Origin: Acidobacteria bacterium RIFCSPLOWO2_12_FULL_66_21
GTDB taxonomy: Bacteria > Acidobacteriota > Vicinamibacteria > Vicinamibacterales > 2-12-FULL-66-21
Reading direction: 5' to 3'
Assembly (NCBI GenBank): GCA_001767455.1
Contig: MELC01000024.1
Location: 124,001-188,000 of the forward strand
Length of the DNA: 64,000 nt
In this document: positions 1 to 64,000 of the stretch, in pieces
Layout of the letters: every line of letters begins with the position of its first letter
How positions within the stretch are numbered: the first letter of the stretch is position 1
The notes under the pieces: generated by a model
What the model was told of the DNA's origin: nothing
The model's database searches: none
What the model saw: the letters and a program-made list of their open reading frames with translations, nothing else
Position numbers and translations under genes: made by a program

Positions 1-449
1 CGGCCGAACCGGCGGCCGAAGAACTGCGCGACCGACTCGTCGTCGCCGCGCCGCGCACGCACGAGCGGCTCGAGCGCCAGGCGCGCGCGCGCGCGCCACG
101 GCAGGAGGTCGTACTCCGCCAGCGCGCGCCACGTCAGCGGAATGCCGAGGACGGAAGGGGACGGCAGCGCGTGCAGCCGCCCGCCGGCCAGGATGTGCGC
201 CGCGCGCGGCGGCGTCGTGGAAATCAGGCGCGGCCCGAGCCCGAGCTCTTCACACAGCTGGATCGCGGCGGGCTTCTGCGCAAGCATCGCGTCGGGGCCC
301 GCTTCGATCGTGAAGCCGTCCACATGCTCGGTGAGGATCAGGCCGCCGGGGCGCGAGCTGGCCTCGAAAAGTCGAAAAGGCACGCCGCGGCGCGTCAGTT
401 CGTACGCTGCCGAGAGGCCGGTGATGCCGCCGCCGATGATCGCGATCAT
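1..449 (-). CDS. hemG: Protoporphyrinogen oxidase, N-terminal part (cut by window edge)
   Basis: Reading leftward from the ATG at 449 gives about 149 residues before the window ends. The N-terminus MIAIIGGGITGLSAAYEL is a Rossmann dinucleotide-binding motif. It is followed by an acidic FE and by SRPGGLI, which is typical of the FAD-dependent (HemY-type) protoporphyrinogen oxidase. This enzyme oxidises protoporphyrinogen IX to protoporphyrin IX late in haem synthesis. The gene lies just downstream of hemE on the same strand, which supports the assignment over other FAD amine oxidases. The two are separated by a palindromic repeat array that ends two bases before this start codon. No convincing Shine-Dalgarno sequence is visible because the upstream DNA is the array itself. 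Confidence 0.85.
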   Translation of the reverse strand, partial: MIAIIGGGITGLSAAYELTRRGVPFRLFEASSRPGGLILTEHVDGFTIEAGPDAMLAQKPAAIQLCEELGLGPRLISTTPPRAAHILAGGRLHALPSPSVLGIPLTWRALAEYDLLPWRARARLALEPLVRARRGDDESVAQFFGRRFG

Positions 450-450
450 C

Positions 451-621
451 TCAGTCGATAGTCGTTAGTCGATGGTCAAAGTCCAAGCCGAAGTCCAAGT
501 CAAAATCCAAGTCAAAATCCAACATCAGAGTGATCCGCCGACTTTGACCGTGATTTGGACTTTGACTTCGTGACTTGGACTTTGACTTCGTGATTGTGCC
601 TATCGACTATCGACCATCGAC
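451..621. repeat. Palindromic short-repeat array (GTCGATAGTC / CAAAGTCCAAGTC words)
   Basis: The left half holds variants of GTCGATAGTC and then CAAAGTCCAAGTC. The right half (about 552-621) holds the same words reverse-complemented, TTGGACTTTGACTT and then CTATCGACTATCGACC. The two outer ends match as CAGTCGAT. The right half contains the hemE stop codon (607-609), so the last hemE codons are array sequence. It sits inside what should be a hemE-hemG operon. Confidence 0.85.
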
Positions 622-1644
622 TGCGCGGTGTCCATGAACATGCCGCGCAAGCGCCTGCACGTGCTCGAGCGGCGTGGTGGGAAGAACCCCGTGCCCGAGG
701 TTGAAGATGTGTCCCACTCGTCCTCGAGCGCGGTCGAGCACGTCGTCGGCGGCCGCGAACAGGCGCTCGCGCGGGCCGAGCAGGAGCGCCGGATCCAGGT
801 TGCCCTGGATGCCGCGCGCCTCGCCGATGACGGCCCACGCTTCGTCGAGCGGCAGCCGCCAGTCGACGCCGATCACGTCACCGCCCGCTTCCGTGAGATC
901 GGCGAGAATCGCGGTCGTGCCGACCCCGAAATGAATGAGCGGCACGCCGAGGGTGGCCAGCTCGCTGAAGATCCGTGCCGTGTGCGGCAGCGCGAACTCG
1001 CGATAATCGGCGCGGCTGAGCGCGCCCGCCCATGAATCGAAGATCTGGATGGCCTGCACGCCGGCCTCGATCTGGGCCGTGAGGTACTCGGCCATCATCG
1101 ACGCGAATCGGTCGCACAGGCGGTGCCACGCCTGCGGCTCCGAGTACATGAAGACCTTCGTCCGCGCGTAACTCGTCGACGGCCCTCCCTCGATCGCATA
1201 CGAGGCGAGCGTGAACGGCGCGCCGCCGAAGCCGATGAGGGGGACGCGTCCCTCGAGCTCCTTGCGAAGCAGCCGCACCGTCTCGAGCACGTGGCCGAGC
1301 GCCTGCCGCGGCTCGAACGGCCGCAGCGCATCGACATCCGCGGGGCAGCGGATCGGGTTGTCGATCGACGGCCCCTCGCCCTTGACGAAGTCGAAGGTGA
1401 GTCCCATCGGGGTGAAGGGCAGCAGCAGATCCGAGAAGAGGATCGCCGCGTCCACCTCGATGAGGTCGACCGGCTGCAGGCTGACCGCGACGGCCAGCTC
1501 CGGCCGGCGGCAGATCTCGAGCAGCGGGTAACGCTGCCGGAGCGCCCGGTAGTCGGACATGTAGCGCCCGGCCTGGCGCATGAACCAGACGGGCGTCGCA
1601 TCGACCGCCTCGCGGCGGCACGCACGGAGGAACCGATCGTTCAC
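607..1644 (-). CDS. hemE: Uroporphyrinogen decarboxylase
   Basis: A 345-residue cytosolic enzyme that removes four carboxylates from uroporphyrinogen III to give coproporphyrinogen III. The signature WFMRQAGRYM lies near residue 20, and GFGGAPFTLASYAIEG lies in the middle; both are diagnostic of HemE, and the length is normal. The start chosen is GTG at 1644 (MNDRFLRACR), which overlaps the TGA of the upstream receiver gene by four bases; the longer reading frame to 1689 adds residues with no family support. The final residues AVDGR and the stop codon are encoded by the repeat array described at 451-621. hemG follows downstream. Confidence 0.95.
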   Translation of the reverse strand: MNDRFLRACRREAVDATPVWFMRQAGRYMSDYRALRQRYPLLEICRRPELAVAVSLQPVDLIEVDAAILFSDLLLPFTPMGLTFDFVKGEGPSIDNPIRCPADVDALRPFEPRQALGHVLETVRLLRKELEGRVPLIGFGGAPFTLASYAIEGGPSTSYARTKVFMYSEPQAWHRLCDRFASMMAEYLTAQIEAGVQAIQIFDSWAGALSRADYREFALPHTARIFSELATLGVPLIHFGVGTTAILADLTEAGGDVIGVDWRLPLDEAWAVIGEARGIQGNLDPALLLGPRERLFAAADDVLDRARGRVGHIFNLGHGVLPTTPLEHVQALARHVHGHRAVDGR

Positions 1645-2048
1645 GCGGAAACCAGCATCTTCGCGAGCGCGATGAGATCCTCCAGCCACAACGGCTTGAA
1701 CCGGATCGACGCGCCGAGCGACTTCAGTTCGTGCTGGATGGACTCCGGAAGGAAGTAGTCGCCCGTGACGATGGCGATGGGGACGTCGACGAGATGAGGC
1801 CGGGACCGCACGAGCCGGAGAAACTGCAGGCCGTTGGTGATCGGCATGCGCATGTCGAGGATGATGGCGTCGGGCCGTACGTTGTCGGCCAGTTCGAGGC
1901 CGGCTTCCGCCGAGAGCGCCGCCGCCACCCCGAACCCCTCCAATTGGAGCATCCGCGAGAACGTATCCACGACCGAGGAATCGTCGTCCACAATCAGGAT
2001 CGTTCGCGTGCTGGAACGGGAGGGGCGGAGGTCAGCCGACGCGATCAC
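1641..2048 (-). CDS. Stand-alone response-regulator receiver protein
   Basis: A 135-residue single receiver domain with no output domain. The acidic pocket LIVDDDSS is at about residues 18-25, the phospho-acceptor Asp is in IILDMRMP near residue 65, the switch Thr is in AIVTGD, and the conserved Lys is in RFKP near the C-terminus. It would be phosphorylated by a histidine kinase that is not in this window. Its stop overlaps the GTG of hemE, so it is probably co-transcribed with the haem genes. Whether it regulates them cannot be told from sequence, and such CheY-like proteins often act through protein contacts. Confidence 0.85.
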   Translation of the reverse strand: MIASADLRPSRSSTRTILIVDDDSSVVDTFSRMLQLEGFGVAAALSAEAGLELADNVRPDAIILDMRMPITNGLQFLRLVRSRPHLVDVPIAIVTGDYFLPESIQHELKSLGASIRFKPLWLEDLIALAKMLVSA

Positions 2049-2192
2049 CGCATCATTCTGAGCGTTAACGACATGCGCGTCAAGGCCGGAGGCGCCGGCG
2101 CGCGAAAAACGCTATACAATCGCCTCGAAAAGCGGCTAGAATTGACGGTTCTCTTCCGACTCATCCAGGTTTTTCGTCCTTCGGGAGGTCAC

Positions 2193-2783
2193 GTGAGCCC
2201 AATATTGGTGCGTCCCGTCCGCGAGCAACTCGAGCACGATCGGGTCATCCGCCTCCTGCAGATCCGTCTCAAGCGCCGCCACGACGTCGTCATCAACATC
2301 GGGGACAGCCAGACCGTGCCCGTCCGCATCGGACCGGTTCAGATCTTCCCCGACCTGGTGTTGACCTCATCGGATCGCGGCCACAAGCTGATGGGAACCG
2401 TCGAAGTGGAAACCGCCGAGTCGGTCAACCATCTCGAAGCGATGGCGCAGTGGGCGCACCTGGGCCGCGCACGGGCGCCGTTTCACTTGTACGTGCCGGC
2501 CGGTTCGGTCGACATCGCCCGCCGGCTCGCGGCGGAAAACGGTGTCAACGTGGCGGAGATCTGGAGCTTCCACACCATCGGCGACCAGACGAGGTTCACG
2601 CTCGTGCATCGCGCGCCCGTCCCCGAACCGCGGCGCGCGGCGGCCGCGCGGCGCGCGGCGGAACCGAAAACGGCGCGCGCCGCGGCGGCGCGGCGCACGA
2701 AGCCGGCCGCCCGCAAGACCATCGCCCGGCCCGCCCGCGCCGCGGCGAAGAAGAGCGCCCCTCGTACGCAGAAAGGGAAGTAA
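2193..2783 (+). CDS. Conserved-type protein with Lys/Ala/Arg-rich histone-H1-like tail
   Basis: 196 residues. The GTG at 2193 is preceded by GGGAGG at 2183-2188, which fixes the start; the open frame extends much further upstream but is antisense to the receiver gene. Residues 1-140 form a mixed, folded-looking domain that I do not recognise as a named family. The last 55 or so residues are almost entirely Ala, Lys, Arg and Pro, with repeats of AARR and KPAARK, resembling bacterial H1-like DNA-binding tails. I infer nucleic-acid binding from the tail only. The next gene starts three bases after its stop and in the same frame. It is divergent from the receiver gene. Confidence 0.75.
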   Translation: MSPILVRPVREQLEHDRVIRLLQIRLKRRHDVVINIGDSQTVPVRIGPVQIFPDLVLTSSDRGHKLMGTVEVETAESVNHLEAMAQWAHLGRARAPFHLYVPAGSVDIARRLAAENGVNVAEIWSFHTIGDQTRFTLVHRAPVPEPRRAAAARRAAEPKTARAAAARRTKPAARKTIARPARAAAKKSAPRTQKGK

Positions 2784-2786
2784 GCC

Positions 2787-3515
2787 CTGCCGCACCTGAG
2801 ATTCTCCCGCGACAAGCGCGGCTACGAGAACACGTTCGTCGTTCACAGCGCGCGCCGTCGCGGCAAGGGACGCACCCGGATCCTCTATTGGTTCCGCACG
2901 CCGCCGAGCGTGCGGGTCGGGCGCGCCGCGCTCGACGAGGAAGCCATCCGCCTCATCGAAGAGAGCAACCCGGATGTGTCGTTCGACTGGACGCGCATTC
3001 TCAAGGGGGATGAGGCTCCCGCGCCGGAACCGGAGCCGCGCGCCGAGTCCCGTCGCGCCCCGAAAACCCCGCCACGGAGGGAACGAGCCGTCGAGCCGGC
3101 GCGGGCGACTGAACCAGAGCCCGTCGCGGAGCCAGAGTCCGTGGCGGCGCCGAGGGCCGACGAGCCTATGACGGCCGCACTCGCCCGGCTGGGGGCCGAA
3201 GGGCTCTTGCGGCTCCGCGGCAGGTTTGCCGAGGTCATGACGCGGATTGCCGAAAAGACCTCGGATCCCGTCAAGCTCGAAGAGCTGAAAACCCAGGCCG
3301 AGCGTCTTAACCCAGACACCTGGGTGACCGACGCGGAGGTGACCGCCGGACTCGAGCAGTACGAGACGGTCTTCGACGCGCTCCGCGGCGTCATCGGCCA
3401 CCGTCGGAGGCGCCGGCGGCCGAAACCAGCCAGGGGGCCGGCAGACACCGCGGCCTCCACGGGCGGCCGACCGAGCGAGCCGCCCTCGGGAAGTAATGGC
3501 GGCGAAGAGCTGTAA
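2787..3515 (+). CDS. Uncharacterised protein, probable CTG start
   Basis: 242 residues if started at CTG 2787 (MPHLRFSRDKRGYENTFVVH). The frame is closed upstream by the TAA of the previous gene, and a purine-rich AAGGGAAG stands just upstream of the CTG. The coding-like sequence between 2787 and 2907 (KRGYENTFVVHSARRRGKGR, then RILYWFRTPP) argues against the first conventional starts, a GTG at 2907 and an ATG further in. A charged, Pro/Ala/Glu-rich linker lies at about residues 75-130, followed by a helical C-terminal region. It forms a tight pair with 2193-2783. I do not recognise the family. Confidence 0.7.
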   Translation: MPHLRFSRDKRGYENTFVVHSARRRGKGRTRILYWFRTPPSVRVGRAALDEEAIRLIEESNPDVSFDWTRILKGDEAPAPEPEPRAESRRAPKTPPRRERAVEPARATEPEPVAEPESVAAPRADEPMTAALARLGAEGLLRLRGRFAEVMTRIAEKTSDPVKLEELKTQAERLNPDTWVTDAEVTAGLEQYETVFDALRGVIGHRRRRRRPKPARGPADTAASTGGRPSEPPSGSNGGEEL

Positions 3516-3534
3516 CTGTCGGTATAATCGAACC

Positions 3535-4863
3535 ATGCAAGCTATTTCTCTTGCGCGCAAGCTGATCGTGTCGGCCGGCTTGGCGCTCGTGGCCCTGGGC
3601 GGCGGCCTTCAGGCGCAGACCCCCATCCAGACGCCACCGGCGAGTCCGCCGGCGCAGCCGCCCCAGACCGTGCAGACCACGCCGGAGCAGCGGCCCGTCA
3701 TCCGACGCAGCTTCGATCTGATCAGACAGGACGTGATTCCGTCGGACCGGAAGGGGCAGTTCGTCGCCGATCTGAAGAAGAACGAGTTCGAGGTCTACGA
3801 GGACGGCGTCAAGCAGGAGGTCGTCACGTTCGTGCTGACGCACGGCGGGCGCACGATGAACATCGAAGCGCCGCCCCCGCCTCCGCCGCAGGAAGGGATC
3901 ATCCTGCCGCCGATGAAGCCGACGAGCGACGCGTCCGGACGCATCTTCGTGATCTTCGTCGACGACCTCCACCTCAATTTCAGGGACACGGGGCGGATCA
4001 AGGAGCTGCTCAAGAAGATCAGGAAGCAGCTCATTCACGAAGGCGATCTGTTCACCATCGTGTCGACCGGGCCGTCGTCGATCGCGATTGACGCGACCTA
4101 CGATCTCAAGCGGCTGGACGAAGCGATCAACAAGATTTCCGGCGCGGGTCTGAAGCCGTCGGAGATCCTCGACGTGCCCGAAGGCGCCGACGGTCCGCCG
4201 GAGGTGAAGTACCGCGCGAACGTCGCATTCTCGACCGCGTACGAGATCCTCAAGAACCTCGAGCAGGTGCACAACCGCCGCAAGGCCTTCATCTACGTGA
4301 GCAACGGGTACGACTTCAACCCGTTCGCGACCACGCGCGCGAAGAACGAAGCGGAGCGATACCAGCAGAGGCGGAGCAGCGACGACCCGACGAACAGCGA
4401 CGGGAGCAACGGCGGCATCGACGACACCAATCCGTTCGATCGGCCCGGCGGGCGGAACCAGTTCAGCATGGCGGATCTCGCGGCGCAGCTCTCGGAGCTG
4501 ACGCGCGAGGCGAACCGGGCGAACGTCTCGCTGTATACGATCGACCCGCGCGGCCTGGTGGGCATGGCCGATCTGGACGAACAGGTCGACATGACGGAGT
4601 GGCAGGACTACATCACCACGTCGCAGAACAGTCTGCGGGTCCTCGCCGAGCTGACCGGCGGCATCGCCATCGTCAACCGGAACGACTTCGACAAGGCGCT
4701 GAAACGGATTGACGGGGAAACGAGCGACTACTACGTATTGGGGTACTACTCCAGCAATCCGGATCCGACGAGGAAACGCCGTCAGATTGTCGTCAAGGTG
4801 ACGCGCCCGGGTGTCAGCGTCCAATATCGGACGGAATACGTGCTGAAGCCGCGTCCGCGGTAG
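3535..4863 (+). CDS. VWFA-related acidobacterial protein, secreted
   Basis: 442 residues from the ATG at 3535. The N-terminal hydrophobic stretch LIVSAGLALVALGGGLQAQ is a signal peptide, so the protein is exported. After a Pro/Gln-rich linker come FVADLKKNEFEVYEDG and then VFVDDLHLNFRD, where the DxxxN pattern replaces a classic MIDAS DxSxS. This order matches the VWFA-related family found mainly in Acidobacteria. Near the end, YYVLGYYSSNP followed by a beta-rich tail is also typical. Function is unknown; adhesion or envelope assembly is plausible. An upstream ATG at 3496 is possible but would mask the signal peptide. A hairpin terminator follows. Confidence 0.9.
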   Translation: MQAISLARKLIVSAGLALVALGGGLQAQTPIQTPPASPPAQPPQTVQTTPEQRPVIRRSFDLIRQDVIPSDRKGQFVADLKKNEFEVYEDGVKQEVVTFVLTHGGRTMNIEAPPPPPPQEGIILPPMKPTSDASGRIFVIFVDDLHLNFRDTGRIKELLKKIRKQLIHEGDLFTIVSTGPSSIAIDATYDLKRLDEAINKISGAGLKPSEILDVPEGADGPPEVKYRANVAFSTAYEILKNLEQVHNRRKAFIYVSNGYDFNPFATTRAKNEAERYQQRRSSDDPTNSDGSNGGIDDTNPFDRPGGRNQFSMADLAAQLSELTREANRANVSLYTIDPRGLVGMADLDEQVDMTEWQDYITTSQNSLRVLAELTGGIAIVNRNDFDKALKRIDGETSDYYVLGYYSSNPDPTRKRRQIVVKVTRPGVSVQYRTEYVLKPRPR

Positions 4864-4872
4864 TGTTCATGA

Positions 4873-4904
4873 ACGGCCGCGGGCGCCGCGCTCCCGGCCG
4901 TTTT
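4873..4904 (+). terminator. Intrinsic terminator after the VWFA gene
   Basis: ACGGCCG (4873-4879) pairs with CGGCCGT (4895-4901). The intervening bases are GC-rich and the stem is followed by a short T run. It lies ten bases after the stop codon of the VWFA gene, in the right place to separate it from the receptor gene. Confidence 0.65.
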
Positions 4905-5008
4905 CGCCTTCCCCTTTCGCGCCTTCTCCCTGTATACTTCCCAGTCGGCTGCGGCGGGGGCCGCGGCCGATCTCTTCAAACTCAAAACAGTTATCTGGAG
5001 ACCACGCG

Positions 5009-8000
5009 ATGAACGTTTGTTCAAAGGCCGTCTGGAGCTTTGCTGCGTGCCTGTTGGTGCTGGCGTGCGCCAGCATGCCGGCTTCAGCGCAGACCGTCAC
5101 GACCGGAAACTTGTCGGGAGTTGTGACCGACGCGCAGGGCGGCGTGCTGCCCGGCGCCACCGTGACCGCGACGCACACGCCGACCGGGACGAGCTACGAG
5201 GCGGTGACCGACGCCACCGGCCGCTACACGATGCTCAATGTCCGGGTCGGCCCGTACACGGTCGCCGCGAACATGAGCGGGTTCAGGGCCGACAAGCAGG
5301 AGAACATCGACGTGGCGCTCGGCGCGGAGCGCACGGTCGACTTCAAGCTCCAGCTCGCGTCGGTGACCGAGACGGTCGAGGTTGTCGGGCAGTCGTCGGT
5401 CATGGACCTGTCCCGCGCGGGCACGGCCGACAACATCGCCGGGGCCGTCAAGGACAACCTGCCCACCATCACGCGCAGCATCACCGACATCGCGCGGATC
5501 AGCCCGCTGTTCAACTCGCAGGGCAGCGGCGCGGGCGACGGCGCCTCGGTGCTCTCGGTGGCGGGCAACAGCTATCGCTACAACTCGCTGCAGATCGACG
5601 GCGCCGCGAACAACGACCTGTTCGGGCTCGCGAGCTCCGCGGGCGCACCCGGCGGCACGGCCGAGACGCAGCCGGTCAGCCTGGACGCGATCGCCGAGAT
5701 CCAGCTCGTCGTCTCGCCGTACGACGTCCGGCAGGGTGGCTTCTCCGGCGGCGGCGTGAACGCGGTCACGAAGAGCGGCAGCAACCAGCTGCACGGCACC
5801 GCCTTCTTCTTCGGGCGCAACCAGAACTGGGTCGGCAAGGGCATCACCGACAAGAAGATCTCGACCTTCAAGGACAAGCAGGGGGGCGGCAGCCTCGGCG
5901 GGCCGGTGATCGAGAACAAGGCGTTCTATTTCGCCACGCTCGATTACGGCCGGAAGATGCGCCCGACGGGCTTCTCCGTCAATGCCGGCGGAACGAGGTT
6001 CCTGCAGCCGGCGCTCTTCGATCGGTACATCGCCGATCTGAAGAGCCTCTATAACTACACGCCGGCCTCGGATCCGGGCGGCGAGTTCACGAAGGCCACC
6101 AACAGCAACAAGTACTTCTTCCGCGGCGACTTCAACGTGGCCAAGGGACATCAGCTCACGGTCCGGCACAACTACATCGATGCGTTCAACGACATCGGCA
6201 ACCCGTCGGCGACCTTCTTCGTGACCCCCGACAACTTCTACCGGTACGTCAGCAAGACGAACTCGACGGTGGCCCAGCTCAATTCGCAGTTCGGGAAGGG
6301 CGTGAACGAGCTGCGCTTCACCTACACGCGCGTGCGCGATCATCGTGAGAACCCGATCGGCGCGCCGCCGTTCCCGCAGATGCGGGTCACGCTCGCCTCC
6401 GGCGTCGACGTGCGGTCCGGCACCGAGCAGTTCTCCACGCGCAACGCCATCTTCCAGGACATCATGGAGCTCAACGACGCCTACTCGGTCCTGAAGGGGC
6501 GTCACACGCTGACCGTCGGCACGCACAACGAGTTCCTCAACCTGAAGAACCTGTTCATCCGCGACAACTTCGGCACCTACAGCTTCTCCAGCCTCGCCAA
6601 CTTCGAGGCGGGCCTCGCGCAGGCGTACGATCGCAGCTTTTCGGCGACGAGCGATCCGCAGCAGAAGGCCGAGTTCACGGTCCGGCAGTGGGGCTTCTAC
6701 GCGGGCGATGTGTGGCGCGCCATGCCGCGCTTCACGCTGACCTACGGCGTCCGGCTGGACGCGCCGCGGTTCCCGAAGACGCCGCGGGCCAACCCGATCG
6801 CGACCAACAACTTCGGGTACGCCACCGACGTCGTGCCGAACCAGATTGAATGGTCGCCGCGCGTCGGGTTCAACTACGACCTGTCGGGCAACGGCCGCAC
6901 GCAGGTGCGCGGCGGCGTCGGCGTGTTCACCGGCCGTCCGGCCTACGTGTGGATCTCGAACCAGTACGGCAACACCGGCATCGATTTCACGCGCATCGGC
7001 GCCTCGTTCAACACCAACAACAAGATTCCGTTCGTGACCGATCCGCTCGGACAGCCGACGACCGTGACCGGGGCGGCCGCGGGATCCTTCACGAACGAGA
7101 TTGACGTCATCGACCCGAACTTCAAGTATCCGTCGATCCTGCGGGGCAACTTCGGGTACGACCATACCCTGCCGTTCGGCTTCGTCGGCATCGCGGACTT
7201 CGTGTGGTCGAAGACGATGAAGGACATCAAGTACCAGAACCTGAACTTCCAGCCGGTGGCGGGCGTGACCGGCGTAGGCGGACGTCAGTTCTTCGCGAAG
7301 AAGATCTCGTCGCTGAGCGACGTCATCCTCCTCGAGAATACGAACAAGGGGTACTCGTACAACTTCTCGTACGAAATCCGGCGGCCGTTCAGCCACGGGC
7401 TGTTCATGCAGGGCTCGTACTCGTGGGGCAAGTCGAGGACCATCATGGACGGCACCTCCGACCAGGCCGCATCGAACTGGGGCAACGTGTACGTGCCGGG
7501 CAATCCCAACGACGCGCCGCTCGCGACCTCCAATTTCGATCCGGGGCACCGCATCACGCTGACGGCAAGCTACGACGTGCCGGTCGGGAAAGTCGTGAAG
7601 CCGGTCCTTTCGGTGTTCTACTCGGGCCAGACGGGCCGCCCGTACACGCTAGTGTACAGCCGCGACGTGAACGGCGACGCCCGCGGGTCGAACGACCTGG
7701 TCTACATCCCGACGGCGAACGATAACCTCACCTACACGGGCGGCACCTACCAGGACTTCATCAACTGGATCAACGGGGACGACTGCCTGGCGAGCTACGT
7801 CGGCCAGATCATCCCGCGCAACGCGTGCCGCGCGCCGTGGACCAACCATTTGGACGGCCGCCTGGCGATTCAGCTCCCGTACAAGCGGTTCAAGACGGAA
7901 GTGACGCTGGACGCGTTCAACCTGATCAACCTCGTCAACAGGAAGAAGGGGATCATCCAGTACCCGTTCTTCAACGACATCCTGCAGCCGGGCACGGTCC

Positions 8001-8137
8001 CGACCTCGGTGACGTTGACGGCGCCGCTCACCGGCTACAACATCGGCACGCTCGTGTCGCCGACGTTCAACCGGTTCAGCCGCGACGACCTGCGCTCGCG
8101 CTGGCAGATCCAGCTCGGCGCGCGCATTCGCTTCTAA
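5009..8137 (+). CDS. Oar-like TonB-dependent receptor with carboxypeptidase-regulatory domain
   Basis: 1042 residues. A signal peptide (residues 1-28, ending SMPASAQ) precedes a carboxypeptidase-regulatory-like beta-sandwich at about 35-115 (NLSGVVTDAQGGVLPGATVT). A plug-like region at about 120-260 contains NSYRYNSLQIDGAANND and GGGVNAVTKSGSN. The remainder is an outer-membrane beta barrel rich in alternating aromatic segments that ends in LGARIRF, a typical C-terminal barrel signal. The size and order match the Oar/SusC-like receptors that are greatly expanded in Acidobacteria. The substrate cannot be inferred; oligosaccharide, peptide and siderophore are all possible. It is monocistronic, with terminators on both sides. 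Confidence 0.92.
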   Translation: MNVCSKAVWSFAACLLVLACASMPASAQTVTTGNLSGVVTDAQGGVLPGATVTATHTPTGTSYEAVTDATGRYTMLNVRVGPYTVAANMSGFRADKQENIDVALGAERTVDFKLQLASVTETVEVVGQSSVMDLSRAGTADNIAGAVKDNLPTITRSITDIARISPLFNSQGSGAGDGASVLSVAGNSYRYNSLQIDGAANNDLFGLASSAGAPGGTAETQPVSLDAIAEIQLVVSPYDVRQGGFSGGGVNAVTKSGSNQLHGTAFFFGRNQNWVGKGITDKKISTFKDKQGGGSLGGPVIENKAFYFATLDYGRKMRPTGFSVNAGGTRFLQPALFDRYIADLKSLYNYTPASDPGGEFTKATNSNKYFFRGDFNVAKGHQLTVRHNYIDAFNDIGNPSATFFVTPDNFYRYVSKTNSTVAQLNSQFGKGVNELRFTYTRVRDHRENPIGAPPFPQMRVTLASGVDVRSGTEQFSTRNAIFQDIMELNDAYSVLKGRHTLTVGTHNEFLNLKNLFIRDNFGTYSFSSLANFEAGLAQAYDRSFSATSDPQQKAEFTVRQWGFYAGDVWRAMPRFTLTYGVRLDAPRFPKTPRANPIATNNFGYATDVVPNQIEWSPRVGFNYDLSGNGRTQVRGGVGVFTGRPAYVWISNQYGNTGIDFTRIGASFNTNNKIPFVTDPLGQPTTVTGAAAGSFTNEIDVIDPNFKYPSILRGNFGYDHTLPFGFVGIADFVWSKTMKDIKYQNLNFQPVAGVTGVGGRQFFAKKISSLSDVILLENTNKGYSYNFSYEIRRPFSHGLFMQGSYSWGKSRTIMDGTSDQAASNWGNVYVPGNPNDAPLATSNFDPGHRITLTASYDVPVGKVVKPVLSVFYSGQTGRPYTLVYSRDVNGDARGSNDLVYIPTANDNLTYTGGTYQDFINWINGDDCLASYVGQIIPRNACRAPWTNHLDGRLAIQLPYKRFKTEVTLDAFNLINLVNRKKGIIQYPFFNDILQPGTVPTSVTLTAPLTGYNIGTLVSPTFNRFSRDDLRSRWQIQLGARIRF

Positions 8138-8150
8138 AGCGCCTTACTGC

Positions 8151-8192
8151 CACGAACGGCCCTGCACGCTTCGGTGTGCAGGGCCGTTCGTG
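8151..8192 (+). terminator. Long perfect hairpin after the receptor gene
   Basis: CACGAACGGCCCTGCAC (8151-8167) is followed by an 8-base loop containing TTCG and then its exact reverse complement at 8176-8192, a 17-bp perfect stem starting 14 bases after the stop codon. No long T run follows, so it may act as an RNA 3'-end stabiliser or a bidirectional terminator with the array beside it. Confidence 0.7.
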
Positions 8193-8200
8193 TGTACGGC

Positions 8201-8353
8201 AGTCAACTCCAAATTCCAAACGCCAAACTCCAAAGCCACTCCGAATTCAAAATCTCAAATTCAAACTCCAAACTCCAAACTACCTTTGAAATTTCGAGTT
8301 TGGCCTTTGAAGTTTGGAGTGCCTTTGGAGTTTGGCGTTTGGAATTTGGAGTT
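8201..8353. repeat. Palindromic short-repeat array (CAAACTCCAAATTCC words)
   Basis: The left arm 8205-8242 and the right arm 8316-8353 are reverse complements with one mismatch in 38 positions. Each arm is made of variants of CCAAACTCCAAATTCCAAA. The inner 70 bases continue the same words less regularly. The left end begins AGTCAACTCC, and the right arm runs into the TAA stop of the methyltransferase. It fills the junction between the convergent receptor and methyltransferase genes. Confidence 0.9.
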
Positions 8354-9248
8354 ATCTGCGAAGCCGCGGCGCTACAAGCGCGCGCCGCGTTCTCTCAACG
8401 GCTTCGTTCAAATAATGCTCGTCCATCTCCACGCCGATGAAGTCGAGGCCGAGCTCGGCGGCGGCGACCGCCGTGCTCCCGAGGCCGAGAAACGGATCCA
8501 TCGCGAGCGTGATGCGGGTCAGCCCGTGCAGCTTGAAGCAGTACTCAGGCACGCGGGGCGGGAATGTCGCCGGATGCGGCCGGTCCTTGTCGCGGCTCTG
8601 GATCGTCTCGTACGGGATGAACCAGGCGTTGCCGCGGCACCGCCGGTTGTCGCCACCGCTCCGCCACCGGGCGATGTTCGACTCGTCCTGGTAGCGCACG
8701 CCGATCGCGCGTCGATCGAGCTTCGTCCGGCCGCCCGCCGTGAAGTGGAAGATGAACTCGTGGCAGTCGTTCAGGAACCGATCGCTGTTAATCGGCTTGT
8801 AGTGACCGACGGCGATGTCGCGGTCGAGACCGACAGCCGCGCCGGCCGCGTCCCTGTCGATGGCAATCGACTTCACCCAGTGGATGGTGTTCTGGAGGTG
8901 CAGGTGCCGCCGCGCCGTCTGCGCGACGTCCATCGCCGTCCACGGATCGGTCGGCTTTGCCCCCACATTGAGGAAGAGGCTGCCGTCCTCCGCCAGCGCG
9001 TGGCGCGCCGCGGCCAGCCAGGCGTCGGTCCATTCCAGGTAGTGCTCGCGCGGCAGGGAGTCCTGGTAGGTGCGGTATTGGATGCCGAGGTTGTACGGCG
9101 GGGAAGTGACGATGACGGAGACAGTGCCGGCGGGCAGCGCCTCGAGAAGTTCGACGGAATCGCCGAGGAAGAACCGGAGCTTGCCGCGGCCCGAGTCGAT
9201 CGTGGTGTGTGGTTCCGGAAGCGCGCGACGCTTCCCCGAGATGGGCAT
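8352..9248 (-). CDS. Beta-class DNA (adenine-N6 or cytosine-N4) methyltransferase
   Basis: 298 residues. The catalytic motif TSPPYN is at about residue 49, ahead of the AdoMet-binding motif DPFLGLGST near residue 255, which is the order of the beta class. The intervening region, with HEFIFHFTAG and a variable Arg-rich segment, is the likely target-recognition part. It methylates DNA in a sequence-specific way; the target base (A-N6 or C-N4) is not decidable here. No restriction endonuclease is beside it, so it may be an orphan regulatory methylase. The stop codon lies inside the neighbouring repeat array. The ATG at 9248 precedes residues (MPISGKRRALPEPHTTID) that lead into a normal family start. 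Confidence 0.9.
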   Translation of the reverse strand: MPISGKRRALPEPHTTIDSGRGKLRFFLGDSVELLEALPAGTVSVIVTSPPYNLGIQYRTYQDSLPREHYLEWTDAWLAAARHALAEDGSLFLNVGAKPTDPWTAMDVAQTARRHLHLQNTIHWVKSIAIDRDAAGAAVGLDRDIAVGHYKPINSDRFLNDCHEFIFHFTAGGRTKLDRRAIGVRYQDESNIARWRSGGDNRRCRGNAWFIPYETIQSRDKDRPHPATFPPRVPEYCFKLHGLTRITLAMDPFLGLGSTAVAAAELGLDFIGVEMDEHYLNEAVERTRRALVAPRLRR

Positions 9249-9306
9249 CGACGGACAGTGTACAGCCTTCCGACCTTTTGGCCGGCGCTGTGCCGAGTCG
9301 AGACAG

Positions 9307-9510
9307 TTATGACGCTTTTGCCGTCAGCACGTTGAGCGCAGCGCGCGCCGGCGCGAGCGTGTGGTTCCGGCGGTGTCCCTGCTGGGTGCAGGTCGACCCC
9401 TTTTCCTCGACGTAGGTGATTTCACGATTGGTCGCGACCTCGCGATAATGGCCGGTGACGCAGCCACATGCCAAGGTCGTGAACCCCAGAAGCCGGACCA
9501 GACTCATCAT
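9307..9510 (-). CDS. Small putative lipoprotein
   Basis: 67 residues from one of two adjacent ATGs (9510 or 9507). The N-terminal stretch MMSLVRLLGFTTLACGC is hydrophobic and ends in two closely spaced cysteines, suggesting a lipoprotein signal peptide with a poor lipobox. The remainder (HYREVATNREITYVEEKG) is polar. A purine-rich GGTGGGGG lies upstream. It is in the same direction as the methyltransferase, 58 bases upstream of it. I recognise no family; a chance ORF remains possible. Confidence 0.45.
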   Translation of the reverse strand: MMSLVRLLGFTTLACGCVTGHYREVATNREITYVEEKGSTCTQQGHRRNHTLAPARAALNVLTAKAS

Positions 9511-9725
9511 CGCAGCAGCCCCCACCGCCGGGCTGAGCAATTACCGTGCCGCCCGGCATGCGTCCTGGCTCGAGATTGCGCCGAGGTCGCTCTGAAGGCT
9601 TTAACGCGAATTCTCACGCGAACGAACAAAAGAAGGGCGAGATTCGTACCGCACGCGAGGCCGAGTAAGTGTCAAGAACTACGCCGCTGTTGAATCCATG
9701 ACACCAACCGGTTGGATCCGAATCG

Positions 9726-9793
9726 GTCGATAGTCGATAGTCGATAGTCAAAGTCCTCGGGCCACGGGCACGTCAGGTCCAGGTCAAAGTCGG
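9726..9793. repeat. Half array of GTCGATAGTC / CAGGTCAAAGTC words
   Basis: Three tandem GTCGATAGTC-like units run directly into TCAAAGTCC, and AGGTCCAGGTCAAAGTC follows 20 bases later. These are the same words as at 451-621, but no reverse-complement half is present. It ends 15 bases before the M20 peptidase start. The rest of 9541-9725 shows no gene that I can support. Confidence 0.7.
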
Positions 9794-9808
9794 ATACGAT
9801 CGCCGGTC

Positions 9809-11071
9809 ATGAAACGAGCGATCTTTTTCGTCCTGGTCCTGACCGGCGGGCTCTCAGCCGGGCCGGTATCCGCCCAGCAGGCGGCGGCGACGATTGGCGA
9901 GCGGCTGCTGCAGGATGCGGCGATCAAGGCCGCCGTGGACGCGCTGCGCGACGACGAACCGCAGGTCATCGAAGATCAGGTGCGGCTTTGTGAGATCCCC
10001 GCGCCCCCGTTCAAGGAGCAGGCGCGCGGCGAGGCGCTCCGGCAGGCCTTTCAAGCGCTGGGCCTGAAGAACGTCAGGATTGACGCGGTGGGCAACGTGA
10101 TTGGCGAGCGTCCCGGCGCAGCCCCGCGGCCCAGTCTGGTGTTTTCCGCGCATCTCGACACCGTCTTTCCCGAAGGGACGAACGTGCGGGTGTCGCGGAG
10201 CGGCCCGGTGCTGAAGGGACCGGGGATCTCCGACGACTGCCGCGGCCTGGCGGTCTTGTTGGCCGTTGTCCGCGCGATGAACCGCGGCGCGATCGAGACT
10301 CCCGGGACGATCACCTTCGTCGCGACTGTCGGCGAGGAGGGACTCGGCGACCTCAGGGGCGTGAAGAACCTCTTCAACATCGAGATGAAAGGCCGCATCG
10401 ATCGGTTCGTGTCCGTCGACGGCGCGGGCAGCGGGATCACGCACGTCGCGGTGGGAAGCTCGAGATACCGCGTCGCTTTCAAGGGGCCGGGCGGCCACAG
10501 CTACGGGGCATTCGGTATCGCCAACCCGGCGCATGCGCTTGGACGCGCCATCGCCGGCATCGCGGATTTGCAGGTGCCGCGGCAACCGAAGACCACGTTC
10601 AATGTGGGGCGCATCGGCGGCGGCACCTCGGTCAACTCGATCGCCTTCGAGGCGTGGATGGAAGTGGACATGCGCTCGTCCGACCAGGCCGCGCTCACGG
10701 CGCTCGACGCGGCGTTTCTAAAGACGCTGGACGTCGCGCTGGCGGAAGAGAACGAGCGCTGGGGCAACAAGGGACGCCTGACGCTCGAGAAGACCATCGT
10801 CGGCAGCCGGCCCGGCGGTGCCGTGCCCGCTGACGCCCCGATCGTCCAGGCCGCGTTGTCGGCAAGCCGCGCGCTGGGCATCACGCCCACCATCGACGAG
10901 GGGTCCACCGACTCGAACATTGCGATCAGCCTGGGTGTGCCCGCCGTCACGATCGATGGAGGCGGAGAGGGAACGGGCGCGCATTCGCTCGCTGAGACGT
11001 TCGACGCGACCGGCTCGTGGCGGGGAACCGCGCGCGCGTTTCTCCTGGCCGTCGCGCTAGCCCAGCGGTGA
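9809..11071 (+). CDS. Exported M20-family metallopeptidase
   Basis: 420 residues. The signal peptide is MKRAIFFVLVLTGGLSAGPVSA, so it acts in the periplasm or outside the cell. The zinc-binding His is in FSAHLDTVF near residue 113, the bridging Asp is in GPGISDDCRG near residue 145, the catalytic Glu pair is in VATVGEEGLGD near 177, and a late metal ligand region reads EGSTDSNIA. A dimerisation-type domain (GGHSYGAFG onward) interrupts the catalytic halves. This layout fits PepT- or CPG2-like M20 aminopeptidases and carboxypeptidases; the substrate is unknown. Its 3' end overlaps the convergent membrane-protein gene by 15 bases. Confidence 0.9.
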   Translation: MKRAIFFVLVLTGGLSAGPVSAQQAAATIGERLLQDAAIKAAVDALRDDEPQVIEDQVRLCEIPAPPFKEQARGEALRQAFQALGLKNVRIDAVGNVIGERPGAAPRPSLVFSAHLDTVFPEGTNVRVSRSGPVLKGPGISDDCRGLAVLLAVVRAMNRGAIETPGTITFVATVGEEGLGDLRGVKNLFNIEMKGRIDRFVSVDGAGSGITHVAVGSSRYRVAFKGPGGHSYGAFGIANPAHALGRAIAGIADLQVPRQPKTTFNVGRIGGGTSVNSIAFEAWMEVDMRSSDQAALTALDAAFLKTLDVALAEENERWGNKGRLTLEKTIVGSRPGGAVPADAPIVQAALSASRALGITPTIDEGSTDSNIAISLGVPAVTIDGGGEGTGAHSLAETFDATGSWRGTARAFLLAVALAQR

Positions 11072-11578
11072 GGCGGCGGGCGGTTCGTGAAGCGCGGTGA
11101 ACCGCTCGAGATCGGCCGCGCGCTGCCGCGCGGCGAAGGCGCGGGCGACGCGAATGCGGTTCACGAACAGGAGGTGGAGCACCGCGAGCACCACGATGTC
11201 CCACACCTCGCCGCCGAGCGCCGCCGGCAGGAAGTTGACCGACGCGGCAAGCACGAACACGCGGCTGAAGAGCGCATCGGGACCCGTCCCGGGAAACCGC
11301 TGGCCGAAACTCATCGCGGCCCGCTCCCACTGGTCCTGGTGAAACACCTGGAGGTAGCGGCCGACGCGCTCGACATTGACGTGCAGCGCGAACACCGCTT
11401 CGAAGCCGGCGACGAGCACGAGCAGCGGCACGAGCGTGCTCACGGCGACGGTAATCACGGCGGCGGTCGCGATCGCGGTGCCCGCCCAGCCGATGAAAAC
11501 GATCGGCAGCAAGACCATCCTGGCGGTTCCGCGCTCCCGAATCGTGGCTCGAAGGGCTGAATACTCGTCAGTCATCAT
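11057..11578 (-). CDS. Uncharacterised small integral membrane protein
   Basis: 173 residues with three hydrophobic blocks that could span the membrane: about 20-45 (MVLLPIVFIGWAGTAIATAA), about 47-68 (STLVPLLVLVAGFEAVFALH) and about 115-140 (NFLPAALGGEVWDIVVLAVL). The segment VNVERVGRYLQVF between them is polar. The N-terminus is MMTDEYSALRATIRERG. I do not recognise a named family. The last codons overlap the convergent M20 peptidase gene. A repeat array begins one base upstream of the start codon, so the promoter would have to lie in or beyond the array. Confidence 0.7.
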   Translation of the reverse strand: MMTDEYSALRATIRERGTARMVLLPIVFIGWAGTAIATAAVITVAVSTLVPLLVLVAGFEAVFALHVNVERVGRYLQVFHQDQWERAAMSFGQRFPGTGPDALFSRVFVLAASVNFLPAALGGEVWDIVVLAVLHLLFVNRIRVARAFAARQRAADLERFTALHEPPAASPLG

Positions 11579-11962
11579 AGCTTTCAGCTCTCAGCTCTCA
11601 GCTCTCAGCTCTCAGCGTTCAGCGGGACAAGGCTGATCGCTGATGTCTGTCGTCCCTACCGCCGAGAAAGTACCACAGAAGCTCCCGGCTGGAAGCTGGA
11701 AGCGGGAGCCTGAAAGCTGGAAGCTGGCAACTGGAAGCTGGCAACTGGAAGCTGCCCCATCGTATGGCTGTGGTGGCACCCGGTTTGAATGTCTCAGCCG
11801 ATAGGGGAGTGTAACGGCCCAGGAGCGCCGAAACTCTGACGGCTCAGTTACATAAGTGGTTGCGTGAGGGCTGTTCTGTTGCTAAACTGGCTTCGCTCCA
11901 CTCCTACCGCAGCGGTCGCTTCCCAGCGCAGCCGGTGCGTTAATGTCCCTCACGGAGGACTC
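11579..11962. other. 384-base intergenic region: palindromic array plus D,D-peptidase leader
   Basis: The first part (11579-11756) is a repeat array. CAGCTCTCAG is repeated four to five times on the left, and GCTGGAAGCTGGAAGC / GCTGGCAACTGGAAGC on the right, which is the reverse complement of CAGCTTCCAG words; the halves are imperfect inverted copies. The rest holds a plausible promoter and a roughly 75-base leader for the downstream gene. I see no coding gene. Confidence 0.75.
11860..11888 (+). promoter_or_regulatory. Candidate sigma-70 promoter for the D,D-peptidase
   Basis: TTGCGT (11860-11865), a 17-base spacer and TAAACT (11883-11888) lie 75 bases before the GTG start. Both hexamers deviate from consensus, so this is only a candidate. 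Confidence 0.4.
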
Positions 11963-13066
11963 GTGGCCCTGATTCGCCCTCTGTCGGTTGCCCGTGTGTT
12001 CGCTGTTCTGCTGGGTCTGGGCGTGTGTCTGCCGATGCCGGTGGACGGCGCCCAGAAGCGGCCCACCGGTAAGCCCTCCACCAGTAAGCCGTCCTCGACA
12101 GTTACCCGATCGACGAAGAGCGTCCGGAAGGCGCCCAAGCCCGCGTACTCCGCCTCGGCGTCCAAGGCGCGCAAGGCCCGACTGGCGCGTGCCCGCGCCG
12201 CGGCGCGCATCCGTGAAATGCGCCGGATGGCCGCGCTCAAGGAGGCGATGACGCCGCGGTACAAGACGGACGCCAACGGCGAGCTCGTCCCCGATATCCG
12301 GGCCGCCGCCGCCATCGTCTTCAATCCGGCGAACGGCGAAGTGCTGTGGCAGGAAAACGCGCAGGACAAGCGTTCCATCGCCAGCATCACGAAAGTCATG
12401 ACCGCGGTCGTCTTCCTCGAGGACAGCCCGGATCTGTCGCGCGAAGTGACCGTGGAACGCAGCGACGTGTACGCCGCCTCCACCACGTTTCTGCGAGCCA
12501 ACGAGCGGCTGACCCTCGACAACGTGCTGCACCTGACGCTGATCGCGTCGGACAACGCCGCCGCGCGCGTGCTGGCGCGTGTGTCGCACGGCGGCGCCGC
12601 GTCGTTCGTGGAGCGGATGAACGAGAAGGCGGTCGAGCTGGGCCTGGAGAGCACGACCTTCGCGGATCCCTCGGGTCTCAACCCGGCGAACGTCTCGTCC
12701 GCTTACGATCTATCCCGGCTCATCACGTTTGCGTCGGCCGACGAGCGCATCTCGCCGATCATGCGGATGGCGCAGTACAGCGTCGCGACGAACCGCCGCA
12801 CGATCCCGATCCACAGCACCAACCGGTTGCTGCTGGGGGGAGATGTCGACGTGATGGGCGGGAAGACCGGCTTCATCAGCAAGGCGGGCTACTGCCTCGC
12901 GACCATGCTGCGGCTTCCGCAGGGCAACCAGGTCGCAGTGGTGATCCTCGGCGCCCGATCGAACACCGGACGCTTCTGGGAGACGCGCCACCTGTTCAAT
13001 TGGCTCTCCGACAAGGCGGGCGTACTGTTCGGGAAAACGCCGGAGAAACAGGAATTAGTGCATTAG
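11963..13066 (+). CDS. D-alanyl-D-alanine peptidase, S11 family (PBP7/DacA type)
   Basis: 367 residues. GTG 11963 is preceded by CGGAGG and gives a clean signal peptide (LSVARVFAVLLGLGVCLPMP). A basic, Lys/Arg/Ala-rich linker (about residues 28-95) leads to the serine peptidase domain. The catalytic SxxK is SITK in SIASITKVMT, the second motif is SDN in LIASDNAAAR, and the third is KTG in MGGKTGFIS. It trims or cleaves peptidoglycan stem peptides in the periplasm. The end is short of the usual DacA membrane-anchoring C-terminal domain, which favours a PBP7-like endopeptidase. The last residues (QELVH) and stop are repeat-array sequence. Confidence 0.9.
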   Translation: MALIRPLSVARVFAVLLGLGVCLPMPVDGAQKRPTGKPSTSKPSSTVTRSTKSVRKAPKPAYSASASKARKARLARARAAARIREMRRMAALKEAMTPRYKTDANGELVPDIRAAAAIVFNPANGEVLWQENAQDKRSIASITKVMTAVVFLEDSPDLSREVTVERSDVYAASTTFLRANERLTLDNVLHLTLIASDNAAARVLARVSHGGAASFVERMNEKAVELGLESTTFADPSGLNPANVSSAYDLSRLITFASADERISPIMRMAQYSVATNRRTIPIHSTNRLLLGGDVDVMGGKTGFISKAGYCLATMLRLPQGNQVAVVILGARSNTGRFWETRHLFNWLSDKAGVLFGKTPEKQELVH

Positions 13067-13158
13067 TGAGTTGGTGAGTTGTCTGCGCGAGTCGTCCGTC
13101 GGAGGACTCGCGCAATTCACCAATTCACGAATTCACGACTTCACGAATTCACCAACTT
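13052..13158. repeat. Palindromic short-repeat array (AATTCACGAATTCACC words) with central hairpin
   Basis: The left half has ATTAGTGCATTAGTGAGTTG words. The right half has CAATTCACCAATTCACG repeated, its approximate reverse complement. The centre is a strong hairpin, GCGCGAGTC pairing with GACTCGCGC. The array includes the stop codon of the D,D-peptidase and ends two bases before the stop of the convergent FdhE-like gene. Confidence 0.85.
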
Positions 13159-13159
13159 C

Positions 13160-14005
13160 TTATTTGTATCCCCTCTGCATGGCTGCCGCGTCGAGCGGCA
13201 GTGTCGCGACGCTGTCGACGACCGGCATGACCGGCCGGCTCGCGCGGCGCGCGTCGAACGCCTTCAGATACCGCTGGCACACGTCGCACGCATAGAGCCG
13301 GTACTGGCCGTCGCGGCTGGCGAACGACGTGATCTGCGAGCGGTCGCTGTTCGAGCAGAACGGGCACGTGAGCTGGTCGAACCGCCAGCGCGCGGCGCAG
13401 CGGCCGCAGATCAGCAGCCGGTCGGCCGCCGGCGTAATCACCGCGAAATCCGGATCGCCCGCGCACAGCGGACACGTGCCGCCCGCCCAGCCCGAGAGCG
13501 ACGTTTTGGCCATGATCGCCTCGGCGGATCGGGTGAGGAACGGCCGCATCGCCTGTAGAAAGACCGCCGACAGCGCCGCCGTCTCGTCGTCCATCGCCGG
13601 ACTCTCGCCCTTTGGCGCGTCGTACCACCCACGGAGCACGGCGGGCAGCCGCGTCGAATCCAGACACAGCGCTTCGAGATGGCGAAAGTCTGCGGGGTCG
13701 AGCGCCTCGTGCTGGCGCATGGCCGAGCCGGTTGCGCGCAGCAGGAACCGCACGTCTCCCCACTCGATCGGAAGTTGCTCGAACTTGAGGATCGGCGGCG
13801 CGCTCAGCAGTCCGTTGAGATAGTCGGAATCGAGGCGGATCGACGGCAGCGAGACGCGCGACTGCACACGCCGCTGCACCTGGAGCAGTTCGATCTGGAG
13901 GTCGATCGCGGAGGCGAGATCGGGCTGTTCCTGCCGCAGGTGGCGCAGTTCGGCCACCTCGCGCGATTCGGAACGGCCATGAGAAGGAGCCTGCGAATCT
14001 GCCAC
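13160..14005 (-). CDS. fdhE: FdhE-like formate dehydrogenase accessory protein
   Basis: 281 residues from GTG 14005 (MADSQAPSHGRSE). The C-terminal half contains four CxxC pairs in order, CPLC, CGRC, CPFC and CDVC, spaced as in the two rubredoxin-like zinc ribbons of FdhE. The helical N-terminal half also fits. FdhE is known to help assemble respiratory formate dehydrogenase before export. No formate dehydrogenase subunit is present in the window, so its client is elsewhere or the protein has another role. The longer reading frame upstream of 14005 overlaps glgA antisense and is rejected. It is divergent from glgA. Confidence 0.85.
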   Translation of the reverse strand: MADSQAPSHGRSESREVAELRHLRQEQPDLASAIDLQIELLQVQRRVQSRVSLPSIRLDSDYLNGLLSAPPILKFEQLPIEWGDVRFLLRATGSAMRQHEALDPADFRHLEALCLDSTRLPAVLRGWYDAPKGESPAMDDETAALSAVFLQAMRPFLTRSAEAIMAKTSLSGWAGGTCPLCAGDPDFAVITPAADRLLICGRCAARWRFDQLTCPFCSNSDRSQITSFASRDGQYRLYACDVCQRYLKAFDARRASRPVMPVVDSVATLPLDAAAMQRGYK

Positions 14006-14079
14006 GGCAGCGATTCTAGCAACAAATCGCCGGGACCGCCGACGTTGAACGGGAGGCGCCCGCTGAGGGATGATGAAGC

Positions 14080-15708
14080 GTGCCCGAGAAGAAGCGTTCG
14101 ATCCCCAGGTCCGCCGCGAAGCCATCGTCGCCAGCCGCTGAGAAGAAGAGTCCCGTCCGGCGCGCCAGCACCGCAAAACCCGCACGACCCAGAACAACGG
14201 CAAGGCCACGCAAGACGGCCGCGACCTCTCCCGCGCCTGTGGAGGGTGGCGGCGCCAGGCTCTCCATCCTGATGGTTGCCTCCGAGGCGCATCCGTTTGC
14301 AAAGACTGGAGGTCTCGCCGAGGTGCTCGGCGCGCTCCCGGATGCGCTCGCGCGGCTGGGCCACAGGGTCACGGTCGTGCTCCCGAAGTACCGGGGAGTC
14401 GAATGTGACGCCGCTGGAGACGCGGTGACGTTCAGCCTCGGCGGGCGCTCGCAGAGCGTCACGTTTCGTGCGCAGTGGTTGCCGTCCGGCGTGACGGCGG
14501 TCCTCATCGACGCGCCCGAGCTTTACGACCGCGACGGGTTGTACGGCGCAGATGGCGTGGACTACCCCGACAATGCGTGGCGGTTCGCCGTGCTCAGCCG
14601 CGCCGCCCTGGAATACGCTCGCCGCGCCGGCGAACGGCCGTCCGTCATCCATGCTCACGACTGGCAGGCCGGACTCGTCCCCGTCTATCAGAAGCTTCAA
14701 TTCTCGACAGACCCCGTCGTTGGCGGCGTTCCCGTCATCTGCGGCATCCACAATCTCGCGTTCCAGGGGGTGTTTCCCGCGTCGACGCTCAGCAGCATTG
14801 GTGTGGGTTGGGAGGCATTCGATCTGCAGGCCATGGAGTACTGGGGGCAGATCAGCTACCTGAAGGGAGGGATCAACTTCAGCGAGCGGATCACGACGGT
14901 GAGCCCGACATACGCGCGGGAGATGCTGACTCCTGAGCTCGGGTTTGGTTTCGACGGCGTGTTGTCGCGGCGCGCTGGCTCGCTGACGGGCATTCTGAAC
15001 GGCATCGATTTCGAGCGCTGGAACCCGGCGGCCGATCCCATGATTCCGGCGCCGTTCAGCGCGAACGCTTTGTCCGGAAAGCGTCGGGCGAAGGAAGCGT
15101 TGCTCGCGTCCCTGGGGCTGCCGGCCGGCGGCCGCGCGCGGCCGCTCGTCGGCCTCATCTCCCGCCTGACGTCGCAGAAGGGGATGGACCTGATGGAGGC
15201 GGCCGTCGACGAGTTGATGGCGCTCGACCTCACGTGGGCGATGCTCGGCAGCGGCGACGCGAGGTACGAGGACCTGTGGCGCCGGCTCGCGGCCGCTCAT
15301 CCGGATCGCGTGGCGGTGACGATCGGATTCGACGAACGGCTCGCGCATCTCATCGAAGCGGGTGCGGACATCTTCCTGATGCCGTCGCGGTTCGAGCCGT
15401 GCGGCCTCAACCAGATGTACAGCCTTCGCTACGGCACCGTTCCGGTCGTGCGGGCGACCGGCGGGCTCGACGATACCGTTACTGACGCGGACGAGAATCG
15501 TGGGCCCGCCACCGGGTTCAAGTTCCGCGAGTACACCGCCGCGGCGCTCGTCAGCGCCGTCAGGCGGGCAGCAGAGGCGTTCGGTAAACCTCGCGAATGG
15601 AAGAAGATGCAGCAGGCCGGGATGCGGGAGGACCACTCCTGGAACGCATCGGCTCGGGAGTATGTCAAAGTGTATGAAGGGGCCGTCGAGGCTGCGGCCG
15701 CGAAATAA
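14080..15708 (+). CDS. glgA: Glycogen synthase (ADP-glucose), GT5
   Basis: 542 residues. A 60-residue Lys/Ala/Pro-rich N-terminal extension (PEKKRSIPRSAAK onward) precedes the GT5 catalytic domain. LSILMVASEAHPFAKTGGLAEV carries the substrate-binding KTGGL motif at about residues 74-78. The C-terminal Rossmann domain has LVGLISRLTSQKG and the nucleotide-binding PSRFEPCGLNQMYSLRYG near 433-450. It elongates alpha-1,4-glucan from ADP-glucose. The start is GTG 14080; the basic extension is unusual for GlgA and might bind acidic partners. No other glg genes are adjacent. trxA starts 12 bases later. Confidence 0.93.
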   Translation: MPEKKRSIPRSAAKPSSPAAEKKSPVRRASTAKPARPRTTARPRKTAATSPAPVEGGGARLSILMVASEAHPFAKTGGLAEVLGALPDALARLGHRVTVVLPKYRGVECDAAGDAVTFSLGGRSQSVTFRAQWLPSGVTAVLIDAPELYDRDGLYGADGVDYPDNAWRFAVLSRAALEYARRAGERPSVIHAHDWQAGLVPVYQKLQFSTDPVVGGVPVICGIHNLAFQGVFPASTLSSIGVGWEAFDLQAMEYWGQISYLKGGINFSERITTVSPTYAREMLTPELGFGFDGVLSRRAGSLTGILNGIDFERWNPAADPMIPAPFSANALSGKRRAKEALLASLGLPAGGRARPLVGLISRLTSQKGMDLMEAAVDELMALDLTWAMLGSGDARYEDLWRRLAAAHPDRVAVTIGFDERLAHLIEAGADIFLMPSRFEPCGLNQMYSLRYGTVPVVRATGGLDDTVTDADENRGPATGFKFREYTAAALVSAVRRAAEAFGKPREWKKMQQAGMREDHSWNASAREYVKVYEGAVEAAAAK

Positions 15709-15720
15709 ACTGAGGGACCA

Positions 15721-16050
15721 ATGGCATCAGACAAGATACAGACTCTTACCGATACGAATTTCGATCAGTCCGTCATCAAGGCGTCGCAGCCGGTGCTCGT
15801 GGACTTCTGGGCGGAGTGGTGTGGCCCCTGCAAACGGCTCGGCCCGACCATCGACGAGCTCGCGACGGACTACGACGGGCGCATGCTCATCGGAAAACTG
15901 AACGTGGACGACAACCCGGCCGCGGCCGGCCGGTTCAGCATCCGCGGCATTCCGACGCTGCTGCTCTTCAAAGGTGGGCAGATCGTCGAGCAGGTCGTCG
16001 GCCTGGCGGACAAGGCGTCGCTCAAGCGGATGATCGATAAGCATGTATAG
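15721..16050 (+). CDS. trxA: Thioredoxin
   Basis: 109 residues of normal thioredoxin length. The redox site WCGPCK is at about residues 32-37, the cis-Pro segment GIPTLLLFKGG near 75, and the fold ends in KRMIDKHV. It reduces cytosolic protein disulfides and is recycled by thioredoxin reductase, whose gene follows 78 bases downstream. GAGGGACC lies just before the ATG and acts as the ribosome site. The stop TAG is the first part of a repeat array that fills the gap to trxB. Confidence 0.95.
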   Translation: MASDKIQTLTDTNFDQSVIKASQPVLVDFWAEWCGPCKRLGPTIDELATDYDGRMLIGKLNVDDNPAAAGRFSIRGIPTLLLFKGGQIVEQVVGLADKASLKRMIDKHV

Positions 16051-16090
16051 TCGATAGTCGTTGGTCGATGGTCAAAGTCGGAGTCGAGTC
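16047..16090. repeat. Half array of GTCGATAGTCG words between trxA and trxB
   Basis: TAGTCGATAGTCGTTGGTCG and then ATGGTCAAAGTCGGAGTCGAG repeat the words of the array at 451-621. No inverted half is present. The trxA stop codon is the first TAG of the array. Confidence 0.7.
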
Positions 16091-16128
16091 CGTCGCGTTG
16101 CTTTCGTCGGCACTCATAATCGGCACTC

Positions 16129-17070
16129 ATGCCTACACGAAACGTCGTCATCATCGGGTCCGGCCCGGCCGGACTTACGGCAGCTCTGTACACGGCGCGC
16201 GCGAATTTGAAACCGCTGGTCATCGAGGGGCTCGAAGCGGGCGGGCAGTTGATGCTGACGACGCTCGTCGAGAACTGGCCGGGGTATCGCGACGGCATCA
16301 TGGGACCCGACCTGATGACGGAGATGCGGGCTCAGGCGGAGCGCTTCGGCGCGGAGATTATCCGCGGGCACGTCGCGTCGGTCGATCTCTCGCGTCATCC
16401 GTTCGCCATCCGGATCGACGACGGCGAGTTCTCGAGCCGGGCGCTCATCATCGCCACCGGCGCGTCGGCGCGGCTGCTCGGGCTCCCTTCGGAGCGCGCG
16501 CTCATCGGCCACGGCGTCTCCACCTGCGCGACCTGCGACGGGTATTTCTTCAGGGGGAAGCCCATCGCGGTCGTCGGAGGGGGCGACTCGGCGATGGAAG
16601 AGGCGGTGTTCCTGACCCGCTTTGCCTCGCACGTGACCGTCGTGCACCGCCGCGACACGCTGCGCGCGTCGAAGATCATGCAGGACAAGGCGTTCGCGAA
16701 CCCGAAGATCTCGTTCGCGTGGAACTCGGATGTCGAAGACATCAAGGAGATCTCGAAGGGAGAGGTCACCGCGATGGTGCTGCGCAACAACAAGACGGGG
16801 GAGCGCACGGAAATCGCGGTTGACGGCGTGTTCGTCGCGATCGGCCACACGCCGAACACGGCGCTGTTCACGGGCGCGATCGGGATGGACGCGAACGGCT
16901 ATCTGGTGACGCACTCCGGGACGCGAACGAGCGTGCCGGGTGTCTTCGCCTGCGGTGACGTCCAGGACCACGTGTACCGCCAGGCGGTCACCGCGGCCGG
17001 CTCAGGGTGTATGGCGGCGATCGACGCCGAGCACTATCTCGATGCACTCCCACAGCACCTGGGGGAGTGA
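16129..17070 (+). CDS. trxB: Thioredoxin reductase
   Basis: 313 residues of usual length. The FAD-binding [11 protein letters not shown] is at about residues 10-20, the redox-active CATC is in [11 protein letters not shown] near 134-137, and the NADPH-binding [10 protein letters not shown] is near 155. The C-terminal FAD motif reads [14 protein letters not shown]. It transfers electrons from NADPH to thioredoxin, encoded just upstream. The start is fixed by the Rossmann strand [13 protein letters not shown] large repeat array separates it from convergent mnmA. Confidence 0.95.
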
Positions 17071-17306
17071 GATAACTTCAAACTACAAACCTCAAACTAC
17101 AAACGCACGTCAAACTACAAACCTCAAACTACGAACCTCAAACTTCAAACTTCAAACTACAAAGTTCAAACTACAAACGGACGTCGAACTACAACCAAAA
17201 AAGCTCAAAGGCGGCGCCTCGAGTCGCATTTTCTGGTTTGGAGTCGTTTGGAGTTTGCAATTTGATTTGCGTTTGGACTTTGCAGTTTGGAGTTTGGAGT
17301 TGACCC
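17071..17306. repeat. Palindromic short-repeat array (TCAAACTACAAACC words)
   Basis: The left half (to about 17190) is a string of TCAAACTACAAACC and CTTCAAACTTCAAAC variants. The right half (about 17240-17304) reads GTTTGGAGTCGTTTGGAG and TTTGGAGTTTGGAGTT, the reverse complement of the same word set. The halves match by word, not base for base. The centre is GC-rich (GGCGGCGCC). It starts right after the trxB stop and ends just outside the mnmA stop. Confidence 0.85.
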
Positions 17307-17309
17307 ACC

Positions 17310-18380
17310 TCAGATTTCTTTGGCGATCCACCCTCCGCCCAGCACGACGTCGCCGTCGTAGAAGACCGCGGCCTGTCCCGGGGCGACCGCCGACTGCGGT
17401 TCGTCGAAGCGGACGTGGACCGTATCTCCCTCGATTCCCGTCATCGTGGCAGGCGCCTCCCGGTGCCGATGGCGGATGCGCGCCGTGAGGCGCGCTCCTG
17501 GCGCCGGCGCGACACCGGCAATCCAGTTCACGCCGGATGCCGTCAGCTCGCTCTGCTCGAGCGCGGCGCGCGGGCCGACGGTGACGGTGTTCGCCACGGC
17601 GTCGATCCCCACCACATACAACGGAATCGGCGAGGAGAGGCCGAGCCCCTTGCGCTGACCGACGGTGAAGCGGTGCACGCCGTCGTGGCGGCCGATGACG
17701 CGTCCGTCGATGTCGCGGATCGCTCCGGCCGCGGCGGCGGCCCCCTGGCGCTCCAGGAACGCGGCGTGGTCCCCGTCGGGCACGAAGCAGATCTCCTGGC
17801 TCTCGTGCTTCTCGGCGACCTGAAGCCCGAGCTCGCGCGCGTGCCGGCGCACGGCGGCCTTGTCGAGCGTGCCAACGGGGAACATGGCATGCGCGAGCTG
17901 CGCCTGGTCGAGCGTGAACAGGAAGTACGACTGATCCTTCGCCGCGTCAACGCCCCGCTTGAGGAGATAGCGCCCGGTGGCGCCGTCCCGCTCGACGCGC
18001 GCGTAATGCCCGGTCGCGACGAAATCGGCGCCAAGGCCTTCGGCGCGCGCGACGAGCGTGGCGAACTTCAGGTCGCCGTTGCAGTGGACGCATGGGATGG
18101 GCGTGCGCCCGGCGGCGTACTCCTCGACGAAGTTCGAAATGACCGTCTCGGAGAACTGCCGCTCGAAGTTCACGATGTAGTGCGGGATGCCGATGTGAGC
18201 GGCCACCCGCCGGGCATCGTGGAGGTCGTCAATCGTGCAGCACGTGCCGAAGCGCGGCTGTCCCTCGCGCTGATCGTACAGCTGCATGGACAGGCCGATC
18301 ACGTCGTGCCCCTGCCGCGCGAGCAGCGCGGCCGCGACCGACGAGTCGACGCCTCCCGACATGGCGACAACGATTCTCAT
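17310..18380 (-). CDS. mnmA: tRNA-specific 2-thiouridylase
   Basis: 356 residues. The PP-loop SGGVDSSVAA is at residues 8-17 and defines the ATP-binding site. The catalytic Cys pair is in PIPCVHCNGDLKF near residue 95 and SQEICFVPDGD near 195. HDGVHRFTVGQRKGLG and a C-terminal beta-barrel complete the family layout. It puts sulfur on C2 of wobble U34 in tRNA Lys, Glu and Gln. The start is the ATG at 18380 (MRIVVAMSGG); the longer frame to 19217 is antisense of nothing real and overlaps the iscS frame. iscS lies 20 bases upstream on the same strand and is the likely sulfur donor. Confidence 0.95.
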   Translation of the reverse strand: MRIVVAMSGGVDSSVAAALLARQGHDVIGLSMQLYDQREGQPRFGTCCTIDDLHDARRVAAHIGIPHYIVNFERQFSETVISNFVEEYAAGRTPIPCVHCNGDLKFATLVARAEGLGADFVATGHYARVERDGATGRYLLKRGVDAAKDQSYFLFTLDQAQLAHAMFPVGTLDKAAVRRHARELGLQVAEKHESQEICFVPDGDHAAFLERQGAAAAAGAIRDIDGRVIGRHDGVHRFTVGQRKGLGLSSPIPLYVVGIDAVANTVTVGPRAALEQSELTASGVNWIAGVAPAPGARLTARIRHRHREAPATMTGIEGDTVHVRFDEPQSAVAPGQAAVFYDGDVVLGGGWIAKEI

Positions 18381-18400
18381 GGCGTAATTGGTGAATTCTC

Positions 18401-19552
18401 CTATCGCCCCGCCCGGGTCAGACTTCGGAGTTTCCCGACCACCCCGGCCAGCCTCTCGACGACGTAATCGACCTCCGCCTCGGTGTTGCCGAAGCCCAGG
18501 CTCATTCGAATCGAGTTCTGCGTGCGGTGGGTGGGGAGGCCCATGGCGCGCAGGACGTGCGACGGCTCCAGCGTGCCGGATGAGCACGCCGAGCCGGTGG
18601 ACACCGCCACGCCCTCGAGATCGAGCGCGATCAACAGGGACTCCGCCTCGACTCCTTCGAAGCTGATGTTGGTCGTGTTCGGCACGCGCGGCTCGCGGGC
18701 CCCGTTCACCGCGGTGCCCGGCACGCGCGCGAGAATGCCCTCTTCGAGGCGGTTTCTCAAGGCGGCGAGCCGCGCCCCCTCGCTCGCGAGCTTCGCGCGG
18801 GCGAGCCTGGCGGCGACGCCGAACCCGGCAATCGCCGGCACGTTCTCGGTGCCGGCGCGGCGGTTGCGCTCGTGCTTTCCGCCGGTCAGGATGGCGGCCA
18901 GCCGCGTGCCGCGCTTGATCCAGAGGGCCCCGGCACCCTTGGGGCCGTTGAACTTGTGCGCCGACAGCGACAGGAGATCCACCCCGAGCGTCTTGACGTC
19001 CACCGGGATCTTGCCGGCCGACTGCACCGCATCCGTGTGCACGAGCGCGCCACGCGCGTGCGCGATGCGCGCGAGCTCGGCGATCGGCTGGACGGTGCCG
19101 ATCTCGTTGTTCGCGTGCATGATCGACACGAGCGCCGTCTCGTCGGTCAGCACGGCCGCCAGCGCGTCCGGCCGAACGATGCCCGTCTGATCCACCGGGA
19201 TGATGGTCGTCCGACACCCGTGACGGCCGAGCGCCTTGAGCGTATTGAGGACGGCTTCGTGCTCGATCGCCGACGCGAGCAGGTGCAGCCGGCCGGCCGA
19301 CACGTCGGCAATCCCGCGGAGCGCGAAGTTGTCCGCCTCGGTGCCGCCGCTGGTGAAGACGATTTCCGACGGTTCGGCACCGATGAGCCCCGCGACCTGC
19401 GACCGCGCCTCATCGAGCACCGCTTTGGCGCGCTGACCGAAATAATGGATGCTCGACGCGTTGCCGAACTCGGCCGCCAGTCTCGACGTGACCTCGTCGA
19501 TCACCTCGGGGGCGGGCGGCGTGGTCGCATTGTGATCGAAGTAGATGCGCAT
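18401..19552 (-). CDS. iscS: Cysteine desulfurase (IscS/NifS)
   Basis: 383 residues. The start MRIYFDHNATTPP is chosen because GAGG stands seven bases upstream of the ATG at 19552; an ATG at 19567 is the alternative. The PLP-binding Lys is in LSLSAHKFNGPKG near residue 200, the His-bearing segment is SAIEHEAVLN, and the mobile-loop catalytic Cys is in STGSACSSG near 325. It mobilises sulfur from cysteine as a persulfide. Placement directly upstream of mnmA, with only 20 bases between, suggests dedicated delivery for tRNA thiolation, though it may also serve Fe-S cluster assembly. Confidence 0.95.
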   Translation of the reverse strand: MRIYFDHNATTPPAPEVIDEVTSRLAAEFGNASSIHYFGQRAKAVLDEARSQVAGLIGAEPSEIVFTSGGTEADNFALRGIADVSAGRLHLLASAIEHEAVLNTLKALGRHGCRTTIIPVDQTGIVRPDALAAVLTDETALVSIMHANNEIGTVQPIAELARIAHARGALVHTDAVQSAGKIPVDVKTLGVDLLSLSAHKFNGPKGAGALWIKRGTRLAAILTGGKHERNRRAGTENVPAIAGFGVAARLARAKLASEGARLAALRNRLEEGILARVPGTAVNGAREPRVPNTTNISFEGVEAESLLIALDLEGVAVSTGSACSSGTLEPSHVLRAMGLPTHRTQNSIRMSLGFGNTEAEVDYVVERLAGVVGKLRSLTRAGR

Positions 19553-19703
19553 CGGATCCTCGATCATAGCATTCGCGCTAAGTCTCAGCAATAAAAGGAC
19601 TAGACAGCGGCTTTCGGCCGTGCGTATACTGGCGGGACCTGCTGCCCAGCCGCTTGATCTAGTGTGACCCTGCGAGCAACCTTGGACAGGTGGAGAGTGC
19701 CCC

Positions 19704-20258
19704 ATGTGGAAACGGGATGAATCGGTGAAGCCAGCGACGGGATCGACCGGATCGACTCCGGCGCCCGCCCAGCATGGCTCCACGCCACACGCCGCCGAGG
19801 CGGCGCCCACCCGGCCGGCACCGGCCTCAGAGCCTCAGCGAGGACAAGAGAGGAACGTCGTGAATATTGGCACATCGGTCGTCATCAAGGGCGAGCTGAG
19901 CGGCAGCGAGGATCTCACGATTGAAGGGCAGGTCGAGGGCAAGATCGAGCTCCGTCAGAACGTCCTGACGATCGGCGCCAACGCCAAGATCAAGGCGCAG
20001 GTCTTCGCGAAGGCCGTCATCATCTTCGGCGAGATCGTCGGCAACGTCGCGGCCACCGAGAAGGTGGACATCCGGGACAACGGGTCGGTTGACGGCGATA
20101 TCGCCGCGCCGCGCGTGGCGATTGCCGAAGGGGCGCATTTCCGCGGCAGCATCGACATGCAGCGCGGGAACAAAGTGGAGCAGAAGGCGGAAGCGAAGCC
20201 GGCCGCACAGCCCGCACCGACCTCCGCGCCCGCGGCGCCCGCCGGCGTTCCGCGGTAA
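19704..20258 (+). CDS. Bactofilin
   Basis: 184 residues. A disordered Pro/Ala/Thr-rich head (1-50) is followed by the beta-helical bactofilin core (about 52-150), which begins VNIGTSVVIKGELSGSEDL and has repeating turns such as IEGQVEGKIEL, and then a second disordered Ala/Pro tail. Bactofilins self-assemble into nucleotide-independent cytoskeletal filaments at the inner membrane and organise cell-wall or envelope machinery. It leads a short plus-strand run with a methyltransferase-like protein and a SAM hydrolase. It is divergent from iscS with a 151-base gap. Confidence 0.92.
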   Translation: MWKRDESVKPATGSTGSTPAPAQHGSTPHAAEAAPTRPAPASEPQRGQERNVVNIGTSVVIKGELSGSEDLTIEGQVEGKIELRQNVLTIGANAKIKAQVFAKAVIIFGEIVGNVAATEKVDIRDNGSVDGDIAAPRVAIAEGAHFRGSIDMQRGNKVEQKAEAKPAAQPAPTSAPAAPAGVPR

Positions 20259-20321
20259 GGTCTCGAAGCGGCCGCGGCGTCCCGGTGGGGAGGTCGCGGC
20301 TGCCTTCGGGGTCCGGACCTT

Positions 20322-20978
20322 ATGCTGTCAGATCTTCTCCGCTGGGGTGGGAAGCGCTCCAGCCAGACAGAGACGACCGGCGACGCTCCCGCTCCGCGCG
20401 GCGAAGAGCCGGTCATTCCATCGAAAGCCCTCCCGAAGTTTCTCTCCGCGATCAGGCGTCAGCCCGGTCCGCCGGTCCTGCTCGACTTCGGTCCCGTGAT
20501 CGGCGCCAACGTCGCGTTTTTCGGCGAGCGTCTGGGGTGCAAGCTGTTCATCGAGGACCTGTTCGCCGATTACGACAAGCATGCGCGCGGCGGGACGCTC
20601 GACGCGCTGGCGGCGACGTTTCCGTCGCGGCTGCGGCACGAAGACGCCAGCGTCGACGGCGTGCTCTGCTGGGACTTTTTTGATTTTCTCACCAAGCCGG
20701 CCTCTCAGCTGCTCGCGCGCCAGATCGTCCGCGTGCTGCGTCCCGGCGGCGCGGTGATGGGGTTCTTCTGCACGTCGGCCGTCCCGCGCACCGCCTTCAC
20801 CAAGTATGAAGTGGTGGACGAGACCGCGATGCGCCACCGGTATCACCCCGGCATCGGCGGCGCGAGGATGCCGCTCCTGAACCGCGACATCATCAAGATG
20901 TTCGACAGCCTGATCGTGTCCGATTCCTTTCTGCTCAAGAGCAATACGAGAGAGATTCTGCTGCGCCGCAAGGCGTGA
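20322..20978 (+). CDS. SAM-dependent methyltransferase-like protein
   Basis: 218 residues. A polar N-terminal 40 residues lead into a class I Rossmann fold. VLLDFGPVIGANVAFFGERL occupies the position of motif I, LFIEDLF of motif II, DGVLCWDFFDFL of the post-motif acidic segment, and VLRPGGAVMGFF of the strand-5 turn. Motif I is degenerate (GPVIGAN instead of GxGxG), so AdoMet binding is likely but not certain. The substrate is unknown. It sits four bases upstream of a SAM hydrolase gene and close behind bactofilin, so the three may form one operon. Confidence 0.75.
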   Translation: MLSDLLRWGGKRSSQTETTGDAPAPRGEEPVIPSKALPKFLSAIRRQPGPPVLLDFGPVIGANVAFFGERLGCKLFIEDLFADYDKHARGGTLDALAATFPSRLRHEDASVDGVLCWDFFDFLTKPASQLLARQIVRVLRPGGAVMGFFCTSAVPRTAFTKYEVVDETAMRHRYHPGIGGARMPLLNRDIIKMFDSLIVSDSFLLKSNTREILLRRKA

Positions 20979-20982
20979 CCGC

Positions 20983-21780
20983 ATGCCCGTCATCGCGCTG
21001 CTGACCGATTTCGGTACCGCGGACCACTACGTCGGGGCGATGAAAGGCGTCATGCTGGGCATCTGTCCCGGCGCGACCTTCGTGGACATCACCCACGAGA
21101 TTCCCCCGCAGGACGTCCTCGGCGGCGCGCTTCAGCTCGGCGCGTGCTGGCAGTACTTCCCCGCCGGCACCGTATTCCTTGCTGTTGTCGATCCTGGCGT
21201 CGGGTCGGCGCGCCGGGCCATCGCCGTGGAGGCGGACGGCCGGCGGTTCGTCGCCCCGGACAACGGCCTCCTGACGATGGTGCTGCGCGCCCCGGAAGGG
21301 GGACAGGCACACTTCGAGATCAGCAATCCGCGGTATGCGGCGCCGCTGGTCAGCCGCACGTTCGAAGGACGCGACCGGTTCGCGCCGGCGGCGGCGTGGC
21401 TCGCGGCCGGCGTCGAGCTGGCGGCGCTGGGTGCCCCGCTTTCCGATTGGGTCCGGCTCGACATCCCCGAGCCGCGCGACCTCGGGGACCGCCTCGAAGG
21501 GGAAGTGCTGGCCGTGGATCGGTTCGGCAACCTGATCACGAACATCGGGCGCGGCGAACTGGAACGGTTCATTGGCGCCGGCGGCGCGGACGTGCAAGTC
21601 GGGGGCACGCGCGTCGGGCCGCTGGTCGAGACGTATGCGGAGATCCCGTCCGGCGAGGCACGCCCGCTGTTGGGCAGCTCGGATCGCCTGGAACTCTCGG
21701 TGAACCGCGGCAGCGCGGCCGAGCGCCTGTCGGCGGGCCGCTCGACACGGGTGGCGATCCGCCGGGCCGGGCCGTTCTGA
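20983..21780 (+). CDS. S-adenosylmethionine hydrolase (adenosine-forming), DUF62 family
   Basis: 265 residues. LLTDFGTADHYVGAMKG at the N-terminus, DPGVGSARRAIAVE near residue 70, the PDNGLLT segment near 88, and a C-terminal beta barrel (RFGNLITNI) match the SAM hydroxide adenosyltransferase family. Known members convert SAM and water to adenosine and methionine; relatives are fluorinase and chlorinase. The halogenase-specific loop cannot be judged from this sequence alone, and hydrolase is the default. It is directly downstream of the methyltransferase-like gene, which suggests a link in SAM turnover, but that is inference. Confidence 0.92.
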   Translation: MPVIALLTDFGTADHYVGAMKGVMLGICPGATFVDITHEIPPQDVLGGALQLGACWQYFPAGTVFLAVVDPGVGSARRAIAVEADGRRFVAPDNGLLTMVLRAPEGGQAHFEISNPRYAAPLVSRTFEGRDRFAPAAAWLAAGVELAALGAPLSDWVRLDIPEPRDLGDRLEGEVLAVDRFGNLITNIGRGELERFIGAGGADVQVGGTRVGPLVETYAEIPSGEARPLLGSSDRLELSVNRGSAAERLSAGRSTRVAIRRAGPF

Positions 21781-21810
21781 AATAGAATAAGCCGTTCTCA
21801 TCTTCAGGCC

Positions 21811-21942
21811 GGGGCTCTGCCCCGTACCCCGGCTCGGTCGCTCGCGGGGGCCAGACGCCGCGCGCCGCTCCCTGGCGGGCGCGCCGTGCGCGCCGCCGTT
21901 ATGCGGCAGCGAGAGCGCGATTCTCGTGGGGCGCCGCATAAC
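21811..21942. repeat. GC-rich palindromic intergenic repeat and adjacent hairpin
   Basis: 21811-21882 starts with the hairpin GGGGCTCTGCCCC and continues through TCGCTCGCGGGG to CGCGCCGCTCC. The same series of blocks in the same order occurs at 34207-34280. A separate 10-bp inverted repeat follows: GTTATGCGGC (21898-21907) pairs with GCCGCATAAC (21933-21942). It fills most of the gap before the acyl-CoA dehydrogenase gene. Confidence 0.7.
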
Positions 21943-21966
21943 GGGCCTCACTTGAAGGATTCATGG

Positions 21967-23172
21967 ATGATTGACTTCGATTTGACGGAAGAACAGCGCC
22001 TGCTCGGCCAGACCGTGCGCGAATGGGCCGCGCGCGAGGTCGCACCGCGCATCCGCGAGCTCGATCGGGAGCACCGCTTCGATCCGAAGGTCCTGCCGCA
22101 GATGGCGGAGATGGGGCTGCTCGGATGCTCCGTTCCCGCCGAGTACGGCGGCGCCGGCATGGACTACATCAGCCTCGGCATCGTCAGCGAGGAGATGGAG
22201 TACGTCGACACGTCCCTGCGCGTCATCATGTCGGTGCACGCCGGACTGAACTGCCTGTCGCTGCTCACGTGGGGCAGCGAAGATCAGAAACAGCGCTACC
22301 TCGTGCCGCAGGCCCAGGGAAAGAAAATCGCGACGTATGGACTCACCGAGCCGGCCGCGGGAAGCGACGTCCGCGGGATTCAGACCGTCGCGGTGAAGAA
22401 CGGCGACCGGTATTCCCTGACGGGCGAGAAGATGTGGATCTCGCTCGCGGATGTGGCGGACAACTTCCTGGTCTTCGCGTGGTCCGACCTCGAGAAGAGG
22501 AAGCAGCGGGACCCGTCGGGGATCAGCGCCTTCATCGTCGAGCGCGGCTTCAAGGGGTTCTCGAGCGCGACGCTGAAGGAGAAGTGGGGGATTCTCGCCG
22601 GCAACACGGGCTCGTTCAAGATGGACGAGGTCGAGGTGCCGCAGGAGAACCTGGTCGGCCGTCCCGGCGAAGGATTCAAGATTGCGATGTTCGCCCTGGA
22701 CCAGGGGCGATACACGGTCGCGGCCGGGGCGACGGGGTTGATCCGGGCGTGCCGGGACGCGAGCGTGAAGTACGCGAAGGAACGCAAGACCTTCGGCGTG
22801 CCGATTGGCGAGCACCAGCTCGTGAAGGAAATGATCGCGCAGATGGAGTCGGACTATCAGGCCGCCCGCCTCCTGTGGCTGCGCGCCGGGTTCCTGAAAA
22901 ACCGCGGGCTGCGCAACACGCGCGAGACCGGACTCGCCAAGTGGTTTGCGACCGTCGCGTCCGAGCGGGCGGCCGCCGACGCGGTGCAGGTGCACGGCGC
23001 CAACGGCTACTCCGACGAGTACCCCGTCGGCCGGTTCTACCGCAACTGCAAGGGGGCGGTCATTTACGAAGGCACGCGCGAGATTCACAAAATCATGCAG
23101 GCCGACTACGCGCTCGGCCTCCGGCAGGATCGTCCCACGCGGTGCGAGCTGCCGCCAATCAGAACGACATAA
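21967..23172 (+). CDS. Acyl-CoA dehydrogenase
   Basis: 401 residues from the ATG at 21967, which is preceded by GAAGG. The helical N-terminal domain begins [20 protein letters not shown]. The FAD-binding strand segment is [13 protein letters not shown] near 122, followed by KMWISLAD. The C-terminal helical domain contains [20 protein letters not shown] and [10 protein letters not shown], where the Glu is at the usual catalytic-base position. It oxidises an acyl-CoA to the enoyl-CoA, passing electrons to ETF. Chain-length or glutaryl specificity cannot be assigned. The final 15 residues after YALGLRQD look like read-on beyond the family end. glpX starts three bases later. Confidence 0.92.
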
Positions 23173-23174
23173 TC

Positions 23175-24161
23175 ATGGAACCTGATCTCTCTCTGGAATT
23201 CCTTCGAGTTGTCGAGGAGGCGGCCATCGCGTGCGCCCACACGATGGGGCAGGGCGACCGGCACAAGGCCGATCAAGTCGCGGTCGAAGCGATGCGGAAG
23301 TGCATGGACACCGTGCCAATCGACGGCACGATCGTGATTGGCGAAGGGGAGCGCGACGAGGCGCCGATGCTGTTCATCGGCGAGAAGGTCGGTCTCGCGG
23401 CCAAGGGCGGCAACAGCAAGAACCTCCCGCAGGTGGACATCGCCGTCGACCCGCTGGAAGGAACGAACCTCTGCGCGACCGGGGCGCCCAACGCGATTGC
23501 GGTGCTTGCGGCCTCCGATCGCGGCGGGCTGCTGCACGCGCCCGACCTGTACATGGAAAAGCTGGTCGTCGGTCCCAGCTCGAAAGGGGCGGTCAGCCTC
23601 GATGCGTCGGTGGCCGACAATCTGCGCGCCATCGCGCGCTGCCTCGAGCGCGACGTCGAGGACCTGGTGGTCGTCGTGCTGGACCGGCCGCGGCATGAAA
23701 AGCTCATCGACGAGATTCGGGCGACCGGCGCGCGCATCCGACTGATCGGCGACGGCGATCTCTCCGCGGGTATTGCGGCGGCCGTCGTCGGCTCCGGCGT
23801 GCACGCGGTGATGGGCACGGGCGGCGCTCCCGAAGGGGTGCTGACGGCGGCCGCGATGCGGTGCCTGAACGGCGAGATCTTCGCGCGCCTCGTCGTCAGC
23901 AAGCCCGAGCACGAGGAGCGCTGCCGCGCGATGGGCATCACCGATTTCACGCGCGTGTACACCTCGAAGGACCTGGCATCCGGGCAGAGCATGATCTTCG
24001 CCGCGACCGGCGTCACCGAGGGCAGCCTGATGAAGGGCGTGCGCTTCTTCGGCGACGGCGTTCGCACGAGTTCCATCGTCATGCAGAGCAACCCGGCCCG
24101 GATACGCTTCATCGACACGATACATGTCGAGCAGACCCGGATGGTGAGGGTAAGGTTCTGA
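23175..24161 (+). CDS. glpX: Fructose-1,6-bisphosphatase class II
   Basis: 328 residues of normal GlpX length. [15 protein letters not shown] at about 55-69 and [16 protein letters not shown] near 93 supply the metal-binding acidic residues of the Li-sensitive phosphatase fold. [15 protein letters not shown] near 213 is a family hallmark. It dephosphorylates fructose-1,6-bisphosphate in gluconeogenesis, and some members also take sedoheptulose-1,7-bisphosphate. The start is the ATG at 23175. It is likely co-transcribed with the acyl-CoA dehydrogenase upstream. A palindromic array begins within a few bases of the stop. Confidence 0.95.
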
Positions 24162-24164
24162 TCG

Positions 24165-24351
24165 CGTGTCAGTGCCGATCGGCGCGTGCAGGCTGCCGAT
24201 TGACGGAAAGAGGATTGAGGGATTGCCGATCGACGGATTGCCGAGTGCTGATTGGCGCTTTCCAATCGACAATCGTCCGTCCGTCGATCGACATTCTCCC
24301 ATCGGCAATCCGTTAATCGGCACTCTGCACTCGGCGGTCGGCAATGACACA
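24165..24351. repeat. Palindromic short-repeat array (GATTGCCGATCGACG words)
   Basis: The left half contains CAGTGCCGATCGGCG, CTGCCGATTGACGG and ATTGCCGATCGACGG. The right half contains CCAATCGACAATCG, CCATCGGCAATCCG and CGGTCGGCAATGACAC, their reverse complements in reversed order. The outer ends match as GTGTCA(G/T)TGCCGA. The right end contains the ATG used by the MFS transporter (24344). Confidence 0.88.
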
Positions 24352-25564
24352 TAGTTGGCAAAGGAACCTTTTCGCCGTTACTGCAGCCAGCTTTGTCGGC
24401 TTCACCGGCTTCACGCTGGTGATGCCGTTCCTGCCGCTCTACTTCCAGCAGCTTGGCGTCACCGATGTCGGCGCCATCGCGATCTGGTCCGGCCTGAGCC
24501 TCGGCGTGACGCCGGCGATCACGGCGATCATGGCCCCCCTCTGGGGACGGCTGGCGGACCGCTACGGCCGCAAGATCATGGTCGAGCGCTCCCTGGTCAG
24601 CTTCGTCTTCGTCATGGCGTCGATGGCGATCGTGACCGAGGCCTGGCACGTGTTCGCGCTGCGGGCCGTGCAGGGGCTGTTTGCCGGCTACGGCGCGCTG
24701 ACCCTGACGATGGCGGCCGATTCGGCGCCGCGCGACCGCATGGCGAACGCGATTGGGCTGGTCCAGACGGCGCAGCGGCTCGGCCCGGCGATCGGCCCGA
24801 TTGCCGGCGGCGCGATCGCGCAGATCGCGGGCCTGCGCAACGCCTTTCTCGTCACCGCGACGTTCTATCTCGTCGCCGTGGTGCTCGTGTTCTTCTTCTA
24901 CACGGAGCCGCCGCTGCGCCACGAGGACGCGGGGGCATCGACGCGGCGGGTGACGTTCCGGAACGTGCTGGCGTTCGAGAACTTCATGCTGCTCATGGCC
25001 GTCATCTTCGGGCTGCAGTTCATCGACCGCAGCTTCGGCCCGGTGCTGCCGCTGTACGTCAAGGAGCTCGGGACGCCGCTCGACCGGGTGCCGATCGTCG
25101 CCGGCGTTCTCTTTTCGATCGCCGCGGCGGCTGGCGCGCTCGGGCATCACTTCTGCGGCCGGCTGCTGCGGCGCGCGTCCGCGCGCGCGGTCATCGCGGG
25201 CAGCGTGGCGGCGGGTTCGGTCGGCGCGCTCGTGTACGTCGCGGCCGGCGGAACGTGGCTGCTCGTTCTCGGCACGCCGATCTTCGGCGTGGCGATCGGC
25301 GTGGCGACCACCGCTTCCTACACGGCCGCCAGCACCGTCATGCCGCCCGGCGCGCGCGGGGCGGGGTTCGGCCTCCTCACGACCGCCTCTCTGACAGGGC
25401 TGGCAATCAGCCCCATCGTCAGCGGGTTTCTCGCCGCGACCAGCATCCGCGCGGTCTTCGCGCTCGATTTCGTGGGACTGCTCGCGCTTGCGGCGATCGT
25501 GTCGCGGCTGATGATCACCACGCCGCTCGTCGAAGCCGCCGCGCCGGCAACGGAGGAGCTGTAA
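24344..25564 (+). CDS. MFS multidrug-type efflux transporter
   Basis: 406 residues with 12 hydrophobic segments. The loop between TM2 and TM3 carries WGRLADRYGRKIMVERS, the MFS motif A, and TM5 has RLGPAIGPIAGGAI, resembling the antiporter motif of drug:H+ exporters such as MdtG. It is an inner-membrane protein, probably exporting small toxic compounds; the substrate is unknown. The only close start is the ATG at 24344, which lies inside the inverted end of a repeat array, and no good ribosome site precedes it. tsaC starts four bases after the stop. Confidence 0.9.
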   Translation: MTHSWQRNLFAVTAASFVGFTGFTLVMPFLPLYFQQLGVTDVGAIAIWSGLSLGVTPAITAIMAPLWGRLADRYGRKIMVERSLVSFVFVMASMAIVTEAWHVFALRAVQGLFAGYGALTLTMAADSAPRDRMANAIGLVQTAQRLGPAIGPIAGGAIAQIAGLRNAFLVTATFYLVAVVLVFFFYTEPPLRHEDAGASTRRVTFRNVLAFENFMLLMAVIFGLQFIDRSFGPVLPLYVKELGTPLDRVPIVAGVLFSIAAAAGALGHHFCGRLLRRASARAVIAGSVAAGSVGALVYVAAGGTWLLVLGTPIFGVAIGVATTASYTAASTVMPPGARGAGFGLLTTASLTGLAISPIVSGFLAATSIRAVFALDFVGLLALAAIVSRLMITTPLVEAAAPATEEL

Positions 25565-25568
25565 ACCC

Positions 25569-26189
25569 ATGGTGCGCGTGCGCGTCGCATCGGGTGAGCA
25601 GGCGGCCATCGATGCCGCGTCAGCGGTCCTGCGCGCGGGCGGCGTCGTGGCGTACCCGACCGACACCCTGTATGGTCTCGCCGTGGATCCGAGGCGCGAC
25701 GATGCGGTGAGGAAGCTGTTCGCGATCAAGGGCCGCGCCGCCGCCGCCGCGCTGCCGCTCATCGCCGCGAGCCCGGAGCAGGCATCGCTCGCGGGGAACA
25801 TCGGACCCGCCGAATGGCGTCTGGCGACGCGGTTCTGGCCCGGGGCGCTGTCGCTCGTCGTGCCGGCGCGCGATCCGGTATCCCGCCGGGCGCTGGGCGG
25901 CGGCACGACCGTCGCCGTGCGCGTGCCGGATCATGCGGTCGCGCGCGCGCTTGCCGCGGGACTCGGCTTCGCGATCACGGCCACGAGCGCGAACCTGTCC
26001 GGCCATCCCCCGACGGCCTCGCCCGACGAGGTCGCCGCCGCGCTCGGCGAGCGTCTCGATCTGCTGCTCGACGGCGGCGAGGCGCCCGGCGGCCCGCCAT
26101 CAACCATCGTCGACATGCGCAGCGGGCGCCCGTCGCTCGTGCGCGCCGGCGCGATCCCATTCGACCGCGTGCTAAGATCCGTGGAGTGA
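25569..26189 (+). CDS. tsaC: Threonylcarbamoyl-AMP synthase (Sua5/YrdC family)
   Basis: 206 residues. GGVVAYPTDTLYGLAVDP at about residues 25-42 and the KGRAAAAALPL stretch near 57 form the nucleotide-binding cleft. TSANLSGHPPT near 138 is the family signature, and PSTIVDM comes later. It makes threonylcarbamoyl-AMP from Thr, bicarbonate and ATP for t6A37 in tRNAs reading ANN codons. The usual Lys-Arg pattern KxR(P/D) reads KGRAAAAALP here, slightly altered by an Ala-rich insertion. It lacks the C-terminal Sua5 domain. Its TGA overlaps the ATG of hflX by one base. Confidence 0.92.
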   Translation: MVRVRVASGEQAAIDAASAVLRAGGVVAYPTDTLYGLAVDPRRDDAVRKLFAIKGRAAAAALPLIAASPEQASLAGNIGPAEWRLATRFWPGALSLVVPARDPVSRRALGGGTTVAVRVPDHAVARALAAGLGFAITATSANLSGHPPTASPDEVAAALGERLDLLLDGGEAPGGPPSTIVDMRSGRPSLVRAGAIPFDRVLRSVE

Positions 26190-27478
26190 TGCGCCATTCG
26201 GCTCGCGGCCCGGACGCTTCCGGTTCACAGGAGCGTGTCGCGCTCGTCGGACTCTTCAACAGTTCGTCGCGCTACTTCGATCCCGAACACTCACTCGACG
26301 AACTTGCCGGCCTCGCGGAGGCGGCGGGCGCCACCGTCGTGCTCCGCGTGCTGCAGGAGCGCGCCAGGCCCGACCCGGCCACGTTCCTCGGCAGCGGCAA
26401 GGTCGCGTCGCTCGCGGCCTCGTGCGACGAGCTCGGCGTCGACGTCGTCATCTTCGACAACGAGCTGAGCCCGGCGCAACTGCGGAACATCGAGAAAGCC
26501 ATCGAGCGAAAGGTCATCGACCGCACGCAGCTGATTCTCGACATCTTCGCAAGGCGCGCGCACACACGGGAAGGCAAGCTCCAGGTGGAGCTCGCGCAGC
26601 TCAAGTACCTGATGCCACGGCTGGTGGGCTCGAGCGCCGCGCTGTCGCGCCTTGGCGGCGGTATCGGCACCCGCGGGCCCGGCGAGACGAAGCTCGAAAC
26701 GGACCGGCGGCGGATCCGCCACCGCATCAGCATCCTCTCGAAGGAGATCGACGCCGTGCGGCGCCGCCGCACGCAGCTTCGCGACCGGCGCCACAAGACC
26801 GCGGTGCCCGTCGTGGCGCTCGTCGGCTACACCAACGCGGGGAAGACGACGCTGTTCAATGCGCTGACGGGCGATCGGGCCGTCGTGTCCAACGCGCTGT
26901 TCGTCACGCTCGACCCGCTCGTCCGCAAGGTGCGGCTGCCGGATCGGCGCGAGCTGCTGGTGTCGGATACGGTCGGATTCATCGAACGGCTCCCGCACTC
27001 GCTGGTCGCCGCGTTCCGCGCGACACTCGAGGAGGTCGCGGCGGCCGATCTGCTGCTGCACGTGATCGACGCAGCCAGCCCGGAGCTGCAGCGCCACATC
27101 GACGCCGTCCACGGCGTGCTCGAAGAGGTCGGGGCGGGGCGCGTGCCGACCATTGAGGTCTTCAACAAGCGCGATCTGCTCGACGCGGACCAGCGCGCGC
27201 GGATCGGCGCGGTCCATCCCGCCGCGCTCGCCGTCTCCGCACGCACCGGCGAGGGGCGCGACGAGCTGATCGCGGCCATGGAGAGCCGCCTGGCGCTCGA
27301 CACCGTCCGCGTCACGCTGGCGTTCGATTCCGCGAGCGGCGAGGACCGGGAGCGGATCGCGCAGTTGTACCGCGTCGGCCGGATCCTCCGACACGTCTCG
27401 ACCGACGGCCGCATCGCCATCGAAGCGGAGGTTCCACGAAGGGTGCTCGACCGCTACACTGCGGCGGAGAGGCAGTGA
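26189..27478 (+). CDS. hflX: Ribosome-splitting GTPase HflX
   Basis: 429 residues. The HflX N-terminal domain includes DPATFLGSGKV and VIFDNELSPAQLRNIE. The coiled-coil linker carries RGPGETKLETDRRRIRHRI near 165-185. The G domain has G1 GYTNAGKTTL near 212-221, G2/G3 as LFVTLDP and SDTVGFI, and G4 NKRD. HflX binds ribosomes and splits stalled or heat-damaged 70S particles. The ATG at 26189 overlaps the tsaC stop, so the two are translationally coupled. The C-terminal domain is short but present. Confidence 0.95.
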   Translation: MRHSARGPDASGSQERVALVGLFNSSSRYFDPEHSLDELAGLAEAAGATVVLRVLQERARPDPATFLGSGKVASLAASCDELGVDVVIFDNELSPAQLRNIEKAIERKVIDRTQLILDIFARRAHTREGKLQVELAQLKYLMPRLVGSSAALSRLGGGIGTRGPGETKLETDRRRIRHRISILSKEIDAVRRRRTQLRDRRHKTAVPVVALVGYTNAGKTTLFNALTGDRAVVSNALFVTLDPLVRKVRLPDRRELLVSDTVGFIERLPHSLVAAFRATLEEVAAADLLLHVIDAASPELQRHIDAVHGVLEEVGAGRVPTIEVFNKRDLLDADQRARIGAVHPAALAVSARTGEGRDELIAAMESRLALDTVRVTLAFDSASGEDRERIAQLYRVGRILRHVSTDGRIAIEAEVPRRVLDRYTAAERQ

Positions 27479-27552
27479 TGAACGCCTTTTACCCCCACGC
27501 TGCCACGAACCGAACGGTTTTGCTGAGCACGAAGTCACACGAAGATCGCGAA

Positions 27553-28956
27553 GTGCACGACGAAAGAAGACCGGCGAGAAAACCGTGGGGGCGTCTCAGT
27601 GTGGCTGCGGCTGTCGCCGCTATGCTGCTCTCGGCAGCTTCGTGTGCGCCGAAAACGGCGGTCGTGACGGCCCCGGTCGCCGGAGCTGCCCGCTTTCCCG
27701 AATTCGTGTATCCGGCGCCGCCGGCCGGCATGGCGGGGCGCGTGCCGCTCGAGCGCCACCTGACCGGATGGAACGCGCTTCAGTCAGGCGACCTGCGCAC
27801 CGCGGACCGCAGCTTCGCCGCCGCCGTGAAAGAGGCGCCGGGATTCTATCCGGCCGAAGCGGGGCTGGGCTATGTGGCGCTCGCACGGAAGGACGCCAGA
27901 GCGGCGCTCGCGCATTTCGATCGCGCGCTGGCGCCCGACGCGACCTACGCCCCCGCGCTCGCCGGCCGGGGAGAAGCCCTGCTGTCGCTCGGCAATCGCG
28001 AGCAGGCCCTGGCGAGTTTCCAGGCGGCCGTGTCCGCCGATCCTTCGCTCACCGCTCTCGGGAGCCGCATCGAGGTGCTGCGCTTCCGCGAAGTCCAGGA
28101 AGAAGTCGCCGCGGCACGCAAGGCGAGCGAAGCCGGCCGGCTTCCGGAGGCCCGGGCGGCGTACGAACGGGCGCTCGCCAGGTCCCCGCAAAGCCCGTTT
28201 CTGTATCGGGAGCTGTCGGCGGTGGATCGCCGCGAAGGCAACATGGCCGCGGCGCTCGAACACGCGCAGAAGGCGAGCGCGCTCGAGCCGAACGATCCGC
28301 GCAACCTCATCGCGATTGCCGAGACCTACGAGGCCCAGGGGGAGATGGCGAAGGCCATCGACGTGTACGGCGCCGCCGTGGCGCTGGAGCCGAATCCCGC
28401 GATCGACGCGCGCATCGATGCGCTGGCCGAGACGATCGCGTTTGCGGCCATGCCACCCGAGTACCGCTCGATCGAAACCGCGCCGTCGGTGACCCGCGCG
28501 CAGCTCGCCGCGCTCGTCGGCGTGCGGCTGGACGCGCTGCTGAAGCGCGCCCCCCGCGGGAACGCCGCCATCATTTCCGACACGCGCGGAAACTGGGCGG
28601 CGCCCTGGATCCTGTCCGTCACCCGCGCAGGCATCATGGACGCGTACCCGAACCACACGTTCCAGCCCAACGCCGTCGTTCGCCGCGGCGATCTGGCGAT
28701 GGCGGCCAGCCGGGTCCTGTCGCTCATCGCGGCGGAGAAGCCGGCGGCGGCCGCTGCATGGCGCAGCGCCCGTCGCAGGTTCCCGGACCTTTCGCAGGGC
28801 CATCTCAGTTATCCCGCGGCATCGCTGGCCGTCCAGGCGGGCGTCATGACGACGCTCGAAGACGGCAGCTTCCAGTTGTCGCGTCCCGTCACCGGCGCAG
28901 AGGCCGTGGCGGCGGTGAAGAAGCTGGACGAGCTCTCCAGCCGGACGGGGCGATGA
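27553..28956 (+). CDS. TPR-repeat lipoprotein with S-layer-homology domains
   Basis: 467 residues from GTG 27553. This start gives a textbook lipoprotein signal: basic RRPARKPWGR, hydrophobic VAAAVAAMLLSA and the lipobox ASC. An ATG at 27478 that overlaps the hflX stop would add 25 residues encoded partly by a CACGAAG repeat. TPR-like helical pairs fill about residues 65-275, for example ALAGRGEALLSLGNREQALA. The C-terminal third holds SLH-type repeats: ILSVTRAGIMDAYPNHTFQP, VVRRGDLAMAASRVL, and a second set ending VQAGVMTTLEDGSFQLSRP. The likely location is the outer membrane or periplasm, with the SLH part gripping cell-wall or envelope polymer. The function is not known. Confidence 0.8.
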   Translation: MHDERRPARKPWGRLSVAAAVAAMLLSAASCAPKTAVVTAPVAGAARFPEFVYPAPPAGMAGRVPLERHLTGWNALQSGDLRTADRSFAAAVKEAPGFYPAEAGLGYVALARKDARAALAHFDRALAPDATYAPALAGRGEALLSLGNREQALASFQAAVSADPSLTALGSRIEVLRFREVQEEVAAARKASEAGRLPEARAAYERALARSPQSPFLYRELSAVDRREGNMAAALEHAQKASALEPNDPRNLIAIAETYEAQGEMAKAIDVYGAAVALEPNPAIDARIDALAETIAFAAMPPEYRSIETAPSVTRAQLAALVGVRLDALLKRAPRGNAAIISDTRGNWAAPWILSVTRAGIMDAYPNHTFQPNAVVRRGDLAMAASRVLSLIAAEKPAAAAAWRSARRRFPDLSQGHLSYPAASLAVQAGVMTTLEDGSFQLSRPVTGAEAVAAVKKLDELSSRTGR

Positions 28957-29498
28957 ATCTCACGGCGGCCAACCAGTTGACGATCCTGCGGATGCTCCTC
29001 ATTCCGCCCTTCGTCATCCTTCTCCTGTACGGCTACCGCGGCTGGGCGCTGGCGGCGTTCCTGGCCGCGGGGCTCACCGACATGTTCGACGGGCTGCTCG
29101 CGCGCGCCCGCGGGCAGAAGACGACGCTCGGGGCCTGGCTGGATCCGATGGCCGACAAGCTCCTGCTCGTGACGATGTTCGTGATGCTGACGCTTCCCGA
29201 CATCGGGTCGGCCAACCGGCTGCCCTTGTGGTTCACCGTGCTCGTGCTCAGCCGGGATATCGCGATCGTGCTGACGGCCGCGGTGGTGAACCTCGCAATC
29301 GGGCCGCGAACCTTCCGCCCGTCGATTTACGGGAAGATTGCGACGGCCACCTACGTGCTCACGGGCGCGATCACGCTGTACTTCAATTACCTCGGGCAGC
29401 CTTCGCCGCTCGTCGGCGCGTTCGTGTACGCGTCGCTCGCGATCACGATCGTCTCCGCCTTCCACTACGGCGTGAAGGTCATCCGGATCGGACACTGA
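28953..29498 (+). CDS. pgsA: CDP-alcohol phosphatidyltransferase (PgsA-like)
   Basis: 181 residues with about five transmembrane segments. The CDP-alcohol signature D-x2-DG-x2-AR-x8-G-x3-D-x3-D is complete in DMFDGLLARARG and LGAWLDPMADK at about residues 39-63. PgsA makes phosphatidylglycerophosphate from CDP-diacylglycerol and glycerol-3-phosphate; cardiolipin-synthase-type members share the motif, so the exact product is probable but not proven. The ATG at 28953 overlaps the upstream TGA. It ends the plus-strand run and is convergent with the glycan locus. Confidence 0.85.
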   Translation: MNLTAANQLTILRMLLIPPFVILLLYGYRGWALAAFLAAGLTDMFDGLLARARGQKTTLGAWLDPMADKLLLVTMFVMLTLPDIGSANRLPLWFTVLVLSRDIAIVLTAAVVNLAIGPRTFRPSIYGKIATATYVLTGAITLYFNYLGQPSPLVGAFVYASLAITIVSAFHYGVKVIRIGH

Positions 29499-29504
29499 CC
29501 CGGC

Positions 29505-30443
<939 letters not shown>

Positions 30444-30445
30444 AT

Positions 30446-30535
30446 TAGTTTTGAGTTCTGAGTCTTGAGTTGTGAGTTTCAGTTGTGAGTTCTGAGCCAC
30501 TCATAACTCATAACTGATAACTCACAACTGGCAAG
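30446..30535. repeat. Palindromic short-repeat array (GAGTTGTGAGTTCTGAG words)
   Basis: The left half reads TTTTGAGTTCTGAGTCTTGA and on to GTTGTGAGTTCTGAG. The right half, ACTCATAACTCATAACTG and ATAACTCACAACTGG, is the approximate reverse complement. It lies between the sugar transferase stop and the UXS start codon and replaces any normal leader there. Confidence 0.85.
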
Positions 30536-30537
30536 CG

Positions 30538-31977
30538 TCAGTACGCGTGCTTCTGAAGGCCGTGCAGGATCGTCAGCCACATGATCTTGATGTCGAGCGC
30601 GACCGACCAGTTCTCGATGTAGTAGAGGTCGTATTCGATGCGCTTTTCGAGCGACGTGTTGCCGCGCCAGCCGTTGACCTGCGCCCAGCCGGTGATGCCG
30701 GCCTTGACCTTGTGCCGCAGCATGTACTGCGGGATCCGGTGCTTGAACTGCTCGACGAAATACGGGCGCTCGGGGCGCGGGCCGACGATCGACATGTCGC
30801 CGCGCAGGACGTTCCAGAGCTGCGGCAGCTCGTCGAGGTCGGTGCGGCGCAGCCACGTGCCGACCCGCGTGCAGCGCGGGTCGTTGTCGCGCGCCCAGAT
30901 CGGTCCGGTCTCGTCCTCGGCGCCCTCGTGCATCGATCGAAACTTGAAGACGTCGAACGCCTTGCCGTCGAGCCCCATGCGCTCCTGCCGGTAGAACACC
31001 GGCCCCGTCGAGGTGTACCGCACGAGCAGCGCGATGATCCCGAAGGGGACGGACGCCACCACGAGCGCGGCCGCGGAAATCGCGATGTCGATCGCGCGCT
31101 TCAGCACGCTGTTGAAGCCGCGCAGCGGCACGTCGTTGAGGCTGATGATCGGAACGCCGTCGAGATTCTCGAGCCGCGCGCGCAGCGCGATGAACTGCAG
31201 CAGATCGGGGACCACGTGCACGTCGACACCCTCGCGGCTGGTGGCTTCGACGATGCCGAGCATCTTCACGTGTTCTTCGAGCGGCAGGGCGACGTAGACG
31301 TGGTCGATCTTCTCGCGGCGGATGATCTCGTCGGCTTCGGCCACGCCGCCAAGCACGGGCAGGCCGCGATAGCCGATGTGATCGCCGTCGCGGTCGTCGA
31401 CGAATCCGATGACCTTGAACCCGAGCTCCCGGTGCTCCAGCACCTTGTCGGCCACCATGCGCCCGAGGTCGCCGGCCCCGGCAATCAGCACGCGTTTCAG
31501 GCCGATGCCCGCGCGCCAGCGGCGTTCGAGCGCCTCGCGGACGATCTCGCGCGAGGTGTAGGTGAACACGACGCTCAGGACGAGGTACACCGCCCAGACG
31601 ATCTGGGAGATCTCGAAGACCCCTTTTTCCTTGAGATCGGGCGGCACCCAGTACGTGTTGAAGTACAGCGTCCCGCCGATGCCGATCACCACGGCGAGGA
31701 TGCTGCCGACGAACACCGCGAAGAAGTCGTCGACGCGCGATCGGCCCCGCCGCAGGTGGTAGAGCCCCTGGACGAAAAACGCGACCGGGACGATCCCCTG
31801 GATGAAGGGGAGCATCTTGAGGTAGTGCTCGAACTGCGGAAAACCCTTGGTGACGGGAATGATCGAGACGAGCAGGTCGAAACGGATGACATAGGCGAGG
31901 ACGAACGCGGCCATGCTGAGCGCCGCGTCGGTGATGACGAAATAGAGCGCGAGCAGGCGGTTGTACCGCCGGATCAT
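30538..31977 (-). CDS. Polyprenyl-phosphate hexose-1-phosphate transferase (WcaJ/WbaP type)
   Basis: 479 residues. Four N-terminal transmembrane helices (about 10-145) are followed by a Rossmann-like CoA-binding domain (VLIAGAGDLGRMVADKVL near 165) and a fifth membrane segment (ISAAALVVASVPFGIIAL near 290). The catalytic cytosolic domain has VFKFRSMHE, DELPQLWNVLRGDMSIVGPRP and GITGWAQVNGWRG. These are the hallmarks of bacterial sugar transferases that move hexose-1-phosphate from UDP-hexose to undecaprenyl phosphate, the first step of surface glycan assembly. Glucose or galactose is the likely sugar. Its start overlaps the stop of the upstream glycosyltransferase. Confidence 0.93.
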   Translation of the reverse strand: MIRRYNRLLALYFVITDAALSMAAFVLAYVIRFDLLVSIIPVTKGFPQFEHYLKMLPFIQGIVPVAFFVQGLYHLRRGRSRVDDFFAVFVGSILAVVIGIGGTLYFNTYWVPPDLKEKGVFEISQIVWAVYLVLSVVFTYTSREIVREALERRWRAGIGLKRVLIAGAGDLGRMVADKVLEHRELGFKVIGFVDDRDGDHIGYRGLPVLGGVAEADEIIRREKIDHVYVALPLEEHVKMLGIVEATSREGVDVHVVPDLLQFIALRARLENLDGVPIISLNDVPLRGFNSVLKRAIDIAISAAALVVASVPFGIIALLVRYTSTGPVFYRQERMGLDGKAFDVFKFRSMHEGAEDETGPIWARDNDPRCTRVGTWLRRTDLDELPQLWNVLRGDMSIVGPRPERPYFVEQFKHRIPQYMLRHKVKAGITGWAQVNGWRGNTSLEKRIEYDLYYIENWSVALDIKIMWLTILHGLQKHAY

Positions 31978-33089
31978 CGGGACGTCTCCAGGAGGTCGGC
32001 CGCGGCCGCTTTGAACTCGCTCATGAAGCGTTCGCGTGAGAACCGGCGGGCATTGTCGCGGATCGCGGCCGGGTCGAGGCGCAAATCGCGAAGCCGCGCG
32101 AGGCCGGCCGCGAACGCCTCGGCCGAATCGGTGTCGACGAGCACGCCGGTGACTCCGTCCGCGACCGTTTCGCGGGCTCCGCCCTCATCGAGCGCCACGA
32201 CCGGCGTGCCGCAGGCCTGCGCCTCGACCGGAACCATCCCGAAGTCCTCGATTCCTGGCAGGAGCACCCCCTCGGCGCCGCGATACAACGCGAGGATCTC
32301 CTCGTCGCTGCGCCAGCCCGGAAACTCGACCTCCGGACCCGCGAGCTGCTTCAGCCGCGCCTCTTCAGGACCGCGTCCAACGATCTTCAACGTCACTCCC
32401 GCCATCCGGCAGCCCTCGATCGCGACCTCAACCCGCTTGTAGGGGACGAGGGCGGACACGACCAGGAACCCGCTCCGCGGTTGCGGCGCCGGGCCGGGCC
32501 GATAAAATGACGTGTCCACTGGAGGATACACTACGGTCGATCCGCGATTATAGTATCGGCGAATTCTGCCCGCAACATATTGAGAATTCGCAAGAAAGCG
32601 GTCCACGCGGTGCGCCGTTGCCCGATCCCACCGGGCCAGCCCGGCCATGACGTGGCGGGCAGCATGGTGACCCCATAGGCCGACTTGAGCCGGACTGAAA
32701 TACGCGCCGAACTGATCCCAGCCGTATCGCATCGGCGAGTGGCAGTAACACAGGTGACGCGCGCGCCCCGGGCGGATTACGGATTTGACCGCGCAGTGGC
32801 TGCTGCTGATGACCAGGTCGTAGCGATCGAGATCGAACCATTCGACAAGCGTGGGGAAGAGCGGCAGGTACTGCCTGTAGAAACGGCCGGCGCGCGGCAA
32901 GGCCTGTGCGGGCGAGGTGCTGATCGGGTGGGCCTCGATCCGGGCGGACACCGACCCCGGAACCCGAACGAGCGCGTAGACGGGCGCGTCCGGGTAGAGC
33001 TCGCAGATCGCGTCGAGGACCTTCTCGCCGCCGCGCATGCCCGTCAGCCAGTCGTGGACGATCGCGACGCGTGGCGCGCTGGCGTTCAC
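31974..33089 (-). CDS. GT4-family glycosyltransferase
   Basis: 371 residues of the GT-B fold. The start is GTG 33089 ([20 protein letters not shown]), overlapping the TGA of the upstream gene. The N-terminal domain includes GGEKVLDAICELYPDAPVYA. The donor-binding C-terminal domain has FLVVSALVPYKRVEVAIEGC near 205 and the retaining EX7E motif in LPGIEDFGMVPVEAQACGTP near 287-295. It adds a sugar to the lipid-linked oligosaccharide; donor and linkage are unknown. HDWLTGMRGGEK at the N-terminus is shared by a well-populated subgroup of capsule and O-antigen transferases. Confidence 0.9.
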   Translation of the reverse strand: MNASAPRVAIVHDWLTGMRGGEKVLDAICELYPDAPVYALVRVPGSVSARIEAHPISTSPAQALPRAGRFYRQYLPLFPTLVEWFDLDRYDLVISSSHCAVKSVIRPGRARHLCYCHSPMRYGWDQFGAYFSPAQVGLWGHHAARHVMAGLARWDRATAHRVDRFLANSQYVAGRIRRYYNRGSTVVYPPVDTSFYRPGPAPQPRSGFLVVSALVPYKRVEVAIEGCRMAGVTLKIVGRGPEEARLKQLAGPEVEFPGWRSDEEILALYRGAEGVLLPGIEDFGMVPVEAQACGTPVVALDEGGARETVADGVTGVLVDTDSAEAFAAGLARLRDLRLDPAAIRDNARRFSRERFMSEFKAAAADLLETSR

Positions 33090-34198
33090 TCGGCGAGCAC
33101 CTGCTCGTAGATCTCGCGGATCCGTTTGACGGATCGCTCCCAGGAGAATTCGCGGGCGCGCGCGTAGCCGCGGCGCCGGAGATCGTCGCGCAGCGACGGG
33201 TCGTCGAGGACCCGCCGCATGGCCTCCGCAATGTCCTCGGAACGGTACGGATCGATGAGGATCGCCGCGTCCCCGACGACCTCGGGCAGCGACGACACGT
33301 TGGACGTGATGACCGGTGTCCCGCTCGCCATGGCCTCGAGCGGCGGCAGGCCGAATCCCTCGTACAGAGACGGAAACACGAACACCCTCGCCAGGCGGTA
33401 CAGCACGGCGAGCGTCTTGTCGGGCACGAACCCGAAGAAGCGCACGTGCTTGTGGAGCTTGTACTTGTGCACGGCGCGTCTGAGGGTCGCATACTTCGAG
33501 ATCTCGTCGCCGATGATCAGCAGCCGGACGTTGTCGGCGCGTTCCTTGCGCAGCATGTGGAACGCTTCGATGAGCCGCTCGAGATTCTTGTGCGGCTTGA
33601 TGTTGCCCGCGTACAGGACGAACGGATCGTGGAGCTGGTAGCGCTCGCGGACCCGCGCCACCTCCTCGTCGGACGGCGTCTCGCCGAACTGCTCGTCGAT
33701 CGCGTTGTAGATGACGTCGATCTTCGACGGCGGCACGTGAAAGTAGCGCAGGATGTCGCGCTTCGAGGCCTCCGAGACCGTCAGCACGCGGTTCGATCGG
33801 TGCGTCGCCACCCAGAGCGACGCGCGGGCGTACGCGTACCCGAGACGGTTCGGGAGGTACTGTGGAAAGCGCAGGTGGATGCAGTCGTGGATCGTGACGA
33901 CCGACTTGCACGGCGTCAACAGGGGCAGGACGTAGTGCGGCGCGTGAAACAGATCGATTCGTTCACGGCGCAGATCGAGCGGCACCGTGAGCTGCTCTCG
34001 GAAAGAGTAGGCGCCCGCCGGCTCGGAAACGGCGCGGAAATTCTCCCCGAGCCGGGAGGCGACCTCGCAATCCTCCGCACGGCAGAGCAGCACGTACTCG
34101 GTCTCGTGGTCCAGACGCGACAGGTGACGCAGCACGTTGCGGACGTACGTGCCGATGCCGTAGTCGCGCAGCTTGCGCGCGTCAATGGCGACCCTCAA
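33086..34198 (-). CDS. GT4-family glycosyltransferase
   Basis: 370 residues. It appears to start at TTG 34198 ([16 protein letters not shown]), since no ATG or GTG is positioned near the conserved N-terminal strand. The N-terminal part contains [13 protein letters not shown] and [11 protein letters not shown]. The C-terminal domain has [20 protein letters not shown] near 195 and the EX7E donor motif in [21 protein letters not shown] near 275-290. It is a cytosolic, membrane-associated mannosyltransferase-like enzyme; the donor is unassigned. A GC-rich intergenic repeat lies directly upstream, separating it from the GT2 gene. Confidence 0.9.
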
Positions 34199-34206
34199 AT
34201 TTTAAC

Positions 34207-34280
34207 CCGGGGGCTTCGCCCCGCCGGACCCCCTATCGCCGTCGCTCGCGGGGCCCCATCGCCCCGCGCCGCTCCGGCGG
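34207..34280. repeat. GC-rich intergenic repeat, second copy
   Basis: It opens with GGGGCTTCGCCCC (34210-34222) and continues GGACCCCC, TCGCTCGCGGGG and CGCGCCGCTCC, the same order of blocks as 21811-21882. It occupies the only sizeable gap in the minus-strand glycan operon (34199-34283). Confidence 0.7.
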
Positions 34281-34283
34281 ATT

Positions 34284-35108
34284 CTACCGCGAGACGGGCA
34301 ACTGGCCCTTGAGGCGAAGGTAAGCGCGCAGGACGGGCGCCCAGGCCGGATGGTGTTTCTCGTAGAACGCAATCTGGCTGCGGCGATAGGCGGCGCTCAT
34401 GCGATCGGGGGCCGACAGCCGCGATCGGCCGCCGAGGTGCACGATTTCCGCGGCCGGAGTGAAGAGGATCCGGCCCCCCCGCGCCCGGATCGCGGCGCAG
34501 AAGTCGACGTCCTCCGTGTAGAGGAAGAAGCGCTCGTCGAGCAGACCAGCTTCTTCCGCGGCCGTCCGGCGGACCAGCAGGCATGCGCCGCTGACCCAGT
34601 CCACGAAGCGCTCCTGCCGCGTCGCCCGGTCGACCCAGCGCGACACCGGCCCAACGCGCCGATCGTGCAGCGCGGTGACGATCTTCCGGCGCAGCTCCGT
34701 CAGCGGCGAGAGCATCCGGCCGAAGGACAGCTCGGCGATGCCGTCGGCGTCGACCAGGCGCGGCCCGGCGGCGGCCGCCGCTCTCTCGGCGAGCAGCCGC
34801 CCGACCAGCCGGTCGATCGCGCCGGGCGGAGCGACGGTGTCGTTGTTGAGGAGCAGGACCAGCTCGCCGCCGGTCGCCCTGATCCCGACGTTGTTGGCCG
34901 CGGCAAATCCCCTGTTGACGGATTGCCGGATGACCGTGAGAGGCCCGCGCCGTCCCGAGACGGCCTCCACGCTCCCATCGCTCGACGCGTTGTCCACGAC
35001 GACGATGTCGTGCGGGATCGCCGGCGGAGCATCCGCGAGCGATCGCAGGCACCTCTCGAGATCGGCGCGCGCGTTGTAACTCACGATGACGATGGAGAGT
35101 GTCGTCAT
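34284..35108 (-). CDS. GT2-family glycosyltransferase (rhamnosyltransferase-like)
   Basis: 274 residues of the GT-A fold. LSIVIVSYNARADLERCL opens the protein. VVVDNASSDGS near 36 and the DxD-equivalent LLLNNDTVAPPGAID near 80 bind the nucleotide sugar and metal. FVDWVSGACLLVRR and ERFFLYTEDVDFCAAIRARG near 180-210 carry the acceptor-side ED motif, and a His-rich C-terminal segment follows. The pattern fits WbbL-like rhamnosyltransferases, but the sugar is not certain. The start is the ATG at 35108, overlapping the upstream stop. No membrane segments are seen. Confidence 0.9.
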   Translation of the reverse strand: MTTLSIVIVSYNARADLERCLRSLADAPPAIPHDIVVVDNASSDGSVEAVSGRRGPLTVIRQSVNRGFAAANNVGIRATGGELVLLLNNDTVAPPGAIDRLVGRLLAERAAAAAGPRLVDADGIAELSFGRMLSPLTELRRKIVTALHDRRVGPVSRWVDRATRQERFVDWVSGACLLVRRTAAEEAGLLDERFFLYTEDVDFCAAIRARGGRILFTPAAEIVHLGGRSRLSAPDRMSAAYRRSQIAFYEKHHPAWAPVLRAYLRLKGQLPVSR

Positions 35109-36202
35109 CGCGTGGCGATCCTCGTCAGGGCGTCCAGGGTCTCCGCCGCGGTGCGGTCCCATGAATAGCGGGCGAGGACGGCGGGCGCGCGGCCGAGGGT
35201 GTCGCTTGCCGCGTCGGGGCTGGTGAGAAAGCGCCGCAGCGCGGCAGCGGCGCCGTCGATATCATCGCGCGCGACGTACACGGCCGCGTCGCCGCAGACT
35301 TCGCGCGCGACCGGCGTGTCGAGAAGCACCGCGGGCACACCGGCCGCCAGCGCCTCGAGCGGCGTGAACCCGAACCCCTCGTATTCCGACAGAAAGGCGA
35401 AGACGGACGCCTGCGCGTAGAGCGCCGCGAGCTGCGCATCCGCCACGTAGTCCAGGAATTCCGTCCGCCGCTCGATGCCTTCCTTGCGCGCGAACGCCCG
35501 CAGGTCCTCGGGGGGCCACGTGCGGTTGTCTCCGACGATGACGAGGCGCGTGCGCGGGAGGTCGGGGGTCGCGCGCGCGAACGCGGCGATCAGATCGGGC
35601 ACGCGGCGCCGATTGAACACGGAGCCCACGTAGAGCACGGTGCCTTCACCCGTCCCGCGCGGAGCCGGCTCGCGCGGAGCGGCGGCCGCGCGCGGTGTCA
35701 GGCCTTGAGGGATCACCCGGATGCGGCCCTCGTCGATGCGCAGGTGCCGGCGAATCTCGTCGCGCGAAAACCGGGACGGAGTCAGGATGACGGCGGCGGT
35801 TTCCGCGGCGCGGCGCGTCAGCCACCGGCGCCGGGCCCCCTCGCGCACGCGGAACCATTCGGGATGCGCGATGAACGAGATGTCGTGAACGGTGACGGCG
35901 ACCGGCACGCCGGTGCCAAGCGGAGCGGTGTACGCAGGGGCGAAAAACACGTCGGGGCGATCCCGCTTCACGGTCCACCGAAGCCACGTCTGCTCCCACA
36001 GGGTCCCCGTCCCGCGTCCACCGACGCGGTGTTCCACGGCCGCCAGCGCCACCTGCGGCGACGCCGGCGCATAGAGGACGAACCGGCAACCGGTGTCGCC
36101 GCTCGTCCACCGGCGCATCAGCTCGCCGAGATAGCGGCCGACGCCGGTGGACTCGCCCAGCAGCTCGCGCGCGTCGACGCCGATGCGGACGGGCGAGGTC
36201 AT
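35105..36202 (-). CDS. GT4-family glycosyltransferase
   Basis: 365 residues. The N-terminus RIGVDARELLGESTGVGRYL is the strand and loop typical of this GT4 subgroup, and TVHDISFIAHPEWF is in the N-terminal domain. The C-terminal domain has VLYVGSVFNRRRVPDLIAAF near 190 and the EX7E motif in FLSEYEGFGFTPLEALAAGVP near 265-280. Overlapping start and stop codons on both sides show that it is in the middle of a tight operon. The donor sugar is unknown. Confidence 0.9.
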   Translation of the reverse strand: MTSPVRIGVDARELLGESTGVGRYLGELMRRWTSGDTGCRFVLYAPASPQVALAAVEHRVGGRGTGTLWEQTWLRWTVKRDRPDVFFAPAYTAPLGTGVPVAVTVHDISFIAHPEWFRVREGARRRWLTRRAAETAAVILTPSRFSRDEIRRHLRIDEGRIRVIPQGLTPRAAAAPREPAPRGTGEGTVLYVGSVFNRRRVPDLIAAFARATPDLPRTRLVIVGDNRTWPPEDLRAFARKEGIERRTEFLDYVADAQLAALYAQASVFAFLSEYEGFGFTPLEALAAGVPAVLLDTPVAREVCGDAAVYVARDDIDGAAAALRRFLTSPDAASDTLGRAPAVLARYSWDRTAAETLDALTRIATR

Positions 36203-37308
36203 CCGCGCGCTCCCCGTCGTTCCAGCGCGGCCTGGTAGGCGGAATACAGCCGCGCCGCGCTCCGGTCCCAGGTGAACTGGGTCGCGCGGCGGATTCCGGC
36301 CTCCGTCAACCTTGCGCGCAGGCCGGCGCTGGTCAGGACCTCCTCCATCGCTCCCGCAATCGCGTCAGGGTCGTCAGGGTCGACGAGTCTGCCGGCCTCA
36401 CCGGCCACTTCGGGAAGCGCGCCCCGGCGCGCCGCGACGACCGGCACCCCGACGGTCATCGCTTCGAGCACCGGCAGGCCGAAGCCTTCCTCGAACGACG
36501 GGAGCACGAGCAGCGATGCCTGCGCGTAGAGTCGCTGCCGTTCCGCGTCCGTGACGTATCCCAGCGCGCGGACTCGTCCGGCAAGCGGCGCCTGGGAAAT
36601 CCGCTCGTAGACCGCGTCGGAACCACGGCCGGCCCTTCCCGCGATCACCAGCGGTGGGGCATCGGGCAATCGCGCAAGGAGCGTCTCGTACGCCCGGAGC
36701 AGCCCCAGCACGTTCTTGCGCGGCTCAATCGTTCCGACGAACAGGATCGGACCGTCAGGCGAGGGCGCGGTCCGGGCCGGCCAGGCCGGGGCGCCAAGCG
36801 GGCACACCACGATGCGGTCCGCGGGCACGCCGAGCCGCTCCTGCACCTGCTCCTTCGTGTAGCTCGAAATGACGACCACGCCATCGGCCGCGCGGGCGTG
36901 CGGACCGACGAGTACCGGGTAGTCGCGTCGGATTTCGGCGGTGGTGTGCTCCGCGTGGTCCAGGAAATAGAGGTCGTAAATGGAAATGAACCGGGCGGCC
37001 TTTCTGGCAGGAAGGAGCAGCGGGTGCATCGACTGTGCGATGTCCAGCGGTCCGGCGAACCATTCGACGGGCGGCCAGGCGAAGCGGTGCCAGGCGAGGT
37101 TCAGCACCCGCACGGGAACCCTCGCATCGACGTGCCTCGCGCCGGGAACGGCATCGCGGGGCAGGCGGTCCCTCCACGAGCTCGAGAATACGGTCAGGGT
37201 ATCCGCGGGCGCGAGCCGGGGGACCAGTGACGTCGCCAGATGGTGGGCGTACTCGCCGGCGCCGGTGCGGGCCGTCAAGGCCGGGCGATAGTCGAGGAGA
37301 ATCCGCAC
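36199..37308 (-). CDS. GT4-family glycosyltransferase, first gene of the minus operon
   Basis: 369 residues from GTG 37308 (MRILLDYRPALTARTGAGEY). The longer frame reaching 38691 is antisense to ugd and rejected. The N-terminal domain includes FISIYDLYFLDHAEHT. The C-terminal domain has ILFVGTIEPRKNVLGLLRAY near 200 and the EX7E motif in LPSFEEGFGLPVLEAMTVGVP near 285-300. It is related to its two GT4 neighbours, which suggests local gene duplication. It is divergent from ugd across 117 bases that must hold promoters for both operons. Confidence 0.9.
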   Translation of the reverse strand: MRILLDYRPALTARTGAGEYAHHLATSLVPRLAPADTLTVFSSSWRDRLPRDAVPGARHVDARVPVRVLNLAWHRFAWPPVEWFAGPLDIAQSMHPLLLPARKAARFISIYDLYFLDHAEHTTAEIRRDYPVLVGPHARAADGVVVISSYTKEQVQERLGVPADRIVVCPLGAPAWPARTAPSPDGPILFVGTIEPRKNVLGLLRAYETLLARLPDAPPLVIAGRAGRGSDAVYERISQAPLAGRVRALGYVTDAERQRLYAQASLLVLPSFEEGFGLPVLEAMTVGVPVVAARRGALPEVAGEAGRLVDPDDPDAIAGAMEEVLTSAGLRARLTEAGIRRATQFTWDRSAARLYSAYQAALERRGARG

Positions 37309-37362
37309 GCGCGGCAAATCGTAGCACAGGGCAAGCGCGCCAAATCCTTGCCGTTCAATAGA

Positions 37363-37392
37363 TTGACACGCTTTTTTCGGCTGTGTTAGCTT
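37363..37392 (+). promoter_or_regulatory. Candidate sigma-70 promoter for ugd and the plus operon
   Basis: A perfect TTGACA (37363-37368) is followed at 17-18 bases by TTAGCT/TAGCTT (37386-37392), with a T-rich spacer. The ugd ATG is 34 bases beyond, after an AAAGGG ribosome site. Confidence 0.55.
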
Positions 37393-37425
37393 TAGCAGTT
37401 TATATACCCCTGAGAAAGGGCTCGG

Positions 37426-38724
37426 ATGAAAATCGCGGTCGTTGGGACTGGTTATGTGGGCCTCGTGGCCGGCGCGTGCTTCGCCGAAAACGGCAACGAG
37501 GTCGTCTGTGTCGACAAGGATCCGGCGAAGATCCGGCTGCTCCAGCGCGGAAAGATCCCGATCTATGAGCCCGGCCTCGAGGAGCTCGTCCGCCGCAACC
37601 GGGCCGAGAAACGGCTGACCTTCACGACCCAGCTCGCGCGCGGCGTGCGACAGGCGCAGATCGTCTTCATTGCCGTCGGCACGCCCACCGGCGAAGACGG
37701 CTCGGCCGACCTCAAGCACGTCCTGGACGTGGCCCGCGAAACGGCCCGCGCGATGAACGGCTACACGGTGATCGTGAACAAGAGCACGGTGCCGGTCGGG
37801 ACGGCCGCGCAGGTGCGCGACGTCATCCGCCGCGAAACCACGCACCCGTTCAGCGTGGTCAGCAACCCCGAGTTCCTGAAACAGGGCGCGGCGATCGAGG
37901 ACTTCATGAAGCCGGACCGCGTGGTGATCGGCGCTGAGGATCCCCGGGCCGCCGACATGATGAAGGAGCTGTACGCGCCCTTCACGCGAACCGGGGCCCC
38001 GGTGATGTTGATGGACTGCCCGAGCGCAGAGCTCTGCAAGTACGCGGCAAATGCGATGCTGGCGACCCGGATCTCGTTCATGAACGAGGTGGCGAACGTC
38101 TGCGAAGCCGTGGGCGCCGACGTCGATCAGGTCCGCCGGGCCGTCGCGGCGGACCGGCGCATCGGGCCGTCCTTCCTCTTTCCGGGTGTGGGGTACGGTG
38201 GAAGCTGTTTCCCAAAGGACGTGAAGGCAATGCTGCGGTTCGCGGCCGACAAGCACTACGCGTTCGAGATTCTCGAGGCGGTCGAAGCCGTGAACGCGCG
38301 CCAGAAGCTGCGCCTGCTGAAGAAGCTGGAGGGGCATTTCGGCGCCCTGAAGGGCAGGCGGATCGCAATCTGGGGACTGGCGTTCAAGCCGCGCACCGAT
38401 GACATGCGGGAAGCCCCCGCAATCCCGCTCATCCAGGGCCTGCTGGAAGCCGGCGCCGCCGTCCAGGCTTACGATCCCGAGGCCGCGAAGGTCGCCAAGA
38501 GCATCTTCGGCTCGCAGATCACGTACGCCGACACCAGCTACGCCGCCTTGACCGGGGCCGACGCCCTGGTCATCGTCACGGAATGGAACGAATTCCGGGA
38601 ACCGGACTTCGGGCGGATGCGCAAGCTCATGCGCAGCCCCGTCATCTTCGACGGGCGGAACCTCTATAATCCCGAGCAGATTCGCGCGCAAGGATTCACC
38701 TACTCGTCGATAGGACGGCCATGA
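37426..38724 (+). CDS. ugd: UDP-glucose 6-dehydrogenase
   Basis: 432 residues. The NAD-binding GTGYVGLVAGACFAE is at residues 7-21 and IYEPGLEELV near 46. The catalytic Cys is in GVGYGGSCFPKDVKA near 259, and the C-terminal UDP-binding domain contains GLAFKPRTDDMREAP near 325. It oxidises UDP-glucose twice to UDP-glucuronate, which UXS (29505-30443) can then decarboxylate to UDP-xylose. It is the first gene of a long plus-strand operon and overlaps galE by four bases. Confidence 0.95.
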   Translation: MKIAVVGTGYVGLVAGACFAENGNEVVCVDKDPAKIRLLQRGKIPIYEPGLEELVRRNRAEKRLTFTTQLARGVRQAQIVFIAVGTPTGEDGSADLKHVLDVARETARAMNGYTVIVNKSTVPVGTAAQVRDVIRRETTHPFSVVSNPEFLKQGAAIEDFMKPDRVVIGAEDPRAADMMKELYAPFTRTGAPVMLMDCPSAELCKYAANAMLATRISFMNEVANVCEAVGADVDQVRRAVAADRRIGPSFLFPGVGYGGSCFPKDVKAMLRFAADKHYAFEILEAVEAVNARQKLRLLKKLEGHFGALKGRRIAIWGLAFKPRTDDMREAPAIPLIQGLLEAGAAVQAYDPEAAKVAKSIFGSQITYADTSYAALTGADALVIVTEWNEFREPDFGRMRKLMRSPVIFDGRNLYNPEQIRAQGFTYSSIGRP

Positions 38725-39722
38725 GCAGCGTTCTCGTGACCGGCGGGGCGGGCTACATCGGCAGCCATGCCGTCAAGGCGCTCCAGGCAAACGGCACCCG
38801 CGCCGTCGTGTACGACAATCTGTCCGCCGGGCATCGCGCCGCCGCGCGCTATGCCTCCGCTCTGGTCGAGGGCGACATCCGCGACACGCCATGCCTGCGC
38901 GAGGCCATGCGCGAGCATCATGTGGACGCCGTCATGCATTTCGCGGCGTGGGCATCGGTCGGCGACTCGGTGCGCGACCCCTCGGGCTATTACAACAACA
39001 ACGTGCTTGGCGCGCTGTCGGTGCTCGACGCGATGGTGGCGGAGCGGATTCCGCATTTCGTCTTTTCGTCGACGGCGGCCGTGTTCGGCAATCCCGTGCG
39101 GACCCCAATCGACGAAACCCACCCGACCGCGCCCATCAACGCCTACGGCGAAACCAAGCTGGCGATCGAACGGGCTCTTCGGCACTACGAGACCGCGTAC
39201 GGGATCCGCTCGATGGCGCTGCGGTATTTCAACGCCGCGGGCGCCGATCCGGATGGGGAGCTGGGCGAGGATCACGCGCCCGAGCGCCACCTCATCCCGC
39301 GCGCGATCGACGCGGCGTTGGGCCGCGACACGTTCGCCATTTTTGGCGACGACTACGACACGCCGGATGGGACGTGCCTGCGGGACTACATCCACGTCAC
39401 CGACCTCGCCTCGGCGCACGTGCTGGCGCTCGACGCGCTCAGGGCGGGCGCCGCTTCGGCCAGGTACAACCTCGGGAACGGGCGGCCGACGTCGGTCAAG
39501 GACGTCGTCGGCTCGGTCGAGCGGGTCCTCGGCAGGAAAGTCCGGGCCGCGGTCGCGCCGCGCCGGCAGGGAGACCCGGCGGTGCTGTTCGCCTCCAGCG
39601 CGCGCATCACGCACGAGCTCGGCTGGACGCCGGCCTTCGAGGACATCGACGTGATCGTCGGCACCGCCTCCCGATGGCGCGACGCCCATCCGCAGGGCTA
39701 CGGTGACAGGACGGCCGCCTGA
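38721..39722 (+). CDS. galE: UDP-glucose 4-epimerase
   Basis: 333 residues. The NAD-binding GGAGYIGSHAVKAL is at residues 8-21. The catalytic Ser region is FSSTAAVFG near 117, and YGETK (YxxxK) is near 141. The ALRYFNAAGADPDGELGEDH and DGTCLRDYIHVTDLA segments are typical of GalE. It interconverts UDP-glucose and UDP-galactose, giving a galactosyl donor for the locus. Its start overlaps the ugd stop, and its stop shares one base with the next start codon. Confidence 0.94.
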   Translation: MSSVLVTGGAGYIGSHAVKALQANGTRAVVYDNLSAGHRAAARYASALVEGDIRDTPCLREAMREHHVDAVMHFAAWASVGDSVRDPSGYYNNNVLGALSVLDAMVAERIPHFVFSSTAAVFGNPVRTPIDETHPTAPINAYGETKLAIERALRHYETAYGIRSMALRYFNAAGADPDGELGEDHAPERHLIPRAIDAALGRDTFAIFGDDYDTPDGTCLRDYIHVTDLASAHVLALDALRAGAASARYNLGNGRPTSVKDVVGSVERVLGRKVRAAVAPRRQGDPAVLFASSARITHELGWTPAFEDIDVIVGTASRWRDAHPQGYGDRTAA

Positions 39723-40432
39723 TGTCGCGCCTCAAAGGGGAGCTGAGGGACCCGCTGCTGTCGGTCGTGATGCCGGCGTACAACGAGCGCACGACCATCG
39801 AGGAGATCGTCCGCCGCGTGCTCGCCGTCGGGATGCGGATCGAGCTCATCGTCGTGGACGACGGGTCGGGCGACGGGACGCGGGAGATCCTGTCACGCCT
39901 TGCCGGAGAGCTGCCGATAAAGCTGGTACTTCAGCCCGCCAACGCGGGGAAAGGGGCCGCGCTGCGCCGCGGGTTCCAGCAGGTGACCGGGGATCTGGTG
40001 ATCGTCCAGGATGCCGATCTGGAATACTCTCCGGAGGAATATCCCGACCTGGTGCAGCTCATCTGTGAAGGGCGGGCCGACGTCGTGTATGGCTCGCGGT
40101 TTCTGGGCCGCCACCGCGTCTTTCTGTTCACGCACTATGTGGGGAACCGGCTTCTGACGCTCATCACCAACGTCCTGTACAACACGATGCTGACGGACAT
40201 GGAAACCTGCTACAAGGTGATGCGCACGGAGGTGCTGCGCTCGATGACGCTCGAATCCGATGGCTTCGGCATCGAGCCGGAGCTGACGGCGAAGATCTTC
40301 AAGCGCCACTACCGGGTGTACGAGGTGCCGATCACCTACGACGGACGCAACTACGACGAGGGAAAGAAGATCACCTGGCGGGACGGCTTCGTCGCGCTAT
40401 GGGTGCTGTTGAAGTACCGGTTCACCGAGTGA
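39722..40432 (+). CDS. GT2 polyprenyl-phosphate glycosyltransferase (DPM1-like)
   Basis: 236 residues without membrane segments. LSVVMPAYNERTTIEEIV opens the GT-A fold, LIVVDDGSGDGTREIL is near 40, and VIVQDADLEYSPEEYPDLV near 98 holds the DxD. ETCYKVMRTEVL near 160 and ITYDGRNYDEGKKITWRDG at the C-terminus match the dolichol-phosphate-mannose-synthase-like family. It probably charges undecaprenyl phosphate with a monosaccharide for periplasmic use, or directly extends a chain. It overlaps both neighbours, consistent with translational coupling. Confidence 0.9.
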   Translation: MSRLKGELRDPLLSVVMPAYNERTTIEEIVRRVLAVGMRIELIVVDDGSGDGTREILSRLAGELPIKLVLQPANAGKGAALRRGFQQVTGDLVIVQDADLEYSPEEYPDLVQLICEGRADVVYGSRFLGRHRVFLFTHYVGNRLLTLITNVLYNTMLTDMETCYKVMRTEVLRSMTLESDGFGIEPELTAKIFKRHYRVYEVPITYDGRNYDEGKKITWRDGFVALWVLLKYRFTE

Positions 40433-42198
40433 ATCCACTCCCGCGCCTGTTTGGGTACGCCCGGCCATACCGCGGGCGCTTGGTCGTCGCGATCGCGGCG
40501 ATGGCCTTCTACGCCGGTGCGTCCGCGTACGTCGCGTACCTGATCCGGCCGCTCATCGACCAGGTGCTGCCCGACCGGCAGCAGCTCGGTCAATGGAGCC
40601 TCGCGATCGTCCTCGCGTACGCCGTCAAGGGTCTTGGCGGATACGCCTCATCGTTCCTGATGACCGACATCGGCCAGCGCGTCGTGCGCGATCTGCGCGA
40701 CCGGCTGTTCCGCCACATTCTCGACCAGTCGGCGAGCTTCTTCAGCCGCAAGACCAGCGGACAGTTGATGTCGCGGATCACCAACGACGTCAACCAGGTC
40801 CAGCAGGCGGTGTCCGAGACGATCGGCGACATGATGCGCGAGGGGCTGGCGCTCGTGGGGTTCGCGGGGTTCATGTTCTTCGTCGACTGGCGGCTCGCGC
40901 TGGTCGCCGTCACGGGCGCGCCGGTCGTCGTCTATCCATTGATCAGGTTCGGCAAGCGCATCCGCAGCACCACCCGGCGCAGCCAGGAAGAGCTCGAGCA
41001 CCTGTCGCACGTGACGGCCGAAGCCTTCACCGGCCACCGCATCGTCAAGGCGTTCGGCGCCGAAGCGCACGAAGAGCATCGGTTCCGGCGCGCGTCCCAG
41101 CGCCTGTATCGCACCAACCTGAAGGTCACGAGCGCGCTCGCGATTCTCCCGCCGCTGATGGAGCTGCTCGGCGGCGGCGCCATCGTGGCGTTGATCTGGT
41201 ACGGCAGCGGGAAGATCGCCCGGCAGGAGCTGACGCAGGGGCAATTCACGTCGTTCGTCGCCGCGGCGTTCATGATGTATGGCCCGGTCAAGAAGCTGAG
41301 CCGCGTGAACGCGGGTCTGCAGCAGGCGATGGCGGCCTCCGAGCGGATTTTCGAGATCCTCGATACGCACTCGGAGGTGAAGGAGCGGCCCTCGGCGCGG
41401 TCGCTGCCCCGGCTGCGAAGGGACATCGAGTTCCGCAACGTCAGCTTCGCGTACGACGATGGGGCCGGGAAGCACGTCCTGCGCGACGTGTCGTTCGGGG
41501 TGCGCGCCGGACAAGTCGTGGCCGTCGTGGGGCTCAGCGGCGCCGGCAAGACGACGCTCGTGAACCTCGTGCCGCGGTTCTATGACGTGACGGGCGGGGC
41601 CATTCTCATCGATGGACTCGACATCCGTGACGTGACGCTGGCATCGCTGCGCGCGCAGGTGGGCATCGTGACCCAGGAGACCGTGCTCTTCGACGAGACG
41701 ATCGCGAGCAACATCGCGTACGGCACGCCGGGCGCCTCGCGCGAGGAGGTCGAGGCGGCGGCACGGGCGGCGCACGCGCACGACTTCATCACGACGCTCC
41801 CGCTGAAATACGAGACGCGGATCGGCGAGCGCGGTCAGAAGCTGTCGGGCGGGCAGCGGCAGCGGCTCGCGATCGCCCGGGCGCTCCTGAAGAACTCGCC
41901 GATCCTGATCCTGGACGAAGCCACGTCGTCGCTGGACGCCGAATCGGAGCAGCTGGTGCAGGACGCGCTGGTGAACCTGATGCGCAACCGCACGTCGTTC
42001 GTCATCGCGCACCGGCTGTCCACGGTCCGGCGCGCCGACGCGATCGTCGTGCTCGAGCGCGGGCGCGTGGCGGAGATCGGACGGCATGAGGATCTGCTCG
42101 CGAAGCCGGGCGGTGTGTATGCGAAGCTGTACGCCTTGCAGATTTTCGAACAGCGGAGCCATGCAGCCGCCCCCGTCCGGCAGGCCCCAGTCTCATGA
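40429..42198 (+). CDS. MsbA-type ABC exporter (lipid-linked glycan flippase candidate)
   Basis: 589 residues, a half-transporter with a six-helix transmembrane domain (about 1-310) fused to an ATPase. Walker A GLSGAGKTT is near 367-375, the ABC signature LSGGQRQRLA near 470, Walker B LILDEATSSLD near 492, and the switch His is in IAHRLSTV. The start is GTG 40429, overlapping the upstream TGA; the frame's extra ten residues upstream belong to the previous gene. MsbA-like proteins flip lipid A cores, and PglK-like ones flip lipid-linked oligosaccharides. As the only exporter in this locus, it is the candidate flippase. Confidence 0.92.
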   Translation: MNPLPRLFGYARPYRGRLVVAIAAMAFYAGASAYVAYLIRPLIDQVLPDRQQLGQWSLAIVLAYAVKGLGGYASSFLMTDIGQRVVRDLRDRLFRHILDQSASFFSRKTSGQLMSRITNDVNQVQQAVSETIGDMMREGLALVGFAGFMFFVDWRLALVAVTGAPVVVYPLIRFGKRIRSTTRRSQEELEHLSHVTAEAFTGHRIVKAFGAEAHEEHRFRRASQRLYRTNLKVTSALAILPPLMELLGGGAIVALIWYGSGKIARQELTQGQFTSFVAAAFMMYGPVKKLSRVNAGLQQAMAASERIFEILDTHSEVKERPSARSLPRLRRDIEFRNVSFAYDDGAGKHVLRDVSFGVRAGQVVAVVGLSGAGKTTLVNLVPRFYDVTGGAILIDGLDIRDVTLASLRAQVGIVTQETVLFDETIASNIAYGTPGASREEVEAAARAAHAHDFITTLPLKYETRIGERGQKLSGGQRQRLAIARALLKNSPILILDEATSSLDAESEQLVQDALVNLMRNRTSFVIAHRLSTVRRADAIVVLERGRVAEIGRHEDLLAKPGGVYAKLYALQIFEQRSHAAAPVRQAPVS

Positions 42199-43088
42199 TT
42201 AAGAGCATGACCGGCTTCGCGTCGCTGACGCGGGACGACGAAGCCGCCAGCATCGGCGTGACGGTGAAATCGGTCAACCACCGCTTCCTGGATCTGCAGC
42301 TTCGGACGCCGCCGTCGCTGGCGCCGATCGAAAGCCAGTTGCGCGCGCTCGTGCAGCGGCACGTGGGGCGCGGGCGCGTCGAATTGAGCGTGTCGATCCA
42401 GCAGCGCCGGACGCCCGCGATCGACGTCGAGCTGAACCAGACGTTCCTCGCCGCGCTCGGCGCCGCGCTCGACCGCGCGCGCGAGGCGGGCTACATCGCC
42501 GGCGCCATGACGCCCGGCGATCTGCTGCGGTTTCCCCAGGCGCTCTCGATTCGCGAGCGCGCGGAGGAGCCGGGGGAGGGGGCTGTCGAGGCCATCGCCG
42601 GACGCGTGGAAGCGGCGGTCGATGCCGCGCTCGACGAGCTCGACTCGATGCGCGCGACCGAAGGGGGCTACCTGCGCGCGGACCTCGATCGCCGCCGCGC
42701 CGCGCTCGGGGAGATGTTCGAGCGGCTCCACGCCGCCGCCGGACGCGGCATGGCCGGGCTCCAGGCGCAGCTCGAAGAACGGGTCCGCGCCCTGAAGGCG
42801 GATGCGCTCGCCGACGAGTCGGCCATCGCGCAGGAAATCGCGAGGTTCGTCGGGCGCTCCGACATCACGGAGGAAGTCGTCCGGTTCCGCGGACACCTGG
42901 ACCACTGGCAGGCGCTGTCCGACAGCCCCGAGCCGTGCGGGCGCAAGCTGGATTTCCTGCTGCAGGAGATGAACCGCGAGGTCAACACCGTTGGGTCGAA
43001 GGCGGAAGGGCCCGACGTGTCCGAGATCGTCGTGGCGTTGAAGGCGGAGCTCGAGAAGATGCGGGAGCAGGTTCAGAATGTCGAGTGA
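42195..43088 (+). CDS. yicC: YicC-family endoribonuclease
   Basis: 297 residues of usual length. MIKSMTGFASL at the N-terminus, KSVNHRFLDLQLRTP near 28 and the C-terminal block GRKLDFLLQEMNREVNTVGSKA are the diagnostic motifs of YicC. The family has been described as a stress-linked RNA nuclease. The middle helical region is highly charged. It starts within the msbA stop (ATGA) and overlaps gmk by 11 bases. A yicC-gmk order is common in bacteria, which supports both assignments. Confidence 0.93.
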   Translation: MIKSMTGFASLTRDDEAASIGVTVKSVNHRFLDLQLRTPPSLAPIESQLRALVQRHVGRGRVELSVSIQQRRTPAIDVELNQTFLAALGAALDRAREAGYIAGAMTPGDLLRFPQALSIRERAEEPGEGAVEAIAGRVEAAVDAALDELDSMRATEGGYLRADLDRRRAALGEMFERLHAAAGRGMAGLQAQLEERVRALKADALADESAIAQEIARFVGRSDITEEVVRFRGHLDHWQALSDSPEPCGRKLDFLLQEMNREVNTVGSKAEGPDVSEIVVALKAELEKMREQVQNVE

Positions 43089-43728
43089 TGCCTGGTGCGG
43101 CGCCGAGCGCCGGGGCCTGCTCTTCGTGGTCTCGGCCCCGTCCGGCACGGGCAAGACGACGGTCGTGGAGCGGCTGATCCATCGCGTCGGCGATCTGTCG
43201 ATGTCGCGCTCCTACACGTCGCGTCCCGCGCGGCCGGGCGAAGCGGACGGCGTGGACTATAATTTCATCAGCCGCGCGCGCTTCGAGAGCATGGTGGGCG
43301 CGAACGCGTTCCTCGAGTGGGCGGACGTGTTCGGCAACCTGTACGGCACGTGCGCGGACGACGCCGAGCGCGAGTTGTCGGGCGGCCGCGATCTGGTGCT
43401 CGTCATCGACGTCCAGGGGGCGCGGCAGGTGCGCGACCGCTGCGCCGGCACGGTCGGCGTGTTCGTGCTGCCGCCGTCGTTCGAGGCGCTCGAGCAGCGC
43501 CTCCGGGGACGCAGCAAGGACTCGGAGGAAGCGGTTCAGCGCCGCCTGGCGACGGCACGGGCCGAAGTCGCCGCCTTCGCCGAGTACGATTACGTCATCG
43601 TCAACGACGAGCTCGAGGCGTGCGTCGAGCGCCTGCGGGCCATCGTGCTCGCCGAGCGTTCGCGCCTGCGATGCATGCAGGGCAGGGCCGAGCGCGTCGT
43701 GGCGACCTTCGCGGCGGCGAACGGCTGA
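43078..43728 (+). CDS. gmk: Guanylate kinase
   Basis: 216 residues. The P-loop is SAPSGTGKTTVVERL at about 19-33, followed by SRSYTSRPARPGEADGVDYN near 43, which binds GMP, and GTCADDAERELSGG. The lid region is RLRGRSKDSEEAVQRRL. It phosphorylates GMP to GDP. It overlaps yicC. The spot where rpoZ often lies (between gmk and coaBC) holds only 28 bases here. Confidence 0.95.
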   Translation: MSSDAWCGAERRGLLFVVSAPSGTGKTTVVERLIHRVGDLSMSRSYTSRPARPGEADGVDYNFISRARFESMVGANAFLEWADVFGNLYGTCADDAERELSGGRDLVLVIDVQGARQVRDRCAGTVGVFVLPPSFEALEQRLRGRSKDSEEAVQRRLATARAEVAAFAEYDYVIVNDELEACVERLRAIVLAERSRLRCMQGRAERVVATFAAANG

Positions 43729-43756
43729 CGGCGCGGCTCGAAAGGACTGGAACGCG

Positions 43757-44962
43757 ATGGCCTTAGTGGGGCTCGGCGTCACCGGCGGGATCGGGGCTTA
43801 CAAAGCCGTCGAAGTCGCGCGCGCGCTCCAGAAGCGCGGTCACGACGTCGTCGCGATCATGACGCGCACGGCGCGCCGGTTCGTTGGCGAGGTCACGTTC
43901 GAGGCCATCACCAGGCGGCGCGTCATCGTCGACCAGTTCGCGCGCGGCGCGAACGCCGACATCGAGCACATCTCGCTGGCCTCGGACATCGCGCTGCTGC
44001 TCGTGGCGCCGGCGACGGCGAACGTCATCGGCAAGTTTGCCAACGGCATCGCCGATGATTTTCTGAGCTCGCTGTATCTCGCCACGCGCGCGCCCGTGCT
44101 GATGGCGCCCGCCATGAACACGAACATGCTGGAGCACGAGGCGGTCCGCCGGAACCTCGCGACGCTCGGCGCCCGCGGCGTGCGGTTCGTCGATCCCGGG
44201 CAGGGCTGCCTGGCGTGCGGCTGGATTGGCAAGGGACGGCTCGCGGAGCCGGACGATATCGCGGAGGCGGCCGACCGCCTGCTCCAGCCGGGAGGCTCCC
44301 TGCTCGGCCGGCTCGTCGTGGTGTCAGCCGGGCCGACCTACGAGGACATCGACGCGGTGCGGTTCATCGGCAACCGGTCGAGCGGCAAGATGGGCTATGC
44401 GATCGCGGGCGAGGCGGCGCGGCGCGGCGCCCGGGTCGTCCTGGTTTCGGGCCCGTCACACGTCGAGCCGCCCCTTGGGGTGGAGGTGGTGTCGGTGCGC
44501 AGCGCCCGTGACATGCACAAGGCCATCGCGAGCCACGCCGGCAGCGCCGACATCGTCATCATGGCGGCCGCGGTCGCCGACTATACGCCGGTCGCGCCAG
44601 CGGAGGGGAAGATCGAGAAGGGCGCCGAGCCGCTCGAGCTGCGGCTCGTGAGGACCACGGATATCCTGGAGCAGCTCGGGAAGGCGAGAGGCTCCGATTC
44701 GAGACCGGTGCTTGTCGGCTTTGCGGCCGAGAGCGGGGATCCGGTGGCGCGCGGACGCGAGAAGCTCGGCCGAAAGAGCGCCGATCTCATCGTGGCCAAC
44801 GACATCTCGCGCGCCGACGCCGGCTTCGACGCCGACACGAATGCCGTCACCATCGTCTCGGCGACCGGGGACCAGATCGTGCCGCTCGCGTCCAAGTCGG
44901 CCGTCGCGGCGACCATCCTCGACCGCGCGGAGGAACTGCTGAACGCCGGGCTGCACACGTGA
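43757..44962 (+). CDS. coaBC: Bifunctional phosphopantothenoylcysteine decarboxylase/synthetase
   Basis: 401 residues. The N-terminal CoaC flavoprotein half (about 1-180) has GVTGGIGAYKAVEVAR, the active-site PAMNTNMLEH near 115 and GCLACGWIGKGRL near 150, whose Cys is catalytic. The C-terminal CoaB half has VVSAGPTYEDIDAVRFIGN and RSSGKMGYAIA near 210, then KIEKGAEPLEL. It makes 4'-phosphopantetheine from 4'-phosphopantothenate and cysteine on the way to CoA. The start is the ATG at 43757 after AAGGACTGG. A hairpin follows directly. Confidence 0.95.
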   Translation: MALVGLGVTGGIGAYKAVEVARALQKRGHDVVAIMTRTARRFVGEVTFEAITRRRVIVDQFARGANADIEHISLASDIALLLVAPATANVIGKFANGIADDFLSSLYLATRAPVLMAPAMNTNMLEHEAVRRNLATLGARGVRFVDPGQGCLACGWIGKGRLAEPDDIAEAADRLLQPGGSLLGRLVVVSAGPTYEDIDAVRFIGNRSSGKMGYAIAGEAARRGARVVLVSGPSHVEPPLGVEVVSVRSARDMHKAIASHAGSADIVIMAAAVADYTPVAPAEGKIEKGAEPLELRLVRTTDILEQLGKARGSDSRPVLVGFAAESGDPVARGREKLGRKSADLIVANDISRADAGFDADTNAVTIVSATGDQIVPLASKSAVAATILDRAEELLNAGLHT

Positions 44963-44965
44963 AAT

Positions 44966-44993
44966 GTAAGGGCCGTTCGCGAACGGCCCCTAC
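44966..44993 (+). terminator. Palindromic hairpin after coaBC
   Basis: GGGCCGTTCG (44970-44979) followed immediately by CGAACGGCCC (44980-44989) is a perfect 20-base palindrome extended by GTA and TAC. It begins four bases after the coaBC stop. No T run follows, so readthrough to the next genes is possible. Confidence 0.6.
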
Positions 44994-45043
44994 AAGAACC
45001 TTGTAGAACCTCGTAGAACCCTGTAGAACCTTGTAGAACCTCG
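44994..45043. repeat. Tandem TTGTAGAACC array
   Basis: Five direct copies of a ten-base unit, TTGTAGAACC, TCGTAGAACC, CTGTAGAACC, TTGTAGAACC and the leading AAGAACC, end 12 bases before the glycosylase start. Unlike the other arrays it has no inverted half, though the adjoining hairpin is palindromic. Confidence 0.8.
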
Positions 45044-45055
45044 AGTATCTTGCCT

Positions 45056-45823
45056 GTGTCCGACCTCACCGATCACCTCCGCTTCTACCAGGACCTCGGC
45101 GTTGCCGGCGTGAGCCGCGATCCGAAGTGGCGGGCACGTATCGATTCGCGTCGCGAGCGCGGCGCGGAAGATCAGCCCGTACGCGATGACGCCACACTCG
45201 TTCCGGAGGCGGGACTGGGCCAGCCGGTCACGATCGCGCGCTCGGCGGCCGAGGCGCTCGCGGCGATCCGCGAGGACCTCGGCGACTGCACCCGGTGCAA
45301 GCTCCACACGCAGGGCCGCCGGCAGATTGTGTTCGGCGTCGGCAGCCCTGATGCCGAGCTCATGTTCGTGGGCGAAGCCCCTGGAGCCGACGAAGACGTG
45401 CAGGGCATTCCGTTTGTCGGCCGCGCCGGGCAGCTCCTGACGAAGATGATCGAGGCGATGGGCCTCAGGCGCGACGAGGTGTACATCGCGAACGTGATCA
45501 AGTGCCGCCCGCCGGGCAACCGGAATCCCGAGCCCGATGAAATCGCCAGTTGCGAGCCGTTCCTGATCCGGCAGATTGCCGCGATCAACCCGAAAGTGAT
45601 CGTCGCGCTCGGAGCATTCGCGGCAAAGACGCTGACCAAGACCGATGCGCCGATCTCGCGGCTGCGCGGGCGCGCGTTCGAGTATGCCGGCGCCACGCTG
45701 ATCCCCACGTTCCACCCGTCGTTCCTCCTGCGCAGCCCCGGCTACAAGCGGGAGGCGTGGGAGGATCTCAAGAAAGCGCTGGCCGCCCTCGGCCGAGAAC
45801 TGCCCCGGCCCGCCGGCTCGTAG
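45056..45823 (+). CDS. Family 4 uracil-DNA glycosylase
   Basis: 255 residues from GTG 45056; a TTG at 45050 is the alternative. An N-terminal extension of about 75 residues ([18 protein letters not shown]) precedes the catalytic domain. The Fe-S cluster ligands are CTRCKLH, the Cys of [11 protein letters not shown], and IASCEPF. The glycosylase motif [20 protein letters not shown] is near 110, and the second motif HPSFLL near 220. It removes uracil from DNA ahead of base-excision repair. A repeat array occupies the leader, and priA starts three bases downstream. Confidence 0.93.
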
Positions 45824-45826
45824 GCC

Positions 45827-48118
45827 ATGCGCCTGGTCCGCGTCGCCGTTCCCGTGCCCGCGCTCGACGCGCTGACGTATTCCGTTCCGGACGGCGTCGC
45901 GGATCCGCCCGTCGGCGCCCGCGTACTGGTGCCCCTCGGTAACCGGATCATCACGGGCTGCGTGCTGGATTCCGAGTCGAGCGCCGAGCGCCGAGCGCCG
46001 AGCGCCCGGGGCGACAACTCCCAACTGTCAAGCCCCAACCTCCAACTCCAAACTTCAAACTCCAAACTCCAAACGTCCAATGCCGGAATCAAGCCGATCA
46101 TCGAGGTCCTCGATGGCGGGCCTTTTCTGCCGACAGACGTTCTGAAGCTCGCGACGTGGGTATCGAACTACTACGCGTGCGGTATCGGCGACGCGATTGC
46201 CGCTGCCATGCCGCCATGGGCCCTGAAGGGCGTTCGGTCCAGGTTCCGCACGACGCGCGTCGCCGCGCTCACGGTGCAGGGACACGACTCGCGGGACCTG
46301 CGGCTCGGCGCCAGGCAGCGGGAAGCGCTCGACCTGCTTGCGGGCTCGCCTGACGGCATGGACACCGCGGAGCTCGCCGAGCGGGGCATCGGCGCCGCGA
46401 CGCTGCGGCGTCTCGCGTCGCTGGGCCTGGTCCGCCTGTCACGGCGCGCCGTCGAGCGCGACCCGTTCCACCGCGGCGCGATGATGAGCGCCGTGGCCCG
46501 CACGCCCCACACGCTGACGGCGGAGCAGGCGGACGCCTTCGAGCAACTGCGCGAGCTCGTGGCGCGGCAGTCCTTCCAGGCCGTGTTGCTGCACGGCGTC
46601 ACCGGCAGCGGGAAGACCGAGCTCTACCTGCGTCTTGCCGAGGAAGTCCGCCGGCTCGGACGCGGCGTCCTGCTGCTCGTGCCGGAGATCGCGCTCACGC
46701 CGGCGGTCGCGGGTCTGTTTCGCGCGGCCTTCGGCCAGCGGGTGGCGATCCAGCACAGCGGCCTGTCCGACGGCGAGCGTCACGACCAGTGGCAGCGCAT
46801 CCGCCGCGGCGAGGTCGACGTCGTGGTTGGCACCCGGTCGGCCGTGTTCGCCCCGCTCCCTTCGATCGGCCTGATCATCGTCGACGAGGAGCACGACGGC
46901 TCGTACAAGCAGGAAGAGAGCCCGCGCTATCACGGCAGGGACGTGGCGGTCGTGCGCGCGCGCGAGTCGGCCGCGCTCGTGGTGCTCGGCTCGGCCACGC
47001 CGGCGATGGAGAGCTTCCAGAACGCGCAATCCGGCCGCTACACGCTGCTGTCGCTCGAAAGGCGGGTGCTCGACCGCCCGATGGCCGCCGTGCGCATCGT
47101 CGACATGCGCGAGGAGTACGCGGCAGCGGGGCCCGATGTGACGCTCAGCGCGACATTGACCGAGGCGCTCGCCGAACGTCTCGAGCGGCGCGAGCAGGCC
47201 ATCGTGCTGCTGAACCGCCGCGGATTCGCGACCGCTGTGTTCTGCCGGCAGTGCGCCGCGACGCTGGAATGCCCGAACTGCAGCGTGACGCTGACCGTCC
47301 ATCGCGCCGCGCGCCGGGCGCGCTGCCACTACTGCAACTATTCAACGGGGATCCCGAAGACCTGCGCCCACTGCGCGGGTCCGTATCTGGAGCAGACCGG
47401 GTTCGGGACGGAGCGGATCGAGGCGGACATCCGGGAGCGGTTCCCGGCGGCGCGCGTCGCGCGGGTCGATCGCGACACGGTCCGGAAGCGCGGCGCCATC
47501 GCCGGCGTGCTGGAGCGCTTCGCGGAAGGGGAGCTCGACGTGCTCGTCGGCACGCAGATGATTGCGAAGGGACACGACTTCCCGCGCGTGACGCTCGTCG
47601 GCGTGATTTCAGCCGACGTCGGCCTTGGCCTGGCGGACTTCCGCGCCGGTGAACGGACCTTTCAGCTGCTGACCCAGGTGGCGGGGCGCGCGGGGCGCGG
47701 CGAGATTCCCGGCGAAGCGATCGTGCAGACGCTCTATCCGCACCACTACAGCATCCGGCACGCCTGCCGCCAGGACTACCAGTCGTTCTTCGCGGAGGAA
47801 CTGGCGTTCCGCACGGCGATGCGCTACCCGCCGGCCGTCGCCCTCATCAACGTCATCGTCAAGGCGCGCACCGAGCAGGCGGCGATGGAGGACGCCGGAG
47901 CGCTGGCCGGCGCGCTGCGCATCGGCGGCGAGCCTTACCGCGTGCTGGGGCCCGCCCCCGCGCCTCTGAGCCGGCTGAAAGGGGAGCACCGCGCGCAGTT
48001 CTTCATCAAGGGCACGCACCGCACGTCCATGAAGAACGCGCTCGTGACGGTCCTTGCCTCGCGCCCCGAGATTCGGCGACGGACGATCGTGGATGTTGAT
48101 CCGATGAGCGTCCTGTGA
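45827..48118 (+). CDS. priA: Primosomal replication-restart helicase PriA
   Basis: 763 residues. The N-terminal DNA-binding domain (1-140) contains ALTYSVPDG and VLVPLGNRIITGCVLD. Walker A GVTGSGKTELYLRL is near 257, the DEEH box in LIIVDEEHDGSYKQEESPRY near 352, and the zinc-binding cysteines CRQC, CPNC, CHYC and CAHC near 474-515. The helicase motif GTQMIAKGHDFPRVTLVG and a C-terminal domain follow. It reloads the replisome at stalled forks. Oddity: residues of about 45-86 are translated from repeat-array DNA (SNSKLQTSNAG) and look like an in-frame insertion between two strands of the N-terminal domain. Confidence 0.95.
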   Translation: MRLVRVAVPVPALDALTYSVPDGVADPPVGARVLVPLGNRIITGCVLDSESSAERRAPSARGDNSQLSSPNLQLQTSNSKLQTSNAGIKPIIEVLDGGPFLPTDVLKLATWVSNYYACGIGDAIAAAMPPWALKGVRSRFRTTRVAALTVQGHDSRDLRLGARQREALDLLAGSPDGMDTAELAERGIGAATLRRLASLGLVRLSRRAVERDPFHRGAMMSAVARTPHTLTAEQADAFEQLRELVARQSFQAVLLHGVTGSGKTELYLRLAEEVRRLGRGVLLLVPEIALTPAVAGLFRAAFGQRVAIQHSGLSDGERHDQWQRIRRGEVDVVVGTRSAVFAPLPSIGLIIVDEEHDGSYKQEESPRYHGRDVAVVRARESAALVVLGSATPAMESFQNAQSGRYTLLSLERRVLDRPMAAVRIVDMREEYAAAGPDVTLSATLTEALAERLERREQAIVLLNRRGFATAVFCRQCAATLECPNCSVTLTVHRAARRARCHYCNYSTGIPKTCAHCAGPYLEQTGFGTERIEADIRERFPAARVARVDRDTVRKRGAIAGVLERFAEGELDVLVGTQMIAKGHDFPRVTLVGVISADVGLGLADFRAGERTFQLLTQVAGRAGRGEIPGEAIVQTLYPHHYSIRHACRQDYQSFFAEELAFRTAMRYPPAVALINVIVKARTEQAAMEDAGALAGALRIGGEPYRVLGPAPAPLSRLKGEHRAQFFIKGTHRTSMKNALVTVLASRPEIRRRTIVDVDPMSVL
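45967..46083. repeat. Repeat array inside the priA reading frame
   Basis: GAGCGCC is repeated four to five times (45972-46007), followed by CCAACCTCCAACTCCAAACT and CTCCAAACTCCAAACG. The second part is the same word family as the junction arrays at 8201, 17071 and 51371. The total keeps the priA frame open. Confidence 0.85.
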
Positions 48119-48629
48119 GACGCAAGCGGTGAAATGTCGAACGCAGACCGTTAAACGTAGAACGCGAAATCACCAAGGACCGGACATTCTAGGTTCGTCT
48201 CTGTGTAACGTGTCGAGAGATCCAGCGGTCGTGTCCCGCTGCACGCGCCGACGGCTTTCATTGCACGAAGACCACGAAGCTCACGAAGTTCACGAAGACT
48301 GCAAGACAGCAAGACAGAAGAACAGCACGAAGCGGGCGGGAGTACTGATACGGCTGGACCGTCGAGCGCCGGCCACAATCACGCCTGAGGCCGGCGGTGC
48401 AGGACAGCCGGAACCCGCAAATGCAAACAGCTCGGGATCGAATGCTGCTTGCGTTTGCGGGTTCCGACTGTCCTTGCCGCGCTGCGCGCGGCTCGACGGT
48501 TCAGCCCGCTGCGTGAGTGTCTTCGTGACCTTGGTGTCCTTCGTGAGCTTCCTGAAAAGCCGTGGCCTGTCTCAGCGTGGTTCCGGGAGAACCTCGCTGA
48601 ACGAAGACCTAAGTTCTACATTCTACGTT
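48119..48629. repeat. 511-base nested palindromic junction without a supported gene
   Basis: Matching inverted pairs are nested from the outside in. ACGTAGAACGC words (48125-48170) face TTCTACATTCTACG (48611-48630). CACGAAGACCACGAAGCTCA (48264-48300) faces GTCTTCGTGACCTTGGTG (48517-48545). TGGACCGTCGAGCG faces GCTCGACGGTTCAG. CAGGACAG plus GGAACCCGCAAATGCAAA face TTTGCGGGTTCCG plus CTGTCC. The junction is convergent (priA and the M50 protease). Open frames crossing it show no family features. Confidence 0.85.
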
Positions 48630-49664
48630 TCACGGGTTTCGCACGAGATCGTACGGTTCGATCGGAACCGGAGTGAAGCACAACACCAGGATGACGAGCG
48701 CGACGACTGCGAGGATGGTGCGTCCGGCGCCGAGCCGCTCGTACTCGTCAATCACGCGCGGATGGCGCGGGCCGAGCACGAGGAGCATCGCGAGCATCAT
48801 GACCGTCATGAACAGCCAGCTCAGGGAGATGTACGTCATGACCATCGCGGACGCGACGGTGGCGATCGAAAGCGGCGTGGACCAGCGCCTCAACGTCGCG
48901 TAGCTGATGTGTCCCCCGTCGAGTTGTCCGAACGGCAGCAGGTTCAGCGCGGTCGCGAGCAGCCCGAACCATGCGGCAAAGGCCATCGGATGCATGTTAA
49001 AGGTATAGCCCGCCGGGATGGTGCCGAACACGGCGGTCGCGGCAAGCTGGAACATCAACGGCAAGCCGATTGACAACCCGCTGCCCGTGGTCGGCTCGGG
49101 GATGATCGGCGACATCGACAGGCCCAGAAACAGCGCGGGCACGAGGACGGCGAATCCGGCAATCGGTCCCGCGATACCGATGTCGAAGAGAACGCGCCGG
49201 TTCGGAAACGCTTCCCTGATCTTGATGACGGCGCCGAGCGTGCCGGTGATCGGCAAGGGAGCCGGAATGAAATACGGCAGCGTCGCGTCGACGTTGTACC
49301 GCCGGCAGAGCAGGTAGTGGCCCATCTCGTGGGAGCCGAGGATGGCCAGGAGGGTTCCGCTGTACCAGAGGCCCCTCGCCAGCAGCCGCCAGTCGAACCG
49401 GTCGAATTCAGGACTGCGGCGGCCGAACTCCGACAGGTAAGATTGGTAGTGTGCAGCCCCGGCCAGCATCGTCGTCAGGAGCGTTACGACGAACAACAGC
49501 AGGTGGACCCACAGGCGGCTGCGGAACTTTGGCGGGAGTGGGGTCCACCGCCCATCGAAAACGGGAGGACTCCATTCGCGGCCGTCGCGGGGCGAAGTTC
49601 CAGTGAACGGGTCCTCGGGAAGCGAAGGCTCTGGAAGGTCCGAGCCGTCAGGCGGATACGGCAA
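48630..49664 (-). CDS. Site-2-protease-like M50 membrane metallopeptidase
   Basis: 344 residues. A Pro-rich cytosolic head (1-45) is followed by six to seven transmembrane helices. The zinc-binding HExxH is in ILGSHEMGHYLL near 110, and the third ligand is in LNLLPFGQLDGGHIS near 245. An intramembrane GIAGPIAGFAVLVP segment lies between them. S2P proteases cut membrane-bound regulators or signal peptides. The substrate is unknown; no anti-sigma factor is nearby. It shares its upstream edge with HU (stop of HU at 49665), so HU and this gene are probably one transcript. The first residues overlap nothing else. Confidence 0.9.
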   Translation of the reverse strand: MPYPPDGSDLPEPSLPEDPFTGTSPRDGREWSPPVFDGRWTPLPPKFRSRLWVHLLLFVVTLLTTMLAGAAHYQSYLSEFGRRSPEFDRFDWRLLARGLWYSGTLLAILGSHEMGHYLLCRRYNVDATLPYFIPAPLPITGTLGAVIKIREAFPNRRVLFDIGIAGPIAGFAVLVPALFLGLSMSPIIPEPTTGSGLSIGLPLMFQLAATAVFGTIPAGYTFNMHPMAFAAWFGLLATALNLLPFGQLDGGHISYATLRRWSTPLSIATVASAMVMTYISLSWLFMTVMMLAMLLVLGPRHPRVIDEYERLGAGRTILAVVALVILVLCFTPVPIEPYDLVRNP

Positions 49665-49937
49665 TCACCCTCCGATGTTCTGGAGGTCTTTGCCGGGCTT
49701 GAAGCGGATGGTGCGCCCGGGCGGAATGCGGACTTCCTTGCCGGTGCGCGGGTTCCGGCCGATCCCGCGCTTTCTCGGCTTCACCTGGAAGACGCCGAAT
49801 CCGCGCAGCTCGATTCGTTCGCCGCGCTGCATCGACAGGCGCATCGCGTCGAAGACGGCATCCACGGCCACCTCGGCCTTGACCTTGGTAATGTCGGCCA
49901 TTTTGGACACCTCGTTGACGATGTCAACCTTGATCAT
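49665..49937 (-). CDS. HU/IHF-family DNA-binding protein
   Basis: 90 residues of standard HU length. The N-terminal helices are MIKVDIVNEVSKMADITKV. The beta-saddle and arm carry RIELRGFGVFQVKPRKRG and RNPRTGKEVRIPPGRTIRFK with the intercalating Pro near 63, and the C-terminal helix is short. It bends and compacts DNA. It has the best promoter in the window and a GAGGAG ribosome site, as expected for an abundant protein. The C-terminal NIGG is directly followed by the start of the protease gene. Confidence 0.95.
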   Translation of the reverse strand: MIKVDIVNEVSKMADITKVKAEVAVDAVFDAMRLSMQRGERIELRGFGVFQVKPRKRGIGRNPRTGKEVRIPPGRTIRFKPGKDLQNIGG

Positions 49938-49965
49938 GCTTAGGCGCTCCTCAGGATTTGTAACT

Positions 49966-49994
49966 ACTATAAATACCGTAACTTACACTGTCAA
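49966..49994 (-). promoter_or_regulatory. Strong sigma-70 promoter of HU
   Basis: On the minus strand TTGACA (49994-49989) is followed by exactly 17 bases and TATAGT (49971-49966), a near-consensus pair. The start codon is 29 bases beyond the -10 box. The AT-rich spacer stands out against the GC-rich background. Confidence 0.85.
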
Positions 49995-50019
49995 GCCCCG
50001 TGCTAACTAGCATTATTCC

Positions 50020-51372
50020 ATGTCCCTGAAACGCGCCTCGGCCGGACCCACGGTCGTGCTTGTCGGCCGGCCCAACGTCGGAAAGTCCACGCTCTTCAAC
50101 CGCATCACGAATTCGCGGCGCTCCATTGTCACGTCCATCGCAGGCACGACTCGCGACGTCATTTCTCTGCCCGCCGAGTGGCAGGGGACCACGTTCACGC
50201 TCGTGGACACCGGGGGAATGTTCGGCGCGAGCGAGGATCCGCTGCACGAGCTGGTGGTGATTGCGGGGCGCCGCGCGCTCGAGACGGCCGACGTTGTCGT
50301 GTTCGTGGTGGACGGCCGGGAAGGGCTCGTGCCAGCCGATCAGGAGATTGCCGCCGGCCTGCGGTCCGTCGCCGTGCCTGTCCTGATGGCGGTGAACAAG
50401 ACCGACGACAAGCGCGCGCGGGGACGGTCGGCCGAGTTCTACCAGCTCGGTTTTGAGCCGGTGGTCGAACTGGCGGCCGAGCACGGCGAAGGCGTCGGGG
50501 ACCTGCTCGACGAGATCATCCAGCGGTTTCCGGCGCGGCGGGGCCTCGGCGAGTCCCCGGACAGGCCCGAACAGACGGCCGTGGCGATCGTGGGACGGCC
50601 GAACGTCGGCAAGTCATCGCTCCTCAACCGGTTGCTGCGAGAGGAACGCTCCATCGTCAGCGACACGCCGGGCACCACGCGGGACACGGTCGACGCGGTC
50701 CTCAAATGGCATCACCGCATCTTCCGCATCGTGGATACGGCCGGAATCAGGCGGGCGGGGCGCGTGGCGCGCAGCGGCCAGCTCGAATCCCTGAGCGTCA
50801 TCCTCGCGCGGCGCGCGATCGAGCAGGCGGATGTCGCGGTGCTCATCGTGGACAGTTCCGAAGGAGCCGCCGACCAGGACGCGACGATCGCCGGCGAAGC
50901 GGAAAAGGCGGGCTGCGGGATCATCATCGCCGCGAACAAGTGGGACCTGATGAAGGGACGCGGCCCGGATTTCTCGAAGGAGTTCGACGACCAGCTTCGG
51001 CAGCAGATGAAGTTCCTCGATTACGCGCCGATCCTGCACATTTCGGCCTCCACCGGGGAACGGACGCCGAAGCTGCTCGAGACGATCGACAAGGTGGCTG
51101 AGGCGCGGGTGAAGCGGATTTCGACCGGCGAGCTGAACCGGTTCATTCAGGCCGTGACCGCCGTGCACCCGCCGGCCAGCCCCGGCAAGCGCGAGGTGCG
51201 CATCATGTATGCGACGCAGAAGGGCGTCGCGCCGCCGACCTTCGTGCTGTTCACGAACATCGCGACAGAGTTTCACTTCTCCTACCAGCGGTTCCTCGTC
51301 AATCGCCTGCGCGAGTCGTTCGGGTTCATAGGCACGCCCATACGGCTGCAGGTCAGGAAGAGGGAACGATAG
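50020..51372 (+). CDS. der: Ribosome-assembly GTPase Der (EngA)
   Basis: 450 residues with two tandem G domains and a KH-like C-terminal domain, the unique Der layout. G domain 1 has GRPNVGKSTLFNRI near residue 13 and VDTGGMF near 64. G domain 2 has GRPNVGKSSLLNRL near 192, DTAGIRR near 241 and NKWD near 307. The KH-like domain begins near 355 with TGELNRFIQAVTA. It is needed for 50S subunit maturation. It is divergent from HU. Its TAG stop is the first bases of the inverted-repeat-bounded element at 51371-51977. Confidence 0.95.
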   Translation: MSLKRASAGPTVVLVGRPNVGKSTLFNRITNSRRSIVTSIAGTTRDVISLPAEWQGTTFTLVDTGGMFGASEDPLHELVVIAGRRALETADVVVFVVDGREGLVPADQEIAAGLRSVAVPVLMAVNKTDDKRARGRSAEFYQLGFEPVVELAAEHGEGVGDLLDEIIQRFPARRGLGESPDRPEQTAVAIVGRPNVGKSSLLNRLLREERSIVSDTPGTTRDTVDAVLKWHHRIFRIVDTAGIRRAGRVARSGQLESLSVILARRAIEQADVAVLIVDSSEGAADQDATIAGEAEKAGCGIIIAANKWDLMKGRGPDFSKEFDDQLRQQMKFLDYAPILHISASTGERTPKLLETIDKVAEARVKRISTGELNRFIQAVTAVHPPASPGKREVRIMYATQKGVAPPTFVLFTNIATEFHFSYQRFLVNRLRESFGFIGTPIRLQVRKRER

Positions 51373-51977
51373 TCAATTCCAAACTCCAAACTCCAAACTC
51401 CAAACTCCAAACTCCAAAGGCACTCCAAACTCCAAAGGCACTCCAAACTCCAAAGGCACTCCAAACTCCAAACGGTTCATTTGCCTTCGGACCTGCGGAT
51501 GATCGCTGCGACGATCTTCATGAGTTCCTCAGCTTCAATAAGCACGGGGTCATGGATCTGCGCGAGGAACCCGGTTTTGCGCAGGATTCGGAGGCGAAAT
51601 CTGGTCTCCTTGAGTTCGCGCAGCGTGATCTTCCTTTTCGCCCACCGGTCACGCTCGCTTGATGCGCTGTCGGCCTCCTCATAGTTGGCCCCGGCCGACG
51701 TCCCGCACCTCAATAGTTGCCCTGAAAGTTCAACCGCGACCGGACCGCGGGTGTGCAGGTACTGCACCAGCCGAACGACCGTGCACCCAAAGAGAAGTAG
51801 CCTTTCGCGCACATCGTAAGGCTTTTTCGGAATGTTCCAATCTGATTCGTCCATGTACCAGCACCGTCCGTGCCACATGCCAGTTGACAAGATCTGATCT
51901 GGATTTTGGAATTTGAACTTTGGAATTTGAATTGTGAAGTGCGTTTGGAGTTTGGAATTTGGAGTTTGGAATTGACT
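51371..51977. mobile_element. Element with inverted array ends and an S23-type ORF (proposed)
   Basis: The outer 35 bases at each end (51371-51405 and 51943-51977) are reverse complements with one mismatch. Both begin AGTCAATTCC, then CAAACTCC-type repeats. The left array runs to about 51475 and includes three copies of CACTCCAAACTCCAAAGG. The right array runs from about 51899. Between them is a single ORF for a four-helix-bundle protein. The ends overlap the stop codons of der on the left and the kinase on the right. There is no transposase. Calling it mobile is inference from structure; what is seen is the inverted ends, the ORF and the same words at other junctions. Confidence 0.55.
51477..51854 (-). 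CDS. Four-helix-bundle protein (S23 / 23S rRNA intervening-sequence family)
   Basis: 125 residues from the ATG at 51854 (MDESDWNIPKKPYDVRERLL); an ATG at 51878 is the alternative. LLLFGCTVVRLVQYLHTRGP, the core LLRCGTSAGANYEEADSAS near residue 50, and KITLRELKETRFRLRILRKT near 75 match the small all-helical S23 family. The family is known from ORFs in 23S rRNA intervening sequences, and its fold resembles the Avd accessory protein of diversity-generating retroelements. The molecular role is unknown, and oligomeric nucleic-acid binding is suspected. Here it is not in an rRNA gene but between inverted repeat arrays, and its TGA abuts the left array. Confidence 0.88.
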   Translation of the reverse strand: MDESDWNIPKKPYDVRERLLLFGCTVVRLVQYLHTRGPVAVELSGQLLRCGTSAGANYEEADSASSERDRWAKRKITLRELKETRFRLRILRKTGFLAQIHDPVLIEAEELMKIVAAIIRRSEGK

Positions 51978-54709
51978 CAGTCCAGGATCTTCCGCCCCAG
52001 GAGAGGCGCCCCGCCGCGGGCGGCATAGAAGCCGTAGAGCGCCATGGCCGCTGCGGCGGCGAGCGTCCATGCGGACGTCACGAAGAACCATCGTCCGGGA
52101 TCGAGGGTGAGCGCGGCCTGGCTGACGAAGAAGCTGAAGAAAAAGTAGACCGATGTCGCGAGCAGGCCGAACCGGAGCACGAGCCAGAGGATAGCGGAGA
52201 TGACGATCGTGCCGATCACCGCGCCGAGCCACCCCGGGCCCGGGCTGTTGCCGAAGCCGCTCGCGGATGTGAACAGGAAGAACAACAGCGCCACCAGCGC
52301 TGTCAGCCACACGCGACGCAGTATCAGCCTGAGAATGACGATCCCGAAGATGCACCACAGCGCGTTGAAGAGCGCATTGAACATCGCGTTGCCCGAGCTC
52401 GCCATGAGATAGCGAAGGCCGTCCAGATCGCTCATGCGGAAACTGATGTTCGCATGCGGCGAATATCCGAACAGCGGCAGGAGCAGCGTGGCGGCGCGCT
52501 CGAGCAGTTCCAGGCCCGCACCGAAGAGACAGCCGATGAGGACGTCGCGTCCGACCTGGGGATCGAAGAAGTCGCCGGAGATCAGGCGCGACCAGGTGAT
52601 CAGGGTCGTCGGCCAGAACCGCCGCACGTAGGGCTCGAGGGCGATGTAGAGGACCCAGGTCACCGCGGCCGACCACAGCGCGGTGCCCTGCCCGCCGAAG
52701 AACCGGCCGATCTCGGTACTGAGAATGGGCACGTGAGTCGCGCCGAGCAGCCACGATCCCAGCGCGACGACGAGCACGGTCGCCGCGAGGCGGAGCGCTC
52801 CGCGGCGATCGCCGCGCCCCTTGCGCCAGTTGTGCCGGGCGACCAGGAGCGCCCCGAACAGCACGGCCATGACGAGGCCCGTCACGATCGCCTCCAGCCA
52901 GCGCGCGGGGCCCGCCACCGCCGTCGCGGGCATGCGCGCCGGCCTCGTCCACGGCGCGATCATCTGGAAGTCCACGACGCGCCCTCGATAGGCGGCCGCT
53001 TCGACGCGCAACCGGAGGTCCGGCCAGTTCGGCATCGGCCCTTCCCAGCCCGCGCGGGCGTCGGAGTACATGCGCGGCGTCCACTCAGGCGGAATCGCGG
53101 TGAACTGTCGCATGTCCAGGCCCGCAGCGTCGAACAGCGCCGGCCATGGAGGGGCAGCGGGCGCGGACGACGTGTCGGGCACTTGCGGAGGAACCGCCAT
53201 GAACTGGAGCAGCCGTCCCTCCGTGTCGAGTTGAAGGGCGGTCATGCCCGAGATCGTATGGGGAGGATCGGAGTAGCTGACGCCCGATCGATCGCCGGTC
53301 GGCACGAGCGTCGTCGGGCTGGTGCGCCGCCAGTAGTACACGAGGGGAGGCTGGCCGCTGGCCAGTCGCGCGCGATCGAATGCTCCGCCATGCGTCGTCG
53401 CGTACGAATAGTAATCGGATGCGGGCGAAAAGCCGGCCGCGGTGTCCGCCGGCGCGTCGACATAACCGAGCCGGTGCGCAATTTCCGTTGCCCGCTCGGC
53501 GAGGACCGCGGGCGGCTTCGACGCGGGTATCAGGTTCAGAACCGACGTACGCCCGGCGGCCGCCGCGATTCCCAGGAGACACACGAGCGTGGCGGCCAGC
53601 GCGGCCACAGCGGTCAAGGGCGAGAGCGCACTCGAACTGCCGGCGGCGGCGACCATCTCCGGCGACGGCGTTTCCCCCGCCGCGAGCGCGGCGGCGAGCG
53701 GATCGCCGCCCGGCAGCGCCGCCGCGACCGCCAGCGCCGACGCCGGCCGGTGCTCCGGCGCGCGTTCGAGGCAGCGCAGCACGGCGCGATCGATCGCGGG
53801 ATCGAGGTCGCGGACGACTTCCGATGGCGGCGGAATGCCGCCTTCCTCGCGCTGCCGCACGATCTCCGCGATCGTCGTCCCCTCGAGCGCGCGGCGGCCC
53901 GTGAACAGCTCGTACAGCACGAGCCCCAGCGCGTAGATATCGCTGCGCGCCGTCACTTGCTGGCCGGCCATCTGTTCCGGCGCCATGTAGGCCGGCGTCC
54001 CGGCGTGAATCGCTTCGCCGATCGCGCCCGCGAGGCCGAAGTCGGTGATGCGCACCTTGCCCGCGCCGTCGATCATCACGTTGGCCGGCTTGAAATCGCG
54101 ATGGACCACCCCGCGCTCGTGCGCGGCCGCGAGCCCGGCGCACATCTGGCGCGCCAGTTCGAGCGCCCGGTCCGTCGGGAATCGGCCGATGCGGCGGAGC
54201 AGCGACGACAGATCTTCGCCGTCCACGTACTCCATCGACAGGAAGGTGTGCCCGTCCACTTCGTCGATGTCGTACACGCGGCAGACGTGCGGGTGCGAGA
54301 CCTGCCGCGCCATGCGCACTTCGGTATGCAACTGCGTCAGGCGGGCGGGATCGCGATCGACATCGAGCGGCAGGAACTTCAGCGCGACCGGCTGTCCGAG
54401 CTTCAGATCGTCAGCGCGGTACACCTCGCCCATCCCGCCGCGCCCCAGGCGGCCGACGATCCGGTACCGGCCGCCGAGCAGCGTGCCCGGCGGAAACCGC
54501 CCGTGGTCGATCGCGCCCGACGATGACAGCCAGCCGGTTGCGGGCGTCGCTGCCTTCCCGCTCGACGGTGCGCTCGTCGCTCCAGGCGCCATCCGCGTCT
54601 CGTCGTCGCCCGGGCGCGTGGCCACGGCACCGCTCAGCGGTGTACGGCACTGCGGACACGCGCCGAGGGCGTCAGGGAACTGCGTCGAGCAGGTGCGACA
54701 AGTGGCCAT
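51977..54709 (-). CDS. Membrane-anchored Ser/Thr protein kinase
   Basis: 910 residues. A zinc ribbon (CRTC and CPQC within the first 22 residues) and a linker precede the Hanks-type kinase domain (about 90-345). This has the Gly loop LGRGGMGEVYRADD, VALKFLPLD with the ATP-binding Lys, catalytic HRDFKPANVM, DFGLAG and AYMAPEQMAG. A transmembrane helix lies near 390, then a periplasmic or linker domain, then about seven further hydrophobic segments to the end. The start ATG at 54709 shares one base with the stop of the upstream paralogue. HRDF in place of HRDL is a mild deviation and should be active. Targets are unknown. Confidence 0.9.
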   Translation of the reverse strand: MATCRTCSTQFPDALGACPQCRTPLSGAVATRPGDDETRMAPGATSAPSSGKAATPATGWLSSSGAIDHGRFPPGTLLGGRYRIVGRLGRGGMGEVYRADDLKLGQPVALKFLPLDVDRDPARLTQLHTEVRMARQVSHPHVCRVYDIDEVDGHTFLSMEYVDGEDLSSLLRRIGRFPTDRALELARQMCAGLAAAHERGVVHRDFKPANVMIDGAGKVRITDFGLAGAIGEAIHAGTPAYMAPEQMAGQQVTARSDIYALGLVLYELFTGRRALEGTTIAEIVRQREEGGIPPPSEVVRDLDPAIDRAVLRCLERAPEHRPASALAVAAALPGGDPLAAALAAGETPSPEMVAAAGSSSALSPLTAVAALAATLVCLLGIAAAAGRTSVLNLIPASKPPAVLAERATEIAHRLGYVDAPADTAAGFSPASDYYSYATTHGGAFDRARLASGQPPLVYYWRRTSPTTLVPTGDRSGVSYSDPPHTISGMTALQLDTEGRLLQFMAVPPQVPDTSSAPAAPPWPALFDAAGLDMRQFTAIPPEWTPRMYSDARAGWEGPMPNWPDLRLRVEAAAYRGRVVDFQMIAPWTRPARMPATAVAGPARWLEAIVTGLVMAVLFGALLVARHNWRKGRGDRRGALRLAATVLVVALGSWLLGATHVPILSTEIGRFFGGQGTALWSAAVTWVLYIALEPYVRRFWPTTLITWSRLISGDFFDPQVGRDVLIGCLFGAGLELLERAATLLLPLFGYSPHANISFRMSDLDGLRYLMASSGNAMFNALFNALWCIFGIVILRLILRRVWLTALVALLFFLFTSASGFGNSPGPGWLGAVIGTIVISAILWLVLRFGLLATSVYFFFSFFVSQAALTLDPGRWFFVTSAWTLAAAAAMALYGFYAARGGAPLLGRKILD

Positions 54710-57495
54710 CAAAAATCGCCAGGCGCCGCGTCGCGTACGGCGCCGCGGCGCGCTAGATAGCAGGCGCCGAGACCCATGGCCGTCACGACGGCCAGGGGCC
54801 AGAGTCCTGCGACGCCGTACCACGCGGACAGGCGCAGCGTGAGCGGCGCGCGCAACAGCACGAAATGCGTCGCCAAGGCGCCCATCGTCGCCAGCAGTCC
54901 GAACCGGATGATCGTCGTGACGAAGATCGCGATGATCCCGCCGCCGATGACCAGGTCGAGGATTGGCGTGCCGGCGGGGAACATGCCGGAGAGCGCCACC
55001 GGTGTGTAGACGATGATGCCGACGCCGGCGGCCAGCCACCGCCGCTTCAGCCAGATCAGCAACGCCACGATCCCGACGACGCCCAACATGGCCGACTGCA
55101 CCGCATCTCCGAGCCGCGCGGTGAGATATGCGAGCATCTCGCGCGTGCCAAGCAGCAGCGTGGCGTCGAACGTGATGGGCATCGGCTCCGGGCGTCCGGC
55201 GAGCGGGGGTATGACATTGTGCACCGCGAAGAGCACCGTCATCGCCATCCCCGCCGACACCCCAATCATGACATCGGCGCCAACCCGCGGATCGTTCCAC
55301 CGGCCGGCAACCAGGCGCGTCCACCCGATCAGGCTGTCGGGAGAGTAGCGGCGCACGTATGGCTCGAGGCCCAGATAGGTCAGCCATATGAGCGCGCCGT
55401 CGAACAGCCCGCCGCCGATGGCGGAGAACAGGCGCTGGACATCCGCGCTGAGCGGCATCACGTGCGGCCGAAGGACCCAGGCGATCATATTGGCGGCGAC
55501 GAGCAGCGTGGCGGCAAAGAACGCACCCCGGCGGTCGCCGCGGCCGAGCCGGAGATTGCGGCGGGCGAGGATCGCGCCCGCCAGCATCAGCCCGGGCATG
55601 ACCATCGCCGCGATGCCCGACATGAGGACGTTGAACAACGACGGCGCGATCGGCGCCAGGCGCGCCGATCGGGTCCACGGTCCCGCAATCACGAGCGAGA
55701 CGAGCTTGCCCGCGTACGCGGCGGCTTCGAGGCGCACCACTTGATCCGGTTGCTCGGGCAGGCGTCCTTCCCAGGCCATGCGCGTGTCGGCGAACGTGAC
55801 TGGTACCCACGTCGGCGTCACAGGGCTGAACGACCCGTAGGGGAGACCCGCAAGCTCGAAGACCATCGCCCAGTCGACGGGCTTGGGAGCGGCTTGCGCG
55901 CCCTGGATCGGCTCGGGCACCGCAACGAACTCGGACAACCGTCCCGATCCGTCCACGACCGTGATAGTCATGCCGGCCGCGTTCAGCGGCGGATTCGTAC
56001 CCGCGACTGGGTTCTCGTTACCGAGGGGTACGAGCGCGCGGGGGCTCGTGCGGTACCACAGGATGAGCGCCTCCGGCCGATTCCTGCCGAGCCGGCTCCA
56101 GCGATCGCGCGCGACGGTGGTTCTCTCGACATAGCGTGCGTAGTCGAGCGAGAACCCCATTCCGCGGGCGGCGGACGCGGCGGGGGTGGGCTCGTACCCG
56201 AGCCGCGCGAGCGCCTCGACGGCGCGATCCTGCAGCGCGTCGGGAGGTTTCGGCACGGGAAGCCGGTTGATCAGCATCACACGCTGGTAGAGCGCGAGCA
56301 CCGCGACGAGCGACACGACAATCCACGCCGCCGCCGCCATCACACGGCGCCGGGAGACCGCCTCGATTCCGCCCGCGGCCGCGACCATCGCGGGCGAGGG
56401 GGTCTCGCCCGCGGCGAGCGCGGCAGCCAGGGGATCGCCCCCGGGCAGCGAGGCGGCCACCAACAGGGCCGACGCCGGCCGCTGCTCCGGTGTCGGCCGC
56501 AGGCAGCGGAGGAGGGCGCGTTCGATCGCGGGATCGAGATCGCGCACGATAGCGGTCGGCGGCGTGATGCCCGACTGCTCGCGCTTGTGGATCAGCTCCG
56601 CCAGGTTACTTCCGTCGAGGGCGCGTTGTCCCGTGAAGATCTCGTACAGGACGAGGCCAAGCGCGTAGATATCGCTGCGGGTCGTGACCTCGCCGCCCGC
56701 GAGCTGCTCGGGCGCCATGTAGGCGGGCGTCCCGGCCCGGATCGCCTCGCCGGAAACGCCCGCCAGCCCGAAATCCGTGATGCGGGCCTTGCCGGTGCCG
56801 TCGATCATCACGTTGGCGGGCTTGAGATCGCGGTGCACGACGCCGCGTTCGTGCGCCGCGGCCAGGCCCGCGCAGATCTGCCGGGCAATCTCGAGCGCGC
56901 GATCCTGCGGGAAGCGCCCGACCCGCCGCAGCAGCGAGGCGAGATCCTCACCGTCGACGTACTCCATCGAGATGAAAGTGTGCCCCTCGATCTCGTCGAT
57001 GTCGTACACGCGGCAGACGTTCGGGTGCGAGACCTGCCGCGCCATGCGCACTTCGGTATGCAACTGCGTCAGGCGGGCGGGATCGCGATCCACGTCGAGC
57101 GGCAGGAACTTGAGGGCGACCGGCTGTCCGAGCTTCAGATCGTCAGCGCGGTACACCTCGCCCATCCCGCCGCGGCCCAGGCGGCCGACGGTGCGATAGC
57201 GGCCGCCGAGCAGCGTCCCCGGTGGAAACCGTCCGTGGTCGATGTCGTCTGACGACGAAAGCCACCCGCTCGACGTGCGGGAGCGGTGCTCCTGGGGATG
57301 GGATGGGGAAGACGGCGTGAGCCGTGTCGGCGCGTCCGAGCTGACCTCGCCGAAGCCGCGAGGCGAAGGCGGGGAGTTGTCGAGAGCGAGCCTAGTGATG
57401 GTGTCAGCCGACAAGGCGGCGCCGCAGCGCGGGCATGCAGTGACGCCGGCGTCGAGCTCGGCCGCGCACGAGGGACACGGAATGTGGGCCGCCAG
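54709..57495 (-). CDS. Membrane-anchored Ser/Thr protein kinase, paralogue, unusual start
   Basis: 928 residues if started at CTG 57495. The first ordinary-type start, TTG 57414, would cut off a zinc ribbon (CPSC and CPRC, 14 residues apart) that the paralogue downstream also has, so translation probably begins at CTG 57495 or a nearby ATT. The kinase domain has LGRGGMGEVYRADD, VALKFLPLD, HRDLKPANVM, DFGLAG and AYMAPEQLAG. One transmembrane helix (MAAAAWIVVSLVAVLALYQ) and a multi-helix C-terminal membrane domain follow. The kinase domains of the two genes are nearly identical and the C-termini much less so, which indicates tandem duplication. It is divergent from merR. Confidence 0.85.
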   Translation of the reverse strand: MAAHIPCPSCAAELDAGVTACPRCGAALSADTITRLALDNSPPSPRGFGEVSSDAPTRLTPSSPSHPQEHRSRTSSGWLSSSDDIDHGRFPPGTLLGGRYRTVGRLGRGGMGEVYRADDLKLGQPVALKFLPLDVDRDPARLTQLHTEVRMARQVSHPNVCRVYDIDEIEGHTFISMEYVDGEDLASLLRRVGRFPQDRALEIARQICAGLAAAHERGVVHRDLKPANVMIDGTGKARITDFGLAGVSGEAIRAGTPAYMAPEQLAGGEVTTRSDIYALGLVLYEIFTGQRALDGSNLAELIHKREQSGITPPTAIVRDLDPAIERALLRCLRPTPEQRPASALLVAASLPGGDPLAAALAAGETPSPAMVAAAGGIEAVSRRRVMAAAAWIVVSLVAVLALYQRVMLINRLPVPKPPDALQDRAVEALARLGYEPTPAASAARGMGFSLDYARYVERTTVARDRWSRLGRNRPEALILWYRTSPRALVPLGNENPVAGTNPPLNAAGMTITVVDGSGRLSEFVAVPEPIQGAQAAPKPVDWAMVFELAGLPYGSFSPVTPTWVPVTFADTRMAWEGRLPEQPDQVVRLEAAAYAGKLVSLVIAGPWTRSARLAPIAPSLFNVLMSGIAAMVMPGLMLAGAILARRNLRLGRGDRRGAFFAATLLVAANMIAWVLRPHVMPLSADVQRLFSAIGGGLFDGALIWLTYLGLEPYVRRYSPDSLIGWTRLVAGRWNDPRVGADVMIGVSAGMAMTVLFAVHNVIPPLAGRPEPMPITFDATLLLGTREMLAYLTARLGDAVQSAMLGVVGIVALLIWLKRRWLAAGVGIIVYTPVALSGMFPAGTPILDLVIGGGIIAIFVTTIIRFGLLATMGALATHFVLLRAPLTLRLSAWYGVAGLWPLAVVTAMGLGACYLARRGAVRDAAPGDF

Positions 57496-57542
57496 ACCCG
57501 CAATTCTAATCGAACTGTCTGGTATACTGGCCGGGCGCCCCG

Positions 57543-58025
57543 ATGCACGGTGTGAACACCGCTGAAATCCCGAACCGATCGCTGTTCCGCCAGCCTGAGG
57601 TGTGTGAGATTGCCCAGGTGCAGCCGTATGTACTGCGCTCGTGGGAAGCGGAGTTTCCGGATCTCGGCATCGCGAAGACCGAAGGCGGCCCGCGGGTGTA
57701 TCGCCGGACCGATCTCGAGCGGGTGCTGCGGATCAAACACCTGCTGTTCGTCGAGGGGTTGACGCTGGCGGGCGCGCGGCGCAAGCTGTTGGAAGAGCAG
57801 CCGACCGCGTCGGTCGCGGACACCGCGGAACTCGACGAGCTACTCGGCAGCGATGCGCGCGAGCGCATCATGCAGGTCAAGCAGGGGCTCAGGGCGCTGG
57901 CGGTCATGCTCGCGAGGACGCCGGGCGCGCCTGCCGAGTTCGAGCTGCGGCGGCCGCATGCGGCGCCGCACAGGAAGAAGCATCCCGCGCGGGGCGCCCA
58001 GCCCCGCAAACGCGTTGGTCGGTGA
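57543..58025 (+). CDS. MerR-family transcriptional regulator
   Basis: 160 residues. The MerR winged-helix domain covers about residues 14-85: LFRQPEVCEIAQVQPYVLRS is the helix-turn-helix, then WEAEFPDLG and GGPRVYRRTDLERVLRIKHL form the wing and following helices. A dimerisation helix (LDELLGSDARERIMQVKQGL) follows, then a basic tail of Arg, Lys and His. No metal-binding cysteines are seen in the effector region, so it is not a MerR/CueR metal sensor. Its target is unknown. A TATACT sequence at 57523-57528 may be its own -10 box. The tRNA-Pro gene starts two bases after the stop. Confidence 0.88.
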   Translation: MHGVNTAEIPNRSLFRQPEVCEIAQVQPYVLRSWEAEFPDLGIAKTEGGPRVYRRTDLERVLRIKHLLFVEGLTLAGARRKLLEEQPTASVADTAELDELLGSDARERIMQVKQGLRALAVMLARTPGAPAEFELRRPHAAPHRKKHPARGAQPRKRVGR

Positions 58026-58026
58026 T

Positions 58027-58103
58027 CGGGGCGTAGCGCAGCTTGGTAGCGCACCTGAATGGGGTTCAGGGGGTCGCTGGTTCGAATCCAGTCGCCCCGA
58101 CCA
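58027..58103 (+). tRNA. tRNA-Pro (anticodon GGG)
   Basis: 77 nucleotides with the acceptor CGGGGCG pairing to CGCCCCG, discriminator A and an encoded CCA. The D arm is GCGCAGCTTGGTAGCGC, the anticodon arm CCTGAATGGGGTTCAGG with GGG at the centre of the loop, and the T arm contains GGTTCGAATCC. All arms pair. It follows the merR stop by one base. Confidence 0.95.
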
Positions 58104-58250
58104 ACTCAGTCGATGGTCGATAGTCAAAGTCCAGGTCAAAGTCCAAGTCCACGTCCTTACTCGTACGGAACGGTCGGTCCCGGAATCGACGGATCGTTCT
58201 TCGCCGCCCCAATTCACCAACTCACGAATTCACGAATTCACCGATTCAAG
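58104..58250. repeat. Composite array: GTCGATGGTC words plus AATTCACG words
   Basis: CAGTCGATGGTCGATAGTCA, then AAGTCCAGGTCAAAGTCCAA (58108-58150), belong to the 451-621 word family. CAATTCACCAACTCACG and AATTCACGAATTCACCG (58209-58245) belong to the 13052-13158 family. Neither has its inverted half here. It separates the tRNA from the convergent BON gene, and the stop of the latter lies at the array edge. Confidence 0.75.
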
Positions 58251-58515
58251 GTTTCTCGTCTTCGACGCGCAGACGGTTGTGTACGGTCGCCGCGCCAAGC
58301 GCGCGCGCGAGGATGTCCGCGCGCCGTCTCTCGCGTGCGGTGCGCACGCTGCCCCGCAGCGTGACCTCGCCGTCTTCGACCTCGACGGTCAGCCGTCCCC
58401 TCGAGCTCTTACCGACGTGGAACGCTGGATCCTCTTCGAGCCTCTCCGTTATCCGATGCTGGAGCTTCTCGTCCTCGAGAACTTCATCGTCCTGTTCGAG
58501 CACATCCCGGTTCAT
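58246..58515 (-). CDS. Small BON-domain protein
   Basis: 89 residues from the ATG at 58515, which follows AGGAG. After an acidic N-terminal helix (LEQDDEVLEDEKLQHRITER) comes a single BON domain: VGKSSRGRLTVEVEDGEV, TLRGSVRTARERRRADILAR and VHNRLRV. BON domains in OsmY-like proteins bind membranes or phospholipids. There is no signal peptide, so it is probably cytosolic, unlike OsmY. The function is unknown. The open frame extends far upstream, but no other start gives a sensible N-terminus. Confidence 0.8.
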   Translation of the reverse strand: MNRDVLEQDDEVLEDEKLQHRITERLEEDPAFHVGKSSRGRLTVEVEDGEVTLRGSVRTARERRRADILARALGAATVHNRLRVEDEKP

Positions 58516-58829
58516 GCGGACTCCTGAATATCCAGTCAAGTGCAAGGCAAAAGAGATGCCGGCGCCAACCCGCGGGCCAAAACGACCCCTTTTATTATCT
58601 CTCATGACGCGCCGTGTCTTATAGTTGCACGGTTCCAGCTCAGCCGCCATACTCAACCTGTCCAATTCCAAGCGCTCGCCCCCCGCGGCGCCACGCCCCT
58701 TCAGCAATTCCCCGACACCCGGCGCGGTACAATCCTCGGATGGCGCACGTCGCATTTCTCCGTCCCGGCCACGAGGATCCGGGCGCAATCGCAGCCGATC
58801 CGATTCCGGCTCCCCGGGCTGTGCGATAG
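58516..58829. other. 314-base divergent intergenic region upstream of lgt
   Basis: It must hold the promoters for the BON gene and lgt. TACAAT at 58728-58733 is a possible -10 box, without a clear -35. A 29-codon ORF (58740-58829, MAHVAFLRPGHEDPGAIAAD start) stops directly before the lgt ATG and could be a leader peptide or chance. I see no repeat array and nothing else that I can support. Confidence 0.5.
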
Positions 58830-59573
58830 ATGTACCCCGTCCTCCTGCGCGTCGGCGGCTTCGAGGTCACGAGCTTTGGCGTGATGGTAGCGCTTGGCGC
58901 GCTCGCGGGCCTGTGGATGTTCCATCGCGAGCTGGCGCGTCGCGACCTGTCGGAATCGGCGACCGACGGCGCCATCGCCGGAGTGCTCGGCGGTCTGATC
59001 GGCGCGAAGCTGCTCTGGGTCGCGGAACACTTCGGAGAAGAACCTCTCACGGCGCTGCTGTTCAGCCGGGGAGGCCTGAGCTGGTTCGGCGGCCTGGCGG
59101 GCGGAGTCGGCTGCGCCCTGGTGTTCTTCGTCGCCCGTGGTTTTCCGCTCGTCCGCACCATCGCGGCCGCGACCCCCGGACTGGCCGCCGGCCACGCGAT
59201 CGGGCGCCTCGGGTGCTTCCTCGTCGGCGACGATTACGGGACGCCGACCGATCTGCCGTGGGGCGTGGCGTTCCCTCGCGGGCTGCCCCCGACGACTGAA
59301 CGCGTGCACCCCACGCAACTCTACGAGGCGGCGCTCCTCGGCGTCCTCACCTGGGCCCTGTTGCGGTGGAGGCGCCGCGCGATCCCCGACACGATCGTGC
59401 TCGGCCGGTATCTTCTTGCCGCAGGCGCGATCCGGTTTGCGATCGAGTTCGTGCGGATCGACCGGCGGGTGCTCGCCGGCCTGAGCGTCGCGCACCTCGC
59501 CTCGATCGCCGTGATGATTGCCGGCGGCTGGTTCCTGATGACCCGCTGGCAGCGCCGAACCGATCAGCGATGA
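58830..59573 (+). CDS. lgt: Prolipoprotein diacylglyceryl transferase
   Basis: 247 residues with about seven transmembrane helices. The Lgt signature GRLGCFLVGDDYGTP is near residue 128, with VHPTQLYEA near 163 and the essential His/Arg/Glu positions in RFAIEFVR near 205. LSWFGGLAGGVGC at 89-101 is the periplasm-facing segment. It attaches diacylglycerol from phosphatidylglycerol to the lipobox cysteine of prolipoproteins, including the candidate lipoproteins in this window. The ATG at 58830 follows a short upstream ORF directly. Confidence 0.93.
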   Translation: MYPVLLRVGGFEVTSFGVMVALGALAGLWMFHRELARRDLSESATDGAIAGVLGGLIGAKLLWVAEHFGEEPLTALLFSRGGLSWFGGLAGGVGCALVFFVARGFPLVRTIAAATPGLAAGHAIGRLGCFLVGDDYGTPTDLPWGVAFPRGLPPTTERVHPTQLYEAALLGVLTWALLRWRRRAIPDTIVLGRYLLAAGAIRFAIEFVRIDRRVLAGLSVAHLASIAVMIAGGWFLMTRWQRRTDQR

Positions 59574-59869
59574 AACACGGCAACCGTGAAGCCGACGTCG
59601 ATCGCGTACGCGGGGCTGGCGGAATTCAACCCGCGCGTCGGCCCGACCGTCAGAATGCCATCCCCGATCTGGACGCCTGGTCCGGCTCCCGCCCCGGCCG
59701 GCGCGCCAAAACCCTCGAGCGCGGACGTGTTGCCGGATGCCGTCACGACGAGCGCAATCCGCCGGCTCACCAGCCGGGCCGCGGCGATCGACCAGAGCAT
59801 CGCATCGCGCAGCTCGATCCCGGCGGGATCCCCGAGGTGCAGGAATCCGGCTTCGGCTGATACCCACAT
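59564..59869 (-). pseudogene. Probable remnant of an outer-membrane beta-barrel protein
   Basis: 101 residues from the ATG at 59869; the frame is open a little further upstream. The sequence alternates as in beta strands (SIAAARLVSRRIALVVTASG, then LTVGPTRGL) and ends AYAIDVGFTVAVFHR, like the last strands of an outer-membrane barrel. There is no signal peptide, and the length is far too short for a barrel, so it looks like the 3' end of a decayed gene. An intact small protein of unknown type cannot be excluded. It overlaps the lgt 3' end by 10 bases. Confidence 0.4.
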
Positions 59870-59970
59870 CGACGCCCCGGTTTTTCGCACCGTCGTGCGG
59901 TCTGCAGTCTGGGGACCATGATTACTCCTTGAGAGAAGGAAACGGGATATCCTGACAACGACGGTCACAC

Positions 59971-62304
59971 ATGGAAGAAGTCCAGGAAACGGCCGAAGGC
60001 GCGGTCGTCGACCCGGTATGCGGGATGACGATCGATCCACTGCAGGCGGCCGGCAGCTACGACTACAACACACGGCGGTACTACTTCTGCCACCCGAGTT
60101 GTCTGGCCCGGTTCAAGGCCGACCCCGAGCAGTTTCTCGCACCCGCGCCTGCCGCGCCGGCCGTGCCGGTGCCCCAGGGGGTGACCTACATCTGCCCGAT
60201 GGACCCGGAGGTCCGCCAGGACGAGCCCGGCGCCTGTCCCATCTGCGGGATGGCGCTCGAGCCCGATCTGTCCAGCGTCTCCGCGGCGGATCTCGAATCG
60301 ACGCCGAATGCGGAACTGGCGGACATGAAACGGCGCCTCGCTCTCGGCATCGTGCTGGGGGCGCCCGTCTTCCTGCTCACCATGGGGGAGATGGTTCTCG
60401 GGATGGGACTCGGCGGCCGCATCGACACGCGCGCCGGGAACTGGATCGGACTCGTCTTCGGTTCGCCCGTCGTGCTCTGGGCCGGCTGGCCGTTCTTCGT
60501 GCGGGGCTGGCGATCGATCGTGACCGGGCATTGGAACATGTTCACGCTGATCGCGCTCGGCGTCGGCGCCGCCTTCGTGTTCAGCGTCGTGGGAACGATT
60601 GCCCCCGGGATGTTCCCATCGGGGTTCCGGACGCACGGCGTCGTGGCCACCTACTTCGACACGTCGGTGGTGATCGTGGTCCTCGTGCTCCTCGGGCAGG
60701 TCCTCGAGCTGCGGGCGCGTGGACGAACGAGCGCCGCGATCCGCCAGCTGCTCGGGCTGTCCCCGAAGACCGCGCGCCTCATTCGCGACGGCAACGAGAC
60801 CGATGTGCCGATCGGCAGCGTCGTGGCGGGCGATCTGCTGCGCGTCCGGCCGGGAGAGCGCGTGCCCGTGGACGGCGTGGTCGCCGACGGCCACAGCAGC
60901 GTGGACGAATCGATGGTGACGGGCGAGTCGCTGCCCGTCGAGAAGCAGGCGGGGGATCGGGTCACCGGCGCGACGATGAACGGCACCGGCACGCTGACGA
61001 TGAGGGCCGAGCGCGTGGGGAGCGACACCGTGCTGGCCCAGATCGTCCGCATGGTGAGCGAAGCACAGCGAACGCGCGCGCCGATTCAACGCCTGGCCGA
61101 TCGCATTGCCGCGTACTTCGTCCCGGCGGTCGTCGCCACCGCCGTCGCCGCGTTCCTCGCGTGGAGCGCGCTCGGGCCTGAACCGCGGCTCGCTTTCGCG
61201 CTGTTGAGCGCCGTCGCCGTGCTCATCATCGCGTGTCCGTGCGCGCTGGGGCTGGCCACGCCCATGGCGATCATGGTCGGCACCGGGCGCGGCGCGACGG
61301 CGGGTGTCCTCATCAAGAATGCGGAGGCGCTCGAGCGCCTGGAGAAGGTGGACACGCTCGTCATCGACAAGACCGGGACGCTGACGGAAGGCAAGCCGCG
61401 GGTCGCGCGAATCGTCGCGAGCGCGCCGCGCCCGGAGCGGGACGTGCTCGCGTTTGCCGCGGCGCTCGAGCAGCCCAGCGAGCATCCGCTCGCCGGCGCC
61501 GTCGTCGCGAGGGCGCGCGAGGACGGTGTCGCGATCCCCGTCGTGTCGGAGTTCGACGCCGTCACCGGACGCGGCGTCCGCGGCCGCGTCGACGGGCACG
61601 CGGTGCTGCTGGGGAACCCGGCGTTCCTCGCCGAACAGGGGATTTCGCCGGACGGCCTGTCGCGCGAAGCGGACGCGCTTCGCGCGGAGGGCCAGACGGT
61701 CATGTTCCTTGCGGTGGACGCGCAGCCGGCCGGGTTGATTGGCGTGGCCGACCGTCTGAAGCCCTCGACGGCCGAGGCGATCCGCCTGCTGCACGCCGAG
61801 GGGCTGCGCATCGTGATGCTGACCGGCGACAGCCTCGCGACCGCCAGGTCGGTCGCCGGGCAGATCGGCCTCGATGAAGTGCACGCGGAAGTCACGCCGC
61901 GCGACAAGCGCGACCTGGTCGCGCGCCTTCAGCGGGAGGGGCGCGTCGTCGCGATGGCCGGCGACGGCATCAACGATGCGCCCGCCCTCGCGGCCGCGCA
62001 CGTCGGCATCGCCATGGGAACCGGCGCGGACGTCGCCATGGAGAGCGCCGGCATCACGCTCGTGAAAGGCGATCTGCGCGGCATCGTGCGCGCGCGCCGC
62101 CTGAGCCGCGCGACGATGCGGAACATCCGGCAGAACCTGTTTCTCGCCTTCGTGTACAACGCTGTCGGCGTGCCGGTTGCGGCCGGCATCCTGTATCCCG
62201 TCACCGGCGTCCTCATCAGCCCCATCTGGGCGAGCGCCGCGATGACCTTCAGTTCGGTGTCGGTGATCACCAACGCGCTGCGGCTGCGCCGCGCGCGACT
62301 GTAG
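59971..62304 (+). CDS. copA: Copper-type heavy-metal P1B-ATPase
   Basis: 777 residues. A YHS-like domain (DPVCGM, FCHPSC; about 16-60) and a heavy-metal-binding segment ([18 protein letters not shown]; about 72-100) precede eight transmembrane helices. The transport motif is CPC in [13 protein letters not shown] near 425, the phosphorylated Asp is in [11 protein letters not shown] near 470, and [14 protein letters not shown] closes the P domain. The CPC motif and the N-terminal Cys/Met domains fit Cu(I) export. No MXCXXC HMA domain is seen; the YHS and CPM domains take its place. No copper sensor gene is adjacent. A hairpin follows the stop. Confidence 0.93.
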
Positions 62305-62305
62305 C

Positions 62306-62357
62306 GGAGGGCGCCGGGCGCCCCAGGCAAAGTCCAGCTTGACTCGGCGCCCTCCTT
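62306..62357 (+). terminator. Terminator-like hairpin after the copper ATPase
   Basis: GGAGGGCGCCG (62306-62316) pairs with CGGCGCCCTCC (62345-62355), an 11-bp perfect stem with a 28-base loop, ending in TT. It starts two bases after the stop codon. Confidence 0.6.
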
Positions 62358-62418
62358 CGCGTCTAATCTTCCGCTACTCACACAATTCACGGGTGGAGCG
62401 AAGGGAGCCCCGCCAAGC

Positions 62419-62652
62419 GTGTCGAAGTACACCGTCCAACCGGGCGCGCGTGTCCTGTGGTGTCTGAGACGTCGGACGAGCGACGTGCGCTGTGTCATGT
62501 ACCCGGACGGGCTCCCGGTGGAGGTCCAGGTCCTGCAGGATCGCGACGTGGTGCTGACGGAGCTTTTCCAGGAACAGTGGCTGGCCGAGAACTGGGCCCG
62601 GGCCTACGCGGACCGGCTCCGGCGGCAGGGGTGGCAGGACGTCGCGGCGTAG
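62419..62652 (+). CDS. Small uncharacterised protein
   Basis: 77 residues (MSKYTVQPGARVLWCLRRRT onward). It looks like a compact beta-beta-helix protein: two strand-like stretches (VRCVMYPDGLPVEVQVLQD) and a C-terminal amphipathic helix (WLAENWARAYADRLRRQGWQ). The composition is normal for a coding sequence. A ribosome site is suggested by GGAGCGAAGGGAG just upstream. I do not recognise the family. Confidence 0.65.
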   Translation: MSKYTVQPGARVLWCLRRRTSDVRCVMYPDGLPVEVQVLQDRDVVLTELFQEQWLAENWARAYADRLRRQGWQDVAA

Positions 62653-62670
62653 GCCGTCAGACGCCGGCCC

Positions 62671-62853
62671 CTACGCGAAGACCGCGGCCGCCGCAATCCA
62701 CAGCAACAAGGCGACGATCGCCGCGAGGGTGAGGTCTTTCCAGAGCGGAGGGGCCTGCTCGTCCGTGGAAGCGTCCGGGAAGTCGAGGGCCTCGAATCGC
62801 GGCTCGATCCGCCAGCGCTCCACGGTCCAGTCTTCGTAATTGCGCGTGCGCAT
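62671..62853 (-). CDS. Small single-span membrane protein
   Basis: 60 residues. A polar N-terminal part (MRTRNYEDWTVERWRIEPRF) is followed by one C-terminal hydrophobic helix (LAAIVALLLWIAAAAVFA) that ends at the C-terminus, a tail-anchor arrangement. GGAGGGA lies just upstream of the ATG. It is convergent with the 77-residue gene. No family is recognised. Confidence 0.6.
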   Translation of the reverse strand: MRTRNYEDWTVERWRIEPRFEALDFPDASTDEQAPPLWKDLTLAAIVALLLWIAAAAVFA

Positions 62854-63090
62854 AGGTCCCTCCGGATGCGGCGATGCCGCAGGACTCGCAAGGTGCCTGC
62901 CACAGCCGCAAGTTTCAGTTCGGCCGATTTCTGGCCCTAACCCGCGGGTGTGAGTCTGATGGCGCTATCTTTCGAGACGGTCTCCGTCGCAAAAACATGC
63001 ACCCGCGCAGGTTCGATGAGCGGCCGGGACCGAAACGGGCGTACACTCGGGGAGCCAGTGATTCCGCGCCTGCCGGACAGGATTTGTGCT

Positions 63091-64000
63091 GTGCGCCGCC
63101 GTCATTTCATGCTGTCGAACCTCATCACGATCGGTTTCGCCGCGGTGCTGGTGGCGCAGTCCTCCACGCCGCAATCCGCGGCGCCGCAGAAACCGGTACA
63201 GGAGCGCCCGATCTTCCGCACGGAAGCGAACTTCGTCCGCGTGGACGTCTATCCCGTGCAGGACGACAAGCCCGTGCAGGATCTGCGCGCCGAGGACTTC
63301 GAAGTGCGGGAAGACGGCGTGCCGCAGACGATCGAGACCTTCGAGCACGTCGTCATCAGGCCCGCCGGTCCCCAGACCGAACGTGCCGAGCCGAACACGA
63401 TCGAGGCGTCGCGCCAACTCGCGGCGAATCCGCGCGCCCGCGTGTTCGTCCTGTTTCTCGATGTGCCGCACGTCACGGTCGAAGGGACCTGGAACATCCG
63501 CGAGCCCCTCATCCGATTGGTCGATCGGATTCTCGGCCCCGACGATTTGATCGGCATCATGACGCCGGACATGGCGGCGTCGGATCTCGTGCTGGCGCGG
63601 AAGACCGACGTGATCTCCGGCGGGTTGCGCGACAAGTGGCCGTGGGGCGAGCGGTTCACGCTCCAGGAAAGCCAGCGCGAGACGGAATATCGCGTGTGCT
63701 ACCCGCCGACCGATTCCGAAGCCAAACAGGGCAAGGACGTGTCGGACCTCGCGCGGGAGCTGATGGCGAGGCGCCGCGAGCGCGCCGTGCTCGATTCCCT
63801 CACCGAGCTCGTGCGGTATCTGCGGTTCGTCCGCGAGGAGCGCAAGGCCATTCTGACGGTGACCGAAGGCTGGCTGCTGTTTCGGCCCAAGGAGTCCCTC
63901 ACGAACCTCCGGGTTCTCGCGCCCGGCGTGACAGATCCCATACCGACGGTGGATCCCATCGGCGTCGGACCCGGCGGGAAGCTCACGACGCACGACAGGC
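63091..64000 (+). CDS. VWFA-related acidobacterial protein, N-terminal part (cut by window edge)
   Basis: At least 303 residues from GTG 63091. The basic RRRH and hydrophobic LITIGFAAVLVAQS form a signal peptide. FVRVDVYPVQDDKPVQDLRA, then EDFEVREDGVPQTIETFE, is the opening beta domain of the VWFA-related acidobacterial family, and VFVLFLDVPHVTVEGTWNIR replaces the MIDAS-like strand. RYLRFVREERKAILTVTEGW comes near 255. It is the second member of this family in the window (see 3535-4863). The frame is open to the window end. The gap 62854-63090 shows no gene or repeat. Confidence 0.88.
   Translation, partial: MRRRHFMLSNLITIGFAAVLVAQSSTPQSAAPQKPVQERPIFRTEANFVRVDVYPVQDDKPVQDLRAEDFEVREDGVPQTIETFEHVVIRPAGPQTERAEPNTIEASRQLAANPRARVFVLFLDVPHVTVEGTWNIREPLIRLVDRILGPDDLIGIMTPDMAASDLVLARKTDVISGGLRDKWPWGERFTLQESQRETEYRVCYPPTDSEAKQGKDVSDLARELMARRRERAVLDSLTELVRYLRFVREERKAILTVTEGWLLFRPKESLTNLRVLAPGVTDPIPTVDPIGVGPGGKLTTHDR

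Follow-up and report, generated by a model that had tools for sequence, protein, structure and literature searches.

A heptamer-armed hairpin between protein genes of an acidobacterium, probably an ORF-less copy of an IVS-like element

The closest described systems are rRNA IVSs that carry an S23p ORF. According to PMC4990558, the 23S IVS of Coxiella is 428 nt long, has a 28-bp terminal stem, is cut by RNase III and contains an S23p ORF; before this ORF stand GACAGAT heptamers, two or three of them depending on the strain. The same source describes S23p of Xanthomonas as a homopentamer whose subunits are four-helix bundles. PF05635 is described as resembling Avd (PMC10053308). Dispersed, intergenic heptamer arrays are known as GGGAATC in Xanthomonas and GGGGA(C/T)T in Anabaena and Nostoc (PMC4692102). 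The GGGAATC arrays form 70 (Xcc) and 75 (Xac) inverted pairs, lie near ORF ends with divergent junctions under-represented, and were discussed as G-quadruplexes by authors who left their role undecided (PMC4692102). The main text of that paper contains neither of the terms ‘S23’ and ‘four helix’, and draws no link to an S23 gene. A literature search on S23/IVP genes with heptamer arrays outside rRNA, in which subscription journals were thinly covered, found no paper linking the two.

We analysed a window of 64,000 nucleotides of Acidobacteria bacterium RIFCSPLOWO2_12_FULL_66_21 (GCA_001767455.1, contig MELC01000024.1, positions 124,001 to 188,000). A preliminary description of the sequence had drawn attention to a hairpin at 8201-8353, here delimited as 8202-8356. 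We conclude, with a probability of about 0.72, that this hairpin represents a miniature copy, devoid of an ORF, of an IVS-like element inserted between protein genes, an element whose copies would spread and whose stem would be cut. The features of the locus are as follows.

5009-8137, + strand: left neighbour gene, CarboxypepD_reg and OMP_b-brl_4 (TonB-type outer-membrane protein)
8151-8192, + strand: neighbouring hairpin outside the element, a perfect 17-bp GC-rich stem (8151-8167/8176-8192), terminator-like, 3′ of the outer-membrane gene
8202-8356, no strand: hairpin element with ends GTCAACTCC... and, on the other strand, GATAACTCC..., without an S23/IVP gene
8205-8242, no strand: left arm of the hairpin, C-rich heptamers of CCAAACT type
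8243-8315, no strand: inner part and loop of the hairpin, with more imperfect heptamers and an inner stem
8316-8353, no strand: right arm of the hairpin, G-rich heptamers of AGTTTGG type, 37 of 38 positions complementary to the left arm
8352-9248, - strand: right neighbour gene, N6_N4_Mtase DNA methylase

The arms lie where the preliminary description had placed them, with 8236 as the sole mismatch in 38 positions, and they are internally repetitive as it had said, both being 7-bp tandem arrays. Beyond this core the pairing continues imperfectly, giving 67-nt arms that are 82% matched. The hairpin folds as RNA with an MFE of -93.8 kcal/mol (z -12.9; 0 of 200 shuffles equally good), and with DNA parameters at z -12.4. 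The junction is indeed convergent: the outer-membrane gene (+) ends at 8137 and the methylase gene (-) at 8352, the stop codon of the latter (8352-8354) falling in the end of the right arm. The GC content of 8201-8300 is 38%. An Rfam scan of the window at the gathering score returned only a single tRNA, with no match to the hairpin and no rRNA. Because the hairpin lies outside rRNA it is not a 23S rRNA IVS; what we propose is a shared architecture and a kinship with such IVSs. Two observations go beyond the preliminary description, namely the separate 17-bp hairpin at 8151-8192 and the membership of 8202-8356 in a large dispersed family.

When the organism's own genome (6.48 Mb, 91 contigs) was searched with 8190-8370 as query, 97 matches were obtained, which we grouped into at least 39 sites; this number is a lower bound because scoring covered 40 of the 88 candidates and the matches listed did not include the window's copy at 17074-17301. 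The window holds two further members or relatives of the family.

17074-17301, no strand: further hairpin of the CCAAACT/AGTTTGG family, with AAACTAC/AAACTCC words
46015-46080, no strand: single C-rich array of related words, with no partner arm found nearby

In 32 four-kb loci, two whole contigs and the window there were 46 clusters of CCAAACT/AGTTTGG words, 34 two-armed and 12 one-armed. The order of the arms is fixed, the C-rich arm coming first in all 34 two-armed clusters and the reverse order occurring in 0 of the 46. The copies share their ends, with the consensus GWYAAYTCC over 72 ends, in which the anchor AAYTCC is preceded by G (58%), A/T (78%) and C/T (82%). They also share a break in the heptamer rhythm, of AAAGGCACTCC type, found in 22 of 33 complete hairpins; cluster L040:181-278, which has another word, was excluded from the 33-copy break and arm tests and kept among the 46 clusters and the 32 hairpins considered below. 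No target-site duplication was found in 28 element pairs, no length or offset class standing clearly above shuffles. Among 162 genomes of the order, the sequence CTCCAAACTCCAAACTCCAAA is present in one, that of the window itself.

By junction, the 32 simple complete hairpins comprise 17 convergent, 14 tandem and 1 divergent, against 64, 174 and 98 respectively for genome gaps of at least 60 bp (Fisher, convergent excess p 5e-5, divergent deficit p 6e-4); these classes come from a codon-usage gene caller written for the analysis, and the count leaves out 2 of the 46 clusters, which lacked genes on both sides. Most hairpins begin within 2-19 bases of a stop codon, and where the genes converge this often holds at both ends of the hairpin.

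Arrays of other sequences are also present. In the window, words of 6 to 8 bp make up hairpins or facing arrays at 452-620 (GTCAAAGTCC), 11575-11754 (AGCTCTC/GCTGGAA), 13060-13155 (GGTGAATT) and 30447-30529 (AGTTCTG/ACTCATA). Facing arrays of the 9-bp word CACGAAGNN, at 48264-48299 and 48521-48555 and again at C38:41178-41511 (L047:1178-1511), are about 220-260 bp apart and represent a second kind of spaced inverted array.

One relative of the hairpin within the window contains a gene, and its parts are listed here.

51372-51976, no strand: ORF-bearing relative of the hairpin, with the same ends GTCAATTCC and CCAAACT/AGTTTGG arms
51378-51473, no strand: left arm, with three breaks of the type shared with the complete hairpins
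51477-51854, - strand: S23/IVP gene, 125 aa, four-helix-bundle, PF05635 and TIGR02436
51900-51973, no strand: right arm

The element begins in the stop codon of an engA-type gene (50020-51372). Its own gene passes the cut-offs of both PF05635 (37.1 bits, cut-off 33.8) and TIGR02436 (56.9 bits, cut-off 24). An AF2 model of the protein (pLDDT 94.6) is predicted to be a four-helix bundle, with the S23-family structure 2rld as best match (TM 0.78/0.90) and with 2gsc and Avd 4dwl (TM 0.71/0.81) less close. The protein is divergent, at 18% to the first row of A1; the closest by identity (67%) is the frameshifted L165 of another family, whose arms consist of CCCAACT, one base from CCAAACT. S23/IVP is the only gene in the loop, with no known transposase there, and S23 is to our knowledge not itself a known transposase. 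Movement borne by a reverse transcriptase, considered by analogy with Avd, was rejected because the genome contains no reverse transcriptase (RVT_1) match.

The junctions occupied by these two elements were compared with those of relatives. The convergent methylase/outer-membrane junction is kept; in L290 and L306 a GC-rich terminator-like hairpin, comparable to 8151-8192, is all that stands there, L288 and L289 carry arrays built of other words, and L291 carries 9-bp words. GC-rich hairpins comparable to 8151-8192 were seen at the matching junction of L289 as well as of L290 and L306. At the engA junction, L276, L278, L280 and L282 have apparently the same convergent neighbour without the S23 element, the sequences having been read by eye. 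In L274 (G005) the engA stop is followed by a different inverted array hairpin, of GATTGCCAA-like words; in L282 (G010) it is followed by a hairpin containing GGGGACAGTCCCC, unlike the heptamer arrays. Presence and absence at kept junctions therefore indicate that elements are gained and lost, and that one junction can hold different elements. The hairpin at 8151-8192 is probably the true terminator of the outer-membrane gene. Termination as the main role of 8202-8356 was rejected, since 8151-8192 fills that place and similar hairpins stand alone in L290 and L306; the element does not have the G+C-rich stem and T-run of an intrinsic terminator, and inspection of the sequence found no T-run after either arm.

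The association between S23/IVP genes and inverted arrays extends well beyond this element. The genome has four PF05635 loci, one of them frameshifted, and all four have a heptamer array within 250 bp, the words differing; three are flanked by arrays on either side, and the fourth is close to the end of its contig. PF05635 occurs in 105 of 162 genomes of the order. The order set consisted of 34 loci, the 4 of the genome itself and the 30 best of the order (L132 was dropped as occupying the same place as L131, and L133 was located by contig coordinates irrespective of strand, which leaves the flanking arrays unaffected). Inverted flanks were present at 27 of these 34 loci compared with 1 of 1500 random windows, and a period-7 array on at least one side at 29 of 34 compared with 83 of 1500; three of the five loci without one (L155, L158 and L161) have 8- or 9-bp words. 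Arms reached the match threshold in 79% of cases when taken from one locus and in 2.6% when taken from different loci of the 34. Thus the word changes and the pairing stays.

A multi-phylum set of 80 loci from named genomes, of which 78 were usable (L237 and L253 had too little flank), gave inverted flanks at 37 of 78 loci at the strict threshold, compared with 1 of 137 control windows drawn from those loci, and at 52 of 78 at a looser one, so that 41 and 26 loci respectively fell below. At threshold, G010 had inverted flanks at 6 of 8 and G014 at 4 of 8 loci given. The words around S23 genes are 7 to 9 bases long and differ by locus. Word similarity followed protein similarity in the same orientation (Mantel r 0.30, 0 of 999 permutations) and not in the opposite one (r -0.01), in a test from which 43 of 134 loci were excluded for want of a clearly periodic arm and which included both L157 and L210, which share a contig. 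Between the order set and the named-genome set, which have one locus in common, r was 0.20 against a permutation maximum of 0.19. In three genomes, arrays matching the arms of the genome's own S23 loci occurred at 19.4, 6.3 and 3.8 per Mb, and those matching S23-locus arms of other genomes at 0.2, 1.2 and 0.0 per Mb; the own-arm counts for L130 (24) and L313 (2) are too high because they include those loci's own arrays, and the means cover the 12 of 20 loci given that had a strict-threshold array, with L323/L324 of G014 (one broken copy) outside. For many array words of the genome, no S23 gene was found with them.

Two side observations concern the arms themselves. Read in gene orientation, the upstream arm in L133-L272 is mostly purine-rich (AGGAGTC and AGTAGGC types), like repeated ribosome-binding sites; the CCAAACT lineage of the window is an exception. 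In the cyanobacterium Sphaerospermopsis (L196) an ACTGGGG array, which we take to be STRR-like, lies 250 bases before the S23 gene, and CTCCTGA arrays stand on both sides of the gene in direct order, not inverted.

The preliminary description had argued that slippage alone would not keep two arms complementary, and had offered selection on a stem, inversion-duplication or copying between arms as causes. Its argument against slippage alone holds, as does the idea that pairing is kept, both arms sharing the word across loci with different words. Its list of causes did not include a dispersed element with the two arms as its inverted ends, and stem selection or arm-to-arm copying is allowed in a weak form, not required. 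Over 38 nt in the 33 complete copies, identity between a copy's own arms averages 75.7%, compared with 73.0% for arms of different copies; the 37/38 of hairpin 8202-8356 is the best of the 33, and 2 of 1056 cross-copy pairs also reach it. The excess for own partners was equalled in 1 of 5000 permutations, and duplex energy was better with the own partner on both strands (z -3.4 and -3.1). The small difference between own and swapped arms means that common descent of the arms explains most of their likeness. The 37/38 match is mostly shared family sequence. The own-partner excess is small but real, and weak pair-specific stem selection or arm-to-arm copying may account for it. Strong selection for perfect arms is unsupported, own arms being barely better than swapped ones, and in paralogous copies the two arms have for the most part changed independently of each other, a result that speaks against strong stem selection.

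These results bear on the possibility that the hairpin is a functional RNA stem under selection, acting in 3′-end processing or as a stabilising or terminating hairpin, with no mobile element involved. Such a stem would account for the junction counts, for the position a few bases from stop codons and for the slightly better pairing of own arms. It is nevertheless unlikely, since the junction already has a GC-rich terminator-like hairpin, which relatives lacking the element also possess, neither arm is followed by a T-run, CTCCAAACTCCAAACTCCAAA is confined to a single genome of the order, and in most copies the match between the arms is only about 76%.

Alternatively, each hairpin might have arisen in place, if slippage with a 7-bp period was combined with template switching or with an inverted (fold-back) duplication. 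A strong preference for period 7 is seen in the window and contigs C30 and C38, where such arrays number 141 per Mb and those of periods 4 and 5 about 3; period-7 arrays reach 92 and 138 per Mb in G010 and G014. Heptamers are over-represented in many bacteria, for which slippage has been proposed (PMC4679880, PMC4692102), and single-sided arrays exist. Local origin would be expected to give both arm orders, however, and the dispersed copies share words, ends, polarity and the break in rhythm; together with the ORF-bearing copies and the junctions that have no element, this makes it very unlikely. A REP/REPIN-type element moved by a Y1 (RAYT-like) transposase would fit short dispersed intergenic palindromes near gene ends and the 3 Y1_Tnp matches in the genome, but is highly improbable and was rejected as an identity, since 0 of 3 Y1 loci have a CCAAACT array (one has a single CGTGGCT array), the arms are heptamer arrays with GWYAAYTCC ends, and arrays flank S23 genes instead.

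On the preferred reading, that of an IVS-like element with a miniature form, the full form would consist of two inverted arms of tandem 7-bp words around an S23/IVP four-helix-bundle gene, and the miniature form would retain the arms only. Copies would spread as units, the S23 protein together with other host functions presumably acting on arms of the matching word. The transcribed stem would be cut by RNase III as in rRNA IVSs, and the small harm done behind a stop codon may be why copies are retained at such sites. The arms would be complementary because they form the two ends of a single element; selection or homogenisation acting on individual pairs would have contributed weakly at a later stage. 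Both the movement of copies and the recognition of the word by the protein are what we infer from the patterns described above. Several points count against the element reading: one ORF copy would have to serve about 39 sites, there is no target-site duplication in the pairs compared, the S23 protein is divergent and its family not known to act as a transposase, the genome has no reverse transcriptase match, many of its array words came with no S23 gene, and 41 of the 78 multi-phylum loci stay below the strict arm threshold (26 below the looser one).

The ORF-bearing copy suggests an origin for many puzzling bacterial 7-base repeats. It is possible, though doubtful, that much of the excess of intergenic 7-bp arrays (Xanthomonas GGGAATC, cyanobacterial STRR-type) represents arms or fossils of a wide class of mobile elements that includes rRNA IVSs, in which S23 would be the only gene and would recognise its own word on the stem, and in which the word would drift in both arms together to give a new word family in each lineage, without a known transposase. 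If so, rRNA IVSs would be the best-known members of that class. The hairpin family joins two puzzles, the purpose of the S23/IVP protein and of IVSs, and the origin of abundant intergenic heptamer repeats. Dozens of arm pairs with different words offer a natural series for studying recognition of the word by the protein, joint arm evolution and mobility.

Compared with known systems, the hairpins resemble REP/BIME/REPIN sequences with RAYT in being intergenic, palindromic, near stop codons and present in many copies; they differ in ends and build, and Y1 genes are not associated with them. The modelled fold of the element's protein is the same as that of Avd of diversity-generating retroelements (PDB 4dwl), although, unlike Avd systems, the genome has no reverse transcriptase match. 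Like MITEs, the elements are short, have no transposase gene, occur in many dispersed copies and share inverted ends with an ORF-bearing relative. Unlike MITEs, they showed no target duplication, their partner has no known transposase, their arms are tandem repeats and their word varies by lineage. The GGGAATC arrays of Xanthomonas, as described in PMC4692102, are likewise dispersed, intergenic, arranged in inverted pairs near ORF ends and rare at divergent junctions; they consist of another word, and in that paper they are not linked to S23 genes. The elements differ from rRNA IVSs in lying between protein genes, in having dozens of ORF-less copies and arms made wholly of heptamers, and in that RNase III cutting is only presumed. 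Stem-forming arms are common to both, and an S23p ORF is present in 51372-51976 only, not in 8202-8356. As in the rRNA IVSs with an S23p ORF described from Coxiella, Leptospira, Xanthomonas and Brucella (PMC4990558), a complementary terminal stem is combined with an optional small S23/IVP ORF, and as in the Coxiella IVS the size is similar (605 bp for 51372-51976) and tandem heptamers stand at the arm.

Follow-up and report, generated by a model that had tools for sequence, protein, structure and literature searches.

A nested palindrome at a priA/M50 junction of an Acidobacteria genome contains a probable foldback/MITE-like mobile element with a cloverleaf core

Large palindromes are unstable in bacteria. 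Bacterial MITEs are short, multi-copy sequences that lack an ORF, carry terminal inverted repeats and duplicate their target, and the STRR sequences of cyanobacteria are intergenic tandem heptamers. As described, the long inverted ends of Tm1, a foldback (FB) transposon of root-knot nematodes, are composite and contain tandem words; it has MITE-like members that are non-autonomous, duplicates mostly 9 bp (8-10) of its target and occurs in nested copies (PMC3169594). REPs are given as 20-40 bp sequences with an unpaired GTAG or CGTC (PMC3733652), and some insertion sequences are reported to favour them (PMC1525189), a habit comparable to the heptamer-array preference presented below. Heptameric repeats in the form of intergenic tandem heptamers are also described in Xanthomonas and Nostoc (PMC4692102).

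The palindrome considered here fills, with its 511 nt (48119-48629), the gap between the stop codons of priA and an M50 peptidase gene in a 64,000-nucleotide stretch of the Acidobacteria bacterium RIFCSPLOWO2_12_FULL_66_21 genome (the window; Table 1). Everything inside its outermost inverted pair (48197-48608) is one dispersed element, which resembles bacterial MITEs in being short, multi-copy and ORF-less with terminal inverted repeats and a target duplication, and differs from them in consisting almost wholly of nested palindromes with exchangeable layers; we know of no parent insertion sequence for it. It shares with FB/Tm1 composite inverted ends that contain tandem words, the presence of non-autonomous members, target duplication and nesting, whereas Tm1 is eukaryotic and reported to include transposase-coding members (PMC3169594); here no transposase with these ends was seen, and a conserved cloverleaf forms the core. 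REP, BIME and REPIN sequences and the REP-targeting insertion sequences likewise present palindromes as repeats and insertion targets (PMC3733652, PMC1525189), with the difference that the present element targets heptamer arrays, in which any one of several words can occur. The Xanthomonas and Nostoc heptamers, as described, resemble the target of the element, whereas here many words occur in inverted pairs and the element itself is no heptamer repeat (PMC4692102). Finally, the described 23S rRNA intervening sequence with its S23 ORF also holds cargo between complementary arms (PMC4990558), whereas the present stretch is intergenic, lies outside rRNA, and contains neither an ORF in the element nor an S23 match. 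The cloverleaf with interchangeable arms is the unusual part of an otherwise foldback/MITE-like element, of which no description was found in the open-licence literature. Elsewhere in the window (51371-51977), an S23-type ORF element (PF05635 match) has 35-nt ACTCCAA heptamer arms that are 97% complementary; its arms-plus-cargo design is the same, and two other loci (L047, L050) look alike with other heptamer words.

Table 1. Features of the priA/M50 junction, in window coordinates.
Feature	Coordinates	Strand	Basis or remark
priA	45827-48118	+	left neighbour; stop codon is the left limit of the 511-nt stretch
Left arm and loop of older GTAGAAC heptamer palindrome	48129-48188	.	outermost pair; insertion target
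Inverted pair 1 (outermost)	48134-48162/48621-48649		ACGTAGAAC words
Target-site duplication, left copy CTAGGTTC	48189-48196	+	flank comparison
Mobile unit, 412 bp, multi-copy in genome	48197-48608	+	genome search with 542-bp query
Left end GTCTCTGTGTAACGTGTCGAGA	48197-48218	+	end-pattern search
A arm, left: GCCGACGGC and CACGAAG nonamer words	48236-48303	+	inverted-pair and copy alignment
Inverted pair 2	48261-48299/48519-48557		CACGAAG words
Inverted pair 3	48352-48367/48491-48506		GGCTGGACCGTCGAGC
Cloverleaf core	48359-48499	+	fold of aligned copies
Cloverleaf closing stem	48359-48366/48492-48499	+	
Cloverleaf hairpin 1	48367-48396	+	
Cloverleaf long hairpin	48401-48474	+	
Inverted pair 4	48401-48431/48444-48474		GGAACCCGCAAATGC
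Cloverleaf hairpin 2	48477-48491	+	
A arm, right (complement of left A arm)	48518-48581	+	
Right end GAGAACCTCGCTGAACGAAGAC, inverted relative to left end	48587-48608	+	end-pattern search
Target-site duplication, right copy CTAAGTTC	48609-48616	+	7/8 match to left copy
Remainder of heptamer palindrome right arm	48617-48633	.	contains M50 stop codon
M50 peptidase gene	48630-49664	-	right neighbour, convergent with priA

We interpret the unit as a non-autonomous, cruciform-forming foldback/MITE-like transposable element, and assign this interpretation a probability of about 0.72. The original prediction of a multi-level palindrome with four inverted pairs and no supported ORF was borne out: all four pairs were located, the 511 nt fold at -240.9 kcal/mol compared to -189.7 ± 6.1 for 100 dinucleotide shuffles (z -8.4; 0/100 as low), and no coding capacity was found, the 314-aa open frame that spans the stretch having no Pfam match. 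The right arm of the heptamer palindrome extends to 48633, so that the M50 stop codon (48630-48632) falls inside it; the repeat may have set the C-terminus of the M50 protein.

The unit belongs to a multi-copy family with inverted ends. Searching its own genome with a 542-bp query returned at least 106 matching pieces from the 40 of 124 candidates that were scored, a lower bound that counts pieces and not copies; 38 stretches around matches were taken and 13 copies aligned. Matches on six contigs (C11, C27, C62, C64, C78 and C91) sit at contig ends, which is what recent near-identical repeats would give. The shared part begins GTCTCTGTTTAGCG(TGTCGAGA) and finishes (GAGAACCT)CGCTAAACAAAGAC, the two ends being inverted copies of each other, with imperfect 14-bp terminal inverted repeats (consensus GTCTCTGTTTAGCG on the left, CGCTAAACAAAGAC on the right). 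With up to 3 mismatches allowed, the left-end consensus had 13 matches in the genome and the 24-base right-end pattern seven, against 0 for each reversed control, and 16 left ends of dispersed copies were read. The 14-base end with 2 mismatches was discarded as a copy count (121 matches versus 101 in the reversed control); among seven further matches with 0-1 mismatches that were taken for reading, two (L150, L153) proved to be copies, both adjoining heptamers. No transposase was seen beside the element ends that were read. The genome was searched for two transposase families, Y1 and the IS256 type (PF00872); an IS256 partner was rejected, PF00872 having 0 matches. A DNA search of 60 genomes, with the best 10 candidates per genome scored, recovered the element in its own genome only.

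Outside the ends lies locus-specific sequence with heptamer arrays, mostly of GTAGAAC, also of GCTGATA, GTTGGGA and CGACGTT. Seven copies have both ends; in these, the 8 bases immediately left of the unit and the 8 immediately right of it are identical at 51 of 56 positions, whereas identity at offset 7, the expectation without duplication, is 10/49. Lag-7 identity within the flanks is 0.63, compared to 91% at the 8-bp register, with the element ends and the register chosen after the copies had been seen; because the target arrays have period 7, the duplication could be 1 bp instead of 8. The repetition of 8 flanking bases indicates that the insertion site lay in one of the two arms of a heptamer hairpin, by eye the right arm in the window and the left arm in L015 and L016. 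Heptamer preference is apparent from 9 of 14 left flanks with lag-7 identity of at least 12/21, versus 8.3% of noncoding 28-mers in the window (12/14 flanks by eye), while L030 and L095 are clearly outside heptamer arrays. The outermost pair consists of GTAGAAC words and forms a heptamer hairpin of a type frequent in the own genome, where a three-unit GTAGAAY pattern has 109 matches, overlapping within arrays, versus 0 for the reversed control. At 8199-8359 of the window, a cargo-free heptamer hairpin, with 67-nt arms that are 82% complementary and a 27-nt loop, is an unfilled example of this kind of insertion target. A further heptamer array (CGAGCGC, AACTCCA; 45970-46080) lies in frame within priA and resembles a palindromic element that the protein has tolerated; the Pfam match to the 3'-binding domain of priA falls into two stretches.

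Two findings had been named at the outset as speaking against nested insertion, namely conservation of the 511 bp as a unit in all relatives and a match to a known structured RNA. Neither was seen. Across 29 M50 loci of other genomes, priA is adjacent and convergent in 26, and the alignment-to-alignment gap is 4-120 bp in 23 of these 26, compared to 518 bp by the same measure here. The three larger gaps (170 bp in L066, 272 bp in L082 and 719 bp in L081) do not contain the element by eye, that of L081 holding coding-like sequence. As all junction relatives, like every other genome searched, belong to other genera, the comparison establishes a derived insertion rather than an exact empty site. 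In Rfam 15, the 511-bp stretch had no match at gathering score, with just generic hairpin families under their cut-offs, and the sole match at gathering score in the window is a tRNA elsewhere.

The innermost part of the element is a conserved fold. Fifteen own-genome copies align to one structure, in which a closing stem carries a GC hairpin, a long hairpin and a second GC hairpin, and 98.7% of 715 cells are paired. Thirteen pairs changed on both sides, versus 5.4 in shuffled and 2-6 in slid alignments; these changes come mostly from the long hairpin, as the GC hairpins barely vary and are uninformative in this respect. A covariance model recovered the fold in 10 of 149 genomes, own included, in genera g2, g3, g5 and g7 of the own family and g24, g40, g58, g72 and g73 of families f2, f6 and f12. 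The nine other genomes, from four families counting the own, carry it inside arms of other words (by eye CACAGATT, GGCGCAGAG, CAACGGAGG, CGCGGATC and CACGGAGG), and 16/16 examined non-own cloverleaves fold as in the own genome, with three hairpins above a closing stem. Between the left and right flanks of these cloverleaves, a mean of 9.5 complementary 8-mers is shared, compared to 2.4 for swapped loci and 2.2 at 600 nt further out. This measure was used instead of the flank-duplex energy (mean about -113 in other genomes versus -95.9 ± 22.3 swapped), a weak control because words of different loci partly cross-pair. In the cloverleaf, folding rather than sequence is kept. A conserved ACAAGC apex was dropped, ACAAGC or GCTTGT occurring in just 13 of 31 cores. 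A model search of 396 genomes of the phylum, limited to the best 8 candidates each, found the fold in the own genome only and missed G036, and so is no evidence of absence; among 15 matches of a hairpin scan of genome contigs, the five read (L133, L137, L139, L142 and L144) had no cloverleaf by eye.

That one and the same innermost fold is enclosed by unlike words in different relatives implies that layers are exchanged, perhaps by insertion, conversion or arm turnover. G036 has two cloverleaf copies, one in CACGAAG and one in CGCAGAG arms, and in G004 several layers surround one core by eye. Within the own genome, inner and left-arm identities of the 15 copies are uncorrelated (Mantel r -0.03, p 0.54), which is suggestive rather than proof, given how short and diverged the arms are. 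The inner parts of L009 and L017 are 94% identical and lie in opposite orientation, and the outer ends of these two copies differ (GTCTCTG... and GACAGCCACCCCCACGCTG).

These observations could also be accommodated by stepwise nested insertion, with every inner palindrome entering the loop of one already in place, as originally proposed. The shared cloverleaf in unlike arms across genera, the two word types of G036, the uncorrelated inner and arm histories and the existence of reduced forms would all fit. Nevertheless, seven copies that share ends or arms and lack inner parts (L014a, L014b, L015, L019, L020, L021 and L037) break at differing points, several at 3-5 base matches in one alignment read by eye, although L014a and L015 have one junction in common. 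Varied break points at short matches are what deletion of hairpins leaves, and the shorter copies look like internal deletions rather than earlier stages, contrary to stepwise growth inside the core. Two reduced forms without these ends, L045 (A arms only, short loop) and L040 (A arms and GC hairpins, long hairpin missing), are another matter: there, insertion would be compatible with the deletion evidence, which comes from end-bearing copies. No duplication was seen by eye at inner borders, and the one supported insertion entered an arm, not a loop. Nested insertion is supported in the outermost layer alone, where 412 bp entered a heptamer palindrome with an 8- or 1-bp duplication; entry into the middle is not supported. 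The palindrome is not one unit, nor was it built up by elements that each entered the centre of the preceding one, and we consider the stepwise account improbable.

Slightly less probable still is a structured non-coding RNA, or an RNase III-processed sequence like the 23S intervening sequence, that spread as a repeat and whose cloverleaf acts as RNA. The two-sided changes, including those in the long stems, and the fold kept across four families would suit a functional RNA, but the polarity of the fold would not. Among 11 copies with clear orientation (arm score difference of 10 or more), the inner part lies as in the window in four and is inverted relative to the arms in seven, with four further copies ambiguous, and the covariance model scores on both strands. 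Long-stem mismatches in the 15 copies comprise 29 G.T and 10 A.C; as 15 of the G.T are fixed by the search pattern, the comparison is 14 versus 10, which gives no clear strand bias. Together with the lack of an Rfam family noted above, these results argue against this account, and the flips, both-strand matches and absence of a clear bias favour a DNA-level over an RNA-level role. A terminator function was rejected, as genes at 29 loci show almost no preferred orientation (tandem at 14 loci, convergent at 7, divergent at 5 and 'inside ORF' at 3, by a crude caller).

A REP/REPIN element mobilised by a RAYT (Y1) transposase is very unlikely: the genome has three Y1 matches, but two of these genes (L148, L149) have on their sides arrays of another GTAG-tagged hairpin, GTAGCGCAGCCCTTTAGGGCTGCC, and the third (L147) has GGGGTCTGACCCC words, while the element greatly exceeds a REP in length, contains no 20-40 bp hairpin with an unpaired GTAG or CGTC, and has no such tag conserved across genera. 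The GTAGCGCAGCCCTTTAGGGCTGCC arrays that flank the Y1 (RAYT-like) genes at L148 1160-2200 and L149 1270-2130 are a separate REP-like family of this genome.

Under the preferred foldback/MITE-like interpretation, a 412-bp palindromic unit, in which CACGAAG-word arms enclose the cloverleaf, entered an older GTAGAAC hairpin in its right arm, duplicating about 8 bp, and such units prefer heptamer arrays. A cut-and-paste transposase acting in trans would move the unit, with a cruciform or single-strand hairpin as the probable working form. Layers swap and invert between copies, probably as palindromes recombine or undergo conversion at the DNA level, and copies would decay through internal deletions, the presumed source of the short copies. 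More tentatively, the cloverleaf, with its closing stem, two GC hairpins and one long and almost perfect hairpin, might mark a class of bacterial mobile DNA that has not been described before, with structure kept across at least four families while stem sequence, enclosing tandem-word arms and outer ends are freely swapped. It might then serve as substrate of a transposition or repair system that recognises hairpins and in addition makes or mends the tandem-word arms.

The own genome keeps dozens of large palindromes in concentric layers that mix and match, and the persistence of a fold from genus to genus despite replacement of its sequence is a sign of either selection on the folded form or hairpin-templated copying. 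Heptamer-hairpin targets would also explain repeats piling up at the same junctions and breaking assemblies. A arms are additionally found in tandem arrays (L032 2290-3207, L039 1-850, L041 2340-2700 and L043 1980-2330), with runs of the GACAGCGG octamer between the arms in L032 and L041, suggesting that arms also multiply without the cloverleaf.

Follow-up and report, generated by a model that had tools for sequence, protein, structure and literature searches.

Between two convergent protein genes of Acidobacteria bacterium RIFCSPLOWO2_12_FULL_66_21 (the source genome) lies a 607-bp unit in which a single S23 open reading frame (ORF) is flanked by two arrays of a 7-bp word, one inverted relative to the other. 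We asked whether this unit is an element of the same kind as the S23-bearing intervening sequences of 23S rRNA, as had originally been predicted, and whether the ORF-less arrays found elsewhere in the same DNA are its relatives. Unless another locus is named, coordinates refer to the window, the stretch of 64,000 nucleotides that was analyzed. The left neighbor is the GTPase gene der (50020–51372, plus strand), which has orthologues in relatives, and the right neighbor is a Ser/Thr kinase-like ORF (51977–55810, minus strand). Relatives share the conserved C-terminus of this ORF at the corresponding junction. The der stop codon (TAG, 51370–51372) overlaps one end of the unit by 2 bases, and the kinase stop codon (TGA, complement of 51977–51979) overlaps the other by 1 base. 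Therefore, the unit fills the gap exactly, in line with the original prediction, and the S23 gene (51477–51854, minus strand; 125 aa, beginning MDESDWN) is, as had also been proposed, the sole plausible gene between the arms.

The ends of the unit had been described as reverse complements of 35 nt with one mismatch. This pairing was confirmed (51371–51405 vs. 51943–51977, 97% complementary), but 35 nt did not hold as the extent of the arms, which are degenerate heptamer arrays of ~105 nt on the left and ~78 nt on the right. The left arm (51371–51475) is built of CCAAACT words on the 3′ side of the S23 ORF, starting ~2 nt past its stop codon, and the right arm (51900–51977) is built of TTTGGAG and TTTGGAA words on the 5′ side. 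Within these arms, arrays broken up by GGCA were detected at 51375–51473 and 51900–51973, with the outer 35 nt serving as terminal inverted repeats and longer pairing of 48–56 nt at lower identity. Matches of the TTTGGARTTTGGA type numbered 28 in the window vs. 0.01 expected from shuffles. When the 607-bp unit was folded as RNA, the arms paired around the ORF (z = −7.5 vs. shuffles). No target-site duplication was visible at 51371/51977. A chance inverted repeat was ruled out by the word excess over shuffles together with the frequency of arms at other S23 loci relative to controls, which is described below.

The enclosed ORF is a member of the S23 four-helix-bundle family. It exceeded the curated cut-offs of both PF05635 (E = 3.6e-9, 37.2 bits vs. 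33.8) and TIGR02436 (E = 2e-15, 56.9 bits vs. 24) and matched PDB 2rld (E = 3e-11). The canonical S23 proteins closely resemble PDB 2gsc (XCC0516), and the family has two solved structures. To our knowledge, no catalytic site or domain is known in S23. In the solved Xanthomonas structure, the protein forms a ring of five four-helix bundles, as described in PMC4990558 and in a reference title listed in PMC3936711, and we conjecture that a ring with several binding faces would suit a target made of tandem words. Phage carriage of the unit was ruled out, as a phage collection gave no match, and so was identity as a defence system, given that there was no PADLOC match.

The closest known counterparts of the unit are the 23S intervening sequences of Leptospira and Coxiella, in which a long terminal stem likewise encloses an S23 ORF within ~430–600 nt; they have tandem heptamers adjacent to the ORF and are patchy and thought to be horizontally acquired (PMC4990558). 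The Coxiella element spans 428 nt. Its ends pair into a 28-bp stem that RNase III cuts, and GACAGAT heptamers stand in tandem within the 5′ portion of the element, directly upstream of the S23 ORF; the GACAGAT copy number varies among strains, and the protein is thought to be unexpressed (PMC4990558). Our unit has the S23 ORF within complementary ends that form a long stem, and these Coxiella heptamers strengthen the parallel. However, no rRNA was found at the window locus or at 13 other S23 loci, so the unit lies outside any rRNA gene and is not itself a 23S intervening sequence. It also differs in lying between protein genes, in its longer arrays, and in having cognate ORF-less arrays elsewhere. 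The original proposal of a stem-bounded S23 element of the intervening-sequence kind living between protein genes is therefore supported, and the unit may represent the more general form of what is known from 23S rRNA.

This architecture was not peculiar to one locus. PF05635 was present in 42 of 60 relatives from the same order, at 0–17 copies per genome. When left flanks were scored against reverse-complemented right flanks (threshold ≥18), inverted arms were detected at 59 of 71 S23 loci of the order compared to 1 of 26 PIN-gene loci in the same genomes. Against control windows displaced by 1100 nt, the figures were 57 of the 69 testable loci vs. 0 of 139. Direct rather than inverted flanking repeats were also considered and reached the score at only 7 of the 71 loci. 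Beyond the order, a scan of species genomes yielded 80 named S23 loci, to which ten plasmid loci, mostly cyanobacterial, were added; the groups that contributed loci to the 80 included Acidobacteriota, Bacteroidota, Firmicutes, Planctomycetota, Chloroflexi, Pseudomonadota, CPR, and the archaeal Methanophagales. Across phyla, 54 of 80 S23 loci with full flanks had inverted arms vs. 1 of 159 shifted controls. Inverted short-word arrays at most S23 genes had been predicted from the single window, and this was the case both in the order and across phyla. Depending on the set and threshold, about 15–30% of S23 genes had no detectable arms, and the idea that these are rRNA insertions was rejected, as no rRNA occurred at any that were tested.

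The arms also share properties beyond their inversion. Among 158 measured loci, the word period was 7 in 132, 8 in 22, and 9 in 3, and it may follow the S23 protein subfamily; loci L018 and L041 have a period of 9, and L020, L231, and L257 a period of 8. Read on the coding strand, the arm upstream of the ORF was G-rich at 134 loci and C-rich at 21 (p = 2e-21), in a tally that predates the removal of a few duplicate loci. Words showed a weak common consensus with one G almost invariant (3.38 bits vs. 2.90 for letter-shuffled words, with a maximum of 3.08). The inverted flanks at one S23 locus, L045, were exceptionally long, with a local alignment score of 184.5.

Within the source genome, a PF05635 search returned the window locus and three further places. 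All four adjoin heptamer arrays, each with its own word: GCTGGAA at L001, AGCTCGC at L004, where the gene is degraded, and GCGATTG at L002, where the array is visible on one side only and the contig ends after the gene. Clear inverted pairs were present at all of these loci except L002. Arrays without an S23 gene were far more numerous. In 464 kb, we counted 130 short-period arrays (2 in shuffles), and many of the 130 were ORF-less hairpins in which the loop measured 8–91 nt. In the window, ORF-less arrays included a short-loop hairpin with the same CCAAACT word as the der–kinase unit (8205–8353), an inverted array of AACTACA/TTTGGAG words with a 67-nt loop (17074–17301), a lone array of a CCAAACT-type word (46015–46080), and an inverted AGCTCTC/GCTGGAA array (11579–11754), the latter word being that of L001. 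Other genes inside long-loop inverted arrays were sought in the same 464 kb, but the candidates at L130 and L134 were flanked by self-contained hairpins rather than by split arms.

The words of these arrays were frequently those of resident S23 genes. Words of the four S23 loci recurred at 9, 9, 8, and 4 other sites in the source genome, compared to a mean of 0.66 sites for 118 S23 words taken from other genomes, and 31 of 87 arrays matched a resident S23 word exactly vs. 3.5 expected. Across 15 genomes, 49 of 182 arrays did so vs. 5.6 expected from foreign words. The suggestion that ORF-less arrays are non-autonomous relatives of the S23 element thus held in part: word reuse supports it, but about two thirds of the sampled source-genome arrays had no exact match to a resident S23 word. 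Window arrays of AATTCAC and GTCAAAGTCCAA words, for example, had no S23 partner in the source genome. Hairpins of AATTCAC/GTGAATT as an 8-mer occurred at 13113–13155 and at two further places in the source genome (L117, 8123–8256; L126, 9000–9148) and are either orphan arrays or arrays whose partner has been lost. Palindromic elements in which an S23 ORF is absent were seen at 48264–48555 and at L126 14560–14826; their arms are CACGAAG 9-mers, and they contain nested inverted repeats. At a contig end (L116, 1–860), a composite tandem array combines TCCCGCTG words with CACGAAG words.

Between genomes, similarity of words rose with similarity of the S23 proteins, modestly overall (Mantel rho 0.18, p = 0.001, duplicates removed). 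The effect was strong for close relatives: the five S23 pairs above 0.7 protein similarity shared 6.4 of 7 bases vs. 3.64 for all pairs, and the word AGTGACG was common to an S23 locus in the source order (L008) and one in Chthoniobacterales (L196), which is a case of sharing across phyla. Arrays also co-occurred with S23 genes. In a test only partly corrected for phylogeny, 14 S23-free genomes contained 3 arrays in 526 kb vs. 172 in 1.04 Mb from 19 S23-positive genomes (p = 5e-5). The contrast ran in the same direction within families f5, f6, f7, and f11, with none in one f7 genome, G017; three S23-positive genomes (G010, G017, and G018) had zero arrays in the 20–40 kb sampled. The density test excluded periods 6 and 9, at which coding repeats are a source of contamination, and with these omitted, coding-sequence periodicity was rejected as an explanation for the arrays.

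If such elements move, orthologous junctions should differ in occupancy. Several genomes of the same family have the convergent der–kinase junction without the S23 element, the gap being short or holding other small repeats. The expectation of an empty site in sister genomes was borne out as far as vacancy goes, but not to the base, because these relatives belong to different genera and their non-genic bases do not align. In one of them (G010, L084), a AAAACGGGGACAGTCCCCATTTCCG hairpin occupies the gap held by the S23 element in the window. In two genomes of one genus (L079 and L080), GTAGGCCGGGTCTTCAGACCCGG-type hairpins lie 3′ of der, with several copies in L079.

Differences in occupancy were also found in Xanthomonas, where 31 species were compared. 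The accC–accB gap, which lies inside the accBC gene pair, contains an S23 element in 27 of them, one arm abutting the accC start codon. The three non-carrier junctions that were read (G087, G094, and G076; L371–L373) instead hold an ORF-less GGGACCC hairpin, a switch of word at one site. The S23 gene at this site occurs as two alleles, with GGGATTC or GGGAATC arms, and the genome-wide GGGAATC/GGGATTC ratio followed the allele (p = 0.0013), a result that is supportive rather than conclusive because the alleles probably also follow phylogeny. The four species without the gene had fewer such arrays (0–112 vs. a median of 138, p = 0.008). With dN/dS at ~0.13, the S23 protein at accC–accB is kept by purifying selection.

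A different S23 gene, with GGGGACC or GGGACCC arms, occupies the carA–carB gap in four Xanthomonas species, and non-carriers with a readable junction have another gene in the gap. These four carriers ranked highest among the 31 species for matches to its arms (34–49 vs. 3–30). Three carriers had 20, 31, and 32 exact GGGGACC pairs. The count was 5 in G087, which has GGGACCC as its own word, 0–5 in the remaining species, and 16 in G076, a non-carrier. For G076, the PF05635 search was empty despite these 16 matches, which require that a partner gene was either lost or missed and are consistent with recent loss. In at least one carrier (among L374–L377), carA appears to run into the heptamer arm, so insertion seems to have altered the carA C-terminus. 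In this genus, orthologous junctions gain and lose S23 elements, and the anticipated differences between occupied and unoccupied sites were observed at der–kinase in relatives and at accC–accB and carA–carB in Xanthomonas, with no base-precise empty site, target-site duplication, or transposition event recovered at these three junctions.

Several known repeat systems resemble this one in part. In REP/RAYT systems, a protein gene is flanked by inverted repeats that also occur as many ORF-less intergenic copies, and RAYTs are Y1 transposases with fixed palindromes. The S23 unit similarly has a gene flanked by an inverted repeat that recurs without ORFs in the genome, but its only gene is PF05635 rather than a Y1 (HUH) transposase, its heptamer-array word is plastic, and S23 has no known catalytic domain. 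Also similar are the intergenic heptamer repeats GGGAATC of Xanthomonas and GGGGA(C/T)T of Nostoc, which the available part of PMC4692102 treats as G-quadruplex-forming. These are 7-bp tandem arrays, intergenic and near ORF ends, and in Xanthomonas often in inverted pairs; source-genome arrays have this same combination of tandem 7-bp units, intergenic position, and frequent inversion. Moreover, GGGAATC, left unexplained in that portion of the paper, is the word of the accC–accB S23 arms. No protein partner is named there, and the link to S23 is made here. The TAACTGA repeats of Beggiatoaceae are also intergenic heptamer arrays, for which a repeat-binding protein was considered as a mobile element (PMC4679880). 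This likeness concerns the repeats alone, and the TAACTGA arrays are nearly all direct, unlike the inverted S23 arms (PMC4679880).

Taken as a whole, we consider it likely that the 607-bp unit represents a very widespread stem-bounded S23 element, of which it is a single copy. In this reading, the S23 protein is the partner of the word that its element carries, and the 23S intervening sequence is a special case. Within such an element, a long stem holds the S23 gene in its loop, and both arms are arrays of the same 7-bp (occasionally 8- or 9-bp) word, one inverted relative to the other. The word differs between S23 lineages and agrees among closely related S23 genes. Arrays that have this word but no ORF would be the dispersed, non-autonomous counterparts of the element, and a 23S intervening sequence would be an S23 element inserted in an rRNA gene. 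We infer that the pentameric S23 protein may recognize the word of its own element, in DNA or RNA that is single-stranded or folded into a hairpin, and that this recognition could let the element and its cognate arrays spread and homogenize in intergenic gaps, perhaps through host replication, repair, or RNA-processing enzymes. By analogy with 23S intervening sequences, RNase III would cut the stem in transcripts. We are more hesitant about a further step, which we rate somewhat below an even chance, namely that S23 proteins are the trans-acting partners of pan-bacterial mobile or self-propagating elements with plastic heptamer ends that seed their own word without a transposase or reverse transcriptase.

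An alternative is that intergenic heptamer hairpins arise independently of S23, by replication slippage or otherwise, and that S23 genes are passengers that land in safe loops and inherit the local word. This could explain why ORF-less hairpins far outnumber S23 loci and why S23 arms share words with other arrays in the same genome, as insertion into existing hairpins would produce. Still, S23-free genomes of the order are nearly without arrays, including in contrasts within families f5, f6, and f11, and where S23 proteins are alike, their words are shared between genomes and sometimes between phyla (L008/L196). Word abundance in Xanthomonas follows carriage of the matching S23 gene, accC–accB hairpins with and without S23 differ in word, and the arms show a strong bias in polarity with respect to the ORF, all of which make the passenger explanation unlikely. 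Less likely still, in our estimation, is that S23 is a domesticated regulator that binds heptamer hairpins in transcripts and controls RNA stability or termination, with spread that is slow and selected rather than selfish. Purifying selection at accC–accB, the position of that site within accBC and against the accC start codon, and the regulatory role proposed for the Beggiatoaceae repeats (PMC4679880) would fit this explanation. However, words vary by lineage and positions vary even among members of one family, which is not the pattern of a conserved regulon, and the genes are multi-copy and patchy, so we find the regulator explanation improbable.

The least probable explanation, to which we attach very little credence, is that S23 acts like Avd, the accessory protein of diversity-generating retroelements, while a reverse transcriptase copies array RNA. 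One canonical S23 protein does show weak similarity to the NCBIfam Avd model (E = 2e-4, below the cut-off). By contrast, the window protein had no match to this model, and an RVT_1 search had no match in the source genome or in 11 of 17 other genomes tested; these 11 were all S23-positive, and two were single-contig. Therefore, a retroelement mechanism cannot be general and is refuted as an obligatory one. Array-rich genomes need no reverse transcriptase, and the pairing of reverse transcriptase with an Avd partner that marks these retroelements was not found for the S23 unit.

Returning to the stem-bounded S23 element, its parts were already known separately, as S23 proteins, intervening sequences, and orphan heptamers. 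In the open-licence literature, we found no report that connects them as one element family or links S23 to heptamers beyond those of Coxiella, and there is a substantial chance that the S23–heptamer element deserves its own class. With it, PF05635 gains a proposed role and partner; this family is very common and structurally solved but functionally uncharacterized. Families of short repeats dispersed in bacterial genomes, so far unexplained, also seem to be accounted for by the element. If the coupling between protein and word is real, bacteria would carry a widespread kind of element that propagates repeats and for which neither a transposase nor a reverse transcriptase is known, and the nature of intervening sequences, a long-standing question, would become testable. 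If S23 lineages each seed arrays of their own word, 23S intervening sequences and several orphan heptamer families would be explained together. The element also connects literatures that have been separate, on rRNA intervening sequences, on the heptamers of Xanthomonas, Nostoc, and Beggiatoaceae, and on S23 genes in cas operons. Such cas loci containing S23 genes are on record in the available part of PMC3936711, and these genes may simply be array-flanked insertions like the one on a plasmid of Anabaena sp. 90 (L277, 1989–2357), where an S23 gene lies between cas6 and cas4 and is flanked by inverted AGGTGAC arrays.
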